Notes under the pieces: generated by a model
What the model was told of the DNA's origin: nothing
Databases searched by the model: none
Seen by the model: only the letters and a program-made list of their open reading frames with translations
Part shown: piece after piece, positions 1 to 46,890 of the stretch
Layout: every line of letters begins with the position of its first letter
How positions within the stretch are numbered: the first letter of the stretch is position 1
From: an uncultured Bacteroidota bacterium
GTDB lineage: Bacteria > Bacteroidota > Bacteroidia > UKL13-3
Direction of reading: 5' to 3'
Assembly (NCBI GenBank): GCA_903927505.1
Contig: CAIYNF010000036.1
Coordinates: 1-46,890, forward strand
Length of the DNA: 46,890 nt
Position numbers and translations under genes: made by a program

Positions 1-1863
1 TGGTTCGTGGCAAGGAATTAAACCAAGGTCGAATAGAAACTTTGTCCAAAAACGCACATACAATAAATGCCCTGTGGCATGTTCGCTTCCACCCAAATAT
101 AAATCTACCTGTTGCCAATAATTTGCGGCTTCATCGCTCAACATTTTATCGGAATTGCCGGGGTTCATATAACGCAAGAAATACCAGCTACTACCTGCCC
201 ATCCTGGCATGGTAGACAATTCAAAATCGTATTGGTCTTTGTATTTCCAATTCTGAGCCCTACCCAATGGGGGTTCACCATTTTCAGTAGGAAGGAAGGT
301 ATCAATCTCTGGTAAAATAATTGGTAAATCTTTTTCTTCAACCGGATATGGAATACCGTTTTTATAGAAAATAGGTATTGGTTCGCCCCAATAACGCTGG
401 CGACCAAAAATGGCATCACGCAACCTAAAGTTGGTTTTTCCTTTCCCCAAACCTCTTTCTTCTATTTCTTGAATGGCTTTTTTCATGGCCTTCTTCACGC
501 CTAATCCATTTAAGAAAGAAGAATTAATGCAATTGCCTTCTTTGGCATCCATTGATGCTTCTTGAAAATTATGTGTAGTGCCATTTTCAATAACAGGAAG
601 AATGGGCAAGGTAAAATGTTTGGCAAAGGCATGGTCTCTGGTATCATGCGCCGGAACGCCCATTACAGCGCCAGTTCCATAACCACCCAAAACATAATCT
701 GCCACCCAAATGGGTACTTCCTTGCCTGTAAATGGATGGATGGCATAAGCTCCAGTAAATTCACCGCTCACGCGTTTTACATCAGATTGACGCTCGCGTT
801 CACTTCTATTGCGCGCCATTTCTAAATAGTCCATCACATCTTCCAAGCGCTCTGGTGTAAGCAATTGCTCCAACATTTCATGTTCTGGTGCAATGGCCAA
901 AAAGCTAACGCCAAAAATGGTATCCGGACGAGTGGTAAAAACTTCAATATCAAAATGCTCATCTTGTACTTTAAAACTTAGGCTCGCACCTTGTGATTTT
1001 CCAATCCAATTTCTTTGCGATTCTTTTAAGCTATCTGTCCAATCTAAACTATCTAAATCTTGCAACAAACGTTCTGCATAAGCTGTAATACGCAGACTCC
1101 ATTGGTTCATTAATTTTCTTTCTACTGGAAAGCCACCTCTTTCGCTCACCCCATCTTTCACTTCATCGTTGCTTAAAACGGTGCCCATGGCAGGACACCA
1201 GTTCACATAAGCCTCGCTGAGGTAGGCCAATCTAAAACCCAATAAGATTTTTTGTTGCGCTTCTTCGCTAAATGCTTTCCATTGTTCTTGGGTAAAAGCT
1301 GGAAAATCAAATTCCATTCCACCGGTCAGAATATGGTCGTCGCTGCCTTTAAATCCTTCTGTTTCAAATAAAGTAATGAGCGTTTGAATTGGTTCGGCCT
1401 TTTTAGCAATAGGGTTGAACCAACTATTGAACAATTGAATAAAAATCCACTGCGTCCATTTGTAATAGGCAGGGTCGGAAGTTCTAATTTCTCTGCTCCA
1501 ATCAAAACTAAAACCAATTTTATCTAATTGTTCGCGGTAGCGTTTGATGTTTTGTGTGGTGGTAACAGCAGGGTGCTGACCCGTTTGAATGGCATACTGT
1601 TCTGCCGGTAAACCAAAGGCATCATAACCCATTGGGTGCAATACATTGTAACCTTTTAGGCGCTTGTAACGGCTAAAAATATCGCTGGCAATATAACCCA
1701 AAGGATGGCCAACATGTAAGCCTTCGCCGCTAGGGTAGGGAAACATATCCAAGACATAATATTTAGGTAAGCTGGTATTTTCTTTTACCTCATAAATTTT
1801 ATTCTCTGCCCAATATTTTTGCCATTTGGCTTCAATTTCTGTGTGTTTATATTCGCTACTCAT
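1..1863 (-). CDS. leuS: Leucyl-tRNA synthetase, N-terminal part (cut by window edge)
   Basis: Class I aminoacyl-tRNA synthetase that charges tRNA-Leu in the cytoplasm. 621 codons are open from ATG at 1863 to the window edge, so the C-terminus, including the KMSKS loop, is outside. Seen: the ATP-binding HIGH motif as HVGH (residues 50-53), the context [12 protein letters not shown], and the CP1 editing-domain stretch [19 protein letters not shown]. These are diagnostic of LeuRS. The start is the first ATG after a good promoter at 1943-1974 on the same strand. The gene is divergent from ftsX, sharing a 180-bp intergenic region. Confidence 0.97.
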
Positions 1864-1942
1864 CCCTGTAAATTCTCTTGTTTTAATAAGTGGGCCGAAA
1901 TTAATCATTTTTCTCGAACCCTTTACTGCTAAAAATAGTCTG

Positions 1943-1974
1943 CAAAAATAGACGCAAGGCCCTGCTTTTCCAAA
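1943..1974 (-). promoter_or_regulatory. Promoter of leuS (Bacteroidota type)
   Basis: On the minus strand TTTG (1971-1974) is followed after 20 bp by TATTTTTG (1943-1950), which fits the Bacteroidota primary-sigma consensus TTTG / TAnnTTTG. It lies about 80 bp upstream of the leuS ATG. Confidence 0.65.
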
Positions 1975-1991
1975 GTTGTGGTATAATTCAC

Positions 1992-2023
1992 CTTGCTTCG
2001 CTAAATTTCCTTTTCCATATTTG
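1992..2023 (+). promoter_or_regulatory. Possible promoter of the ftsX operon
   Basis: CTTG (1992-1995), 20 bp, then CATATTTG (2016-2023). Each box differs from the TTTG / TAnnTTTG consensus by one base. It is placed about 20 bp before the GTG start at 2044. Confidence 0.4.
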
Positions 2024-2043
2024 TATCTTAAATAGCAATAGTT

Positions 2044-2907
2044 GTGAACCAAACCGTAAAGCGCAAAAAGAAATTTAGTTATATCTCCTCCATTTTAAGC
2101 ATTTCTATGGTATTGCTCATGTTGGGCTTGTTTGGGTTTTTAGTTGTGGGTAGTAAACACATGGAAACCTACCTCAAAGAAAACATGGTAATCAATGTTT
2201 TTTTAAGTCAGGATGTTACCGATGTGGCGGTAAAAGAAATGCAGAAAAAAATTGAGACACAAGAATTCTTAAAGAATGTGTCATACATCTCAAAGGCCCA
2301 AGCAGCAACAGATTTCAGCAATGAGCTCGGACAAGATTTTGTAAGTTTCTTGGGTTACAATCCGTTAATGGGTTCGTTTCAAGTAAAGGTAAAAGAAGAT
2401 TTTAACAATGTTGAATCTTTGGTTCAGGTAGAAAATTATTTAAAAGGTATGCCTAAGGTAAGTGAAGTAAGTTACCAACGCAGTGCTTATGATTTGGCGC
2501 AAAAAAATATCAATACAATCGGATTAATATTATTTGGATTGGCTTCTGTATTTGGCATTATTGCTGTAGTATTAATTCACAATACCGTTCGTTTAAATTT
2601 ATATGCCCAACGTTTTATAATAAAAAGCATGCAATTGGTAGGGGCAACCCATTGGTTCATTACCAAGCCATTTGTATGGCAGTCTATTAAAAATGGTATC
2701 TGGGGCTGGTTTATAGCTTTGTTGTTATTGTTCGGTTTAAACCAAGCCTTGCCAATTTGGATTCCAGAATGGTCTTCTTTTGACCATGGCAATAGCCTTT
2801 TAATTATGTATGCCAGTTTGTTAGGAATAGGTTTATTAATTAGCATTAGCAGCAGTTTCTTGAGCACACGAAAATACCTTTATGCACGTTTAGAAGATTT
2901 GTATTAA
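2044..2907 (+). CDS. ftsX: Cell division protein FtsX (permease-like)
   Basis: Integral membrane partner of the ATPase FtsE. The FtsEX complex activates peptidoglycan hydrolases at the septum. The 287-aa protein has the FtsX layout: a cytoplasmic basic N-terminus, one TM at about 15-35, an extracytoplasmic domain at about 40-155, and three C-terminal TMs in a FtsX/MacB-like permease domain ([19 protein letters not shown], then [13 protein letters not shown]). The start is GTG at 2044. It heads a same-strand run with DUF3098, uppP and truB, an order widely conserved in Bacteroidota. FtsE is not in the window. Confidence 0.93.
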
Positions 2908-2981
2908 AAGCATTTTTGAACATTTTGAATATTAGGCCCAAAAGGGTTGGATTATTAACAGATAAATAGCATATTGCACCC

Positions 2982-3218
2982 ATGAGTAAAGAAAAAATCA
3001 GCACCAAGAAAGTAGAAAACGCGCCAAAGGATTATGTTTTTGGTAAAGAGAACTACACCTTAATGATTATTGGCATTGCCGTTATTTTTGCCGGATTTGC
3101 TTTAATGGTTGGTTCGGAAGATATCTTTGATTTTCGTAAATTAACTTTGGCTCCAATTGTGGTTTTGGTAGGTTTCGTTATAGAAATTGTTGCCATCATG
3201 CGCAAGCCAAAAGACTAG
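2982..3218 (+). CDS. DUF3098 small membrane protein
   Basis: A 78-aa protein with a basic N-terminal 20 residues, a YVFGKENYTLMIIG stretch and two TM segments (about 27-45 and 57-72), ending RKPKD. Length, sequence style and position directly between ftsX and uppP match DUF3098, whose function is unknown. The link to envelope biogenesis is inferred only from the operon. Confidence 0.85.
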   Translation: MSKEKISTKKVENAPKDYVFGKENYTLMIIGIAVIFAGFALMVGSEDIFDFRKLTLAPIVVLVGFVIEIVAIMRKPKD

Positions 3219-3275
3219 TTTTTAGTCGGCATATTTTTTTTTAACCAATAAAACCCGCATTAGGGCTATTTTCTT

Positions 3276-4070
3276 ATGGAAATGATACAAGCTATTCTCC
3301 TTGCCATTGTTGAGGGGATTACAGAATACCTGCCTATTTCTTCTACAGGCCACATGATTATAGCCTCTTCTATCATGGGCATTCAATCGAGTGAATTTGT
3401 AAAAATGTTTACCGTTGCCATTCAGTTTGGGGCCATTTTAGCGGTGGTGGTTTTGTATTGGAAACGCTTTTTTCAGAGTTTAGATTTTTATTATAAATTA
3501 TTTGTAGCCTTCTTACCCGCTGCTATTATTGGCTTTTTGTTAAATGATTACATAGATGCCTTATTAGAAAATGTAGTGGTGGTAGCAATAAGTTTATTGC
3601 TTGGCGGTATTGTTTTATTGTTCATCGATCAACTTTTTAAAACACCAGAAAAAGAGCTAGAAGAAATTACCTATGCCAAAGCATTGAAGATTGGGTTCTT
3701 TCAGGTAATTTCTATGATTCCAGGTGTATCGCGTTCTGCAGCCACTATTATTGGTGGTTTGAGCCAAAAAATGAGCAGGACAGCCGCTGCAGAATTTTCA
3801 TTCTTTTTAGCGGTTCCCACTATGTTTGCTGCTACCGCTTACAAGCTTTTAAAGTTTTATAAAGCGGGCGGTTTTAGCGGAAGCGAAAGTCATTTGCCTG
3901 TTTTATTGCTTGGTAATTTAGTAGCCTTTGTAGTTGCACTTTTTGCTATAAAAGCATTCATTGGTTATTTAACCAAGCATGGTTTTAAAATGTTTGGCTA
4001 TTACAGAATCATTATAGGTTCAATTATTTTGGCCTTACATTTCATGGGCTACGAGCTAAACATGTTATAA
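3276..4070 (+). CDS. uppP: Undecaprenyl-diphosphatase UppP (BacA)
   Basis: Dephosphorylates undecaprenyl diphosphate to recycle the lipid carrier for peptidoglycan and other wall polymers, and gives bacitracin tolerance when abundant. The 264-aa polytopic membrane protein shows both family signatures: [15 protein letters not shown] near the N-terminus and [14 protein letters not shown] near residues 150-165, which form the active site. Length is usual for the family. It lies between DUF3098 and truB. Confidence 0.97.
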
Positions 4071-4080
4071 ATTATACACC

Positions 4081-4821
4081 TTGGATATTCTTGATTTAGC
4101 TACCGGAACTGTATTAAGGGTTTACAAACCTTATACCTGGACCAGCTTTGACGTTACTAAAAAAATTCAGCGTTTGGTATTGCGCAAGCTCAAGCGCCAA
4201 AGTAGAAAATTGGCAGAAGGCAAGCGCAAGGTAAAGGTTGGCCATGCAGGCACCTTAGACCCCTTGGCAACAGGTTTGTTGATTGTATGCATAGGCAAAG
4301 AGACCAAGAACATTGAAAAGTATATGGGCATGCCCAAAGAGTATACAGGGGCTTTTTATTTAGGCGCTACCACACCCAGTTTTGATAAAGAAACGGCTGT
4401 CGACCAAAGTTTTGATATTTCAAGCATTACTGATGCTGCCATTTATGCCGCTGCAAAGCAATTAACGGGCGAATTAGACCAGGTGCCACCTTTGTTTTCA
4501 GCTATTAAGAAAGATGGGGTTAGGGCTTACCAAATGGCCAGGGCAGGTTCAGATGTACAATTGGCCTCCCGCAAGGTATTGGTGTTGGAATTTGAGATAA
4601 CAGACATACAATTGCCCTTGGTAAGCTTTAGAATCAGCTGCAGCAAGGGAACCTATATCAGGTCCTTGGCCAGAGATTTTGGAAAATTACTCCATAACGG
4701 GGCATATTTAGACAGTTTGTGCCGAACCAAGATTGGCAATTTTGATTTAGGCCAAGCCATAACGGTGGAAGAGTTGGCTGAAATTTGCGGGGAGCCTATG
4801 AAATTTAAGGCAAAAGCCTAA
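4081..4821 (+). CDS. truB: tRNA pseudouridine-55 synthase TruB
   Basis: Isomerises U55 in the T-arm of tRNAs. The catalytic aspartate is in GHAGTLDPLATGLL, and KGTYIRSLARDFG is the second family block. At 246 aa it is normal for a short TruB. The start is probably TTG at 4081, 10 bp after the uppP stop; this places YKPYTWTSFDVTKKIQ about 16 residues in, as in homologs. It is the last gene of the ftsX operon, with tRNA-Lys following on the same strand. Confidence 0.95.
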   Translation: MDILDLATGTVLRVYKPYTWTSFDVTKKIQRLVLRKLKRQSRKLAEGKRKVKVGHAGTLDPLATGLLIVCIGKETKNIEKYMGMPKEYTGAFYLGATTPSFDKETAVDQSFDISSITDAAIYAAAKQLTGELDQVPPLFSAIKKDGVRAYQMARAGSDVQLASRKVLVLEFEITDIQLPLVSFRISCSKGTYIRSLARDFGKLLHNGAYLDSLCRTKIGNFDLGQAITVEELAEICGEPMKFKAKA

Positions 4822-4879
4822 TTTATTTCTCTTGGTTTTCAGGCATGTAATGAGGGAGAAAGAAATATTTTAAAAAAGG

Positions 4880-4910
4880 TTTGTCAAATAAACTGAGTTT
4901 AATATATTTG
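4880..4910 (+). promoter_or_regulatory. Promoter of tRNA-Lys
   Basis: TTTG (4880-4883), a 19-bp spacer and TATATTTG (4903-4910) match the Bacteroidota promoter consensus exactly. The expected transcription start lies about 20 bp before the tRNA. Confidence 0.85.
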
Positions 4911-4938
4911 CACCCCGTTACAGGTAACAATGTAACAC

Positions 4939-5011
4939 GATTCTGTAGCTCAGCTGGTAGAGCATTACACTTTTAATGTAGGGGTCCTGGGTTCGAATCC
5001 CAGCGGGATCA
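4939..5011 (+). tRNA. tRNA-Lys (anticodon TTT)
   Basis: A 73-nt cloverleaf: acceptor GATTCTG/CGGGATC, D-arm GCTC...GAGC, anticodon loop CTTTTAA (anticodon TTT), T-arm CTGGG-TTCGAAT-CCCAG, discriminator A. No CCA is encoded. The last 14 nt (4998-5011) belong to a 66-bp repeat that recurs at 20304, so this tRNA is the integration target of the element to its right. The gene is intact. Confidence 0.97.
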
Positions 5012-5063
5012 CAAAACAAAAACGCAAACCCTTGATAGTTAAGACTTTCAAGGGTTTTTTGTT
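4998..5063 (+). repeat. Attachment site repeat, left copy (attL)
   Basis: 66 bp identical to 20304-20369, in the same orientation. It covers the last 14 nt of tRNA-Lys, the spacer and the tRNA terminator hairpin. Divergence begins abruptly on both sides. This is the classic signature of tyrosine-recombinase integration into a tRNA 3' end. Confidence 0.93.
5026..5061 (+). terminator. Intrinsic terminator of tRNA-Lys
   Basis: A 10-bp perfect stem AAACCCTTGA / TCAAGGGTTT (5026-5035 with 5048-5057), a 12-nt loop and a T-tract. It lies inside the att repeat, so integration keeps the tRNA terminated. An identical copy stands at 20332-20367. Confidence 0.85.
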
Positions 5064-5068
5064 GCACT

Positions 5069-5091
5069 GGGGTAAACATAGGGTAAACATT
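5069..5091 (+). repeat. Tandem GGGGTAAACAT repeats, left end (candidate integrase arm sites)
   Basis: GGGGTAAACATA (5069-5080) directly followed by GGGTAAACATT (5081-5091), 5 bp inside the left att repeat. The same pair occurs at 20169-20192. Binding by the integrase is inferred from their position at both element ends. The remaining 5092-5291 shows nothing else besides a promoter-like box at 5275. Confidence 0.6.
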
Positions 5092-5274
5092 TTGAAAATA
5101 GTTGAAATTTAAGCCCATTGATAATCTGCCCATAATTTATTACCAATTAAAGTTTTTGCCTGCTCGTTTATTTTTCCTAATTTTTTATGAATGCAAGCTA
5201 TAAAGAGTAACTGTTTTTGAGTTACCAATCTATTAAACAGGAAATACTGTTTATACTTACTTCTTTGTATTTCA

Positions 5275-5282
5275 TATCTTTG
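5275..5282 (+). promoter_or_regulatory. Promoter -7 box before the 5292 gene
   Basis: TATCTTTG fits TAnnTTTG. No clear TTTG lies 19-20 bp upstream. The ATG at 5292 would be only a few bases from the transcription start, so either the message is nearly leaderless or the true start is downstream. Confidence 0.4.
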
Positions 5283-5291
5283 TAAATAGAT

Positions 5292-5810
5292 ATGATAGAT
5301 AATTCCAATACTAATATTGACTCATTCATTTCTGTGCTTCCTGCTGAATTTTTAGCTAAATTGAATAAGCAGGAGCTTGGAATACTTGAACGTGCCTATA
5401 AGGTCAAGAAATTAGCATCTACTGGGATTATACCAGCTTCTTCTGAAGATTATAATTTTACGTTGCTTTTTGCATCGCACAGAAAGTTCAGAGCAATTGT
5501 GCAGGATAAGCAATTTTTGAATGAAAATAGGGTAGAAGGTTTTTGGAAGCGCGACCCCATGGTTTTGGTTCGCCTCTTATTATTCTTTGCATCCTCTCCT
5601 TATGAATACGCGCGCATACCCAAGCAGGATGTTATTGCTTTCTTTGGAAATAGCACCTGGATGGTAAATGGTAAAATGCTTTTAAAGTACGGATGGATTG
5701 TCCATTGCGCTCCAAATACCTACCATATTTCTGTAAGAGGTAAAAAGCTGTTGGAGTTATTTAAACTTAGGTTGGAGAGAGAGTTTAATAGTGTTTGGTA
5801 TTCAGTTTAG
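5292..5810 (+). CDS. Unknown protein at left end of the integrated element
   Basis: 172 aa, soluble, no signal peptide or TM. I do not recognise the family. The centre (about residues 55-115) is mixed helix, and the C-terminal part around YGWIVHCAPNTYHISVRGKKLLELFKL could be a small winged-helix-like fold, a weak impression. It is the only rightward gene in the element, next to attL and facing the leftward cargo, which fits an accessory gene of the element rather than the core chromosome. Confidence 0.7.
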   Translation: MIDNSNTNIDSFISVLPAEFLAKLNKQELGILERAYKVKKLASTGIIPASSEDYNFTLLFASHRKFRAIVQDKQFLNENRVEGFWKRDPMVLVRLLLFFASSPYEYARIPKQDVIAFFGNSTWMVNGKMLLKYGWIVHCAPNTYHISVRGKKLLELFKLRLEREFNSVWYSV

Positions 5811-5823
5811 GAAGCTGATTTTT

Positions 5824-6597
5824 TTATTTAGTAAATTCCTTAGTAATTTTTTCAACATCCTCCATTTTATATACATAGACACTTCCGTCTTTTGTCTGAA
5901 TTTTTAAATTTACGTTAGGCGTCTGTTCGATAATTATACCCCTGATAATGCTTCCGTTTTTTAAATAAACAACCTCCACATACTCGGATTTATTTTCATG
6001 AGAAGAAGTAGTTGATTTCTTTTTACCAAGCACCATGAATAATATTCCTACAGCACAAATTATTAATCCCCCTAAAATGCTTGTAAAAAGTAATATTAAA
6101 ATACCTGCTGCCCATATTATCCAGCCAAGAATTCTTAATGCAAGGCTACCATCACCCTCTTCAGATAAAGAATTTGCTTTAAATTCCTTCAATTTGGTTG
6201 ATAATACTTTTTTATTGGAAATTGCAGGTTTTGATTCTGAAATAGAATTTTCCTTTGCAGCCTTATAATTTACTTTTTTGTCAAATTCAACTAATTTTTG
6301 AGATGGAATAATAACATAGTTATTGCCTACCGATGCAGTAATATTGTCTTCACTAACTGGCGTTATGAAAGGATTATCAAATATGTTAGTTGCTTTCTCC
6401 GATTGAATAACTGGCAAGGTTTGATTTTTATCCTTTTTATTAGAGTTATTAGCTAATCCTTGCTTTTTAGAATTTTGCTTTCCATTTTTCCATTCAATAT
6501 GGTAGCCAGACATGTAAACCCGTTTTTCTATTGTGCAAGAAGTCAAGACAAGCGACATTGCAAGGCCAATGAACGTAAGATGATTAATAGATTTCAT
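5824..6597 (-). CDS. Lipoprotein with C-terminal Sm-like/KOW-like tail
   Basis: 257 aa. The N-terminus is a lipoprotein signal with lipobox LVLTSC (Cys about 21) followed by IEKRVYMSGYHIEWK, a pattern common in Bacteroidota lipoproteins. A low-complexity Asn/Lys region follows. About residues 155-190 form two hydrophobic segments (GWIIWAAGILILLFTSILGG). The C-terminus (VVYLKNGSIIRGIIIEQ ... KMEDVEKITKE) is a small beta-rich domain often found at the ends of Bacteroidota envelope proteins. Function unknown. It lies between the 5292 gene, which converges on it, and hsdR. Confidence 0.75.
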   Translation of the reverse strand: MKSINHLTFIGLAMSLVLTSCTIEKRVYMSGYHIEWKNGKQNSKKQGLANNSNKKDKNQTLPVIQSEKATNIFDNPFITPVSEDNITASVGNNYVIIPSQKLVEFDKKVNYKAAKENSISESKPAISNKKVLSTKLKEFKANSLSEEGDGSLALRILGWIIWAAGILILLFTSILGGLIICAVGILFMVLGKKKSTTSSHENKSEYVEVVYLKNGSIIRGIIIEQTPNVNLKIQTKDGSVYVYKMEDVEKITKEFTK

Positions 6598-6748
6598 TTT
6601 GGTTTTAAATTGTATATAAAAGTATTATAATTAATTGAAGCCTATTGGACCCAATAATATTTTTGCAAAAGAAATGTGGTACTCATAGGATTTTTATCTA
6701 AACCAAAAATACCGCTTTTTAACATATCTCCTAAGGTTCTTTTTTGTA

Positions 6749-9238
6749 TTACGCAATCCTACTCGCATACAAGTGCTTCTGGAAATCTATGAAGAGGCTG
6801 GATATGTTTTTTACTTCTCCGAGGATGCCTTTGGCATCTTCTAAGGATTGGTATTTATTTACCAATAGAATTGGTAGTTTTTCTTGGTCCAATTCTTCAA
6901 CGCCAGTTTCAACATACTTACTCAGTACAAATTCTATGAACTCTTTCTGGTGTTGGTTCAATATTGCCAAAATTGTGGCGCGTGAGGCCGCTACGCGTTG
7001 TTCTCTTGTAAGCGAGATATAGTTCCCATTAAATACATATTCTAACACATCAAACAAATCACTCTTTTCCATATCTACCAATTGTTGCACAATTAGTAAA
7101 TCGCTTTTAGGGAAACCTGCGTCCTCTAAGCGTTCCAATAGTAGTTTTCTGGTGATTGGGTTACTCCAAATGGCGCGCAATTCGTTTTCATCCTTAAATA
7201 GATTAGGTAACTCGCCAAACAAATTATTTAGGAACTCTTCTGCTGAAATAGGCTTGCCATCTGCACTCCAGAATGAAGTGGAAATCATAGATTGTATTTC
7301 GCGCTCCTTTCCATCGCGCAATTTTATCTTTAATTTAGGCCTCTTGTTGCAAACACATGGCCACTTATCACAATCGGGGCAAGGAGGATTGGGTTCAACC
7401 TTGCAAATACAAGGACTTAGCCCACAAACCTTGCATGGCCCTTTTGGCTGTTTTGGTGTTTGAGGGCACTCACATATTCCCTTGCCACATACATCACATG
7501 GAAGTGCTTCGCCATCCCATTCAGGGTCTGAGAAATGGTGGTAAGCATCTACATAATCATAAATAGTGAAAAACTCTTTGCCATCAAATAGGCGTGTGCC
7601 TCTTCCCACAATTTGCTTAAACTCTATCATTGAGTTTACGGGACGCATTAATACAATATTGCGAATATTCCTTGCATCAACCCCAGTAGAAAGCTTTTGG
7701 GAGGTTGTTAATATAGTTGGAATTGTTCTTTCATTGTCTTGAAACTCTTTTAGGAAAGTTTCACCCATATCTCCATCATTGGCAGTTACCCGCACGCAAT
7801 AATTAGGATTGGTACTGGTTTTATATTGGTTTACCAAATCCCTTATAGCCGCGGCATGGTCTTGGGTTGCACAAAAGATTATGGCTTTTTCTTTTTGGTT
7901 GGCATCGCTCATATATATTTGAACACGATTAGCCTCTCTTGCTTTTATTTCAATAATGCGGTTAAAATCGCCTTCTGTGTAGGTTTTCCCTTCTTCAATT
8001 TCGCCTTCTATAATTTGGTCGTCACTGGTATAGATATAATCATCCAAAGTGGTTTTAATACGTTTTACTTTGAAAGGAGTAAGGAAACCATCATTGATAC
8101 CCTCTTTGAGGGAGTAACTATAAACTGGTTCACCAAAATATTTATAGGTGTTTGCATTGTCCTCTCGCTTGGGTGTGGCTGTTAAGCCCAATTGAACAGC
8201 GGGAGAAAAATACGTTAATATACCTCTCCAATTTCCCTCGTCGTTGGCGCCGCCGCGGTGACACTCATCTATAATTATAAAATCGAAATAATCTCTTGGG
8301 TACTGCCCAAAATTGTATTTTACACCTCCATACACATCTGCTTCTTCTGCCGCCATATCTAAAGGCTCTTCCATTTCTCTATTATTAGCTACGGGAGCAT
8401 TTGTCATAAAGGTTTGAAAGATGGTAAAGAAGATACTGCCATTTGTAGGTACAAATCCTGTTTTCTTTATTTCACTGGGTTTAATCCGAACCAATGCATC
8501 TTCTGGAAAGGCCGAAAAAGAATTGAAGGCTTGGTTGGCCAAGATGTTTCTATCTGCTAAAAATAAGATGCGCGGTCTGCGACTACCATCACGCTTTAAA
8601 TTCCAACGTGTTTGAAATAACTTCCAAGCAATTTGAAAGGCGATAGCCGTTTTACCCGTTCCTGTGGCAAGGGTTAATAAAATACGGTCTTTGCCATTTG
8701 CTATTGCCTCAATGGTATTTCTAACGGCAATTTCTTGGTAATAGCGCAATTGCCAAGTGCCACTTTTGTCTTCAAAAGGAACCTCAGCAAACTTTAAACG
8801 CCATTCGTTAATGGGTTGGTATAAGCTTAGTGCTTGTGTTTGCTCACCAATTGGGTATGTTTTGTTCCAAAGTTCTTCAGGAGTGAGGTAATTTTCTACC
8901 AAACCCTCCGCACCTGTTTTCATGCAAATGCTGTAAATCTCCTTGCCGTTTGTTGAGTAAGTAGTTTCTAATTTTAGTTTATCGGCATATTGTTTGGCTT
9001 GTGCCACACCTTCGCCAACACCTAAATCATCGCTTTTGGCTTCTACAACTGCCAGTTTAATTCCTTTGTAAACCAACACATAATCGGCAGTGAGTTTTTT
9101 TGCTCTTACGCCACCTGTTTGTATTTTACCTGCGGTAATGTTGTATTCACGAAGTATTTTAGAACCCTCTACAACTCCCCAACCGCAAGCCTTTAACTTG
9201 GGGTCTATGAGTTCTGCTCTTGTGTCTGCTTCGTTCAT
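6749..9238 (-). CDS. hsdR: Type I restriction enzyme, R subunit (EcoEI-like)
   Basis: Motor and nuclease subunit that translocates DNA and cuts unmodified DNA in the HsdR2M2S complex. 829 aa. The nuclease PD-(D/E)xK set is D52, E66, K68 (ADYVL ... VVEAKSD). SF2 helicase motifs: ATGTGKT (191-197), DECH (324-327), TAT (353-355) and QIVGRGTRL (542-550). Between the motor and the C-terminal EcoEI_R-type domain lies a cysteine-rich insert (581-630) with three CxxCxxxxCxC units. All key residues are present, so it should be active. Its ATG overlaps the hsdS stop by 4 bp; it is the last gene of the operon. Confidence 0.95.
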   Translation of the reverse strand: MNEADTRAELIDPKLKACGWGVVEGSKILREYNITAGKIQTGGVRAKKLTADYVLVYKGIKLAVVEAKSDDLGVGEGVAQAKQYADKLKLETTYSTNGKEIYSICMKTGAEGLVENYLTPEELWNKTYPIGEQTQALSLYQPINEWRLKFAEVPFEDKSGTWQLRYYQEIAVRNTIEAIANGKDRILLTLATGTGKTAIAFQIAWKLFQTRWNLKRDGSRRPRILFLADRNILANQAFNSFSAFPEDALVRIKPSEIKKTGFVPTNGSIFFTIFQTFMTNAPVANNREMEEPLDMAAEEADVYGGVKYNFGQYPRDYFDFIIIDECHRGGANDEGNWRGILTYFSPAVQLGLTATPKREDNANTYKYFGEPVYSYSLKEGINDGFLTPFKVKRIKTTLDDYIYTSDDQIIEGEIEEGKTYTEGDFNRIIEIKAREANRVQIYMSDANQKEKAIIFCATQDHAAAIRDLVNQYKTSTNPNYCVRVTANDGDMGETFLKEFQDNERTIPTILTTSQKLSTGVDARNIRNIVLMRPVNSMIEFKQIVGRGTRLFDGKEFFTIYDYVDAYHHFSDPEWDGEALPCDVCGKGICECPQTPKQPKGPCKVCGLSPCICKVEPNPPCPDCDKWPCVCNKRPKLKIKLRDGKEREIQSMISTSFWSADGKPISAEEFLNNLFGELPNLFKDENELRAIWSNPITRKLLLERLEDAGFPKSDLLIVQQLVDMEKSDLFDVLEYVFNGNYISLTREQRVAASRATILAILNQHQKEFIEFVLSKYVETGVEELDQEKLPILLVNKYQSLEDAKGILGEVKNISSLFIDFQKHLYASRIA

Positions 9239-10425
9239 ACTGCTACTGCATTTGTTTTTAATTCTCCGCTAAATGCTTTTTGTAAAACGGATTTTTTGAG
9301 TTCTTCTAAATCATTTATTTTTTGATTATAGATTACTTCTAATTTTTTGGTTTCGGCTGATAATGCATTCAGTTTTTGAACGATGGTTTGTTGTTCTTCA
9401 ATTGTTTTTGGAAATGAAATTTGATACTTATTTAATTTCTCTATTGTCAAGGCACTATATGCTGCCCCAATTGCAAGACTTTTTATTTTTTCTACGAATG
9501 CGGTCAAAGCAAATTTTAAATAATTCGTATCTAAACTTTTAAATCCTTTAAACCAAACAATATTTCCGTCTTTAAAATAGAATTCATCATTATTTTCAAT
9601 AACCATTATTTCACCAATTGTTCCAACTGCCGACATTAGCAAATCACTAATTTGCGGAACTCCAAATGATTTTTTTATATCATTGTATCTTTCTCTTGAA
9701 ATGAATAATTCCAAGGTTATATTTTTTCCATTTGATAATTCCTTAATTTCCTTAGTTCTGTAAAAAGGAACGCCATCTTTTACATACTCGCTTTTATAAA
9801 TTCGTTTACTTGAAGTTATTGTTCCCAATTCATCCAAGCATTTCGTTTCCCAGTTTTCATTCCCATTCTCAAACACAACTTGCAAATAACTTTCAAAAAG
9901 TTCTTTGGCGTTTTTGAGGTTTTGTTCGGCATTGGTTTTTGCCTTGGCTATGGCGGCAAAGGCTTCATCTAATATGGCTACGATGCGTTGTTGCTCGGGA
10001 AGGGGTGGAAGGGGGATTTCAATTGCTTCAATTTGTGCTTTGTTTATTGAATTAAAAACCGCACCAGTATTTCCAACAATTTCGCTTTCGTGTTTCAACA
10101 AAAAATTAAATAGAAATTCTTTGTCTATCAAATTTGTTGCTCTTATTGCAGCAAGTCCACGCCCAATACAAATTTTTTGCGTTGCAAAATTTATTGGTCC
10201 AACAGGTGCACGAACTGACATAAGAATATCATTCGCTTCTGCTTCCTTTGTTACTTTGGTTGTCCAAGTTGTTGGTTCGCCAATATATTTTTCGCCATAC
10301 TCTTTCTTCCCTTGATAAAAAGGCAAACCATTTCCATTGTCATTGTAAAATTTGCCTTCTGGTGATTGCCCTGCAATTACTTTACATACATCTCCAATAG
10401 TTTTTATTTTCCAACCTTGTTTCAT
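9235..10425 (-). CDS. hsdS: Type I restriction enzyme, S (specificity) subunit
   Basis: Target-recognition subunit that sets the DNA sequence methylated and restricted. 396 aa with two half-repeats, each a target-recognition domain followed by a conserved helix. The first half ends LPPLPEQQRIVAILDEAF (about 139-156); the second ends FPKTIEEQQTIVQKL and KKSVLQKAFSGEL. Each half has the DILMSVRAPVG / DLLMSAVGTIG strand. It overlaps the ORF6N gene upstream and hsdR downstream by 4 bp each. The specificity cannot be read from sequence. Confidence 0.95.
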   Translation of the reverse strand: MKQGWKIKTIGDVCKVIAGQSPEGKFYNDNGNGLPFYQGKKEYGEKYIGEPTTWTTKVTKEAEANDILMSVRAPVGPINFATQKICIGRGLAAIRATNLIDKEFLFNFLLKHESEIVGNTGAVFNSINKAQIEAIEIPLPPLPEQQRIVAILDEAFAAIAKAKTNAEQNLKNAKELFESYLQVVFENGNENWETKCLDELGTITSSKRIYKSEYVKDGVPFYRTKEIKELSNGKNITLELFISRERYNDIKKSFGVPQISDLLMSAVGTIGEIMVIENNDEFYFKDGNIVWFKGFKSLDTNYLKFALTAFVEKIKSLAIGAAYSALTIEKLNKYQISFPKTIEEQQTIVQKLNALSAETKKLEVIYNQKINDLEELKKSVLQKAFSGELKTNAVAV

Positions 10426-11330
10426 ATCAGTTCCAAAATTGAGTTTAAAATATTTTGTACCGAGTGTTTATCCATTTTAGAGAAGGCAAACCATTTTTTG
10501 CCCAAGTCTTTTAAAGACGCACCCAAATGATAAACATCTTGTTGGTCAATAATCAAAAATCGGTCGTGGCTTTGGGTAAAGGTTTGTAAGGTAAAATGCC
10601 CGTATTGTTCCTTGGCTTTTTGCACATCTAATACCAATTGTTTGCTGCTGCTTTTTGAAAGGAGCATTGCCGTTACGCCTTTTTTCTTTTTAGCCAAATG
10701 AGTAAGCGTGCTTTCGTCTATATAATTGTCTATAAGTATAATGCTTTGCTTGGCGGAGCGTATAATTTTAGAAGCCAATTCGTATGCATCAAATACCTGT
10801 CCGTCAAAAAAAACGCCTTGGGTGGGAAGGGAGTTTCCCTCCAAAGCCTTAAAAATTTGCTCAAACTTTTGGTCGGTTTCAAGCTGCTTCAACTCCATTT
10901 TACCTAAACGATGGCTAAGTAATGAGTTTTCCATGATTAGCTTACGCATGTTTACAAATGCATCCATTATTTGAATACTCACTATGATAGCCAAATCGCT
11001 ATTGAGCACAGCGGAAAGCATAGCAACACCTTGTTCGGTAAACACGTAGGGTAGTGTTCTTCGTTTTGCGGTCGCAATTTGCGACTGCAAACCACTGTTA
11101 TTTTCTGTGGTCGCAATCTGCGACTGCAATTGTTTCCATTCGCTTGCCGTAAGTTGGTACATAAAACCAATAGGAAACCTTTTATTATTGCGCTTCACTT
11201 GCTCGTTTATGCGCTTTGTTTCTACCTCATATAATTCTGCAAGGTGGTAATCTACCATCACCTGATTGCCTCGAACAGTGTATATCCTATTCTCAATCAA
11301 TTTCTGAGATACCATTAACGCTTTACTCAT
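10422..11330 (-). CDS. ORF6N-domain protein with C-terminal PLD-like domain, inside the hsd operon
   Basis: 302 aa. Residues about 8-110 are an ORF6N domain (RGNQVMVDYHLAELYEVET, RFPIGFMYQLT, LPYVFTEQGVAML), a phage-type DNA-binding module. After a helical linker (about 120-165), residues about 175-290 resemble a phospholipase-D-like fold: ILIDNYID, TAMLLSK and HDRFLIID (255-262), an HxR...D version of the HKD motif (Arg in place of Lys). Such proteins often accompany type I RM loci; the role is unproven, possibly regulatory or an added nuclease. It overlaps hsdM and hsdS by 4 bp. Its C-terminus NSILELI is identical to that of HsdM (see the 30-bp repeats). Confidence 0.88.
   Translation of the reverse strand: MSKALMVSQKLIENRIYTVRGNQVMVDYHLAELYEVETKRINEQVKRNNKRFPIGFMYQLTASEWKQLQSQIATTENNSGLQSQIATAKRRTLPYVFTEQGVAMLSAVLNSDLAIIVSIQIMDAFVNMRKLIMENSLLSHRLGKMELKQLETDQKFEQIFKALEGNSLPTQGVFFDGQVFDAYELASKIIRSAKQSIILIDNYIDESTLTHLAKKKKGVTAMLLSKSSSKQLVLDVQKAKEQYGHFTLQTFTQSHDRFLIIDQQDVYHLGASLKDLGKKWFAFSKMDKHSVQNILNSILELI
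10423..10452 (-). repeat. 30-bp direct repeat, copy at the ORF6N gene 3' end
   Basis: Matches 11328-11357 at 29 of 30 positions in the same orientation. It encodes the ILNSILELI / NSILELI end of the ORF6N protein and the overlapping ATG of hsdS. The pair frames the ORF6N gene exactly, with a period of 905 bp. Confidence 0.85.
11071..11129 (-). repeat. 39-bp-period internal duplication in the ORF6N gene
   Basis: The 20-bp unit at 11071-11090 recurs at 11110-11129 with one mismatch, 39 bp (13 codons) apart, duplicating LQSQIAT in the protein. Each unit contains an imperfect palindrome, GTCGCAA-T-TTGCGAC. The duplication keeps the frame. Confidence 0.75.
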
Positions 11331-12787
11331 ATCAATTCCAAAATTGAGTTTAAAATAGCGGCACTTTCTTCGTCCAAGTCTTTCATTTCCTCTAAAATCT
11401 GCTGCGGCTGGCGCAATGCAGCTTCTTCTTTTTTATTAGGATTTTTAGCACTTAGGTCAAAGGTGTTTTGGTCAATATCTTTTATGTTTATGCTCCAGGA
11501 GTTTTCGCTATCGGCTTTTGTTTTCTGCAGCTCAATAAATTCTGCCAAATCTTTCTCATTAAGTGCATTGGTCTTACCTAAGTTCCTATCTAAGTTCAAT
11601 TGGTAAAACCATACTTTTTTGGTAGCACTTCCTTTTTCAAAAAACAATACCACTGTTTTTACTCCCGCACCTGTAAAGGTACCACCAGGTAAATCCAATA
11701 CCGTATGAAGGTTGCAGTTTTCCAAGAGTTGTTGCCTTAGTTTGGCATCAGCACTACCTGCGCCACCATTGCTTAAAAAGGTATTTTTAATAACTACACC
11801 AGCTTTACCGCCCGCCTTTAGAATTTTAATAAAGTGTTGCAGAAATAAGGAAGCAGTTTCTCCTGTTTTTATAGGAAAGTTCTGTTGCACTTCGGCGCGT
11901 TCCTTGCCACCAAAAGGAGGATTTGCCAATACAATATCGTAACGGTCCTTCTCTTGAATATCGGCTATGTTCTCGGCAAGTGTATTGGTGTGTATAATGT
12001 TTGGTGCTTCAATGCCATGAAAAATCATGTTCATAGTGCCAATAATATACGCCAATGATTTTTTTTCTTTGCCGTAAAAGGTGTTTTTCTGGAGTGTGCT
12101 TATATCTGAAGTTGTAAGCTTCTTGCTATTTTGTAGAAAGCTAAAGGCCTCACATAAAAAGCCTGCGCTGCCCACAGCACCATCATAAATCTTATCTCCA
12201 ATTTTTGGCGCCACCACTTTAACAATGGTTGTAATAAGTGGACGCGGTGTATAGTACTCGCCACCATTGCGACCAGCATTGCCCATGTTTTGAATCTTAG
12301 ACTCATATAAATGGCTCATTTCATGCTTTTCTGCATGGGTTCGGAAACGAAGGCTATCAATAAGGTTTATTACCTCACGTAAGTTATAACCACTTTGTAC
12401 GCGGTTTTTAAGTTCACTGAAGATTTCACCAATTTTATATTGAATGGTATCTGCACTCACAGCAGCAGCCTTAAACTTTTTAAGGTAAGGGAATAAATTA
12501 ATGTTTACAAAGTCTGCAAGATCGTCGCCTGTTAATGCATTGTGGTGGTCTAACTTACCATCAGGCAATTTAGGTGCAGCCCAAACGTTCCATTGGTATT
12601 TGGGTTCAAGTAAGGAATTGTAAGTTTTGCCAGTTAATTCGGCAGCAGTTGCTTTGTCCTTTTCTAAGTCGTCCAAGTACTTTAAAAACAATATCCATGA
12701 GGTTTGTTCTACATAGTCTAATTCACTGCCACAGCCAGCGTCTTTATGGAGGATATCGTCAATGTTTTTGAAGGTTTGTTCGAACAT
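11327..12787 (-). CDS. hsdM: Type I restriction enzyme, M (methyltransferase) subunit
   Basis: N6-adenine methyltransferase subunit that modifies the host target and is needed for restriction. 486 aa: N-terminal HsdM_N helical domain (about 1-140), then the catalytic domain with AdoMet motif I DGAVGSAGFL (202-211) and the N6-adenine motif NPPF (289-292). AGRNGGEYYTPRPL (171-184) is the usual M-subunit signature. The first gene of a four-gene leftward operon. The end ILNSILELI is copied at the end of the next gene. No strong promoter is seen upstream. Confidence 0.96.
   Translation of the reverse strand: MFEQTFKNIDDILHKDAGCGSELDYVEQTSWILFLKYLDDLEKDKATAAELTGKTYNSLLEPKYQWNVWAAPKLPDGKLDHHNALTGDDLADFVNINLFPYLKKFKAAAVSADTIQYKIGEIFSELKNRVQSGYNLREVINLIDSLRFRTHAEKHEMSHLYESKIQNMGNAGRNGGEYYTPRPLITTIVKVVAPKIGDKIYDGAVGSAGFLCEAFSFLQNSKKLTTSDISTLQKNTFYGKEKKSLAYIIGTMNMIFHGIEAPNIIHTNTLAENIADIQEKDRYDIVLANPPFGGKERAEVQQNFPIKTGETASLFLQHFIKILKAGGKAGVVIKNTFLSNGGAGSADAKLRQQLLENCNLHTVLDLPGGTFTGAGVKTVVLFFEKGSATKKVWFYQLNLDRNLGKTNALNEKDLAEFIELQKTKADSENSWSINIKDIDQNTFDLSAKNPNKKEEAALRQPQQILEEMKDLDEESAAILNSILELI
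11328..11357 (-). repeat. 30-bp direct repeat, copy at the hsdM 3' end
   Basis: Partner of 10423-10452. It holds the last codons of hsdM and the overlapping start of the ORF6N gene. Recombination between the copies would remove the ORF6N gene and leave hsdM overlapping hsdS by the same 4 bp. Confidence 0.85.
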
Positions 12788-13161
12788 ATTATCTTTTGTT
12801 TTTACTATACAATTATTACCAATACTTATGCCACAAATAGCGGCTTTTGAAATACGAGCTTATAAAAACAAGAACGTATTCTAAAGAACACAAATTAAGG
12901 TGGCATTAAGATTTATCAAACTTAGGGAAATTGCTACAGATTTTCTTCAAGAAAAAACAATTTTTAGGAGTGTTGAAATGGGTTTACTTTTCTCTTACTT
13001 TTTGTGCCCTCAAACCGAATAAGGATGAGATATAGTGGCAAGTACACAATGCTAATCAGTTAGCATCAAATCTACGCCTCAGAAACAGGGTTCAATTATT
13101 AATAAATTAGCAGTTTGGATTTAGATACGCTTGTACCTTTTAAAATAGTAGGAGAGTTGTC
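12788..13161. other. 374-bp gene-free stretch upstream of hsdM
   Basis: No convincing ORF. It must hold the hsd operon promoter, reading left, but no clean TAnnTTTG box was found. At 13049-13066 there is a 7-bp perfect inverted repeat ATGCTAA-TCAG-TTAGCAT that could bind a regulator. A weak hairpin TAGGA/TCCTA (13149-13164) overlaps the stop of the 13162 gene. Confidence 0.4.
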
Positions 13162-13977
13162 CTATTTGTATTGACTATTGAAAACAATTGACCTTCCTAC
13201 AGAAAGAAATAATGGAGCCAATTGGCTGTACCTTTTTTGTAACTCTATATCAGAACCTGGAGAGCCGATACCGCATGAAAAATTGATTAATTTATTCTTG
13301 TATACAATATAAAACATCATAACTCGCATTTGCACCTTTATTCCCAAGGTTTCTCTGGTCTGATTGAAAACAATTACAAAGCCCTCATTTTGGTCGAATT
13401 TTGTTCTATCAGTACTAATTAAATTTGACCCAACTGGTAAAAATGACTTACCACCATCTTCCAGAAATATTTTAACAAATTCATCCTGAGTAAAGTCTTG
13501 GCCTAAATCTTTAACTACTAATACAACTGTTTCTAAACCATCACCATAATCTGTAACAAATTTTTGAACCACATTGGGTCTGTCACCTTCCATACTCCTC
13601 CAGCTCAGTGGCACCTTAAATTGCATGTCTAATCCTTTGGCCTTGAGATGATTTTTGGTGCTATAGACTTTCGTATATCCATTTGAGAACTCAGTTGATG
13701 GGGTGTTTAGATATTGAAAATGAAGGAGCGTTTCTAAAATAGGATTTGGTATTTCACCCTTTGCGCGTTTGTCTATTTCTAATAGGTAGGCATTTGCATC
13801 CTCAAGTCCAATTGGGTTTTCGTCCTCCATTTTTCGAATTGCATCTTTCCCATCCATGATAAATTTTTGAAATTCACTTTCTCCCAAGTAACCCTTAAGG
13901 TATTCCTCCATATTAACTCTCGCATTTCCGAATGCTACGTTAAAATTTGAGCTTGAAATAATTACCTGCTGCTTCAA
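13162..13977 (-). CDS. Unknown secreted protein, 3' portion of a frameshifted gene
   Basis: 271 aa from a TTG codon at 13977; no family recognised. The reading frame stays open upstream to about 14137 with coding-like sequence (NFKTEKNVRVSRAYGYLLSQ) but has no start there. An ATG at 14156 in another frame begins MAKNIKYFFF, and one added base in a T8 tract would join the two into a 331-aa protein with a signal peptide. The body is alpha/beta (FVTDYGDGLETVVLVVKDLG, MRVMMFYIVYKNKLINFS). It may be a recent pseudogene, phase-variable, or a sequencing error. It is part of a run of secreted proteins in the element. Confidence 0.6.
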   Translation of the reverse strand: MKQQVIISSSNFNVAFGNARVNMEEYLKGYLGESEFQKFIMDGKDAIRKMEDENPIGLEDANAYLLEIDKRAKGEIPNPILETLLHFQYLNTPSTEFSNGYTKVYSTKNHLKAKGLDMQFKVPLSWRSMEGDRPNVVQKFVTDYGDGLETVVLVVKDLGQDFTQDEFVKIFLEDGGKSFLPVGSNLISTDRTKFDQNEGFVIVFNQTRETLGIKVQMRVMMFYIVYKNKLINFSCGIGSPGSDIELQKRYSQLAPLFLSVGRSIVFNSQYK

Positions 13978-14156
13978 GGCAGGGAAGATTTCTTTGATTC
14001 TATTGAGGCTGTATTGTTGAGATAAAAGGTAGCCATAGGCTCGAGAAACCCTTACATTCTTTTCGGTTTTAAAATTGCCTGCTGTTTGCCCATTTCCCCA
14101 AAAGCCAATGCTTATAAAAGCGATTAGAAAAAAAAGTATTTAATGTTTTTTGCCAT
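13978..14156 (-). pseudogene. Displaced 5' end (signal peptide) of the 13162 gene
   Basis: ATG at 14156 starts MAKNIKYFFF then a stop. After a one-base shift at the homopolymer (A8 at 14128-14135 on the plus strand) the frame continues as FLIAFISIGFWGNGQ, a typical Bacteroidota signal peptide ending in Gln, and runs into the 13162 ORF. The region 13162-14156 is 995 bp, one short of a full set of codons. Confidence 0.65.
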
Positions 14157-14226
14157 TATTTGATGGTCTCTACCTTTATATATTTTCACCCATTTTGAAA
14201 AAATGCGCCAGATTTTAATTATTGAC

Positions 14227-14529
14227 TTAAAGTTGAATGAAGCCTGGTAAAAGTATATTAATAAGGGTCAGAACTACAATAGATACTGTTGTATTTATTC
14301 CCAATCCATAAAAGTAAGGACTGTTGAATTGCCCTTTAATAGCAATAATATATTGTGCTATAATTTGCGATAAAATTACACAAACAATTAACGGTATAAA
14401 GGCACCTGCTGCAAACTTGGGTGAGACTAAATAAATACTACTAAAAAGAAGAAATGCAAATGAGGACCAAAGACCCTTTTTGATTGATTTTTTTGAGTAT
14501 TCGACGGAATTGTCTTTTAATTTGTTCAT
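14227..14529 (-). CDS. Small membrane protein, unknown
   Basis: 100 aa. A charged, Lys/Ser-rich N-terminus (about 1-20) is followed by three hydrophobic segments at about 22-40, 43-63 and 75-97. No recognised family. It sits among secreted-protein genes of the element, all leftward. No signal for function beyond inner-membrane location. Confidence 0.55.
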   Translation of the reverse strand: MNKLKDNSVEYSKKSIKKGLWSSFAFLLFSSIYLVSPKFAAGAFIPLIVCVILSQIIAQYIIAIKGQFNSPYFYGLGINTTVSIVVLTLINILLPGFIQL

Positions 14530-14559
14530 AATAGTGAAAATTAAAGAATTTGGAATTTA

Positions 14560-14679
14560 TTATAAGGTTTTTAGTTTATAAATGATTTCCCCAGCAGTAT
14601 TATCAAGCAAAATCAAGGTTTGACTATTTGATTTGAAATAAATCAATAGAATTGCAAAGAGTAGAATAAGCTTTTTCAT
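14560..14679 (-). CDS. Possible 39-aa secreted peptide
   Basis: ATG at 14679 opens 39 codons: MKKLILLFAILLIYFKSNSQ, a good signal peptide with cleavage after SNSQ, then about 19 residues (TLILLDNTAGEIIYKLKTL). It fits between two leftward genes without overlap. It may be a real small secreted peptide or the 5' remnant of a larger gene. No independent proof of coding. Confidence 0.35.
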   Translation of the reverse strand: MKKLILLFAILLIYFKSNSQTLILLDNTAGEIIYKLKTL

Positions 14680-14692
14680 AGTAAATGAGGAA

Positions 14693-15679
14693 TTAGAATT
14701 TTTTTATTGTAAGTACATTGGTTTTAGAATTAACTTTCCATGTCTGGAACTTATTTAAAGCAGAAACTCCAAATAATGGGGTGGCATTGCCAGGGGAAAT
14801 ACCCGCTTCAATATTAGTAAGCGTAATATTTCCAAACCTCAATTTAGCAATTCTAACCCTTCTTAATGTAACAACTCCATTTGCGGTCTCATAATCTTGA
14901 GAAGGCAAATAGTCGCTTTCCCGAATAATACCCGCCTCAATTAAATATTGTTCAATTCTGGCGTTTATTAGGAAGTCGGAGGCGCCAGTGTCAAATAAAA
15001 AATCAAATCCCTTACCCCCCATAATCGTCCTAACATAATAATGCCCATTAATTTTTTTCATTTGAACATTTTCAATTTGAGAGTCCTTCCTTAGCTGGGT
15101 TTCTGTACTATTATTTGAAGTAATAGCAGGGAATTCAGGCCTCCTTAATATCAATTTGAACCATAACTTATTATCCTCAACTAAACCATAACCATAAGAA
15201 CCAGCAGGAACACCCCAAATTGCATCACCAAAATATCCCATATTTCGTTTTTGGTCATCTATCCAATTGTTTGGATTGTTTTTAGAAACAATATGATTGG
15301 GTTTACTTGAAAAATGGGCCTTAAATCCTTCAATTTCTCCTTTTGCGTATTCTGTGGTGAAACTAACCATTACTTCATAATTAATAATTTTATCATCTAC
15401 TGTGGCTTCAAAGTAAATTTTACCTCTATATTCTTCATCATTAATAAAATATTCATATTTTAATTTATGACCTCGTCCATTTAATTCATAATCAGGCTCT
15501 GAGGCTGTTAATTTAAATCCACTATTTAACATTTTAGCCTTAATTACATCCATCCTTTCTTGGGCATATAACTGAGATATTTCATCAAGAAAACGTGGAA
15601 GGTCATAAACTATTGAATTTGCCTTGTTAATTAAAACAAACAACACAATAAAAAGCAATAGTATTCTGGGTGTTTTCAT
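14693..15679 (-). CDS. Secreted retropepsin-like aspartyl protease
   Basis: 328 aa with an N-terminal signal peptide (about 1-22). The C-terminal domain (about 205-328) is retropepsin-like: the catalytic motif FLFDTGASDFLIN has Asp230-Thr-Gly-Ala-Ser, followed by a beta-rich segment LRFGNITLTNIEAGIS and LFGVSALNKFQTWKV, the usual layout of single-domain bacterial aspartyl proteases that act as dimers. Residues about 30-200 are not recognised. The predicted site is periplasmic or extracellular. The substrate is unknown. Confidence 0.8.
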   Translation of the reverse strand: MKTPRILLLFIVLFVLINKANSIVYDLPRFLDEISQLYAQERMDVIKAKMLNSGFKLTASEPDYELNGRGHKLKYEYFINDEEYRGKIYFEATVDDKIINYEVMVSFTTEYAKGEIEGFKAHFSSKPNHIVSKNNPNNWIDDQKRNMGYFGDAIWGVPAGSYGYGLVEDNKLWFKLILRRPEFPAITSNNSTETQLRKDSQIENVQMKKINGHYYVRTIMGGKGFDFLFDTGASDFLINARIEQYLIEAGIIRESDYLPSQDYETANGVVTLRRVRIAKLRFGNITLTNIEAGISPGNATPLFGVSALNKFQTWKVNSKTNVLTIKKF

Positions 15680-15764
15680 AAAAATTTGAATGTCTTAATT
15701 AGTTATTCAATTATAAAATTTAGTGGTTTTTTTTGTTTTCTTTAGAATAATGAAATATAGTTGG

Positions 15765-16196
15765 TTAATACAATGGTTTGATATTAATAACTAATAAGTC
15801 CATATACTTCATGTCTAAATTCATTTCAACATAGATATTTTCATCTTTGCTTCCCCATTTTAAAAACCCAATGGAAGTGTAACTTTTGTCAAATATGTCT
15901 TTGTAGTAGCTTATAGAGTTGTATTGGTCCATAATTAATATATGGTTAACTTTTGGGATACAATTTGTACAGTTGTTGAAATAAAAAGACACTTCACAAC
16001 CTCCTTTATGTTTAAAGGAATAATATGAGTCTCCATTATCCGAGAAGTTTTTACCTTTAAATGCCCAATCTGCATTCATATTGCTTCTAACATATTCAAT
16101 GTCCTTCCTAAGGAATTGAGTTTGTGATTTAACGTAAATTGGGGCAAATAAAGTGGCTAAAAATAGGTAGAAGTAGATTAGGAATTGTTGTTTCAT
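15765..16196 (-). CDS. Small secreted protein, unknown
   Basis: 143 aa with a signal peptide (about 1-24, cleaved near VKSQ). The mature part is beta-rich (SYYSFKHKGGCEVSFYFNN) and contains three cysteines (GCEVS, NCTNC). No recognised family. First gene of the leftward secreted-protein run, directly beside the structured non-coding region at 16197-16729. Confidence 0.6.
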   Translation of the reverse strand: MKQQFLIYFYLFLATLFAPIYVKSQTQFLRKDIEYVRSNMNADWAFKGKNFSDNGDSYYSFKHKGGCEVSFYFNNCTNCIPKVNHILIMDQYNSISYYKDIFDKSYTSIGFLKWGSKDENIYVEMNLDMKYMDLLVINIKPLY

Positions 16197-16279
16197 GATT
16201 TTAAAGTTTTCGTTTTTTGGATATTGTTTGCTTTTCGAACTCTTTAATTTTTAAGTACCAAACCTAAAAAATAAAAAAA

Positions 16280-16400
16280 GCGTGGAACCATAGTCAACGC
16301 TGTTGAGGTGCCGCGAAGTACCTGCCAAACAATCAACCATAGCCCACGCCGTAACGTGCGCAATAGTCATTCACTGTTTGGCTCATTGGAAGTTCGCGGC
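16280..16400. repeat. Nested inverted repeat (cruciform-forming)
   Basis: GCCGCGAA (16310-16317) pairs perfectly with TTCGCGGC (16393-16400). Inside it GCCAAACA (16324-16331) pairs with TGTTTGGC (16375-16382), and the centre GCCCACG / CGTGCGC (16342-16361) pairs at six of seven positions. An alternative pairing joins GCGTGG (16280-16285) to CCACGC (16344-16349). It is GC-richer than its surroundings. Confidence 0.7.
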
Positions 16401-16534
16401 TTTCAACAAAACAGAATTAACTAACGCAATTCATTAAATATCAATTCAAATATATATAAGTATCTACTAATTCTAAATTTTGATTGAAGAAATCTATGAA
16501 AGTATATTAAATATGTGTTGTCTTAATAGTACTT

Positions 16535-16608
16535 CGGATGGCTATCCGTAATGCTCGGATTAGAATCCGATTATGGGCTGTAACGCCATATAATACTGAT
16601 ACTTTCAG
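16535..16608. repeat. Array of four consecutive hairpins
   Basis: CGGAT-GGCT-ATCCG (16535-16548), TCGGATT-AG-AATCCGA (16555-16570), TATGG...CCATA (16572-16590) and CTGA-TACTT-TCAG (16596-16608). The first two share the CGGAT / ATCCG stem sequence. Confidence 0.6.
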
Positions 16609-16729
16609 ATACACGGCAGTTAAAATAAAAGCTAAACTTAGGCGCAAGCATCAGTTAATTGAAGATTAGGAGGGCATGTAATTTATTTGTGTATTTGAAA
16701 TTGCGCACCCGTGGTGGCCTAATGTGAAT

Positions 16730-17185
16730 TTATATTAGTATATCATAATCAGACATGTCAAAGCTGATGTATTTACTTACATAATCGCTCGCACCACCTG
16801 ATGGTTTAAACTCTTCTATCTTAGTAAATGTATTCTCAAAACCATTATTACCCTTACTTACTCTTCTCCATAACTTTCTAAGTAAATCAAAGCCAGTCTT
16901 TGTTTTAGCTAATTCTCTATTTTTTAGGTAGATTAATCCATGTATGTGAAACCCTTCTTTTACATCAAATGGCTCAGATGCCCAGAAGAATACTGATCCA
17001 CCGTATTCTTTATCAATTTTGGCAAAGAATCTCTCTGCCGCTCTGCGAGCCGACTTTTGAGTTAGCTCATAGCGTGTGGTTAAGGTTAAATAGTAATCCC
17101 ATGGGCGTTCGTTTAACATCTTACCATAGGCTTTTTCAGCTTGTGCTTTAAGGTTTTGTATTTTTTTTGCTCTATTTGTTTTCAT
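16730..17185 (-). CDS. HUH-endonuclease Rep-like protein (rolling-circle initiator)
   Basis: 151 aa. Three landmarks of HUH replication or transfer nucleases are visible in order: motif I DYYLTLTT (30-37), the metal-binding HIH in GFHIHGLIYL (79-88, His80 and His82), and a tyrosine motif DYVSKY (134-139, Tyr135 or Tyr139 with Lys138). Such proteins nick one strand at an origin and form a 5'-phosphotyrosine bond. No helicase domain, as in small plasmid or phage Reps. It is flanked by hairpin-rich DNA on both sides (16280-16608 and 17242-17299). It suggests that the element replicates as a circle or is mobilized after excision. Confidence 0.75.
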   Translation of the reverse strand: MKTNRAKKIQNLKAQAEKAYGKMLNERPWDYYLTLTTRYELTQKSARRAAERFFAKIDKEYGGSVFFWASEPFDVKEGFHIHGLIYLKNRELAKTKTGFDLLRKLWRRVSKGNNGFENTFTKIEEFKPSGGASDYVSKYISFDMSDYDILI

Positions 17186-17241
17186 TTTTTTTCTTTTGGG
17201 TTTTGGGTAAACTTCTTTATCACCTGCGGACTTTCATTTTG

Positions 17242-17299
17242 GACCCAAGTATTCCGCTTCGGTGCTTGCTTCGCTGCACCTTCACTACATAGTTGGGTC
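17242..17299. repeat. Nested stem-loop upstream of the Rep gene
   Basis: GACCCAA (17242-17248) pairs with TTGGGTC (17293-17299), and inside it GGTGC (17261-17265) pairs with GCACC (17276-17280). It sits in the 168-bp leader between the Rep start and the 17354 gene, so it may be an origin, an attenuator or a terminator of the upstream genes. Confidence 0.55.
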
Positions 17300-17353
17300 A
17301 TACAAGTATTGTCTTTTTTACTTGTTAAAATGTTGATAATAAGTGATTTATAA

Positions 17354-17680
17354 TTATTGATTATTGAAATAGAGTACTAATTTTTCGTAATACTCAAGTG
17401 CATGTGAGAATTGATTCTGGTTGTAGCATTTAGCAAACTTTCCAAAATCCTCTCCAGAGGGATATTTTTCATAAATCCTTTCATGCCTAAAAAATGCAAT
17501 TGCAGATAACAGGTTATCCTTGCTTTTTATGATGTAAACCTTAAATACTACGTATTTTTCAATGTTACCAGTTTTACAGTCTATGCCAACGTAAATCGCC
17601 GCTTTTGTCTTTCTATACAGTTGTTTGTATAGGTAACCCCCTTTCTTAAAAGTTAGCGGAAGTGGTATTAACTTTTCCAT
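17354..17680 (-). CDS. Unknown 108-aa protein of the element
   Basis: 108 aa, basic and aromatic-rich, no TM. An alpha/beta impression: YRKTKAAIYVGIDCKTGNIEKYVVFKVYIIKS is strand-rich, and the rest is helical. No recognised family. It starts 3 bp after the stop of the HTH gene, so the two are surely co-transcribed. That placement, beside Xis-like and Rep genes, suggests a role in excision or replication control (inference). Confidence 0.65.
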   Translation of the reverse strand: MEKLIPLPLTFKKGGYLYKQLYRKTKAAIYVGIDCKTGNIEKYVVFKVYIIKSKDNLLSAIAFFRHERIYEKYPSGEDFGKFAKCYNQNQFSHALEYYEKLVLYFNNQ

Positions 17681-17683
17681 TCC

Positions 17684-17947
17684 CTACGCTTTAATTGAAT
17701 TTTGAATCTTATGGGATTCCAAAAACTTTTGGATGTCTGTTTGTTGGTAGTAAATTTTCTTACCAACCTGGGTGAAGATTATTTTTCCTTCATCTCGCCA
17801 TGTTTGTGCGGTGCGCCTTGAGACGCCTAATTTTTTAATAAAATCTTCGTTTGAAATTGCTAAGGCATTAGCTACTTCTTTTTGTTGGCTTAATTGACTT
17901 TCAATCAGCTCTAACTTAAATAAAATTGTGTTAATTAATTCATCCAT
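17684..17947 (-). CDS. Helix-turn-helix protein, excisionase-like
   Basis: 87 aa. A helical N-terminus (about 1-30) is followed by a MerR/Xis-type winged helix: NEDFIKKLGVSRRTAQTWRDEGKI (about 33-56) then TQVGKKIYYQQTDIQKFLESH. This is the usual helix_turn_helix_17 type seen near integrases of Bacteroidota mobile elements, where some act as recombination directionality factors. Here it is two genes from the integrase. Its own leader holds a tandem ATCGGGCAT repeat (17981-18000) that may be its binding site. Confidence 0.8.
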   Translation of the reverse strand: MDELINTILFKLELIESQLSQQKEVANALAISNEDFIKKLGVSRRTAQTWRDEGKIIFTQVGKKIYYQQTDIQKFLESHKIQNSIKA

Positions 17948-17980
17948 TTCTCGTACTTTTTATCAAAGGTCATACGAAAA

Positions 17981-18002
17981 ATCGGGCATAATCGGGCATG
18001 CC
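17981..18002. promoter_or_regulatory. Tandem 10-bp repeat upstream of the HTH gene
   Basis: ATCGGGCATA then ATCGGGCATG, head to tail, ending in the palindrome GGCATGCC (17995-18002). Its position, 34 bp upstream of the HTH start, fits an operator or a directionality-factor site (inference). Confidence 0.4.
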
Positions 18003-18056
18003 AATTTATGCCTTATTATGTCATGAAGTATTTTTAACTATCAGATTAACAGCTAT

Positions 18057-18902
18057 TTATTTTATTAGTTTTTTTGCCATTTCAAAGTGATCCTCATAGA
18101 TTTTACTGCCTTTACTCAGTCGCTTTACGAATTCCAGGCTAACTAAAGTCATAATTTGTTTATGTCCATTTTCCTGCTTTACCTTCGTTATTTTATTTGA
18201 TAACATAAGTGCATCAAGAACCGCCCTTATTGATGATTTCTTTTTTTCATCTAATCTATATATTCCTTTATCGGTTATTTTAAGTTCATCTAATAATGCA
18301 ATAATTATTTTAATGTCTTCCTTGGTATATATATTATTATTAGCAGTTTCAACGACAGTTTTTAAAGGTTTTTTTATGGTATTTAATATTCTTGAAGGTT
18401 CACCTATCTGATTTATTAAATAGCTTAATGTATTAATTAAATCCGAAAACGATTTATGTTGGAAGTGTCTAAATAGTACATTTTGGATTGTTGGCTTATC
18501 GAACCCTGGAATCATATTCACATTTTTTTTACTGCTCGAGGCCTCGGGTATATCGTTTAAAATTGATAAAAAGTCTTTATGCTTTTTACTTATCGAATAA
18601 TATTTTGGTTTTATTTCCTCGATACTAAATTCGAATTGCTTTTGTATTAACTCAAATGATTTATCTATTGGGGCGTATTGGGATAATAGTTCATTAATAT
18701 TAATATTCAGAAATTCAAGCTGTTCTCTCTTGTTCTCAAGGCTAAGGGTGCTTTGAGTTTGAATTATTTCATCATTAATTTTAGCTATGCTTTGGTCAAT
18801 ATCCATTTTCGACTGGATTACTGATTTATTAATTGGTAGCGCTTTTGAAAGAGATTTAATATATGCCTCTAAATGTGGGTATTTGATTCCTTGTATTTCC
18901 AT
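18057..18902 (-). CDS. Unknown 281-aa protein co-transcribed with the integrase
   Basis: 281 aa, soluble, mostly helical. Residues about 25-120 have heptad-like spacing (SIAKINDEIIQTQSTLSLE) and may form a coiled coil. The C-terminal third (KGIYRLDEKKKSSIRAVLDAL, KITKVKQENGHKQIMTLV) looks like a winged helix with a beta hairpin, a weak impression. It starts 2 bp after the integrase stop. No family recognised. An accessory role in integration or excision is an inference from the operon alone. Confidence 0.75.
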   Translation of the reverse strand: MEIQGIKYPHLEAYIKSLSKALPINKSVIQSKMDIDQSIAKINDEIIQTQSTLSLENKREQLEFLNININELLSQYAPIDKSFELIQKQFEFSIEEIKPKYYSISKKHKDFLSILNDIPEASSSKKNVNMIPGFDKPTIQNVLFRHFQHKSFSDLINTLSYLINQIGEPSRILNTIKKPLKTVVETANNNIYTKEDIKIIIALLDELKITDKGIYRLDEKKKSSIRAVLDALMLSNKITKVKQENGHKQIMTLVSLEFVKRLSKGSKIYEDHFEMAKKLIK

Positions 18903-18904
18903 AA

Positions 18905-20137
18905 TTAATTAAAAAGGTCCATTGCGTCATCAAGTGACTTGTTTATAATTTTAGCGTAAATTTGGGTTTCGCGGATTTGGGAATGCCCCATTAGTTTTGA
19001 TACGTTGTGTATTTCCATTCCTTTGGTGAGCGCTCTCGTAGCCCAAGTATGTCTGCTTACATGAAAGCTAAGGTTCTTATCAATACTTGCTAAATCAGCC
19101 AATATCTTTAGGTTCTTGTTGATATATGCAGTACGTCCACTAATAGCGTTATCTAATGCTTTAGAATCGTCCAAATTTATGTCTGGATCCATAGCCGGGA
19201 ATAGGAAGTCTTTTGCCTTAGGCTTTTTAGGGGCATATTGACTTATTATTTCAATTCCTTTATCTGGTACCTTGATGTTTTGCTGCGTACCAGTCTTTTT
19301 AATTATAAATGTAATATGCTTCCCATCAAAATTTTTCCATTGTAATTGAAGTAGGTCAGAGATTCTAATTCCACCTACATTGCAACAAAACACAAACATA
19401 TCACGGTGTAATCTAAGTCTTGTGCCATTTTCCAAGTCTAAATGGCAAAGCCTATCTAATTCCTCTTCATTTAAATATTCCCTTGATGTCTTTACGGTTT
19501 TAATTTTATGCTTTAGGAATGGATTCTGGTTTGGTTCAATAATGTCGTTATTTACTGCTTCATTAATAATTCTTCTGATAAATTTTAAATTGCTATGAAT
19601 GGTATTGGGAGCATTGTTATGCACTTTTCTGAGGTAATTTTCATATTTCCTTAGTTCGTCTGGGGTAATATCTTGAAATAAAAGCTCCCCCATACCTTTA
19701 TACTCTTTAAATTTTTTAATTACGGTTTTACACCTATCGTATGTTCCAATTTTACCTTCTTGCTGGTATTGTTCTACAATTGCCTCTGCATAGGTAAAAA
19801 ATTCAGTTGGCTTTCCTCCGTAAATTTTCTCCTTAAGTTGTTTTCCAGTTATGCTTTTTAGATTCGTTTCTATAGTTAAAACAGAATTATTTAGCTCAGC
19901 AAAACGTTGTGCAATTTGGTTGTTAATCCTTGCGCTATTTGGATATTTGGATTTTAATTTATTGTTTTTAAAGTCCCAAAATTCTTCTTTAATTAAAATT
20001 CCAGTAGAAACATAGTTGACTTTTCTATGTTTAATTATTCTGAAATGAATAGGGCATAGACCTTTCGCGTTAATTTTTTCCTTCCTGAAAACTGTTGCTA
20101 CTGTGGCCATTGTAGATAATTGTTTATTTGAATGCAA
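18905..20137 (-). CDS. Tyrosine recombinase (integrase)
   Basis: Cuts and joins the att sites of the element. Counting from 20137 (410 aa), an N-terminal arm-binding region is followed by a SAM-like core-binding domain (about 115-200) and the catalytic domain with all residues: R258 (GGIRIS), K281, H359-x2-R362 (HVSRH), H385 (LMGHS) and Tyr394 nucleophile. The likely start is Met10 (20110), giving MATVATVFRKEK, the usual N-terminus for Bacteroidota integrases. It lies 167 bp inside attR reading inward, with arm-like repeats upstream. Predicted active. Confidence 0.95.
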   Translation of the reverse strand: MHSNKQLSTMATVATVFRKEKINAKGLCPIHFRIIKHRKVNYVSTGILIKEEFWDFKNNKLKSKYPNSARINNQIAQRFAELNNSVLTIETNLKSITGKQLKEKIYGGKPTEFFTYAEAIVEQYQQEGKIGTYDRCKTVIKKFKEYKGMGELLFQDITPDELRKYENYLRKVHNNAPNTIHSNLKFIRRIINEAVNNDIIEPNQNPFLKHKIKTVKTSREYLNEEELDRLCHLDLENGTRLRLHRDMFVFCCNVGGIRISDLLQLQWKNFDGKHITFIIKKTGTQQNIKVPDKGIEIISQYAPKKPKAKDFLFPAMDPDINLDDSKALDNAISGRTAYINKNLKILADLASIDKNLSFHVSRHTWATRALTKGMEIHNVSKLMGHSQIRETQIYAKIINKSLDDAMDLFN

Positions 20138-20303
20138 ATAAAAGCAAAAGAATTAAGATATTAATAATGGGGTAAACATTGGGGTAAACATTTCCTTTAT
20201 TTGGATGTATTAATTTGCCTTTATTTGCATTTTAAATTTATGCAAATAATAGATTATGAGTTATTTAAGTGAAATTCAGTGAAAATTAGTGCTAATAAAG
20301 TGT
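20138..20303. promoter_or_regulatory. Right-end regulatory region of the element
   Basis: Contains the tandem GGGGTAAACATT pair (20169-20192) and several copies of a CCTTTATTTG / TTTATTTGCAT-like word on both strands between 20138 and 20250. The integrase promoter, reading left, must be here. It resembles a multi-site recombination end with arm and accessory factor sites. Confidence 0.5.
20169..20192 (+). repeat. Tandem GGGGTAAACATT repeats, right end
   Basis: Two exact 12-bp copies in tandem, matching the pair at 5069-5091 in sequence, spacing and orientation. They lie 111 bp inside the right att repeat. Confidence 0.65.
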
Positions 20304-20369
20304 TCCCAGCGGGATCACAAAACAAAAACGCAAACCCTTGATAGTTAAGACTTTCAAGGGTTTTTTGTT
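20304..20369 (+). repeat. Attachment site repeat, right copy (attR)
   Basis: 66 bp identical to 4998-5063. It contains the terminal 14 nt of tRNA-Lys and a full copy of the tRNA terminator hairpin (20332-20367), but no tRNA body. It marks the right boundary of the 15,306-bp element. Confidence 0.93.
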
Positions 20370-20455
20370 TTTGAGGGAGTGAAACTTTTTTGGAAAACAT
20401 TCCATCAAAAATGGACTGCAAAAGTAGATTGAATAAAGTCCTTCTATAACATAAG

Positions 20456-21058
20456 TTAATACACCCTCCTCCATTCACATTTATTGTTAACATCATAAAT
20501 TTTAGTGATGCCTTTGCCATATATCAGTTGTGTATGACTGAATCGTCCGTTGGTGGTATACAAATTTATGGTATCGCCAAAAACATTGCCCGGGGAGGTG
20601 TTTGTATTGATGGTATCTATAACAAAACCGCTAGTTGAAACAAATGGTTCCCTAATTTCCATTTGTAATTTAGTTTCCTTGCTTGAATTGTTAAATGTAA
20701 TTTCGAAATAAAATTCCAGCTCCTTTGTAAAAGTAGTATACATAGTACTTCCATAGCGCAGTTCCTCTATACAAATAGGGTCGCCATTACCTATTCCTCC
20801 AGTACCTAAAGGATTGTTTGATTCTGATCTTGAACCAGTAGTATAATTACTTACAATGGCAATTTTAAGGGTATCCTTCTTGGTATTTGTGAATTTTAAT
20901 AGCGATGTATTTGGAAAATAATTTTTTAAACCCTCCGGAAAACCATCGCATTTGACGGTTTTTGTACAACTTACAAAAGCCGCTATGCTTACAATAAAAA
21001 ATATGAATAAAAATCTAAATGGTGAATGCATCATTGGCTTATGTTTTGACTGCCACAA
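20456..21058 (-). CDS. Lipoprotein of unknown function
   Basis: 200 aa with a lipoprotein signal and lipobox near FVSC (Cys about 31). The start could also be Met9 or Met10 (21034 or 21031), which would shorten the charged N-terminus to a typical MHSPFRFLFIFF signal. The mature region is beta-strand rich, with a Gly/Asn-rich loop (SNNPLGTGGIGNGDP). No recognised family. First gene outside attR, so part of the older chromosome. Confidence 0.65.
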   Translation of the reverse strand: MWQSKHKPMMHSPFRFLFIFFIVSIAAFVSCTKTVKCDGFPEGLKNYFPNTSLLKFTNTKKDTLKIAIVSNYTTGSRSESNNPLGTGGIGNGDPICIEELRYGSTMYTTFTKELEFYFEITFNNSSKETKLQMEIREPFVSTSGFVIDTINTNTSPGNVFGDTINLYTTNGRFSHTQLIYGKGITKIYDVNNKCEWRRVY

Positions 21059-21092
21059 TTTTTGACATTTTTCTTAAAATTCAAAATAAAAC

Positions 21093-21128
21093 AAAAAAAC
21101 CTCGGCATTTAACTGTCGAGGTTTTTTT
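21093..21128 (-). terminator. Intrinsic terminator after hipT
   Basis: CCTCG (21100-21104) pairs with CGAGG (21117-21121), extended by the A-tract on one side and T-tract on the other, so it can act in both directions. It lies just downstream of the leftward hip operon. Confidence 0.7.
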
Positions 21129-21161
21129 GTTGAATGGTGTTTGGGGTAAATAACTCCCCAT

Positions 21162-22157
21162 TTATTTGTTGCTTTTTTTCTTCAATTGTTTAAATCGTCC
21201 TTGGTAGGATTGTAAATAATTTCTTTTTGTGTTTTCGTTTAGAAAGGATGCTTGAATCATTTGCTCAACCATTTCTACCTTTGATAACATCAGACTTAAA
21301 ATGTCTTTTGAAATAGGTTCAGGAATGTCTGCTTGATTTCCAAGCGTTAAAAATTGTTGGTAGATACTTCCTAGGTTTAAATTCTTAGCTAAAAGGCCTT
21401 CCTCTAGGGCAAAATCCTTGTCGTTTATATGAATACGACTATTTAACAAATCATAAGCAGGACTCAAACGGTAATCGCCCATAGGCGTTTCAATGATGGA
21501 AAAGTTCTTTAAATGGGCATCGCCATTTGAATACAGATAATTAAAAACAAGGGTTTTGAAAAGTTTTGTTGCTTCCAATTTGTATGCTGGTAAATAAGAT
21601 TTCATGAGTTGAAAAACTTCAGCATAATTACCAAGGTATTTATAGTGTTCGCCATGCGTTTGTGGAGTTCTTCCTGCCAAGGATGCAAAATCTTCTTGTG
21701 CCAATTTGGAGCCATTTTCTGCTAAATCAAATCTTTTGGTAATATAAGCAGGAGCTCCATTTTTAAAAAATATCAGCGCATTTTCAGCTGTTTCTATGCC
21801 ATACACTTGTCGCGCAATTTGCATGGTGAGGTGCTCGTTAGCGGGCATTTGATTGGCCTTGTTTATCGCAGTTGGAATAGGTTTCAAAATGTACATGCCA
21901 CCTTCCCCTTCTTGAGCTAACCTTAACTTGTTTTTTTCTAGCAATACAGAAAACTTTTCTTGTACACCCGAAATCGATATTCCTTGTCTGTTTTCATCAA
22001 ACAATTTATCTGTTTCAGGATTCGAAAAAGGAGAATCATACGGTAAAATATGATTCACTTTTTTACTATTAAAGACTCTTTTTAAACAGGTTCTGCTATA
22101 GGTTTCAAAACCTTCTGCCAAAGTTCCAGGACAATATTTTATTTGGGGAAAACTCAT
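21162..22157 (-). CDS. hipT: HipT-like serine/threonine kinase toxin
   Basis: 331-aa HipA-family kinase lacking the N-terminal subdomain, which is encoded separately by the next gene upstream. Seen: GISISGVQEKFS (59-70) as the Gly-rich loop, including an SIS pair (Ser61, Ser63) at the place of the autophosphorylation serines of known HipT; the catalytic loop NGDAHLKNFS (Asp213, Asn218); and the metal-binding AYDL (Asp236). Known HipT phosphorylates tryptophanyl-tRNA synthetase; the target here is not shown. Overlaps hipS by 4 bp. Confidence 0.85.
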   Translation of the reverse strand: MSFPQIKYCPGTLAEGFETYSRTCLKRVFNSKKVNHILPYDSPFSNPETDKLFDENRQGISISGVQEKFSVLLEKNKLRLAQEGEGGMYILKPIPTAINKANQMPANEHLTMQIARQVYGIETAENALIFFKNGAPAYITKRFDLAENGSKLAQEDFASLAGRTPQTHGEHYKYLGNYAEVFQLMKSYLPAYKLEATKLFKTLVFNYLYSNGDAHLKNFSIIETPMGDYRLSPAYDLLNSRIHINDKDFALEEGLLAKNLNLGSIYQQFLTLGNQADIPEPISKDILSLMLSKVEMVEQMIQASFLNENTKRNYLQSYQGRFKQLKKKSNK

Positions 22158-22483
22158 GTATTTTCAATTTTTATTACGCGAATAGCCCCTATGCAGTCGT
22201 GCTTTGCTGTGGTCATTAATAATCCAAAATAATCATCCTTGTCAATTCTATGGTGTTTACAAACAAGCTGTTTGTTTGAACCTTCTGGTAGCATATTGTA
22301 AAACAATGGAAAAAGCTTTTTTGAATGATATTCTTGTCTTGTTTTTGGTAAGGTAAGACTGATGCTTTGCATCTTGTTATCTGTTAACCAAACTGCATGG
22401 TATTTGAAGGTATAGGTGCCGTCATCGTTTTGGGATAATAGGCCAGCCTCTTGCTCTTTAAATAAAATTTTAGCCTGTCTCAT
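22154..22483 (-). CDS. hipS: HipS-like protein (HipA N-terminal subdomain)
   Basis: 109 aa matching the HipA N-terminal subdomain 1: FKEQEAGLLSQNDDGTYTFKY, then SLTLPKT and LFPLFYNMLPEGSNK. In fused HipA this segment leads into the kinase; as a free protein it matches HipS, which is the antitoxin in the HipBST system of enteropathogenic E. coli. Overlaps hipB (upstream) and hipT (downstream) by 4 bp each, a tight translational chain. Confidence 0.85.
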   Translation of the reverse strand: MRQAKILFKEQEAGLLSQNDDGTYTFKYHAVWLTDNKMQSISLTLPKTRQEYHSKKLFPLFYNMLPEGSNKQLVCKHHRIDKDDYFGLLMTTAKHDCIGAIRVIKIENT

Positions 22484-22698
22484 TTGTTACTGCTAATGGT
22501 TTTTACTTGTATGCATATTTCCAAACCTAAAATATCTGCAAGCTTTTGCAAATTTTTCAAGGTTGGATTCCCTTTTCCACTCTCAAAATTTTTCAAGGTT
22601 CTTAATCCTACACCAGAAAGCTTTGCCAGCGTTTCCTGTGTAACGTGCATGGTTTCCCTGCGGTTCTTTATTGTTTTTATTAACGCTTCTAAGTGCAT
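22480..22698 (-). CDS. hipB: HipB-like XRE-family regulator
   Basis: 72 aa, almost all an XRE helix-turn-helix: TQETLAKLSGVGLRTLKNFE (about 20-39), then PTLKNLQKLADILGLEI. In HipBA and HipBST systems this protein represses the operon and binds the toxin complex. First gene of the operon; a 15-bp perfect inverted repeat lies over its promoter. Confidence 0.88.
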   Translation of the reverse strand: MHLEALIKTIKNRRETMHVTQETLAKLSGVGLRTLKNFESGKGNPTLKNLQKLADILGLEICIQVKTISSNK

Positions 22699-22717
22699 TA
22701 TATGGCTCTTTTTAATA

Positions 22718-22780
22718 CAAAATTAAATGAATTTATTTAAATAACAATAAATAGTGCAGTAAAGCGCACTATTTATTGTT
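22718..22780 (-). promoter_or_regulatory. hip operon promoter and operator
   Basis: On the minus strand ATTG (22745-22748), a 19-bp spacer and TAATTTTG (22718-22725) form a Bacteroidota promoter. The inverted repeat AACAATAAATAGTGC / GCACTATTTATTGTT (22743-22757 with 22766-22780, 8-bp spacer) is perfect over 15 bp and overlaps the -33 box, as expected for autorepression by HipB. Confidence 0.75.
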
Positions 22781-22804
22781 TGAATGTGCCAAAAAATCTT
22801 GCAC

Positions 22805-22840
22805 AAAAAAAAACCTCCAAGCTTTCGCTTGAAGGTTTTT
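22805..22840 (-). terminator. Intrinsic terminator of tRNA-Asp
   Basis: AAACCTCCAAGC (22811-22822) pairs with GCTTGAAGGTTT (22827-22838) with one mismatch, loop TTTC, and a T-run on the minus strand. It lies 24 bp past the tRNA 3' end. Confidence 0.75.
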
Positions 22841-22863
22841 GAAACTTCCTGGAAGGAAATTTG

Positions 22864-22937
22864 CGGAGCGGACGGGACTCGAACCCGCGACCCCGTGCGT
22901 GACAGGCACGTATTCTAACCAGCTGAACTACCACTCC
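22864..22937 (-). tRNA. tRNA-Asp (anticodon GTC)
   Basis: 74-nt cloverleaf on the minus strand: acceptor GGAGTGG/CCGCTCC, anticodon loop CTGTCAC (GTC), T-arm GCGGG-TTCGAGT-CCCGT and discriminator G, as expected for tRNA-Asp. No CCA is encoded. No integrated element is seen at this tRNA. Confidence 0.96.
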
Positions 22938-22990
22938 GGTTGTCCGTGGAACTTGGTAACTTGCGCTACCAATCTTCCGTTTGGGGAGTG

Positions 22991-23021
22991 CAAATATAGA
23001 AATTAAAATTAATCTGTCAAG
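22991..23021 (-). promoter_or_regulatory. Promoter of tRNA-Asp
   Basis: Minus strand CTTG (23018-23021), 19 bp, TATATTTG (22991-22998). The -7 box is identical to that of tRNA-Lys. Confidence 0.8.
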
Positions 23022-23099
23022 TGCTTTTATAAATTTTTGAAAATAGTTCTAATTACCTAAAATTGCAGCGCGGTTCAATCACCGCATAATTAATAAAAT

Positions 23100-24053
23100 A
23101 TGGCACATTTTGATTTTGAAAAACCAATTCAGGAACTTGAAGATCAGTTGGAAGAAGTAATGGGGGTTCATGAAAAAGGCAAAGTGGATATGCATGCTAA
23201 GATGGAAGAACTCCAAGCAAAAATTTTAGAAGCTAAGCATGAAGTCTATGGAAAATTAAGCGGTTGGCAGCGTGTGCAAATAAGCCGACACCCCGAAAGA
23301 CCCTATACTTTAGACTATATAGAGAACTGTTTTGAGAACTTTATTGAATTGCACGGCGATAGAACCGTAAAAGACGATAAAGCCATGATTGGTGGCTTTG
23401 CAAGTATTAACGGGCAGAGTATTATGGTTATTGGGCAGCAAAAAGGTAGAAATACCAAACAACGTCAGTTCCGTAATTTTGGAATGCCTAACCCTGAAGG
23501 CTACAGAAAAGCTTTGCGTCTCATGAAAATGGCCGAGCGTTTTAATATTCCTATTGTTTGTTTAATTGATACGCCTGGGGCTTCTCCTGGTTTGGAAGCC
23601 GAAGAACGCGGACAAGGTGAAGCCATTGCGCGCAACCTTTATGAAATGAGCGTTTTTAAAGTGCCTATTGTTTGTATCATTATTGGTGAAGGTGCCTCTG
23701 GTGGTGCCTTAGGAATAGGAGTAGGCGATAAAGTGTTGATGCTAGAAAATACTTGGTACTCAGTTATTTCTCCAGAATCTTGCTCCTCTATCCTTTGGAG
23801 AAGCTGGGAACACAAAGAAAAAGCAGCAGAAGCGCTCAAATTAACCGCAACTGATATGCTCCAAAATAAATTAATTGATGGTATTATTCCTGAGCCATTA
23901 GGTGGCGCACATGCCAATCCTGCGGAGGTTTATGCTACTTTTAAAGAACGTTTGTTAATAGAGTTGAATGGTTTAATTGGAACGCCTGCTGATCTATTGG
24001 TGAAAACTAGAATTGAAAAGTTCTCGCAAATGGGTGATTTTATAGAGAACTAA
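23100..24053 (+). CDS. accA: Acetyl-CoA carboxylase carboxyltransferase subunit alpha
   Basis: Forms with AccD the carboxyltransferase that makes malonyl-CoA for fatty-acid synthesis. 317 aa. The N-terminal helical region (to about 80) is followed by the crotonase-like fold: [36 protein letters not shown] and [16 protein letters not shown] are the family blocks. Full length. Start ATG at 23100. AccD is not nearby. Confidence 0.97.
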
Positions 24054-24099
24054 ACGCGTTTTAGCTTTTCTAGGTATTTTTGAAACGCAGCATGCACCA

Positions 24100-25758
24100 A
24101 TGAAAAAACTTTTTTTACTTCTTTTTACCTTCCTCAGTTTCTCTTCTTTTTCTCAAATTATAGTGAATCAAACAGATTATGCTGCAATAGGAGATAAGGT
24201 TTTAATAGCCATAGATACACCTGTGAATGCAAGCGTGCTACCAATGGTTCAACTCAGCGGTATCAATAGAACATGGAATTTTAGCAGTGGCTTATTGCCA
24301 GATCTCTTCGACTCAATTAATTACCGCGCACCTATTTCCGGCGAACCCATTGCCGCAAATCTTGCCGCAATGGGAACCAATTCAAGTCACTATGAGTTTG
24401 TAGATTCCCTTGCTGTAAAAATGGTGTTGGATCGACCCGCCAAAAACATCAATAATTTAACCCTGCGCGTATTTAAGTTTCCCTTAACCTATACTGCTAG
24501 CTTTACCGATTCTATGGTTTACTACAAAATGGGAACGCCTACAGATTTTAATTCACCCTTACTTTCTACCATTGGATATGATTCTGTGCGCGCAGAGATT
24601 TCTGCCTATGATACCAGTATTTGCGAAGGCTGGGGCGTTTTGCAATTGCCAGATACCAGTCTCAATGTATTAAAAGTAAAAGTTGTAACCAATAGCTATA
24701 CCAATTTGTATGCCCATGCCCAATTTACAGGCTGGGTAAATATTAATTCGTTGGCAGGCATTATTCCACACCAAAGAGTAATAGAATACCAATGGTTTGC
24801 CAAAAATGCAAAAGGTTATATGATGCGTGCATTGCTAGATACCACCGGTACAAAACTGCAAAACATCATGTACCGTGTTAAAAAAATAGATATTCCATCC
24901 TTAAAAAGTATCACACCAAACAGTGCCATTAGAACCAGTCAAACCATAGATATTTATATTAAGGGTGCTAATACGCATTTTAAACAAGGTGCTAGTCTTT
25001 CAGTAAACATTAAACAAGGTGCCAATAAGTTTTTTGTGAACGGTTTTGTGGCGCAAAGTGATACTGTTTTAATGGTCAATATTATGATTCAACCCAATAG
25101 CGTTTTGGGTGCCTATGATATTGTTGTGAACGATCCAATTAGTGGTATTTTAAGCCTTCCTGGCGCGTTTACACTTAATCTGCCACCAAGTTTACAAAGC
25201 ATCAATCCTAAATTTGTATCGCGCAATTCAATTGCGGTTGTTACCATTACAGGAAACGGTACGCATTTTAAACAAGACAAATCATCTATGCAAGTTTTGT
25301 TCTTTTACCAAGGTTCTTCTGAAAGTAAATTGGCCGTAAGCACCATTAATTGTTCAAGTGATGTGAGCTTTACTTTCAATTTAAAAGTAGATGCTTTGGC
25401 ACCCGAAGGTGTTTATACGGTAAGGGTTTTTAATAATACAGATCAAACCTTAGAAATGGCAGATTCTTTCACGGTTAGCAAGGCAATTGGGGTAATAGAA
25501 AATGCTTCCCTAAGCAATTCAATTGAAATTTATCCCAATCCGGCAAGCAGTGAATTAACTATAAATAATACTTCTTCCTATGCAGAAATTAGCATAGAAT
25601 GGATAGATCTTTTGGGTAAAATATATCGGGTCGAACCAATGCTGCTGAAACAAACTACATTGAATATTTCTGATATAGCAGCAGGGATTTATAACTTACA
25701 AATGCGCAACAATCAAGGTGAAATTGTTCAGCAATTAAGGTTTGTAAAAACTTTATAA
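24100..25758 (+). CDS. Secreted protein with T9SS sorting domain
   Basis: 552 aa. Signal peptide (about 1-18, ends SFSQ). The first half (about 20-265) is an unrecognised beta-rich domain. Two IPT/TIG-like repeats follow (about 268-362 and 365-460), each with a THFKQ word (GANTHFKQGAS and GNGTHFKQDKS). The last 80 residues (IEIYPNPASSELTI ... GIYNLQMRNNQGE ... FVKTL) are a type A C-terminal sorting domain that directs export by the type IX system. Probably surface-attached or released. The substrate is unknown. Confidence 0.85.
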   Translation: MKKLFLLLFTFLSFSSFSQIIVNQTDYAAIGDKVLIAIDTPVNASVLPMVQLSGINRTWNFSSGLLPDLFDSINYRAPISGEPIAANLAAMGTNSSHYEFVDSLAVKMVLDRPAKNINNLTLRVFKFPLTYTASFTDSMVYYKMGTPTDFNSPLLSTIGYDSVRAEISAYDTSICEGWGVLQLPDTSLNVLKVKVVTNSYTNLYAHAQFTGWVNINSLAGIIPHQRVIEYQWFAKNAKGYMMRALLDTTGTKLQNIMYRVKKIDIPSLKSITPNSAIRTSQTIDIYIKGANTHFKQGASLSVNIKQGANKFFVNGFVAQSDTVLMVNIMIQPNSVLGAYDIVVNDPISGILSLPGAFTLNLPPSLQSINPKFVSRNSIAVVTITGNGTHFKQDKSSMQVLFFYQGSSESKLAVSTINCSSDVSFTFNLKVDALAPEGVYTVRVFNNTDQTLEMADSFTVSKAIGVIENASLSNSIEIYPNPASSELTINNTSSYAEISIEWIDLLGKIYRVEPMLLKQTTLNISDIAAGIYNLQMRNNQGEIVQQLRFVKTL

Positions 25759-25760
25759 AC

Positions 25761-25976
25761 TTAATTGTTTCCTTCGTTTTCTTGCTTCTCTACTTTCTTT
25801 TCTTTGTGAAATAAATCGCCTAATAGTCCGCCCATAAATAAGCCGTATAAACTGCTGTTTACCGGACTAGAAGTAATGGCGCAAGTGCCACTGGCACAGC
25901 CAACAAAATAGTAATACGCATAGCCGCCAATGGTTCCTAATGCCGCGCCTATGGCTATTTTTGTGTATCTTTTCAT
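25761..25976 (-). CDS. DUF6132-type small membrane protein
   Basis: 71 aa: a glycine-rich TM segment near the start (IAIGAALGTIGGYAYYYFVG), then CASGTCAITSSPVNSSLYGLFMGGLLG and a charged tail. The CxxGxC...SPVNS pattern fits DUF6132. It lies 15 bp after the MBL-rhodanese gene on the same strand, so it is probably co-transcribed and may share a sulfur-related role (inference). Confidence 0.75.
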   Translation of the reverse strand: MKRYTKIAIGAALGTIGGYAYYYFVGCASGTCAITSSPVNSSLYGLFMGGLLGDLFHKEKKVEKQENEGNN

Positions 25977-25991
25977 GAGTGTAATGTTAAA

Positions 25992-27368
25992 TTATTCTGC
26001 AGGAATTACCAATAAAAATCCACTTTCTTTAATTTTTGAAATGCCACCACGCACATTTTTAATGTGTTTAAATCCGTGTTTTTTCATAAGAGATGCAGCC
26101 ATCATGCTTCTATAGCCACCCGCACAATGAATGAGGTATTTTTGATTTTTGTCTAAATGACTAATTTGGTTTTCTAATTTACTCAAAGGAATTAATTCTG
26201 CTCCTTCTATTATACCAGTTTGCCATTCGCTTGGGTTTCTTACATCAACAATGGTATGCGCAGATATTTCATTCATTTCACTTGCATCAATAGAATCAAC
26301 TGTTTCTATAGCCATGCCCTGCAAAAGCCAAGCCTCAAATCCTCCTTTGAGGTAGCCAAAAACATGCTCATAACCTACGCGCGCCAAACGTAAAATAGAT
26401 TCAATTTCTTTGCCTTCATCTGCCACAACAATAATAGGTTTGCTGCTTTCAATAAGCGAGCCTACCCACACGGCATATTGTCCGTTTAAGCCAATATTTA
26501 TACTGCCAGGAATAAATCCTTTTTCAAAAATATTTGCTTCGCGTGCATCTAAAATAATAACGCCTTTTGTAATTTCTTCAGCAACCGCTTTCGGTTCAAG
26601 CCCAATGGCATTGCGCTCCATCACTTCATCAATGCTTTCATATCCATTTTTATTAATGCCTGCATCCATGAAGAAATACTTTGGTGGTTCTTCCAATCCA
26701 GCAGTAACTTTTATTACAAATTCTTCTCTTGTGGCACAGCACAAGGCATAGTTAATTTTCTTTTGTATACCAACAGTTGTTTGCAATTCCTTGCCAATAT
26801 TTTTACCACAGGCCGAACCAGCGCCATGGCCAGGATATATGATTACCTCATCTGCCAATGGCATTATTTTCTGTTGTATCGAATCAAATAACAAACTGGC
26901 TAAATCCTCCTTGCTTAAATTAGATTTCACGGCTAAATCTGGTCGGCCTACATCTCCCACAAAAACAGTATCTCCAGTAAATACAGCATAATTATTTCCA
27001 TTTTCATCTATCAATAACAAACACATAGATTCCAAAGTATGACCGGGTGTATGTAATAATTTGAGCGAAATATTTCCTAGTTTAAAAACCTCTTCATCGG
27101 CTGCTACATATATGTCGTAATTGGCTTCAGCTGTTGGCCCATATACAATTCTTGCACCCGTTTTTCTAGCAAGGTCTATATGTCCGCTTACAAAATCTGC
27201 ATGAAAATGTGTTTCAAAAACATACTTTATTTTGGCACCTCTTTCCTTCGCTAATTGAATATAAGGTTCGGTTTCTCTCAATGGATCAATAATGGCAGCT
27301 TCGCCATTACTTTCAATATAATAAGCGGCTTCTGCAAGGCAATTGGTATAGAGTTGTTGGATATACAT
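25992..27368 (-). CDS. MBL-fold hydrolase fused to two rhodanese domains (ETHE1-like)
   Basis: 458 aa. Metallo-beta-lactamase domain (about 1-235) with the persulfide-dioxygenase type motif HFHADFVSGH (54-63), GDTVFVGDVGRPDL and YPGHGAGSACG. Two rhodanese domains follow. The second has an active-site loop HCAGGYRS with the catalytic Cys; the first has ADEGKE in that place and lacks the Cys, so it is probably structural. The likely role is oxidation or transfer of persulfide sulfur, as for ETHE1 and related fusions. Cytoplasmic. Divergent from the glycosyltransferase gene. Confidence 0.9.
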   Translation of the reverse strand: MYIQQLYTNCLAEAAYYIESNGEAAIIDPLRETEPYIQLAKERGAKIKYVFETHFHADFVSGHIDLARKTGARIVYGPTAEANYDIYVAADEEVFKLGNISLKLLHTPGHTLESMCLLLIDENGNNYAVFTGDTVFVGDVGRPDLAVKSNLSKEDLASLLFDSIQQKIMPLADEVIIYPGHGAGSACGKNIGKELQTTVGIQKKINYALCCATREEFVIKVTAGLEEPPKYFFMDAGINKNGYESIDEVMERNAIGLEPKAVAEEITKGVIILDAREANIFEKGFIPGSINIGLNGQYAVWVGSLIESSKPIIVVADEGKEIESILRLARVGYEHVFGYLKGGFEAWLLQGMAIETVDSIDASEMNEISAHTIVDVRNPSEWQTGIIEGAELIPLSKLENQISHLDKNQKYLIHCAGGYRSMMAASLMKKHGFKHIKNVRGGISKIKESGFLLVIPAE

Positions 27369-27531
27369 ATATTATAATTTTAGTAAACCAAATATCTGTA
27401 TTTATCCTGTGAAATAAAGTGCGACTAGTCAATTGAATACGTGATTATTGTCAGTTAATTTATTTATAAAAACGCCTTACTCATTTACCCGTCCATTTCA
27501 ATTTTTTCCTAAATTACCTTATCTTTCGGCC

Positions 27532-28665
27532 ATGAACATAGGGTTTGATGCCAAACGTATTTTTTATAACCGCACAGGATTGGGGAATTACTCTCGCAGC
27601 CTGTTAAAGGGCTTGGTACAATATTACCCGCAGCACAACTACCATTTATTTACGCCAGGTACGCATCAGTTTTCCGATTTTTTAGAAGTAAATGAGCAGG
27701 TAATTAGGCATAAACCAATTGGGTTTTTATCGCAGAAACTACCTGCTATTTGGCGTAGCAATTGGCTTGTAAAAGATTTGCTAAAAGCAGAAATTGAACT
27801 ATACCATGGCTTAAGCAATGAGCTCCCGCGAGGTATTGAAAATACTTCTATAAAAAGTGTGGTAACTATACACGATTTAATTTTCATGCATTTTCCAGAA
27901 CAATATCCTTGGGTTGATAGGCAATTGTATTATAGAAAAGTTGAATCTGCAATTATGCGTGCCGACTTAATTATAGCAGCCAGTGAGCATACTCAAAACG
28001 ATATAATTCACAACTTTGATTGTGATCCAGCTAAGGTAAAAGTTTTGTATCAAGATTGTGATCCATTGTTTGCCGAACCCATATCCAATGAGCAAAAGGA
28101 TGAATTGCGCAATAAATACAACTTGCGTCCTAATTTTATTTTGAGTGTAGGTACCATTGAAAAGAGAAAAAATCATATCAGTTTATTGAAAGCGTTTCAT
28201 GCTGGATTTTTTCCTCAAAACGATTTGGTAATTGTTGGTAAAAAAGCAGCTGCTTATCCCGAATTGCAGGCGTATATCAAAGCAAATAATTTAGAAAGCA
28301 GGGTGAAATTTATTTTCAATTTGCCCTTCAAAGACTTGCCTGGAATGTATCAATTGGCAGCAGTTTTTGCCTATTTAAGCACCTACGAAGGGTTTGGAAT
28401 TCCAGTATTAGAAGCTTTGCGTTCGGGCACGCCTGTATTGGCTTCTAATGCCTCCTCTATTCCAGAAGTTGCCGGAAATGCCGCACTTTTGGTGGACCCT
28501 ACGGATATTAATTTAATTGCAAATTGCTTGCAAGATTTATTAATACGTCCACACGTGGCAGCTGCCTTCAAAGAAAATTCAATAGCACATTTGAAGCAAT
28601 TTGATGCAAGTATATTGAGTGAAAAGCTGATGGATTATTACCATGTTTTATTGTCTGCCCATTAA
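27532..28665 (+). CDS. Glycosyltransferase family 1 (GT4-like)
   Basis: 377 aa from ATG 27532, chosen because homologs start at MNIGFDAKRIFYNRTGLGNYSRSLL; the frame is open back to a TTG at 27448 but that extension looks non-coding. A GT-B fold: N-terminal acceptor domain to about 180, then the donor domain with ILSVGTIEKRKNHISLLKA and the EGFGIPVLEALRSGTPV block that carries the EX7E motif. It probably adds a sugar to a glycan or lipid; donor and acceptor are unknown. A TATCTTTC box at 27519-27526 precedes it. Confidence 0.9.
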   Translation: MNIGFDAKRIFYNRTGLGNYSRSLLKGLVQYYPQHNYHLFTPGTHQFSDFLEVNEQVIRHKPIGFLSQKLPAIWRSNWLVKDLLKAEIELYHGLSNELPRGIENTSIKSVVTIHDLIFMHFPEQYPWVDRQLYYRKVESAIMRADLIIAASEHTQNDIIHNFDCDPAKVKVLYQDCDPLFAEPISNEQKDELRNKYNLRPNFILSVGTIEKRKNHISLLKAFHAGFFPQNDLVIVGKKAAAYPELQAYIKANNLESRVKFIFNLPFKDLPGMYQLAAVFAYLSTYEGFGIPVLEALRSGTPVLASNASSIPEVAGNAALLVDPTDINLIANCLQDLLIRPHVAAAFKENSIAHLKQFDASILSEKLMDYYHVLLSAH

Positions 28666-28679
28666 TTTGTTTTAGAAAT

Positions 28680-30101
28680 ATGGGAAGACAAATAATTGAA
28701 TTAAAAGATCCAGTATTTTTGCAATTGCATTCACTTGCAAAGCGCATGAATATGGAAGCTTATGTGATTGGGGGATTTGTACGAGACCTGTTTTTAAAGC
28801 GGAATTCTAAAGATATAGATATTGTAGTAGTAGGCGATGGAATTGAGTTTGCCCAAGCTTTCGCAGAACTTGTACCAGAGAAATCTGATTTTGCCGTGTT
28901 TAAAAATTTTGGTACGGCTATGGTTCGAACCAAAGATTGGGAAATAGAATTTGTTGGCGCAAGAAAAGAAAGCTACAGTCGTGAAAGTCGCAAGCCTGCT
29001 GTAGTTCCAGGAACCATCCGAGATGATCAATTGCGCAGAGATTTTACCATCAACGCATTGGCCATTAGTTTAAATGAATCCAATTTATTTGAATTGGTAG
29101 ATCCCTTTGAAGGGGTGGCAGATATTGAAAGAAAATTATTGCGTACGCCACTTGAACCAGAAATTACCTTTGACGACGATCCTTTGCGTATGATGCGTGC
29201 CATTAGGTTTTCTAGTCAATTGAAATTTGATATTCACTACAATACTTTTGAAGCCATCAAAAAACATGCGCAACGCATTGAAATTGTTTCAATGGAACGC
29301 ATCAGTGAAGAACTTAATAAAATAATGATGAGTGCAAAGCCAAGCATTGGCTTGAACGCTTTGTTTGAAAGTGGTTTGTTGGCTATTATATTTCCAGAAT
29401 TGCAAGCCATGTATGGGGTAGAAGTAAAAAAAGGGAAAGCCCATAAAGATAATTTTTACCATACCCTTCAAGTATTAGATAATGTATGTTTGGAAACAGA
29501 TAACCTCTGGTTACGCTGGGCTGCCTTATTGCATGATATTGGCAAACCTGTTACCAAACGTTTTGTGGAGGCCGAATTGGCATGGACATTTCATGGGCAT
29601 GAGGATAGGGGAGGTAAAATGGTTTCAAAAATATTTAGGCGTTTGAAATTACCCCTGAACGAAAAAATGAAATACGTAGAGAAATTAGTTTCTCTCCACC
29701 ATAGGCCAAAAGTATTAGCGGAAGAAGGCGTAACAGATGCTGCCATTCGCAGAATTATTGTAGATGCAGGAGATGATTTAGAAGATCTTTTTACACTTTG
29801 CAGGGCAGATATGACAAGCAAACACCAAGAGAAAATTCGCTTGTTTAGGAGTAATTTAAACAAGGTGCAGGAATTGGTAAAGGAAGTGGAAGAGCGTGAT
29901 GCGCTTAGAAATTGGCAGCCTCCAGTTACTGGTGAAGATATCATGAGCCATTTTCAACTCAAACCTTGCAGGGAAGTGGGGCTCATTAAAGAAGAATTGC
30001 GTGAAGCTATATTAGATGGTTTGGTTGCAAATGAGTACAATGCCGCTTTTTCAAAAATGCTTGAAATAGGGGAGCGTATTTTGGCAAATGCCAAAAAGTA
30101 A
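28680..30101 (+). CDS. cca: CCA-adding tRNA nucleotidyltransferase (HD type)
   Basis: 473 aa. The nucleotidyltransferase head domain has GGFVRDLFLKRNSKDIDIVVVG with the DxD metal pair, then RRDFTINALAIS and PLRMMRAIRFSS. An HD domain follows with LLHDIGKP and the C-terminal HHRPKVL. Fits CCA-adding enzymes with an HD domain, which would repair or add CCA. Consistently, both tRNAs in this window lack an encoded CCA. Starts 15 bp after the glycosyltransferase. Confidence 0.92.
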   Translation: MGRQIIELKDPVFLQLHSLAKRMNMEAYVIGGFVRDLFLKRNSKDIDIVVVGDGIEFAQAFAELVPEKSDFAVFKNFGTAMVRTKDWEIEFVGARKESYSRESRKPAVVPGTIRDDQLRRDFTINALAISLNESNLFELVDPFEGVADIERKLLRTPLEPEITFDDDPLRMMRAIRFSSQLKFDIHYNTFEAIKKHAQRIEIVSMERISEELNKIMMSAKPSIGLNALFESGLLAIIFPELQAMYGVEVKKGKAHKDNFYHTLQVLDNVCLETDNLWLRWAALLHDIGKPVTKRFVEAELAWTFHGHEDRGGKMVSKIFRRLKLPLNEKMKYVEKLVSLHHRPKVLAEEGVTDAAIRRIIVDAGDDLEDLFTLCRADMTSKHQEKIRLFRSNLNKVQELVKEVEERDALRNWQPPVTGEDIMSHFQLKPCREVGLIKEELREAILDGLVANEYNAAFSKMLEIGERILANAKK

Positions 30102-30190
30102 TTTCGAGTCAATAATTATTGTTGAAATTTCGTTTTAAAAGTTTGATTATCCGTTAATTTTTTTCAATATTCGCAGTAAGTAATAGGAAT

Positions 30191-30787
30191 ATGCCAGTAT
30201 TTAAATTTAAAGTATCATTTGAAGATTTTGAAGACACTTACCGTGTTATTGAAATTAAACCCACACAAACTTTTTTAGAGTTTCATAAGGCTATTTTAGA
30301 TAGCATCAAATTTGATGACAAGCAATTGGCCTCTTTTTACATGAGCAATGATAGCTGGGAAAAAGGGCAAGAAATTACTTTGGAAGACATGACGGAAAAT
30401 CCAGAAAACCCAATTCCAATCATGTCCAAAAGCAAGTTAAGTCAGTTTGTGGTTGATCCTCATCAGAAAATCCTTTACGTGTATGATTTTATTGAATGTT
30501 GGGCCATGAGCATTGAATTAACCAGCATCCTAAAAGAAGAAGATCCAAAAGTGAAATATCCCGTTTGCATTAAAAGCGTGGGTATGGCACCAAAGCAATA
30601 TGATAAAGTGCAGAAATTTGGCATGGTAGACGACAATGAGTTTGATGAAATAACTAAGAATTATTTGAATCATTCTGATGAAATTCCAGGCGATATATCT
30701 GATGATGATGGTGATGGTTTTGGCTTGTTTGATGCAGGCGAAGACGGTGAAGAGGCTGCTGCCAATGAATTTGGCGCAGAAGATTAA
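30191..30787 (+). CDS. Plasmid pRiA4b ORF-3-like protein
   Basis: 198 aa. The N-terminal 140 residues (VFKFKVSFEDFEDTYRVIEI, FLEFHKAILDSIKFD, FYMSNDSWEKGQEI) match the pRiA4b ORF-3 family, whose function is unknown. The C-terminal 40 residues are strongly acidic (SDDDGDGFGLFDAGEDGEE). Soluble. It stands 6 bp before the exonuclease gene, so the two are probably one operon. Confidence 0.85.
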   Translation: MPVFKFKVSFEDFEDTYRVIEIKPTQTFLEFHKAILDSIKFDDKQLASFYMSNDSWEKGQEITLEDMTENPENPIPIMSKSKLSQFVVDPHQKILYVYDFIECWAMSIELTSILKEEDPKVKYPVCIKSVGMAPKQYDKVQKFGMVDDNEFDEITKNYLNHSDEIPGDISDDDGDGFGLFDAGEDGEEAAANEFGAED

Positions 30788-30792
30788 ATACA

Positions 30793-31569
30793 ATGCTCAA
30801 CTTACAACTAAATAAACCCCTTATTGTTTTCGATTTGGAAACAACGGGTATCAGCATTTCTAATGACCGTATCGTAGAAATTGCCTGTATAAAAGTATTT
30901 CCTGATGGCAGAGAGGAAACACGTACAGAACGTATCAATCCTGGAATGCCTATTCCAGCAGAAGTTACAGCCATCCATGGAATTTCTGATGCAGACGTTG
31001 CCGATAAACCCAGCTTTGCAGAATTGGCACATGAATTAGCTAATTTTATGCAAGGATGCGATTTTGCTGGCTTCAATTCAAATAAATTTGATTTCCCATT
31101 ATTGGTGGAAGAATTCTTAAGAGCAGGCGTAGATTTTGATGTTGAAAACAGAAGATTTATTGATGCGCAAAGAATTTACCACATGATGGAACCGCGCAAT
31201 TTGAGCGCCGCTTACCGTTTTTATTGCGACCAAAATTTAGAAAATGCGCACAGCGCAGTTGCAGATACCCAAGCAACTTGGGAAATTATTCAAGCGCAAA
31301 TTACCCGCTACCCGCAGCTAAAAAACACCATCGAAGAATTGGGTAAAATATCTGGTCAGCATAATCTGGTAGACCTTGCGGGCCGCATGATTTATAATCC
31401 AGAAGGAAAAGAAATCTTCAATTTTGGCAAGCACCGTGGTAAATTAGTAGAACAAATTTTTAAACAAGAACCAGGCTATTACCAATGGATGATGGACAAT
31501 GATTTTTCATTAGACACCAAGCGTAGGTTAACTAAAATTAAACTTCGTATGAAGTTTGCCACCAACTAG
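30793..31569 (+). CDS. DnaQ-like 3'-5' exonuclease (DEDDh)
   Basis: 258 aa. Exo I VFDLETTGI (Asp14, Glu16), Exo II around FAGFNSNKFDFPLL, Exo III HSAVADTQAT (His and Asp of DEDDh). After residue 200 there is a small tail domain (FNFGKHRGKLVEQ ... YYQWMMDNDF) also found in exodeoxyribonuclease X-like proteins. Likely a DNA repair or proofreading-type nuclease; not fused to a polymerase. Confidence 0.9.
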   Translation: MLNLQLNKPLIVFDLETTGISISNDRIVEIACIKVFPDGREETRTERINPGMPIPAEVTAIHGISDADVADKPSFAELAHELANFMQGCDFAGFNSNKFDFPLLVEEFLRAGVDFDVENRRFIDAQRIYHMMEPRNLSAAYRFYCDQNLENAHSAVADTQATWEIIQAQITRYPQLKNTIEELGKISGQHNLVDLAGRMIYNPEGKEIFNFGKHRGKLVEQIFKQEPGYYQWMMDNDFSLDTKRRLTKIKLRMKFATN

Positions 31570-31573
31570 TTTT

Positions 31574-33106
31574 TTACTTTTCTAAAACCTCGTACATATC
31601 ATTTCTGCGGTCTTTCCAGTTGAGCACGGTGCCTGTATTTCTTGCACGTTCTAAGGCTGCTAAGTCCAAATCTGCAATTACCACCGTTTCAATATTGGTG
31701 CTGCACTCACCTGCAATGGCATCTGGAGGAAAGGCAAAATCACTGGGTGTATAAATACCAGATTGTGCGTAGTTAATATCCATATTGTCTACCGAAGGAA
31801 TATTACCAATAGTTCCAGCTGTTGCCACAAATATTTGGTTTTCAACAGCACGTGCTTGCGCACAAATTTTTACGCGTAAATGTCCGTGTTTCTCATCTGT
31901 ACTAAAGGGTACAAACAATATTTTAGCGCCTTTCTGACAAGCAATACGGGCCATTTCAGGGAACTCCACATCGTAACACACATTGATGGCTACCTTGCCA
32001 CAATCTGTATTGAATACTTTAATTTCATTACCCGGTTTTACACCCCACCATTTACCTTCGTTGCTGGTGATATGAATTTTGTATTGCTTTTCAAACGTTC
32101 CATCACGCTTAAAGATATAGGAAATATTATAGAGATTTTCACCTTCTACTTGCAAATGGGTTCCTGCAATAATATTGATATTGTATTCCATCGAAAGCCT
32201 AGAGAATAGCTCTATATAGTCTTCTGTATACTCGTCTAGTTTTCTAATACTGTCCTCCGGACTCATACTTTTGTATTCGTGAAGGGAGAGTAATTGCGTA
32301 GTAAATAATTCTGGGAAAAGCACAAAATCCGATTTGTAGTTAGATGCCACATCTGTAAAATATTCGCATTGTTGTGCAAATTCTTTAAAGCCTCTAATTT
32401 TCCTGAGTTCATATTGTATGCAACAAATACGAACCTTTTTCATCAATACACTGCGCTCACGAATTTCTGGAACATAATCCAAATTAATCCATTCCAATAG
32501 CAAAGCATATCCTTCACTTTCTAAGTCCTCGGGTAAATAATCTTTTATTATTCTTTGAATGGTAAATCCTTGCGATAATTGAAAAGTAACTACAGGGTCC
32601 TTTATCTTTTTATCAACTACCCTTTTAATATATGCCCTGATACCAAAATCATCAGAACACTTATGGTAATTGGGAACACGACCACCAATAAAAATACGTT
32701 TGAGGTTTTTTTCTACGCACAAGGTTTTGCGCATTTCATACAAACGCCTGCCAATTTTTAAACCTTGGTAATCTGGATGCACCATTACCTCAATGCCATA
32801 AAGCGTATCGCCTTCTTCATCGTGGTTGGTAATAAGACCATTATCGCAAATTTCTTTCCAGCTATGGTCGTCATCGTATTCATCCCAGCTTACAATTAAA
32901 CTACTGGCCGAACCAACTATCTTTCCTTCGTACTCAATAACCTGCATTCCCTCAGGGAAAATGCGGTATTGACTCTCCAGCATTTCAACCGTCCATGGAT
33001 CATTTTTAGGAAAACAAATCCTCGACAAATCCATGATCTCATCAATATCAGAACGCTCCGCAGTGCGTTCTATCAATTTTGGTTTTTTACTTGGTTTGGT
33101 TTTCAT
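31574..33106 (-). CDS. GNAT acetyltransferase fused to nitrilase-family amidohydrolase
   Basis: 510 aa. Residues about 12-205 are a GNAT domain (EVMVHPDYQGLKIGRRLYE is the acyl-CoA loop). Residues about 223-500 are a carbon-nitrogen hydrolase with the Glu-Lys-Cys triad E266 (LFPELF), K343 (QYKIHI) and C377 (NVCYDVEFPE). The fused form is known in several phyla, but the substrate is not settled. Cytoplasmic. Convergent with the exonuclease gene. Confidence 0.9.
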   Translation of the reverse strand: MKTKPSKKPKLIERTAERSDIDEIMDLSRICFPKNDPWTVEMLESQYRIFPEGMQVIEYEGKIVGSASSLIVSWDEYDDDHSWKEICDNGLITNHDEEGDTLYGIEVMVHPDYQGLKIGRRLYEMRKTLCVEKNLKRIFIGGRVPNYHKCSDDFGIRAYIKRVVDKKIKDPVVTFQLSQGFTIQRIIKDYLPEDLESEGYALLLEWINLDYVPEIRERSVLMKKVRICCIQYELRKIRGFKEFAQQCEYFTDVASNYKSDFVLFPELFTTQLLSLHEYKSMSPEDSIRKLDEYTEDYIELFSRLSMEYNINIIAGTHLQVEGENLYNISYIFKRDGTFEKQYKIHITSNEGKWWGVKPGNEIKVFNTDCGKVAINVCYDVEFPEMARIACQKGAKILFVPFSTDEKHGHLRVKICAQARAVENQIFVATAGTIGNIPSVDNMDINYAQSGIYTPSDFAFPPDAIAGECSTNIETVVIADLDLAALERARNTGTVLNWKDRRNDMYEVLEK

Positions 33107-33125
33107 TTTGTTTGAATTAGCATTC

Positions 33126-33151
33126 AGCTTCTAGCCTCTGGCATCTGGCTT
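33126..33151 (+). repeat. Intergenic repeat, copy 1
   Basis: A 26-bp word (starting AGCTTCTAGCCTCTGGC) matching 46762-46787 at 21 of 26 positions, both in intergenic DNA. It contains a partly repeated CTAGCC/CTGGC core. Function unknown. Confidence 0.45.
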
Positions 33152-33286
33152 CTGTCAAAGTGCAATATTTTGAAATTTGGAAAATATTCAATTTTAGAAA
33201 GTTAGGGTTGCGATAAAAATATTTAATTAAATCCATAATAATTATTTTAACCAGCATAAAGAAACCAACAACCAGAAATCAGCCAA

Positions 33287-34003
33287 CTACTTCAAATTAT
33301 GCCACACGTTCACAACGTCATCGTCTTCGTCTAACCTGTCTAGGAGTTTTCCAAAATCTTCTTGTTCTTCTTCTGTAAGTTCTACGCCACTGGTTGGTAC
33401 ACGTTGTAATTGTGCGTTAACAATTTCAAATTTTCTGTCTTCCAAAGCTTTTTGCATCGAACCAAATTCTGTGAAAGGAACGGTAATAATTAAATGACCT
33501 TCGCCATCATCTTCCATTTCTTCCATTCCAAAATCAATCATTTCGAGTTCAAAATCTTCTAGGTTAATACCCGCAATATTTATACTGAAAATTCCTTTGC
33601 GGTCGAACATAAAATCTAAACTACCTGAAGTTAACATGGTACCACCAGTTTTGTTCATGTGGGTTCTTAAGTTTGCTATGGTACGGGTTGGATTATCCGT
33701 AGCCGTTTCAATTACTACAGCCACGCCATGTGGTCCTTTTCCTTCGTAGGCAATTTCTTCAAAATCCTTATCCATTTTACTTGTTGCGCGCGCAATAGCA
33801 GCATCAATGTTTGCCTTAGGCATGTTCACAGATTTTGCATTGGCAATTATTACGCGCAACCTCGAATTGCTATCTGGATCACCACTTCCGCCACCCGCTT
33901 TAATAGCAATGGCTATTTCTTTACCTATCTTAGTAAATGCCTGACTCATCTTGGCATAACGAGCAAACATTTTGTGTTTGCGTTTTTCAAATACCCTACC
34001 CAT
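33287..34003 (-). CDS. YebC/PmpR family protein
   Basis: 238 aa. N-terminal MGRVFEKRKHKMFARYAKMSQAF is the Bacteroidota form of the YebC start; AIKAGGGSGDPDSNSRLRVII and NMPKANIDAAIARATSK are family blocks. Members have been described as DNA-binding regulators and, more recently, as factors that help ribosomes through proline stretches. The start at 34003 is supported by a TATATTTG box (34033-34040, minus strand) 30 bp upstream. Confidence 0.93.
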   Translation of the reverse strand: MGRVFEKRKHKMFARYAKMSQAFTKIGKEIAIAIKAGGGSGDPDSNSRLRVIIANAKSVNMPKANIDAAIARATSKMDKDFEEIAYEGKGPHGVAVVIETATDNPTRTIANLRTHMNKTGGTMLTSGSLDFMFDRKGIFSINIAGINLEDFELEMIDFGMEEMEDDGEGHLIITVPFTEFGSMQKALEDRKFEIVNAQLQRVPTSGVELTEEEQEDFGKLLDRLDEDDDVVNVWHNLK

Positions 34004-34032
34004 AAGTGTTTCTGTCTATTGTTGAATAAATG

Positions 34033-34040
34033 CAAATATA
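34033..34040 (-). promoter_or_regulatory. Promoter -7 box of the yebC-type gene
   Basis: TATATTTG on the minus strand, exact match to TAnnTTTG; the upstream box is weak (CTTT at 34060-34063). Confidence 0.55.
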
Positions 34041-34108
34041 GCTTCCTTTGGCTAAGTAAAAAGTGCGAAATGCTGTGATTTTTCATTTCTTTCTCGAAAT
34101 TGCAGCAC

Positions 34109-34900
34109 ATGAGCGAGGCAAGCGGAATAAATATAACAGACCAAATGGGTAGGCAAATAAGCTTGCCTTCTTACCCCAAACGTATCATTTCTTTGGTGCC
34201 ATCCCAAACAGAATTCCTTTATGATTTAGGCCTAACAGAGGAGGTGGTGGGGCAAACACTATTTTGTGTTCATCCTGCCAATATGCATGCCATTAAGCCA
34301 CGAATAGGAGGAACTAAAACTTTGCAATTAGATAAAATTAGGGCGCTCAAACCAGATTTAATCATTGCCAATAAGGAAGAAAATACACAAGGTCAAATAG
34401 AGGAGTTGATGTGCGATTTTCCTGTTTATATAAGTGATATTTCCACATTAGAAGATGCCCTTCAAATGATGGAACAAATTGGTAAATTAGTTGGCAAATC
34501 GGAGCAGGCCAGTCAAATTAGCACAAATATTAAAAGGACCTTTTCGGCTTTGGTTCGAACCGAAACCGCTGAAAAATGCTTGTATTTAATTTGGCGTAAA
34601 CCATATATGGCCGCTGGTTCTGAAACATTTATTGGAAATATTTTACAGCAAATTGGGTTTGAAAATAGTGTGAAAGGAAGGTATCCCATAATGACTGATG
34701 CTGAGATGATGGCCCAAAATCCCAGCCATATTTTCCTGTCTTCTGAACCTTATCCATTTAAAGACAGCCATATACAAGAATTACAAGTACTTTGTCCAAA
34801 GGCACAAATTAGCCTGGTAGATGGAGAAATGTTTAGCTGGTATGGCAGCAGATTAGTTCATGCTGCAGCCTATTTTAAGTCTTTTGTAGGCAATAAGTAG
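34109..34900 (+). CDS. BtuF-like periplasmic-binding-fold protein without signal peptide
   Basis: 263 aa from ATG 34109 (an upstream in-frame TTG at 34100 is less likely). It has the helical-backbone substrate-binding fold of B12/iron-siderophore receptors: KRIISLVPSQTEFLYDLGL, GGTKTLQLDKIRALKPDLIIANKEEN and FIGNILQQIGFENSV. No signal peptide or lipobox is present, and no permease or ATPase gene is adjacent. It may act in the cytoplasm or periplasm by another route; the ligand is unknown. Confidence 0.85.
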   Translation: MSEASGINITDQMGRQISLPSYPKRIISLVPSQTEFLYDLGLTEEVVGQTLFCVHPANMHAIKPRIGGTKTLQLDKIRALKPDLIIANKEENTQGQIEELMCDFPVYISDISTLEDALQMMEQIGKLVGKSEQASQISTNIKRTFSALVRTETAEKCLYLIWRKPYMAAGSETFIGNILQQIGFENSVKGRYPIMTDAEMMAQNPSHIFLSSEPYPFKDSHIQELQVLCPKAQISLVDGEMFSWYGSRLVHAAAYFKSFVGNK

Positions 34901-34994
34901 TCTAAATCCGACAATTTATCCTCAAAAAACAATTTTTTTGTGGATAGCCTTTCTGCAATTTTCAATAGTTTTGCTTGCTAGTGTTTAGGAAAGC

Positions 34995-37676
34995 ATGGAA
35001 GAGAATACAAATGATAATATCCCTGAAAATCAGGAACCGGTAGCCCCGCAAGAATACCACGTTACGGCCGTAAATGGCTTGTACGAAAATTGGTTTTTGG
35101 ACTACGCCTCCTATGTTATTTTAGAAAGGGCGGTGCCAGCCATTGAAGATGGTTTGAAACCGGTGCAAAGAAGAATCCTCCATTCTATGAAGGAAATGGA
35201 TGATGGCAGGTTTAATAAAGTGGCCAATGTAATTGGTCAAACCATGCAATACCATCCCCATGGAGATGCCGCCATTGGCGATGCCATGGTTAATTTAGGT
35301 CAGAAAGATTTATTGATAGAAACCCAAGGAAACTGGGGAGATATAAGAACTGGCGACTCTGCCGCAGCCCCTCGTTATATTGAAGCGCGTTTGTCGAAAT
35401 TTGCATTGGAAGTGGCCTTTAACAAGCAAACAACCCAATGGCAAAATTCTTATGATGGCAGAAAAAAGGAGCCAATTGCCTTGCCAATGAAATTCCCTTT
35501 GCTCCTTGCACAAGGGGTGGAAGGTATTGCAGTAGGTTTGGCTACCAAGGTAATGCCACATAATTTTTGTGAACTAATTTTAGCGAGTATTGACCATTTA
35601 AAAGGAAGGCGTTTTGAACTTTTTCCTGATTTTCCAAATGGCGGATTGGTAGATGTTGCCAATTATAACCAAGGAAAAAAAGGCGGTAAAATTAGAGTTA
35701 GGGCAAGAATTGAGGAGTTTGATAAGAAAACATTATTTGTTAAGGATGTTCCTTATGGCGTTACAACTATTCAATTGATAGATTCAATAATCAAAGCCAA
35801 TGATTCTGGAAAAATTAAAATTAAAAAGGTAATTGATAATACCGCCAAGGATGTAGAAATTGAAATTCAATTGGCACCAGGTGTTTCACCAGATAAAACC
35901 ATTGATGCACTATACGCATTTACAGATTGTGAGGTAAGTATTTCGCCTAACGCCTGTGTAATTGTTCAAGATAAGCCAGTATTTATAGGTGTTGAGGAGC
36001 TTTTAAAAATTTCAACAGAAAACACAAAAGACTTATTGCGCCAAGAATTAGAAATAAAAAAAGGCGAATTAGAAGAACAATGGCATTACAGTAGTTTAGA
36101 GAAAATTTTTATTGAGAAAAGAATATACCGCGATATTGAAGAATGCGAAAGCTTTGAAGATGTAATTGATACCATCTGGAAAGGCATGAACAAATACAAG
36201 AAGCAATTCCGCAGAGAACTTACAGAGAACGATATCTTGCGCTTAACAGAAATTAAAATTAAGCGCATCTCTAAATACGATTCCTTTAAGGCCGATGATA
36301 TCATGAAAGGCATTGAGGCCTTGTTGGAGCAAGTAAATTTTGATATTGAAAACTTGAAAGCCTATGCCATTAAATATTTTGAAACACTGTTAAAAAAATA
36401 TAGTAAAGGCAGGGAACGAAAAACAGAAATTCGCACCTTTGATAATATTGATTCTAAAACCGTAGCCATTGCAAACCAGAAATTATATGTAAATAAAGCG
36501 GAAGGCTTTGTTGGAACTGGTCTTAAGAAAGATGAATACGTGTGCGATTGCAGTGATATGGATGATATCATAGTGTTCCGTAAAGATGGTAAAATGACGG
36601 TTTGCAAAGTGCAAGAAAAAGCCTTTGTGGGCAAGGATATTATCCATATAGATGTGTTCCGCAAAAATGATGAACGCAAAATATATAACCTCATTTATTT
36701 AGATGGTAAAACAAAAATTAGTTATGCCAAACGTTTTCCAGTTACCGGTATAACGCGTGACAAAGAATATGATTTAACGCAAGGAACAGCAGGTTCTCGT
36801 ATTCTTTACTTTACGGCAAACCCCTCTGGTGAAGCAGAAGTGGTAAGTATCACCTTAAGTCCACTTAGCCATGCACGTAAATTAAGTTTCGATTTTGATT
36901 TTACAGAATTGGCAATCAAAGGAAGAGGTGTTCAAGGAAATATATTGAGCAAATATTTGGTGAAAGGAATCAAGTTAAAATCAAAAGGTGTTTCCACTTT
37001 AGGTGGCTTAAACCTTTGGTACGACGATGCCATTGGTCGCATCAATACCAATGAACATGGTAGTTTCCTTGGAAATTTCTTGGGCAATGATTTAATCCTA
37101 TCGCTCTTTAAAGATGGAAATTATGAACTCACCAATTTTGATGTGAGCAACCATTACGAATATGAGCAACTTTTACATATCTGCAAATTAAAACCTGAGC
37201 GTCCAATCACCATTGTATATTTTGATGCCAAATCGAAACAATACAATATCAAACGTTTTGTCATTGAAACCTTAACAATTGGTAAGAAGTTTAGTTGCAT
37301 ACCAGAAGAAAAAGGAAACTATATTTTATTAGCAACTGATTATAAAAATCCAACTGTTATTTTAACTTCAGGCAAGGGTAAAACTTTAGCCGAAAGTCAA
37401 ATTAATCTGGCCGAATATATAGATGTGAAAGGTTGGAAAGCCATTGGAAATAAGTTTGCAGGCGCAGATTTAAGTAAATTGGAATTACTTCCTCCAGATC
37501 CGCAAGATGAAATGGAAGAACAAATTCAAGAAGAGGAAGAAACCCTTGTGAACGAAGATTTGTTTACGGCCGAACAAGACAAAATTAAAAAGTTATTGGA
37601 AGATGAGCCTGAAACAGATGAGGTAAAAAAGCCGAAAGGACCTAAGCAAGATCCAGAACAACCCAAACTTTTTTAA
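34995..37676 (+). CDS. parC: Topoisomerase IV subunit A
   Basis: 893 aa. Cuts and passes DNA to unlink daughter chromosomes, with ParE. N-terminal YASYVILERAVPAIEDGLKP and YHPHGDAAIGDAM are typical; AAPRYIEARLS carries the catalytic Tyr128. A C-terminal beta-pinwheel region (about 520-820) and an acidic, Lys-rich tail (about 830-893) follow. The N-terminus is of the Bacteroidota ParC type rather than GyrA. A TAGTTTTG box (34966-34973) precedes it. ParE is not in the window. Confidence 0.9.
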   Translation: MEENTNDNIPENQEPVAPQEYHVTAVNGLYENWFLDYASYVILERAVPAIEDGLKPVQRRILHSMKEMDDGRFNKVANVIGQTMQYHPHGDAAIGDAMVNLGQKDLLIETQGNWGDIRTGDSAAAPRYIEARLSKFALEVAFNKQTTQWQNSYDGRKKEPIALPMKFPLLLAQGVEGIAVGLATKVMPHNFCELILASIDHLKGRRFELFPDFPNGGLVDVANYNQGKKGGKIRVRARIEEFDKKTLFVKDVPYGVTTIQLIDSIIKANDSGKIKIKKVIDNTAKDVEIEIQLAPGVSPDKTIDALYAFTDCEVSISPNACVIVQDKPVFIGVEELLKISTENTKDLLRQELEIKKGELEEQWHYSSLEKIFIEKRIYRDIEECESFEDVIDTIWKGMNKYKKQFRRELTENDILRLTEIKIKRISKYDSFKADDIMKGIEALLEQVNFDIENLKAYAIKYFETLLKKYSKGRERKTEIRTFDNIDSKTVAIANQKLYVNKAEGFVGTGLKKDEYVCDCSDMDDIIVFRKDGKMTVCKVQEKAFVGKDIIHIDVFRKNDERKIYNLIYLDGKTKISYAKRFPVTGITRDKEYDLTQGTAGSRILYFTANPSGEAEVVSITLSPLSHARKLSFDFDFTELAIKGRGVQGNILSKYLVKGIKLKSKGVSTLGGLNLWYDDAIGRINTNEHGSFLGNFLGNDLILSLFKDGNYELTNFDVSNHYEYEQLLHICKLKPERPITIVYFDAKSKQYNIKRFVIETLTIGKKFSCIPEEKGNYILLATDYKNPTVILTSGKGKTLAESQINLAEYIDVKGWKAIGNKFAGADLSKLELLPPDPQDEMEEQIQEEEETLVNEDLFTAEQDKIKKLLEDEPETDEVKKPKGPKQDPEQPKLF

Positions 37677-37708
37677 AAAGTAGCGTTTTTTTATATCCCT
37701 TGCTTGCC

Positions 37709-37716
37709 TATCTTTG
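37709..37716 (+). promoter_or_regulatory. Promoter -7 box of rnpB
   Basis: TATCTTTG, matching TAnnTTTG, about 7-10 bp before the expected RNase P RNA 5' end; the -33 region is a T-run (37686-37692). Confidence 0.6.
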
Positions 37717-37722
37717 CCCAGC

Positions 37723-38068
37723 AAAACAGACTATCGCTGTGCCTTAGGGCAGAGAGGAAAGTCCGGGCAACTTAAGCAGCATGCTTCCTAACGGGAAGGG
37801 TTTCTGTTGTAATAACAGAAATACAGATAGTGCCACAGAGAACAAACTACCTTAACCTCGGTTAGGGAAAAGGTGAAAAGGCGGGGTAAGAGCCCACCGG
37901 GTGTTTAGTGATAAACATTGCATGGTAAACCTGATGCGTTGCAAGGCCAAATAGGCAGGAAATAAAAGGGTGTTCGCTTAGCACCAACAGCCTTAGGTTG
38001 TTTTTCCTGCGGGTAGGCTGCTACATCCATTTAGCAATAAATGGAGCAGATAAATGATAGTCGTTGTA
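37723..38068 (+). ncRNA. rnpB: RNase P RNA
   Basis: About 346 nt. Diagnostic conserved pieces in order: GAGGAAAGTCCGGGC (CR-I), GTGCCACAGAGA, GGTGAAAAGGCGGGGTAAGAGC (CR-II/III region), CACCGG, and the 3' GCAGATAAATGATAGTC. The 5' GACTATC pairs with the 3' GATAGTC to form P1. It is the catalytic RNA that trims tRNA 5' leaders. Ends are approximate (within about 5 nt). An apparent reading frame that runs back into its 3' end from the next gene is not coding. Confidence 0.95.
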
Positions 38069-38122
38069 ATTTGCCAAAAGCATTTTGCAATACAGAACCC
38101 GGCTTATAGTTTTGCTAAAGAT

Positions 38123-38143
38123 AAAGGGGCTTCGGCCCCTTTT
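38123..38143 (+). terminator. Terminator after rnpB
   Basis: Stem AAAGGGGC / GCCCCTTT closed by a TTCG tetraloop (38123-38130, 38131-38134, 38135-38142) and a short T-run, about 55 bp past the RNA 3' end. Confidence 0.8.
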
Positions 38144-38173
38144 CCAATTTTAAAACCTATTTATAATTATAAC

Positions 38174-38518
38174 ATGTTGCCCTTAAATGATCTTTCTCAA
38201 CTTGCAGCAATTGATGCTTTGTCGAACCAAAAGCCTGTAATCATTTTTAAACACAGCACCCGCTGCAGCATTAGTTCTACTGCACTTAATAGGTTTGAAA
38301 GGGCATACGCCAACCAAAACAAAGAAGAATTGCCTGTTTATTATTTGGATTTATTAAACTACAGACCAATTTCAAACGAAATTGCCGTGCATTATCAAAT
38401 AGAACACCAATCGCCGCAAACGCTATTAATTCACCAAGGTAAATGTGTGCATACTGCTTCCCATATTGAAATAAATTTAGCAGAGATAATTGTGGTTATT
38501 AAAAGTTTAAAGCAGTAG
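38174..38518 (+). CDS. ytxJ: YtxJ-like bacillithiol-system protein
   Basis: 114 aa from ATG 38174, chosen because the in-frame stretch upstream (to 38054) overlaps rnpB and its terminator. Thioredoxin-like, with one cysteine in KHSTRCSISSTAL (TRCxxS), then YYLDLLNYRPISNEIA and HQSPQTLLIHQGK. This is the YtxJ/DUF2847 family, predicted monothiol redox proteins of the bacillithiol system. Confidence 0.88.
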   Translation: MLPLNDLSQLAAIDALSNQKPVIIFKHSTRCSISSTALNRFERAYANQNKEELPVYYLDLLNYRPISNEIAVHYQIEHQSPQTLLIHQGKCVHTASHIEINLAEIIVVIKSLKQ

Positions 38519-38559
38519 TTTTATTTAAGGCAATTGTTGCTTAACTTGCTAAAACCTTC

Positions 38560-40533
38560 ATGCAAAAAAATAAATTAAGATTAGTCCTTTTTGTTTTTTG
38601 TTGCCACCAATTAATTTTTGGGCAATTGGTTTTTGCTCAAAAAGAATCAGGGAAAGGGAACTTAGCAGTTTTTAGTTTTTATAATTTACCCGTTTTAACG
38701 CATAAGATTTGTGCCAATAAAACAGGCGAGGATGAAAAGGTGCGTGCCATTTATAATTGGATAACATACCATATTAAATACGATACCAAACGTTTTAGTA
38801 AATCAGACAACAATCGCTTTGGAAACAAAAAGACCTTGTTTAGAAGCAAAGCACTGTGTGACGAATATGCCAATTTGTTTGAAGCCATGTGCTTGGCCGA
38901 ATCCATTAAATGTTTTACTGTAGATGGTTACTTAAAAGGTTACGATTACGAACCCGATGATTCATTATATACAGCTAACCATGCATGGAATATGGTTAAA
39001 ATAGATGAACAATGGCATTTGGTAGACCTTACCCTAAGTGCAGGTTATTTGGTTTGGGTGCCCAAATTCAAAGAATACTTTAATCCATTATTCTTTCAAC
39101 CAAGAACCCGCTCTCGTTTGCAATTTGTATTTAAAAGAGATACTAGTTTTTTTAAAGCCGATCCAAGTGGTTTTATTACCAGTCATTTGCCCAATATTGC
39201 CGCATTTCAAAATATTGAAACACCGATAGACATATACCGTTTTCAGACAGATTCTTCAAAAAAAATGGAGAAGGTATTTCCAATTACAGGCTTTAATGGT
39301 GCTGCTGAAAATTGGTTCGGCGCAACCGTAAATGAAAAGCTTTTTTGGCATGCAGATTCAACTGTTAGTTTTAATTTTAAAAATCAAATGGCGCGTGCCT
39401 TTGATTTGAGCAATGCGGCTTTTCAAACTTTATTAGATGCTGGTTACGATCCTAAAAAGAAAGTATTTCCAAGTAATTTGACAGAACTACAAAAGGCAGA
39501 TCAATTGTATTTCCAAAGCAATGAAAGCATTGTATTGGCTCGTGCCCTGGTGCACGAAGAATTGCAAAAGCGAAAATATAAAAACCAATATAGAAACAAG
39601 CTGGCCATGCAAACGATAAAGCCAGTGCTAAATTTAAATAAAAAGACATTGGCTTTTTCTAAGAAAATTCCTATTCGCAACAAGCGGAAAATAAGTAATT
39701 ATTCCAAACTAAAAGAAAACTTAAGCATTCAAAAACAACAATTACAAAGCCGCTCTGTTGCGCTTTTGAAAGTGGAGGAGGATAGTTTGGAAGAATGGTT
39801 TTTAAATAAGTCTATTTACAATAAACAACAAATAAAAATACTTGCAGATTCATTATTGATTTTCGGAAGGCAAATAGATCAAAACTTAATTTTAATGCAT
39901 GACACCTTGCTACCTTCATTAAATAAGAGAATTTTGGATGTAATTTTATATGAAAAAATACTAATTGCGCTTACCCAGTTTTCTAATGTTCAAAGAATAA
40001 ATCACCAAGATAATTTTGATGTTGGTTTAGATGCTGCTCAATATCTTCGCATTCTTACCAATGATTCATTGCGTTCTGCTATGAATGAGCGGAATTTAAA
40101 TATGCGTGAATTGTATAGGCTTGAGTCAAATAACCGCGAATTAATTGGCTTGATGAAGCAGTTTTTTCAAGCATTGAAACAACTGGTGGATGAAAATGCA
40201 GGTATTGGCATCAGTAACCAGAGCGTATACCAAGCGGAATTAATTTATCTTCTTCATTATTTCGACCTCCTTGCCGAAAGTCATACGCACATTCAAAACT
40301 ATTTAGGTAATGAAATAAATTGGGCATTGCCAATGATTCAACTTACAAGGAAACATGCAAAATTGTTGGAAAAAGAATTGATTTTTGAGGAGGTTCGAAG
40401 GGAAATTAGACAAGAACTTTTTATGAATAAAGCTACACGCAATAAGAAATTATTGGAAGATTTAAAAAGTTCAAATAGGAAAAGTAAAATAGTATTAAAA
40501 GCTCAAATTAAGCGATTAAGTAAAGTTAAATAG
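38560..40533 (+). CDS. Secreted transglutaminase-like protein
   Basis: 657 aa with a signal peptide (about 1-27, ends VFAQ). A transglutaminase-like core (about 45-165) shows the triad C100 (SKALCDEYANLFEAM), H141 (NHAWNMV) and D156 (HLVDLTLS). The remaining 490 residues are helical, basic and unrecognised (KRKISNYSKLKENLSIQKQQ), perhaps a peptidoglycan- or partner-binding region. Such domains act as cysteine proteases or acyltransferases; the substrate is unknown. Confidence 0.8.
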   Translation: MQKNKLRLVLFVFCCHQLIFGQLVFAQKESGKGNLAVFSFYNLPVLTHKICANKTGEDEKVRAIYNWITYHIKYDTKRFSKSDNNRFGNKKTLFRSKALCDEYANLFEAMCLAESIKCFTVDGYLKGYDYEPDDSLYTANHAWNMVKIDEQWHLVDLTLSAGYLVWVPKFKEYFNPLFFQPRTRSRLQFVFKRDTSFFKADPSGFITSHLPNIAAFQNIETPIDIYRFQTDSSKKMEKVFPITGFNGAAENWFGATVNEKLFWHADSTVSFNFKNQMARAFDLSNAAFQTLLDAGYDPKKKVFPSNLTELQKADQLYFQSNESIVLARALVHEELQKRKYKNQYRNKLAMQTIKPVLNLNKKTLAFSKKIPIRNKRKISNYSKLKENLSIQKQQLQSRSVALLKVEEDSLEEWFLNKSIYNKQQIKILADSLLIFGRQIDQNLILMHDTLLPSLNKRILDVILYEKILIALTQFSNVQRINHQDNFDVGLDAAQYLRILTNDSLRSAMNERNLNMRELYRLESNNRELIGLMKQFFQALKQLVDENAGIGISNQSVYQAELIYLLHYFDLLAESHTHIQNYLGNEINWALPMIQLTRKHAKLLEKELIFEEVRREIRQELFMNKATRNKKLLEDLKSSNRKSKIVLKAQIKRLSKVK

Positions 40534-40653
40534 CATTTCGGTACTCATTTCTATACACTTTCCTTGGTGTTTTGGGCTAATCCACCTAAGGTGTTTATTT
40601 TAAAAATATTTCCATTATTAAAATACTTGGATATTTGTATACGTTCATACATT

Positions 40654-43146
40654 ATGCCAAAGGGATTAAAAATATTTTTGATCACATTGTTGATCATCTT
40701 CACATTATTGGGTAGCATTTTTATATATGCCTACCAAAATATTGATGCATTGAAAAAATATGCGTTGCAAGAAGTAAACCAAATACTAAAAGCAGCGTTA
40801 ACTGCCCAAAGTATTGATGTAACTTTTATCAATACCTTTCCAAAAGTGAGTTTAGCCCTCAATGAGGTGCGTTTGGAAGACCCCATGCACAAAGGGAAAT
40901 ACGTGCTTCAAGCCCAACATTTGTTTTTGGGTTTTGATTTGTACGACGTCATCAATAGCAGGTATACTATTCAATTGCTCGATTTAGACAGTGGCGAAAT
41001 TTTTCTTTTTACCGATAAAAAAGGGAATACAAATTTTGATGTACTAAAAGACAATGAGCCTAATCCCAAAAAGAAAAAGGCCTTTTCTTTTAAGCTCAAT
41101 AAATTAGAACTAAACCGCATGAAAGTGCAATGGATTGATGAAAGTTCTGATTTTAAAATTGATACATACATTGAAGAATCAATGCTTTCGGGCAGTTTTA
41201 ATGAAAAGAAATTTATAATGGACTTAGCCCTAAAAGGGAACTCAAAAGAAGTGCAATCTGGTGAAATGCGTTTCTTTAAAGATAAAAATATTGCCATTAA
41301 ATCTAGTATTGCGGTCGACCAAGAGAAAAATAAATTTCAATTGCAAAATGCGGAAGTGGGAATCAATCAACTTGTTTTGGCTATTAATGGTTTTATTGAA
41401 AACAATAAAAATGAAACCAATTACCAATTAAGTTTCAAAGGAAATAAAATAAGTATTCAAGATTTACTTTCAACCTTGCCTTTTCAATTTCCTGCGGCCA
41501 TCAATGCTTATCAGAGTAGCGGTAAAGTTTATTTTGAGGGGTCCTTCAATGGCAAGCAGACTGCCCAAACCATGCCACAATTGAAACTGCAATTTGGAAT
41601 AGAACAAGGTGCTTTAATTGAACCGGATTCTAAAATGAAATTAGAGCAAATTCAATTGCAAGGAAGTTTTGATAATGGAATTCATGGAGCTTTAAAAGAT
41701 GCGCAAATTAGTATCTCCAATATGCAAGCACAATTGGCAGGCTCTCAATTAAAAGCCAATTTGTTAGTTCAAAATTTGGAGAGTCCTTTACTCACATTAG
41801 AATTAAATGGGGATGTCGATTTAAAAACCTTACATACCTTTTTCAAATTTTCTGATATCAGCGAAATTGACGGGAATATTCTCTTTACGCTTAATTTAAA
41901 AGGAGAAAAACATGGTGCCAATTGGAATTGGGAGAGCCCCATGAATAAAGGGATTTTTGAACTAAACTTAAATAAAATAAAAATCAATTATTTAAGTAAA
42001 GTTATAGAAAATGCTAAAATCAAAGCTGAACTAAATAACAATCAATTGCAATTGGCGCAGGCAGATTTCACGATTGGTAAATCCGATTTTCACCTTCAAG
42101 GGAAATTGCCTGGCTTTATGGATTTTCTATTTCAAAAAAATGCCCAGTTAAGCGGCGAAATTCAAAATAAATCTCTCAATTTAGATGTGAATGATCTTCT
42201 AATTTATGATTCTTCAGATCCAAGGGAAACCAATGAGAAACCTTTGATTTACCAATTGGGTTTATCGGTTCGAGCCGAAAAGTTTAATTATGATGCTTTT
42301 ACCGCTACCAATTTTTTTACAGAAATGCAGCTTAAGAATGATTATATAGGGTTCAATAATTTAAATTTTCTAAGCTGTGGTGGTAGTTTTAGCGGAAATG
42401 CCGAATGGGTATACCAAAATAAAAATTACCTGCTAAAAAGCGCCAATACTGCCAAGGGGATTAACATTAACACACTTTTTACGCAATTCAATAATTTTGG
42501 TCAAACAGAATTTACTGCCAAAAACCTATTTGGAATGTTAAGCGCCAATACTGATTTATTGCTTGTTTGGGACGATAAATTCAATTTGATTCCTGAAAAA
42601 ATGCTAGTGCTTACTGATATGACCATTAAAAATGGAGAATTGTTGAATTACGAGCCACTCAATTCCCTTTCTAAATTTGTGGATGTAAACGACCTTAAAA
42701 ACTTAAAATTTTCTGAGCTTAAAAACACACTCACCATCAAGAATAAGGTGCTATATGTTCCTAGTATGGACATTCATAATAATGCATTAAACCTTAATCT
42801 TTCAGGAACACATACCTTTGATAATGTTTTAGATTATAAAATTAAACTATCTCTTTCTGAATTATTAAGCAAAAAACGCAAATCGCAAAACAATGAATTT
42901 GGTGAAGAGGATTTGAAAACCAGAGGCATTAATTTGTTTTTGAGTATAAAAGGGCCAATCAATGATTTAAAGTTTCAGTTCGATCGCAAAGGTGCTAAGG
43001 CGCAATTGAAGGAGGACGCCAAGCAGGAAAAGGAAGCCATAAAAGAAATATTAAAACAAGAGTTTGGAATAAAAAAAGATTCTACTCTTAAGAAAATTGA
43101 AAAGAAAAATGACAACAACGATGAATTGGAGTTTGAAGCAAATTAG
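40654..43146 (+). CDS. AsmA-like inner-membrane-anchored protein
   Basis: 830 aa from ATG 40654, chosen because it gives MPKGLKIFLITLLIIFTLLGS, a clean N-terminal TM (the frame is open to 40564 but that part looks non-coding). The long periplasmic body is made of beta strands (FPKVSLALNEVRLEDP, IELNKIKINYLS-like repeats), as in AsmA/TamB-type lipid-transfer or envelope-maintenance proteins. A C-terminal FDNVLDYKIKLSLSELLSKK and IKGPINDLKFQFD are typical of AsmA_2. Charged tail. Confidence 0.85.
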   Translation: MPKGLKIFLITLLIIFTLLGSIFIYAYQNIDALKKYALQEVNQILKAALTAQSIDVTFINTFPKVSLALNEVRLEDPMHKGKYVLQAQHLFLGFDLYDVINSRYTIQLLDLDSGEIFLFTDKKGNTNFDVLKDNEPNPKKKKAFSFKLNKLELNRMKVQWIDESSDFKIDTYIEESMLSGSFNEKKFIMDLALKGNSKEVQSGEMRFFKDKNIAIKSSIAVDQEKNKFQLQNAEVGINQLVLAINGFIENNKNETNYQLSFKGNKISIQDLLSTLPFQFPAAINAYQSSGKVYFEGSFNGKQTAQTMPQLKLQFGIEQGALIEPDSKMKLEQIQLQGSFDNGIHGALKDAQISISNMQAQLAGSQLKANLLVQNLESPLLTLELNGDVDLKTLHTFFKFSDISEIDGNILFTLNLKGEKHGANWNWESPMNKGIFELNLNKIKINYLSKVIENAKIKAELNNNQLQLAQADFTIGKSDFHLQGKLPGFMDFLFQKNAQLSGEIQNKSLNLDVNDLLIYDSSDPRETNEKPLIYQLGLSVRAEKFNYDAFTATNFFTEMQLKNDYIGFNNLNFLSCGGSFSGNAEWVYQNKNYLLKSANTAKGININTLFTQFNNFGQTEFTAKNLFGMLSANTDLLLVWDDKFNLIPEKMLVLTDMTIKNGELLNYEPLNSLSKFVDVNDLKNLKFSELKNTLTIKNKVLYVPSMDIHNNALNLNLSGTHTFDNVLDYKIKLSLSELLSKKRKSQNNEFGEEDLKTRGINLFLSIKGPINDLKFQFDRKGAKAQLKEDAKQEKEAIKEILKQEFGIKKDSTLKKIEKKNDNNDELEFEAN

Positions 43147-43900
43147 GATTATTTGCTTGCTCATTGTATTTGCTATCGTATCTGCGAACGCTTTATTTGC
43201 GCAAAGCAAAGATAAATTTGAATTTGGTGCCAGTGTCTCGCTTGGAACAGGTGGCGCTATTTTAACCTCAGAAGCCTACAAGCAATATACCGATACTATG
43301 AAATGTTCTAATGGGATGCATTTGAATAAAGGTGTAAATATTTGGTTTGATGTTTTGCTATCTAAAAAAACCGATTTGCAAATGGGTTTAGGCTTTCAAC
43401 AAATAGGTTTTGCCCGAACCCAAACCGGATTGACTTTTAAAAATTATACCTACCCAGGTATTGGAACTGGTAGAATTGAAGACCTTTCAAATACCGTAAA
43501 AGAAATTACCTACAATTACCGTTTCTCTTACCTGCAATTTCCTTTAATCCTTAATACCAATATTGGCCGATCAGGTAATTTTAAATGGATTTCACATTTT
43601 TCTGTTGGCATTACGCCTCAAATTTTAATGAAACACCAATTGGTAGCCATTTGCAATCCTGGATTTTCAATTGAAGGAAAGAGTCAATTTAAACTTGATT
43701 CTTCAGGATTTGATGGGAGAATTTTATCGCTAAGCATACATGCAGGATTTAATTTTGAATACCGTGCTGCTAAAAATAAAATCTATTTCTTTCAACCAAT
43801 GGTGGGTTTTTACCCTTTATCGGTAAGTAAAACAAGTAATGCGGCCTATCCAATTTTTGCAGGAATAAATGTGGGTGTATTGCTTTCTAATTTCGAATAA
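43121..43900 (+). CDS. Outer-membrane beta-barrel protein (PorT-like)
   Basis: 259 aa from ATG 43121, taken as start because it yields MNWSLKQIRIICLLIVFAIV, a signal peptide ending ALFAQ; an earlier in-frame ATG at 43097 would add only charged residues. The mature protein has alternating strands with aromatic ends (FGASVSLGTGGAI, DLQMGLGFQQIGFAR, FSYLQFPLILNTNIG), the pattern of small porin-family barrels. Overlaps the AsmA gene by 26 bp and touches the Nudix start. Confidence 0.8.
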   Translation: MNWSLKQIRIICLLIVFAIVSANALFAQSKDKFEFGASVSLGTGGAILTSEAYKQYTDTMKCSNGMHLNKGVNIWFDVLLSKKTDLQMGLGFQQIGFARTQTGLTFKNYTYPGIGTGRIEDLSNTVKEITYNYRFSYLQFPLILNTNIGRSGNFKWISHFSVGITPQILMKHQLVAICNPGFSIEGKSQFKLDSSGFDGRILSLSIHAGFNFEYRAAKNKIYFFQPMVGFYPLSVSKTSNAAYPIFAGINVGVLLSNFE

Positions 43901-44349
43901 TGGAGCTCAAACAATTTACCATTAGGGTTTATGGGCTGCTTTTTAACAAGCAAAATGAAGTTCTATTGGTTCATGAAAAAATGCCTCACCTTCATTTTAC
44001 CAAATTTCCTGGTGGTGGATTAGAACTGGGGGAGGGGACACGTGATTGTTTGGTGAGAGAGTTTATGGAGGAAACAGGTTTAAAGGTGGAGGTAAAAGAA
44101 CACCTTTATACTACCGACTATTTTCAAGCAAGCAGCTTCCGCTCAGGCGATCAACTGCTCGCAATTTATTACAGAGTTGAAGCAATTGATCCCCTAGAAA
44201 ATTTAAGTTTGGAAGAGAAACAAATAGATATCAGCGGTAAAATTGAAACATTAAGGTTTTATTGGTCGCCTTTAGCTAATTTTGATTTGCACCAATTAAC
44301 ATTTCCAATAGATAAAATTGTGGCACGAAAATTTCTACAATCAAAATAA
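43900..44349 (+). CDS. Nudix hydrolase
   Basis: 149 aa. Complete Nudix box GX5EX7REUXEEXGU: GGLELGEGTRDCLVREFMEE followed by TGL. It hydrolyses a nucleoside-diphosphate-linked substrate with divalent metal; the substrate is unknown. Its ATG shares the last base of the previous stop (1-bp overlap), so it is translationally coupled. Confidence 0.92.
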   Translation: MELKQFTIRVYGLLFNKQNEVLLVHEKMPHLHFTKFPGGGLELGEGTRDCLVREFMEETGLKVEVKEHLYTTDYFQASSFRSGDQLLAIYYRVEAIDPLENLSLEEKQIDISGKIETLRFYWSPLANFDLHQLTFPIDKIVARKFLQSK

Positions 44350-44363
44350 TAAAATTGAATAGC

Positions 44364-44912
44364 ATGAAAAAATTAATTTTAAGCCTAAGTATTTTGATGC
44401 TTGTTGGCCAAGCTTGTAATAGTTCTAAAAACGGATTAACCGAAGTAAAAACGCCTTTTAAAGGTTCTTCTTACGAAAGTAACAGAAGGTTTTTTAGAGC
44501 AGTTGCCAGTGGAGAGAGTATCAATTTAGAAACTGCAAAAAGCAAGGCCATGTTAACTGCAAATCAACGCATGGCATCGTCGGTTCAAACCGAAATAAAA
44601 AATGTAACAGAAAATTACCAAAACGAAAGAAACGCAGATGGCAATTTGGGCGATTTTGGTGAAAGATTCCAGCAATTAACCCGCGAGGTAATGGCAACAA
44701 CCCTCATTGGATCAAACCTGATAAACGAAAAAACTTTTCAGAAAACTGATAAAACCTACCAAGTTTGGGTAGCAATGGAACTCCGCAAAAGAGAAATGTA
44801 CAAGCAACTAAAACAATTGGCCAAAGAAAAAAACACCCTGAGTGATAAAGAGAAAAAGGCCATTGAAGAAATGTTGGACAAGAAAATTGAAGAATTAGAC
44901 AACAAGGACTAG
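44364..44912 (+). CDS. LPP20-family lipoprotein
   Basis: 182 aa from ATG 44364 (an upstream TTG at 44355 is less likely), giving MKKLILSLSILMLVGQAC with lipobox LVGQAC. The mature part (FRAVASGESINLETAKSKAM, MATTLIGSNLINEKTFQK, YQVWVAMELRKREMYKQL) matches LPP20-type lipoproteins. The C-terminal 40 residues are a charged helix. Function unknown. Confidence 0.8.
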   Translation: MKKLILSLSILMLVGQACNSSKNGLTEVKTPFKGSSYESNRRFFRAVASGESINLETAKSKAMLTANQRMASSVQTEIKNVTENYQNERNADGNLGDFGERFQQLTREVMATTLIGSNLINEKTFQKTDKTYQVWVAMELRKREMYKQLKQLAKEKNTLSDKEKKAIEEMLDKKIEELDNKD

Positions 44913-44985
44913 ATATGAATTTTTTGTTAAGCCATTGCTTGTAGTATGCCATTACCTATCTTTACCTAACCTTTGAAATTTTAAT

Positions 44986-46740
44986 ATGACAGATCTAATA
45001 AGTAAAGAAGACGTAAGCAAAGCATTAAAATTAGAAAAAGTAAAGCTTAAGGTCCTTGCACCAGCCATTATGAAGCTTTTGAAGCTTGATGGTATAAATG
45101 ATGCTTATTCGAGCGCAAAGGAGAAATCTGGAGTAGATTTTGCTGATCACATGCTCGAAGAATTTGGCATTAGCTATGAATTAAGTGAATCCGATTTGGC
45201 TAATATCCCCAAAACAGAGCCTTTTATTTTAATTTCAAATCATCCTTATGGTGGAATTGATGGCATTATTTTAATGTCTATTATTTCTAAAATACGGCCA
45301 GATTATAAAATGGTGGCTAATTATTTGCTCAAACAAATACCTGCATTGGCCGATCGATTTATAGTTGTAAACCCTTTCGAAAATATAGGTGAAAAGGGAA
45401 CGAATATAAAAGGTGTTAAACAGATATTGGAGCACCTAAAAACATCGCCTTTGGGTATTTTTCCAGCAGGTGAAGTTTCTGCCATGCGCTTAAATAACTT
45501 GAAAATTGCAGATAAAAAATGGGAACCAGGTGTAGGTAAAATTATAGCAAAGGCAGGCGTTAAAGTAATTCCAGTTTATTTTTCAGGACATAATAGTTTG
45601 GCATTTAATTTAATGGGATTGTTGCATCCTAATTTGCGCACCATTAAACTGCCTTCAGAAATGTTTAATAAAACCAAATCGAACATTAAACTGCGAATAG
45701 GAAAACCCATTCCTTTTAAGGAATTGGCTAATACCGACAGTGATAAATTGTTAAATTTTCTTCGGGCAAAGACATACGCTTTAGGTGCATCTGAGGAAAA
45801 TAATAAAAAAATAAAATTCAAACTTAATCTTAGAAAATTAAGTAAGCCAGAAGAAATAATAGAAGCTGTAAATCCGGCCCATTTGAATAGTGAAATCAAT
45901 GGTTTGAAGCCAGAAGATCATTTGTTCAACTATGAAAATTTGGAAGTTTACATTTCAAATTACGAGGATATTCCCTTGGTAATGCGTGAAATTTCACGTT
46001 TGAGGGAAATTGTATTTAGAAGTGTGGGGGAGGGAACCAACCACAGCTCCGATACAGATGAATTTGATGTTTACTATAAGCACCTTTTTATTTGGGATAA
46101 AGAAGCACAAAAAATTGCTGGTTCTTACCGTTTAGGAGAAGGAGACAAACTGTTCAAAAAGTTTGGTGTGAAGGGTTTTTACCTAAGTCAATTATTTAAA
46201 ATGCGCAAGGAAATGCATCCAATGCTTTTCCAATCTTTGGAATTAGGCCGTTCATTTGTTGCATTAGAATACCAAAGAAAGCCAGCTAGTTTAATGTTGC
46301 TTTGGAAGGGTATTCATATGTATTTAAAAGCCAATCAAGAGCGTTTTTTATACATGGTTGGGCCAGTTAGTATTAGCAATAGTTTTTCAAATTTATCAAA
46401 GGATTTATTGGTATCTTATATTCGCCATAACCATTGGGATAATCAAATTGCCAAATGGATCGAACCTAAAAAACGTTTTCATTACAAATCAAAAACGGAA
46501 GGCAAATATTTACTACTTCAAAAACATTCTGAAGATATCAAGTTACTTGATAATTTTATTGGTGAAATTGAAGGAAACCAAAAATTAAAGGTGCCAATTT
46601 TGGTTAAGAAATACCTTAAGTTAAATGGAAAAATTGTATCCTTTAACGTAGATCCCCTTTTCAACGATTCATTAGACGGCTTCCTAATAGTTGAAGTTAA
46701 AGGCATCCCAGATGAAGCCTTTGAGATGGTATCACGATAG
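44986..46740 (+). CDS. olsF: Bifunctional acyltransferase, OlsF-like
   Basis: 584 aa. N-terminal PlsC-type domain (about 60-255): SNHPYGGIDGIIL has a His...Asp acyltransferase motif with an extra residue, and IFPAGEVSAMR is the second block. C-terminal GNAT-like OlsB domain (about 300-490): ISRLREIVFRSVGEGTNHSSD and LSQLFKMRKEMHPMLF...ELGRSF. The order matches OlsF, which makes ornithine lipids in one chain by N- then O-acylation; related Bacteroidota enzymes make glycine lipids, so the head group is uncertain. Membrane-associated. Confidence 0.82.
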   Translation: MTDLISKEDVSKALKLEKVKLKVLAPAIMKLLKLDGINDAYSSAKEKSGVDFADHMLEEFGISYELSESDLANIPKTEPFILISNHPYGGIDGIILMSIISKIRPDYKMVANYLLKQIPALADRFIVVNPFENIGEKGTNIKGVKQILEHLKTSPLGIFPAGEVSAMRLNNLKIADKKWEPGVGKIIAKAGVKVIPVYFSGHNSLAFNLMGLLHPNLRTIKLPSEMFNKTKSNIKLRIGKPIPFKELANTDSDKLLNFLRAKTYALGASEENNKKIKFKLNLRKLSKPEEIIEAVNPAHLNSEINGLKPEDHLFNYENLEVYISNYEDIPLVMREISRLREIVFRSVGEGTNHSSDTDEFDVYYKHLFIWDKEAQKIAGSYRLGEGDKLFKKFGVKGFYLSQLFKMRKEMHPMLFQSLELGRSFVALEYQRKPASLMLLWKGIHMYLKANQERFLYMVGPVSISNSFSNLSKDLLVSYIRHNHWDNQIAKWIEPKKRFHYKSKTEGKYLLLQKHSEDIKLLDNFIGEIEGNQKLKVPILVKKYLKLNGKIVSFNVDPLFNDSLDGFLIVEVKGIPDEAFEMVSR

Positions 46741-46761
46741 GAGGAATGGCTTTTTGCCTCT

Positions 46762-46787
46762 AGCTGCTAGCCTCTGGCCGCTAGCCT
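46762..46787 (+). repeat. Intergenic repeat, copy 2
   Basis: Partner of 33126-33151 (21 of 26 identical, exact over the 12-bp CTAGCCTCTGGC). It lies 21 bp after the acyltransferase stop, in a stretch otherwise without features up to the window end. Confidence 0.45.
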
Positions 46788-46890
46788 TTTTGTTAAAGCC
46801 TAAAATACGTTGACCGTTTAAAAACCAATAGTTTCTGTGTTATTGCTAAAATACATCAGGAGCTTTTGGTTTTGTTTGCTCAGTCAATAA

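Follow-up and report, generated by a model that had tools for sequence, protein, structure and literature searches.

A tRNA-Lys-integrated element of an uncultured Bacteroidota bacterium with a small HUH Rep protein beside structured DNA

The window, by which we mean the whole stretch of DNA analyzed (46,890 nt, contig CAIYNF010000036.1 of assembly GCA_903927505.1, from an uncultured Bacteroidota bacterium), contains an exactly delimited integrative element of approximately 15.4 kb, located in a tRNA-Lys gene (Table 1; all coordinates refer to the window). The element is bounded by two 66-bp direct repeats that are 100% identical, the left copy overlapping the 3' end of the tRNA gene, and a tyrosine integrase is encoded between them. 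The original prediction of a tRNA-integrated element with a tyrosine recombinase was thus confirmed and could be sharpened to this perfect repeat pair. Read from the right end, the order is the integrase, a 281-aa gene (mid), the HTH gene, the 108-aa gene, a leader with a stem-loop, rep, hairpins, variable cargo and the type I operon. The HTH_17 protein is excisionase-like, and its match to TIGR01764 falls under the cut-off.

Table 1. Features of the tRNA-Lys element and its target in the window.
Feature	Position	Strand	Basis
tRNA-Lys (TTT), integration target	4939..5012	+	ARAGORN, Rfam
attL, 66-bp direct repeat over tRNA 3' end	4998..5063	.	100% identity to 20304-20369
Paired arm-type integrase sites GGGGTAAACATAGGGTAAACA, putative role	5069..5090	+	Same paired motif at same end of G145 element
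Type I restriction-modification cargo incl. PDC-S05 gene	6749..12787	-	PADLOC, E 1e-92 to 1e-156
HsdR (cargo operon part)	6749..9238	-	
HsdS (cargo operon part)	9235..10425	-	
PDC-S05 protein (cargo operon part)	10422..11330	-	
HsdM (cargo operon part)	11327..12787	-	
Variable cargo: disrupted 331-aa gene, 100 aa, aspartyl-protease-like 328 aa, 143 aa	13162..16196	-	
Long imperfect hairpin, 3' of rep	16280..16405	-	z -3.29; kept in G011
Small-hairpin group	16513..16615	+	z -2.20
rep, 151-aa HUH Rep (W29, E71, HIH 80-82, Y135-x-x-K138)	16730..17185	-	PF23343, alignments, fold
Nested stem-loop in rep leader, candidate nick/control site	17242..17299	-	z -3.38, 0/200 shuffles
108-aa protein	17354..17680	-	No family match
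HTH_17 protein, excisionase-like	17684..17947	-	PF12728, 2.7e-10; phrog_66 excisionase, 8.4e-8
mid, 281-aa gene, N-terminal part diverged	18057..18902	-	Comparison with G011
Tyrosine integrase, 410 aa	18905..20137	-	PF00589, PF13102, PF17293
Paired arm-type integrase sites GGGGTAAACATTGGGGTAAACA, putative role	20169..20191	+	Recurrence in G145
attR, 66-bp direct repeat	20304..20369	.	Identical to attL

Directly inside both ends of the element lie paired sites of the type GGGGTAAACAT(A/T)GGGTAAACA, and the motif GGGGTAAAC occurs three times in the whole window, always at these paired sites. Their position and their recurrence in a related element (G145, described below) suggest that they are arm sites of the integrase. 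Neither a relaxase gene nor genes for a coupling protein or a T4SS were recognized between the repeats, based on a Pfam analysis of ten proteins and a reading of the ORF list by eye, in agreement with the expectation that large relaxase and conjugation genes are lacking. Nor was any Mob family found among the ten Pfam-scanned proteins, the other ORFs being read by eye only, and the element does not classify as a MobP element. Within the same scope, the combination of an integrase and an RCR-initiator-like protein with no T4SS corresponds to the gene content of an IME with an RCR-type relaxase. Within the cargo operon, the PDC-S05 protein and HsdM share the C-terminus ILNSILELI as the result of a 31-bp repeat (10422-10452 and 11327-11357). 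To the right of attR, HipA-like genes are located at 21162-22483 in the window.

The 151-aa Rep protein carries the HIH motif at residues 80-82 and DYVSKY at residues 134-139, as predicted. It scored 30.4 bits against the Pfam family PF23343 (REP_ORF2-G2P), above the cut-off of 27.8, and matched a rolling-circle initiation family in PHROGs (E 3e-4). An alignment of nine divergent Reps showed that W29, E71, H80, H82, Y135 and K138 are invariant. NCBIfam contains no model for Rep, and a PDB sequence search returned chance matches only. Two AlphaFold models were obtained, with mean pLDDT values of 74.7 and 78.0, and for both of these the top match among solved structures was SIRV1 ORF119, a 116-residue chain (Z 10.2 and 8.2, respectively). 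The first model aligned to this structure over 106 residues at 2.7 A, and its next best match was AAV Rep (Z 9.7). The model runs strand-helix-strand-strand, and the third strand carries HIH. The second model is less distinct and has a thin margin over unrelated folds; the fold assignment therefore leans on the profile, the motifs and the first model jointly. A fold unlike that of HUH nucleases had been named as grounds for dropping the prediction, but the models match Rep nuclease domains best. Thus, we conclude with moderate confidence that Rep adopts the HUH fold.

The same structural comparisons bear on what kind of element this is. Microvirus Rep models rank among the best structural matches, the top viral model matching with a TM of 0.74 and 34% identity, and PF23343 is named after phage ORF2/G2P Reps. 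These results would fit a satellite of a filamentous or other ssDNA phage, in which ssDNA produced with the aid of Rep and the hairpins is packaged by a helper phage, and clusters of hairpins are indeed reminiscent of the intergenic layout of filamentous phages. However, no phage gene was recognized in the element, its 15 kb would be large for a filamentous or ssDNA phage particle, and no relatives were found in IMG/VR or phage records. We therefore regard the satellite as quite improbable. Plasmid records likewise contained no relatives of the small Reps.

The DNA around rep was folded as single-stranded DNA and compared with 200 dinucleotide shuffles. The minus strand of 16280-16405 reached -26.2 kcal/mol, which was equalled by one of the 200 shuffles, and the plus strand of 17240-17302 reached -11.8 kcal/mol, which was equalled by none (z-scores in Table 1). 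The block at 16513-16615 was weaker than the other two, and 16616-16729 was without structure (z +1.1). Hence, of the structured DNA proposed to flank Rep, 16280-16405 and 17242-17299 surpass the shuffles and 16513-16615 does so less clearly, but the stretch adjoining the 3' end of the gene is unstructured. The interval originally highlighted, 16197-17353, does contain a leader stem-loop and hairpins, but it mixes two regions, namely the 5' leader of rep with the nested stem-loop (17186-17353) and the DNA downstream of rep (16197-16729). No Rfam match was obtained in 16150-17400 or in the corresponding leader of the f90 elements described below. In 90-base windows, folding energy within the element reaches its minimum elsewhere, at two strong GGTCGCAATTTGCGACTGC-type hairpins within the PDC-S05 gene (11038-11127).

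An IS200/IS605 or RAYT-type single-strand transposase with hairpin ends would at first sight fit the protein size, the single catalytic tyrosine, the HUH motif and the hairpins, and the fold list contains ISHp608 TnpA and a RAYT among its lower-ranking entries (Z 6.1). However, the sequence family is that of Rep. The hairpin region is present in a single copy in the genome, so there is no REP array and not the multiple copies of such an element, and we consider a transposase highly implausible. By eye, 16280-16405 resembles an integron attC site; a search of the genome gave no second copy and a core site was not recognized, and this candidate was rejected.

The same element is present at the tRNA-Lys gene of another species of the genus (G011, contig CANFHJ010000039.1), where the flank differs at the position of the HipA-like genes. 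The terminal repeats of G011 are identical to each other and differ from the pair in the window. The shared parts of the two elements are 97-99.7% identical, as compared to 92% for a 2.7-kb core gene, indicating that the element has moved between the lineages or has been exchanged after their split. The copies diverge in three stretches, namely the cargo at 14163-16267, hsdS at 9347-10378 and a large part of the 281-aa gene, as well as in the cargo at the left end (5802-6748). The difference in hsdS is what one would expect if restriction specificity had been switched, hsdM being 99.7% identical. In the 281-aa gene, the N-terminal part (18341-18833) is strongly diverged and the C-terminal approximately 90 aa are nearly identical. 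The 331-aa gene (13162-14157) is intact in G011, whereas the window copy is interrupted near its start, with an early stop in the matching frame. The exchanged cargo ends at 16267, only 13 bases short of the first hairpin. The two rep genes differ by two substitutions, both of which change an amino acid and which are too few to judge selection.

These comparisons bear on another view, in which Rep is a remnant of a plasmid or phage that became integrated. The element would then move by its integrase together with transduction or natural transformation, and the hairpins would be terminators or leader RNA structures. The location of one hairpin block 3' of rep and of the other in the rep leader is in line with this view, as is the disruption of one cargo gene. 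On the other hand, Rep has been retained while the flanking cargo was swapped, and in distant elements it keeps both its place beside the HTH gene and its catalytic residues, which makes a leftover unlikely.

Searches seeded with Rep revealed the order integrase, variable gene, excisionase-like HTH gene and Rep in 13 repeat-delimited elements across Bacteroidota, a count that is silent on the share of integrase elements without Rep. The set consists of the elements in the window, G011, G145, G003, G008, G113 and G160 (locus L050), and six elements from f90, a distant family of the phylum. A tRNA gene was seen in 10 of the 12 elements beyond the window; G113 is located at mnmE, and G003 has the same repeat sequence as G008, its tRNA gene being absent from the contig. 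G145, the closest independent relative, belongs to another family of the same class. At a tRNA-Arg gene, it carries a 157-aa Rep (39% identity), HTH, mid and a close integrase (E 2.7e-146), arranged in the same order, and the paired sites recur at both of its ends. G003 and G008 display the same gene order with a longer Rep, G008 at tRNA-Arg (TCT), and the G160 element is located at tRNA-Lys and carries its cargo between the integrase and mid genes. Each of the six f90 elements has direct repeats at a tRNA gene, and their Reps are 130-148 aa long in four elements and longer in two. Scores against PF23343 were 31.3 bits for the G145 Rep and 28.6 bits for one f90 Rep. The Rep of G008, which is longer and belongs to the same Pfam family, in an element from the same genus, matches proteins of 1.4-3.4 kb plasmids. 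Two further loci (L025 and L068) fit the arrangement in part, and family searches of G625 and G145 for extra copies yielded one decayed copy only.

Other Rep-like genes were observed in different settings. The 13.5-kb element of G113 (L026, 108-13649), at the 3' end of mnmE, encodes a Rep_1-type protein and, by eye, carries metal-efflux genes instead of defence genes. Another contig of the genome from which the window derives (L007, 6956-7645, on G000 contig C107) encodes a solitary 229-aa protein with an HUH Rep-like domain and a longer N-terminal part, and a similar 214-aa protein is encoded beside hsdR and hsdS genes in G223 (L062, 9772-10416).

Conservation of the hairpins had been proposed as a test of the prediction, and the outcome was mixed. 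In four f90 elements, the interval of approximately 255-320 bases separating HTH from Rep forms four hairpin systems, in which 97.7% of the alignment cells pair, as compared to 35-60% when the partners were slid. Ten pairs changed on both sides against a shuffle mean of 3.2, and none of 500 shuffles was as high, although this covariation comes from four sequences, two of which are approximately 91-94% alike. The f90 hairpins downstream of Rep aligned too poorly for pairs to be counted. The compensatory changes in f90 thus favor conservation. In G145, by contrast, just 47 bp separate HTH from rep, the DNA downstream of rep is not significantly structured (z +0.17), and strong hairpins lie near the left end instead; the near-identical G011 copy is too recent to inform. 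The lowest-energy 100-base stretch of the element is no more than 650 bases from rep in 8 of 11 elements, which is a trend only, since the nearness is not significant per element (chance values 0.10-0.95) and the independent groups are few.

Cargo proteins picked by eye were compared with PADLOC for nine loci, which do not include G003, G008 and L067. Strong matches were obtained in seven loci: type I in the window, type IIG and PDC-S18 in G145, type IIG in L050, type II in the partial-fit locus L025, HEC-01 in L063, a type III methylase in L064 and RT_VI in L069. The matches in L065 and L066 were weak.

Taking the gene content and comparisons together, we consider the most likely account, with a probability of roughly 0.6, to be that the tRNA-Lys element is excised by the integrase and the HTH protein, nicked and replicated as a rolling circle by Rep, and transferred as ssDNA by a helper. 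The plasmid-like or transfer stage suggested in the original prediction, and with it excision, origin nicking, rolling-circle replication and helper transfer, are steps that we infer. The integrase and the HTH protein would excise the element as a circle. Tyr135 of Rep would then nick one strand in a stem-loop near rep, probably in the leader (17242-17299) or the 16280-16608 block, and start rolling-circle replication; the remaining hairpins would have a role in synthesis of the second strand or in termination. The machinery of a helper element would pass on the single strand, perhaps with Rep acting as relaxase, and the strand would reintegrate at tRNA-Lys. Its defence cargo may offset the cost of keeping the element.

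Rep could instead act mainly as a non-canonical relaxase that nicks an oriT in the hairpin DNA; the element would then be an IME that shows little vegetative replication and depends on a conjugative element in the same cell for its movement. Tyrosine-integrase IMEs of streptococci, some of them in tRNA genes, have RCR-initiator-like relaxases (PHA00330, PF01719, PF02407, MobT; PMC5357655, PMC5704250), and Rep-type proteins are reported to serve as both replication initiator and relaxase in ICEBs1 (MobT) and in some plasmids (PMC5357655). Moreover, no other relaxase was recognized in the element. However, no coupling protein was recognized either, and the genomes G000, G011 and G145 yielded no match to TIGR03783, the conjugation ATPase of Bacteroidota, a result that is not conclusive because these are drafts and a helper may be transient. 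On balance, a mainly relaxase role is possible but somewhat doubtful.

The nearest described kind to the element, for which excision, rolling-circle replication and helper transfer remain our preferred reading, is the streptococcal IME, which likewise combines a tyrosine integrase with a single RCR-type protein, has no T4SS and often occupies a tRNA site. These IMEs differ in that many encode a TcpA coupling protein and that they belong to another phylum. The NBU1/Tn4555-type IMEs of Bacteroides share the Bacteroidota host, the tyrosine integrase and, in a known example, a tRNA site, but have a canonical MobP relaxase and oriT in place of the 151-aa Rep; in the review, the Bacteroidetes IMEs have MobP wherever a relaxase is given. 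ICEBs1 is likewise integrative, and its excised circle, which is only presumed here, is nicked by a Rep-like protein, but it has its own conjugation machinery, and MobT comes from another Rep family. Filamentous-phage G2P and microvirus Reps share PF23343 and the HUH core; in contrast, no coat, capsid or export genes were recognized here and Rep is about half the usual length. SIRV1 ORF119 (2x3g) is the closest solved fold and similarly small, but derives from an archaeal linear virus and is 17% identical. No description of this Bacteroidota Int-mid-HTH-Rep arrangement was found in text searches of an open-access library.

More broadly, we tentatively propose that the elements may form a Bacteroidota-wide family with an integrase, a variable gene, an HTH protein and a minimal Rep, lacking a canonical relaxase, that uses a structured ssDNA origin and shuttles interchangeable anti-phage systems via helpers. 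Such a family would extend Rep-type mobilization beyond Firmicutes, where it has been described. Ordinary relaxase screens probably overlook elements in which a Rep of 130-157 aa is the only HUH protein. Many defence islands adjoin integrases with no visible way to pass between cells, and a small Rep and structured DNA that are kept while defence genes are swapped offer a specific and testable route of movement. The occurrence of anti-phage systems in the related elements suggests a route by which immunity may spread through elements that have no conjugation genes of their own.
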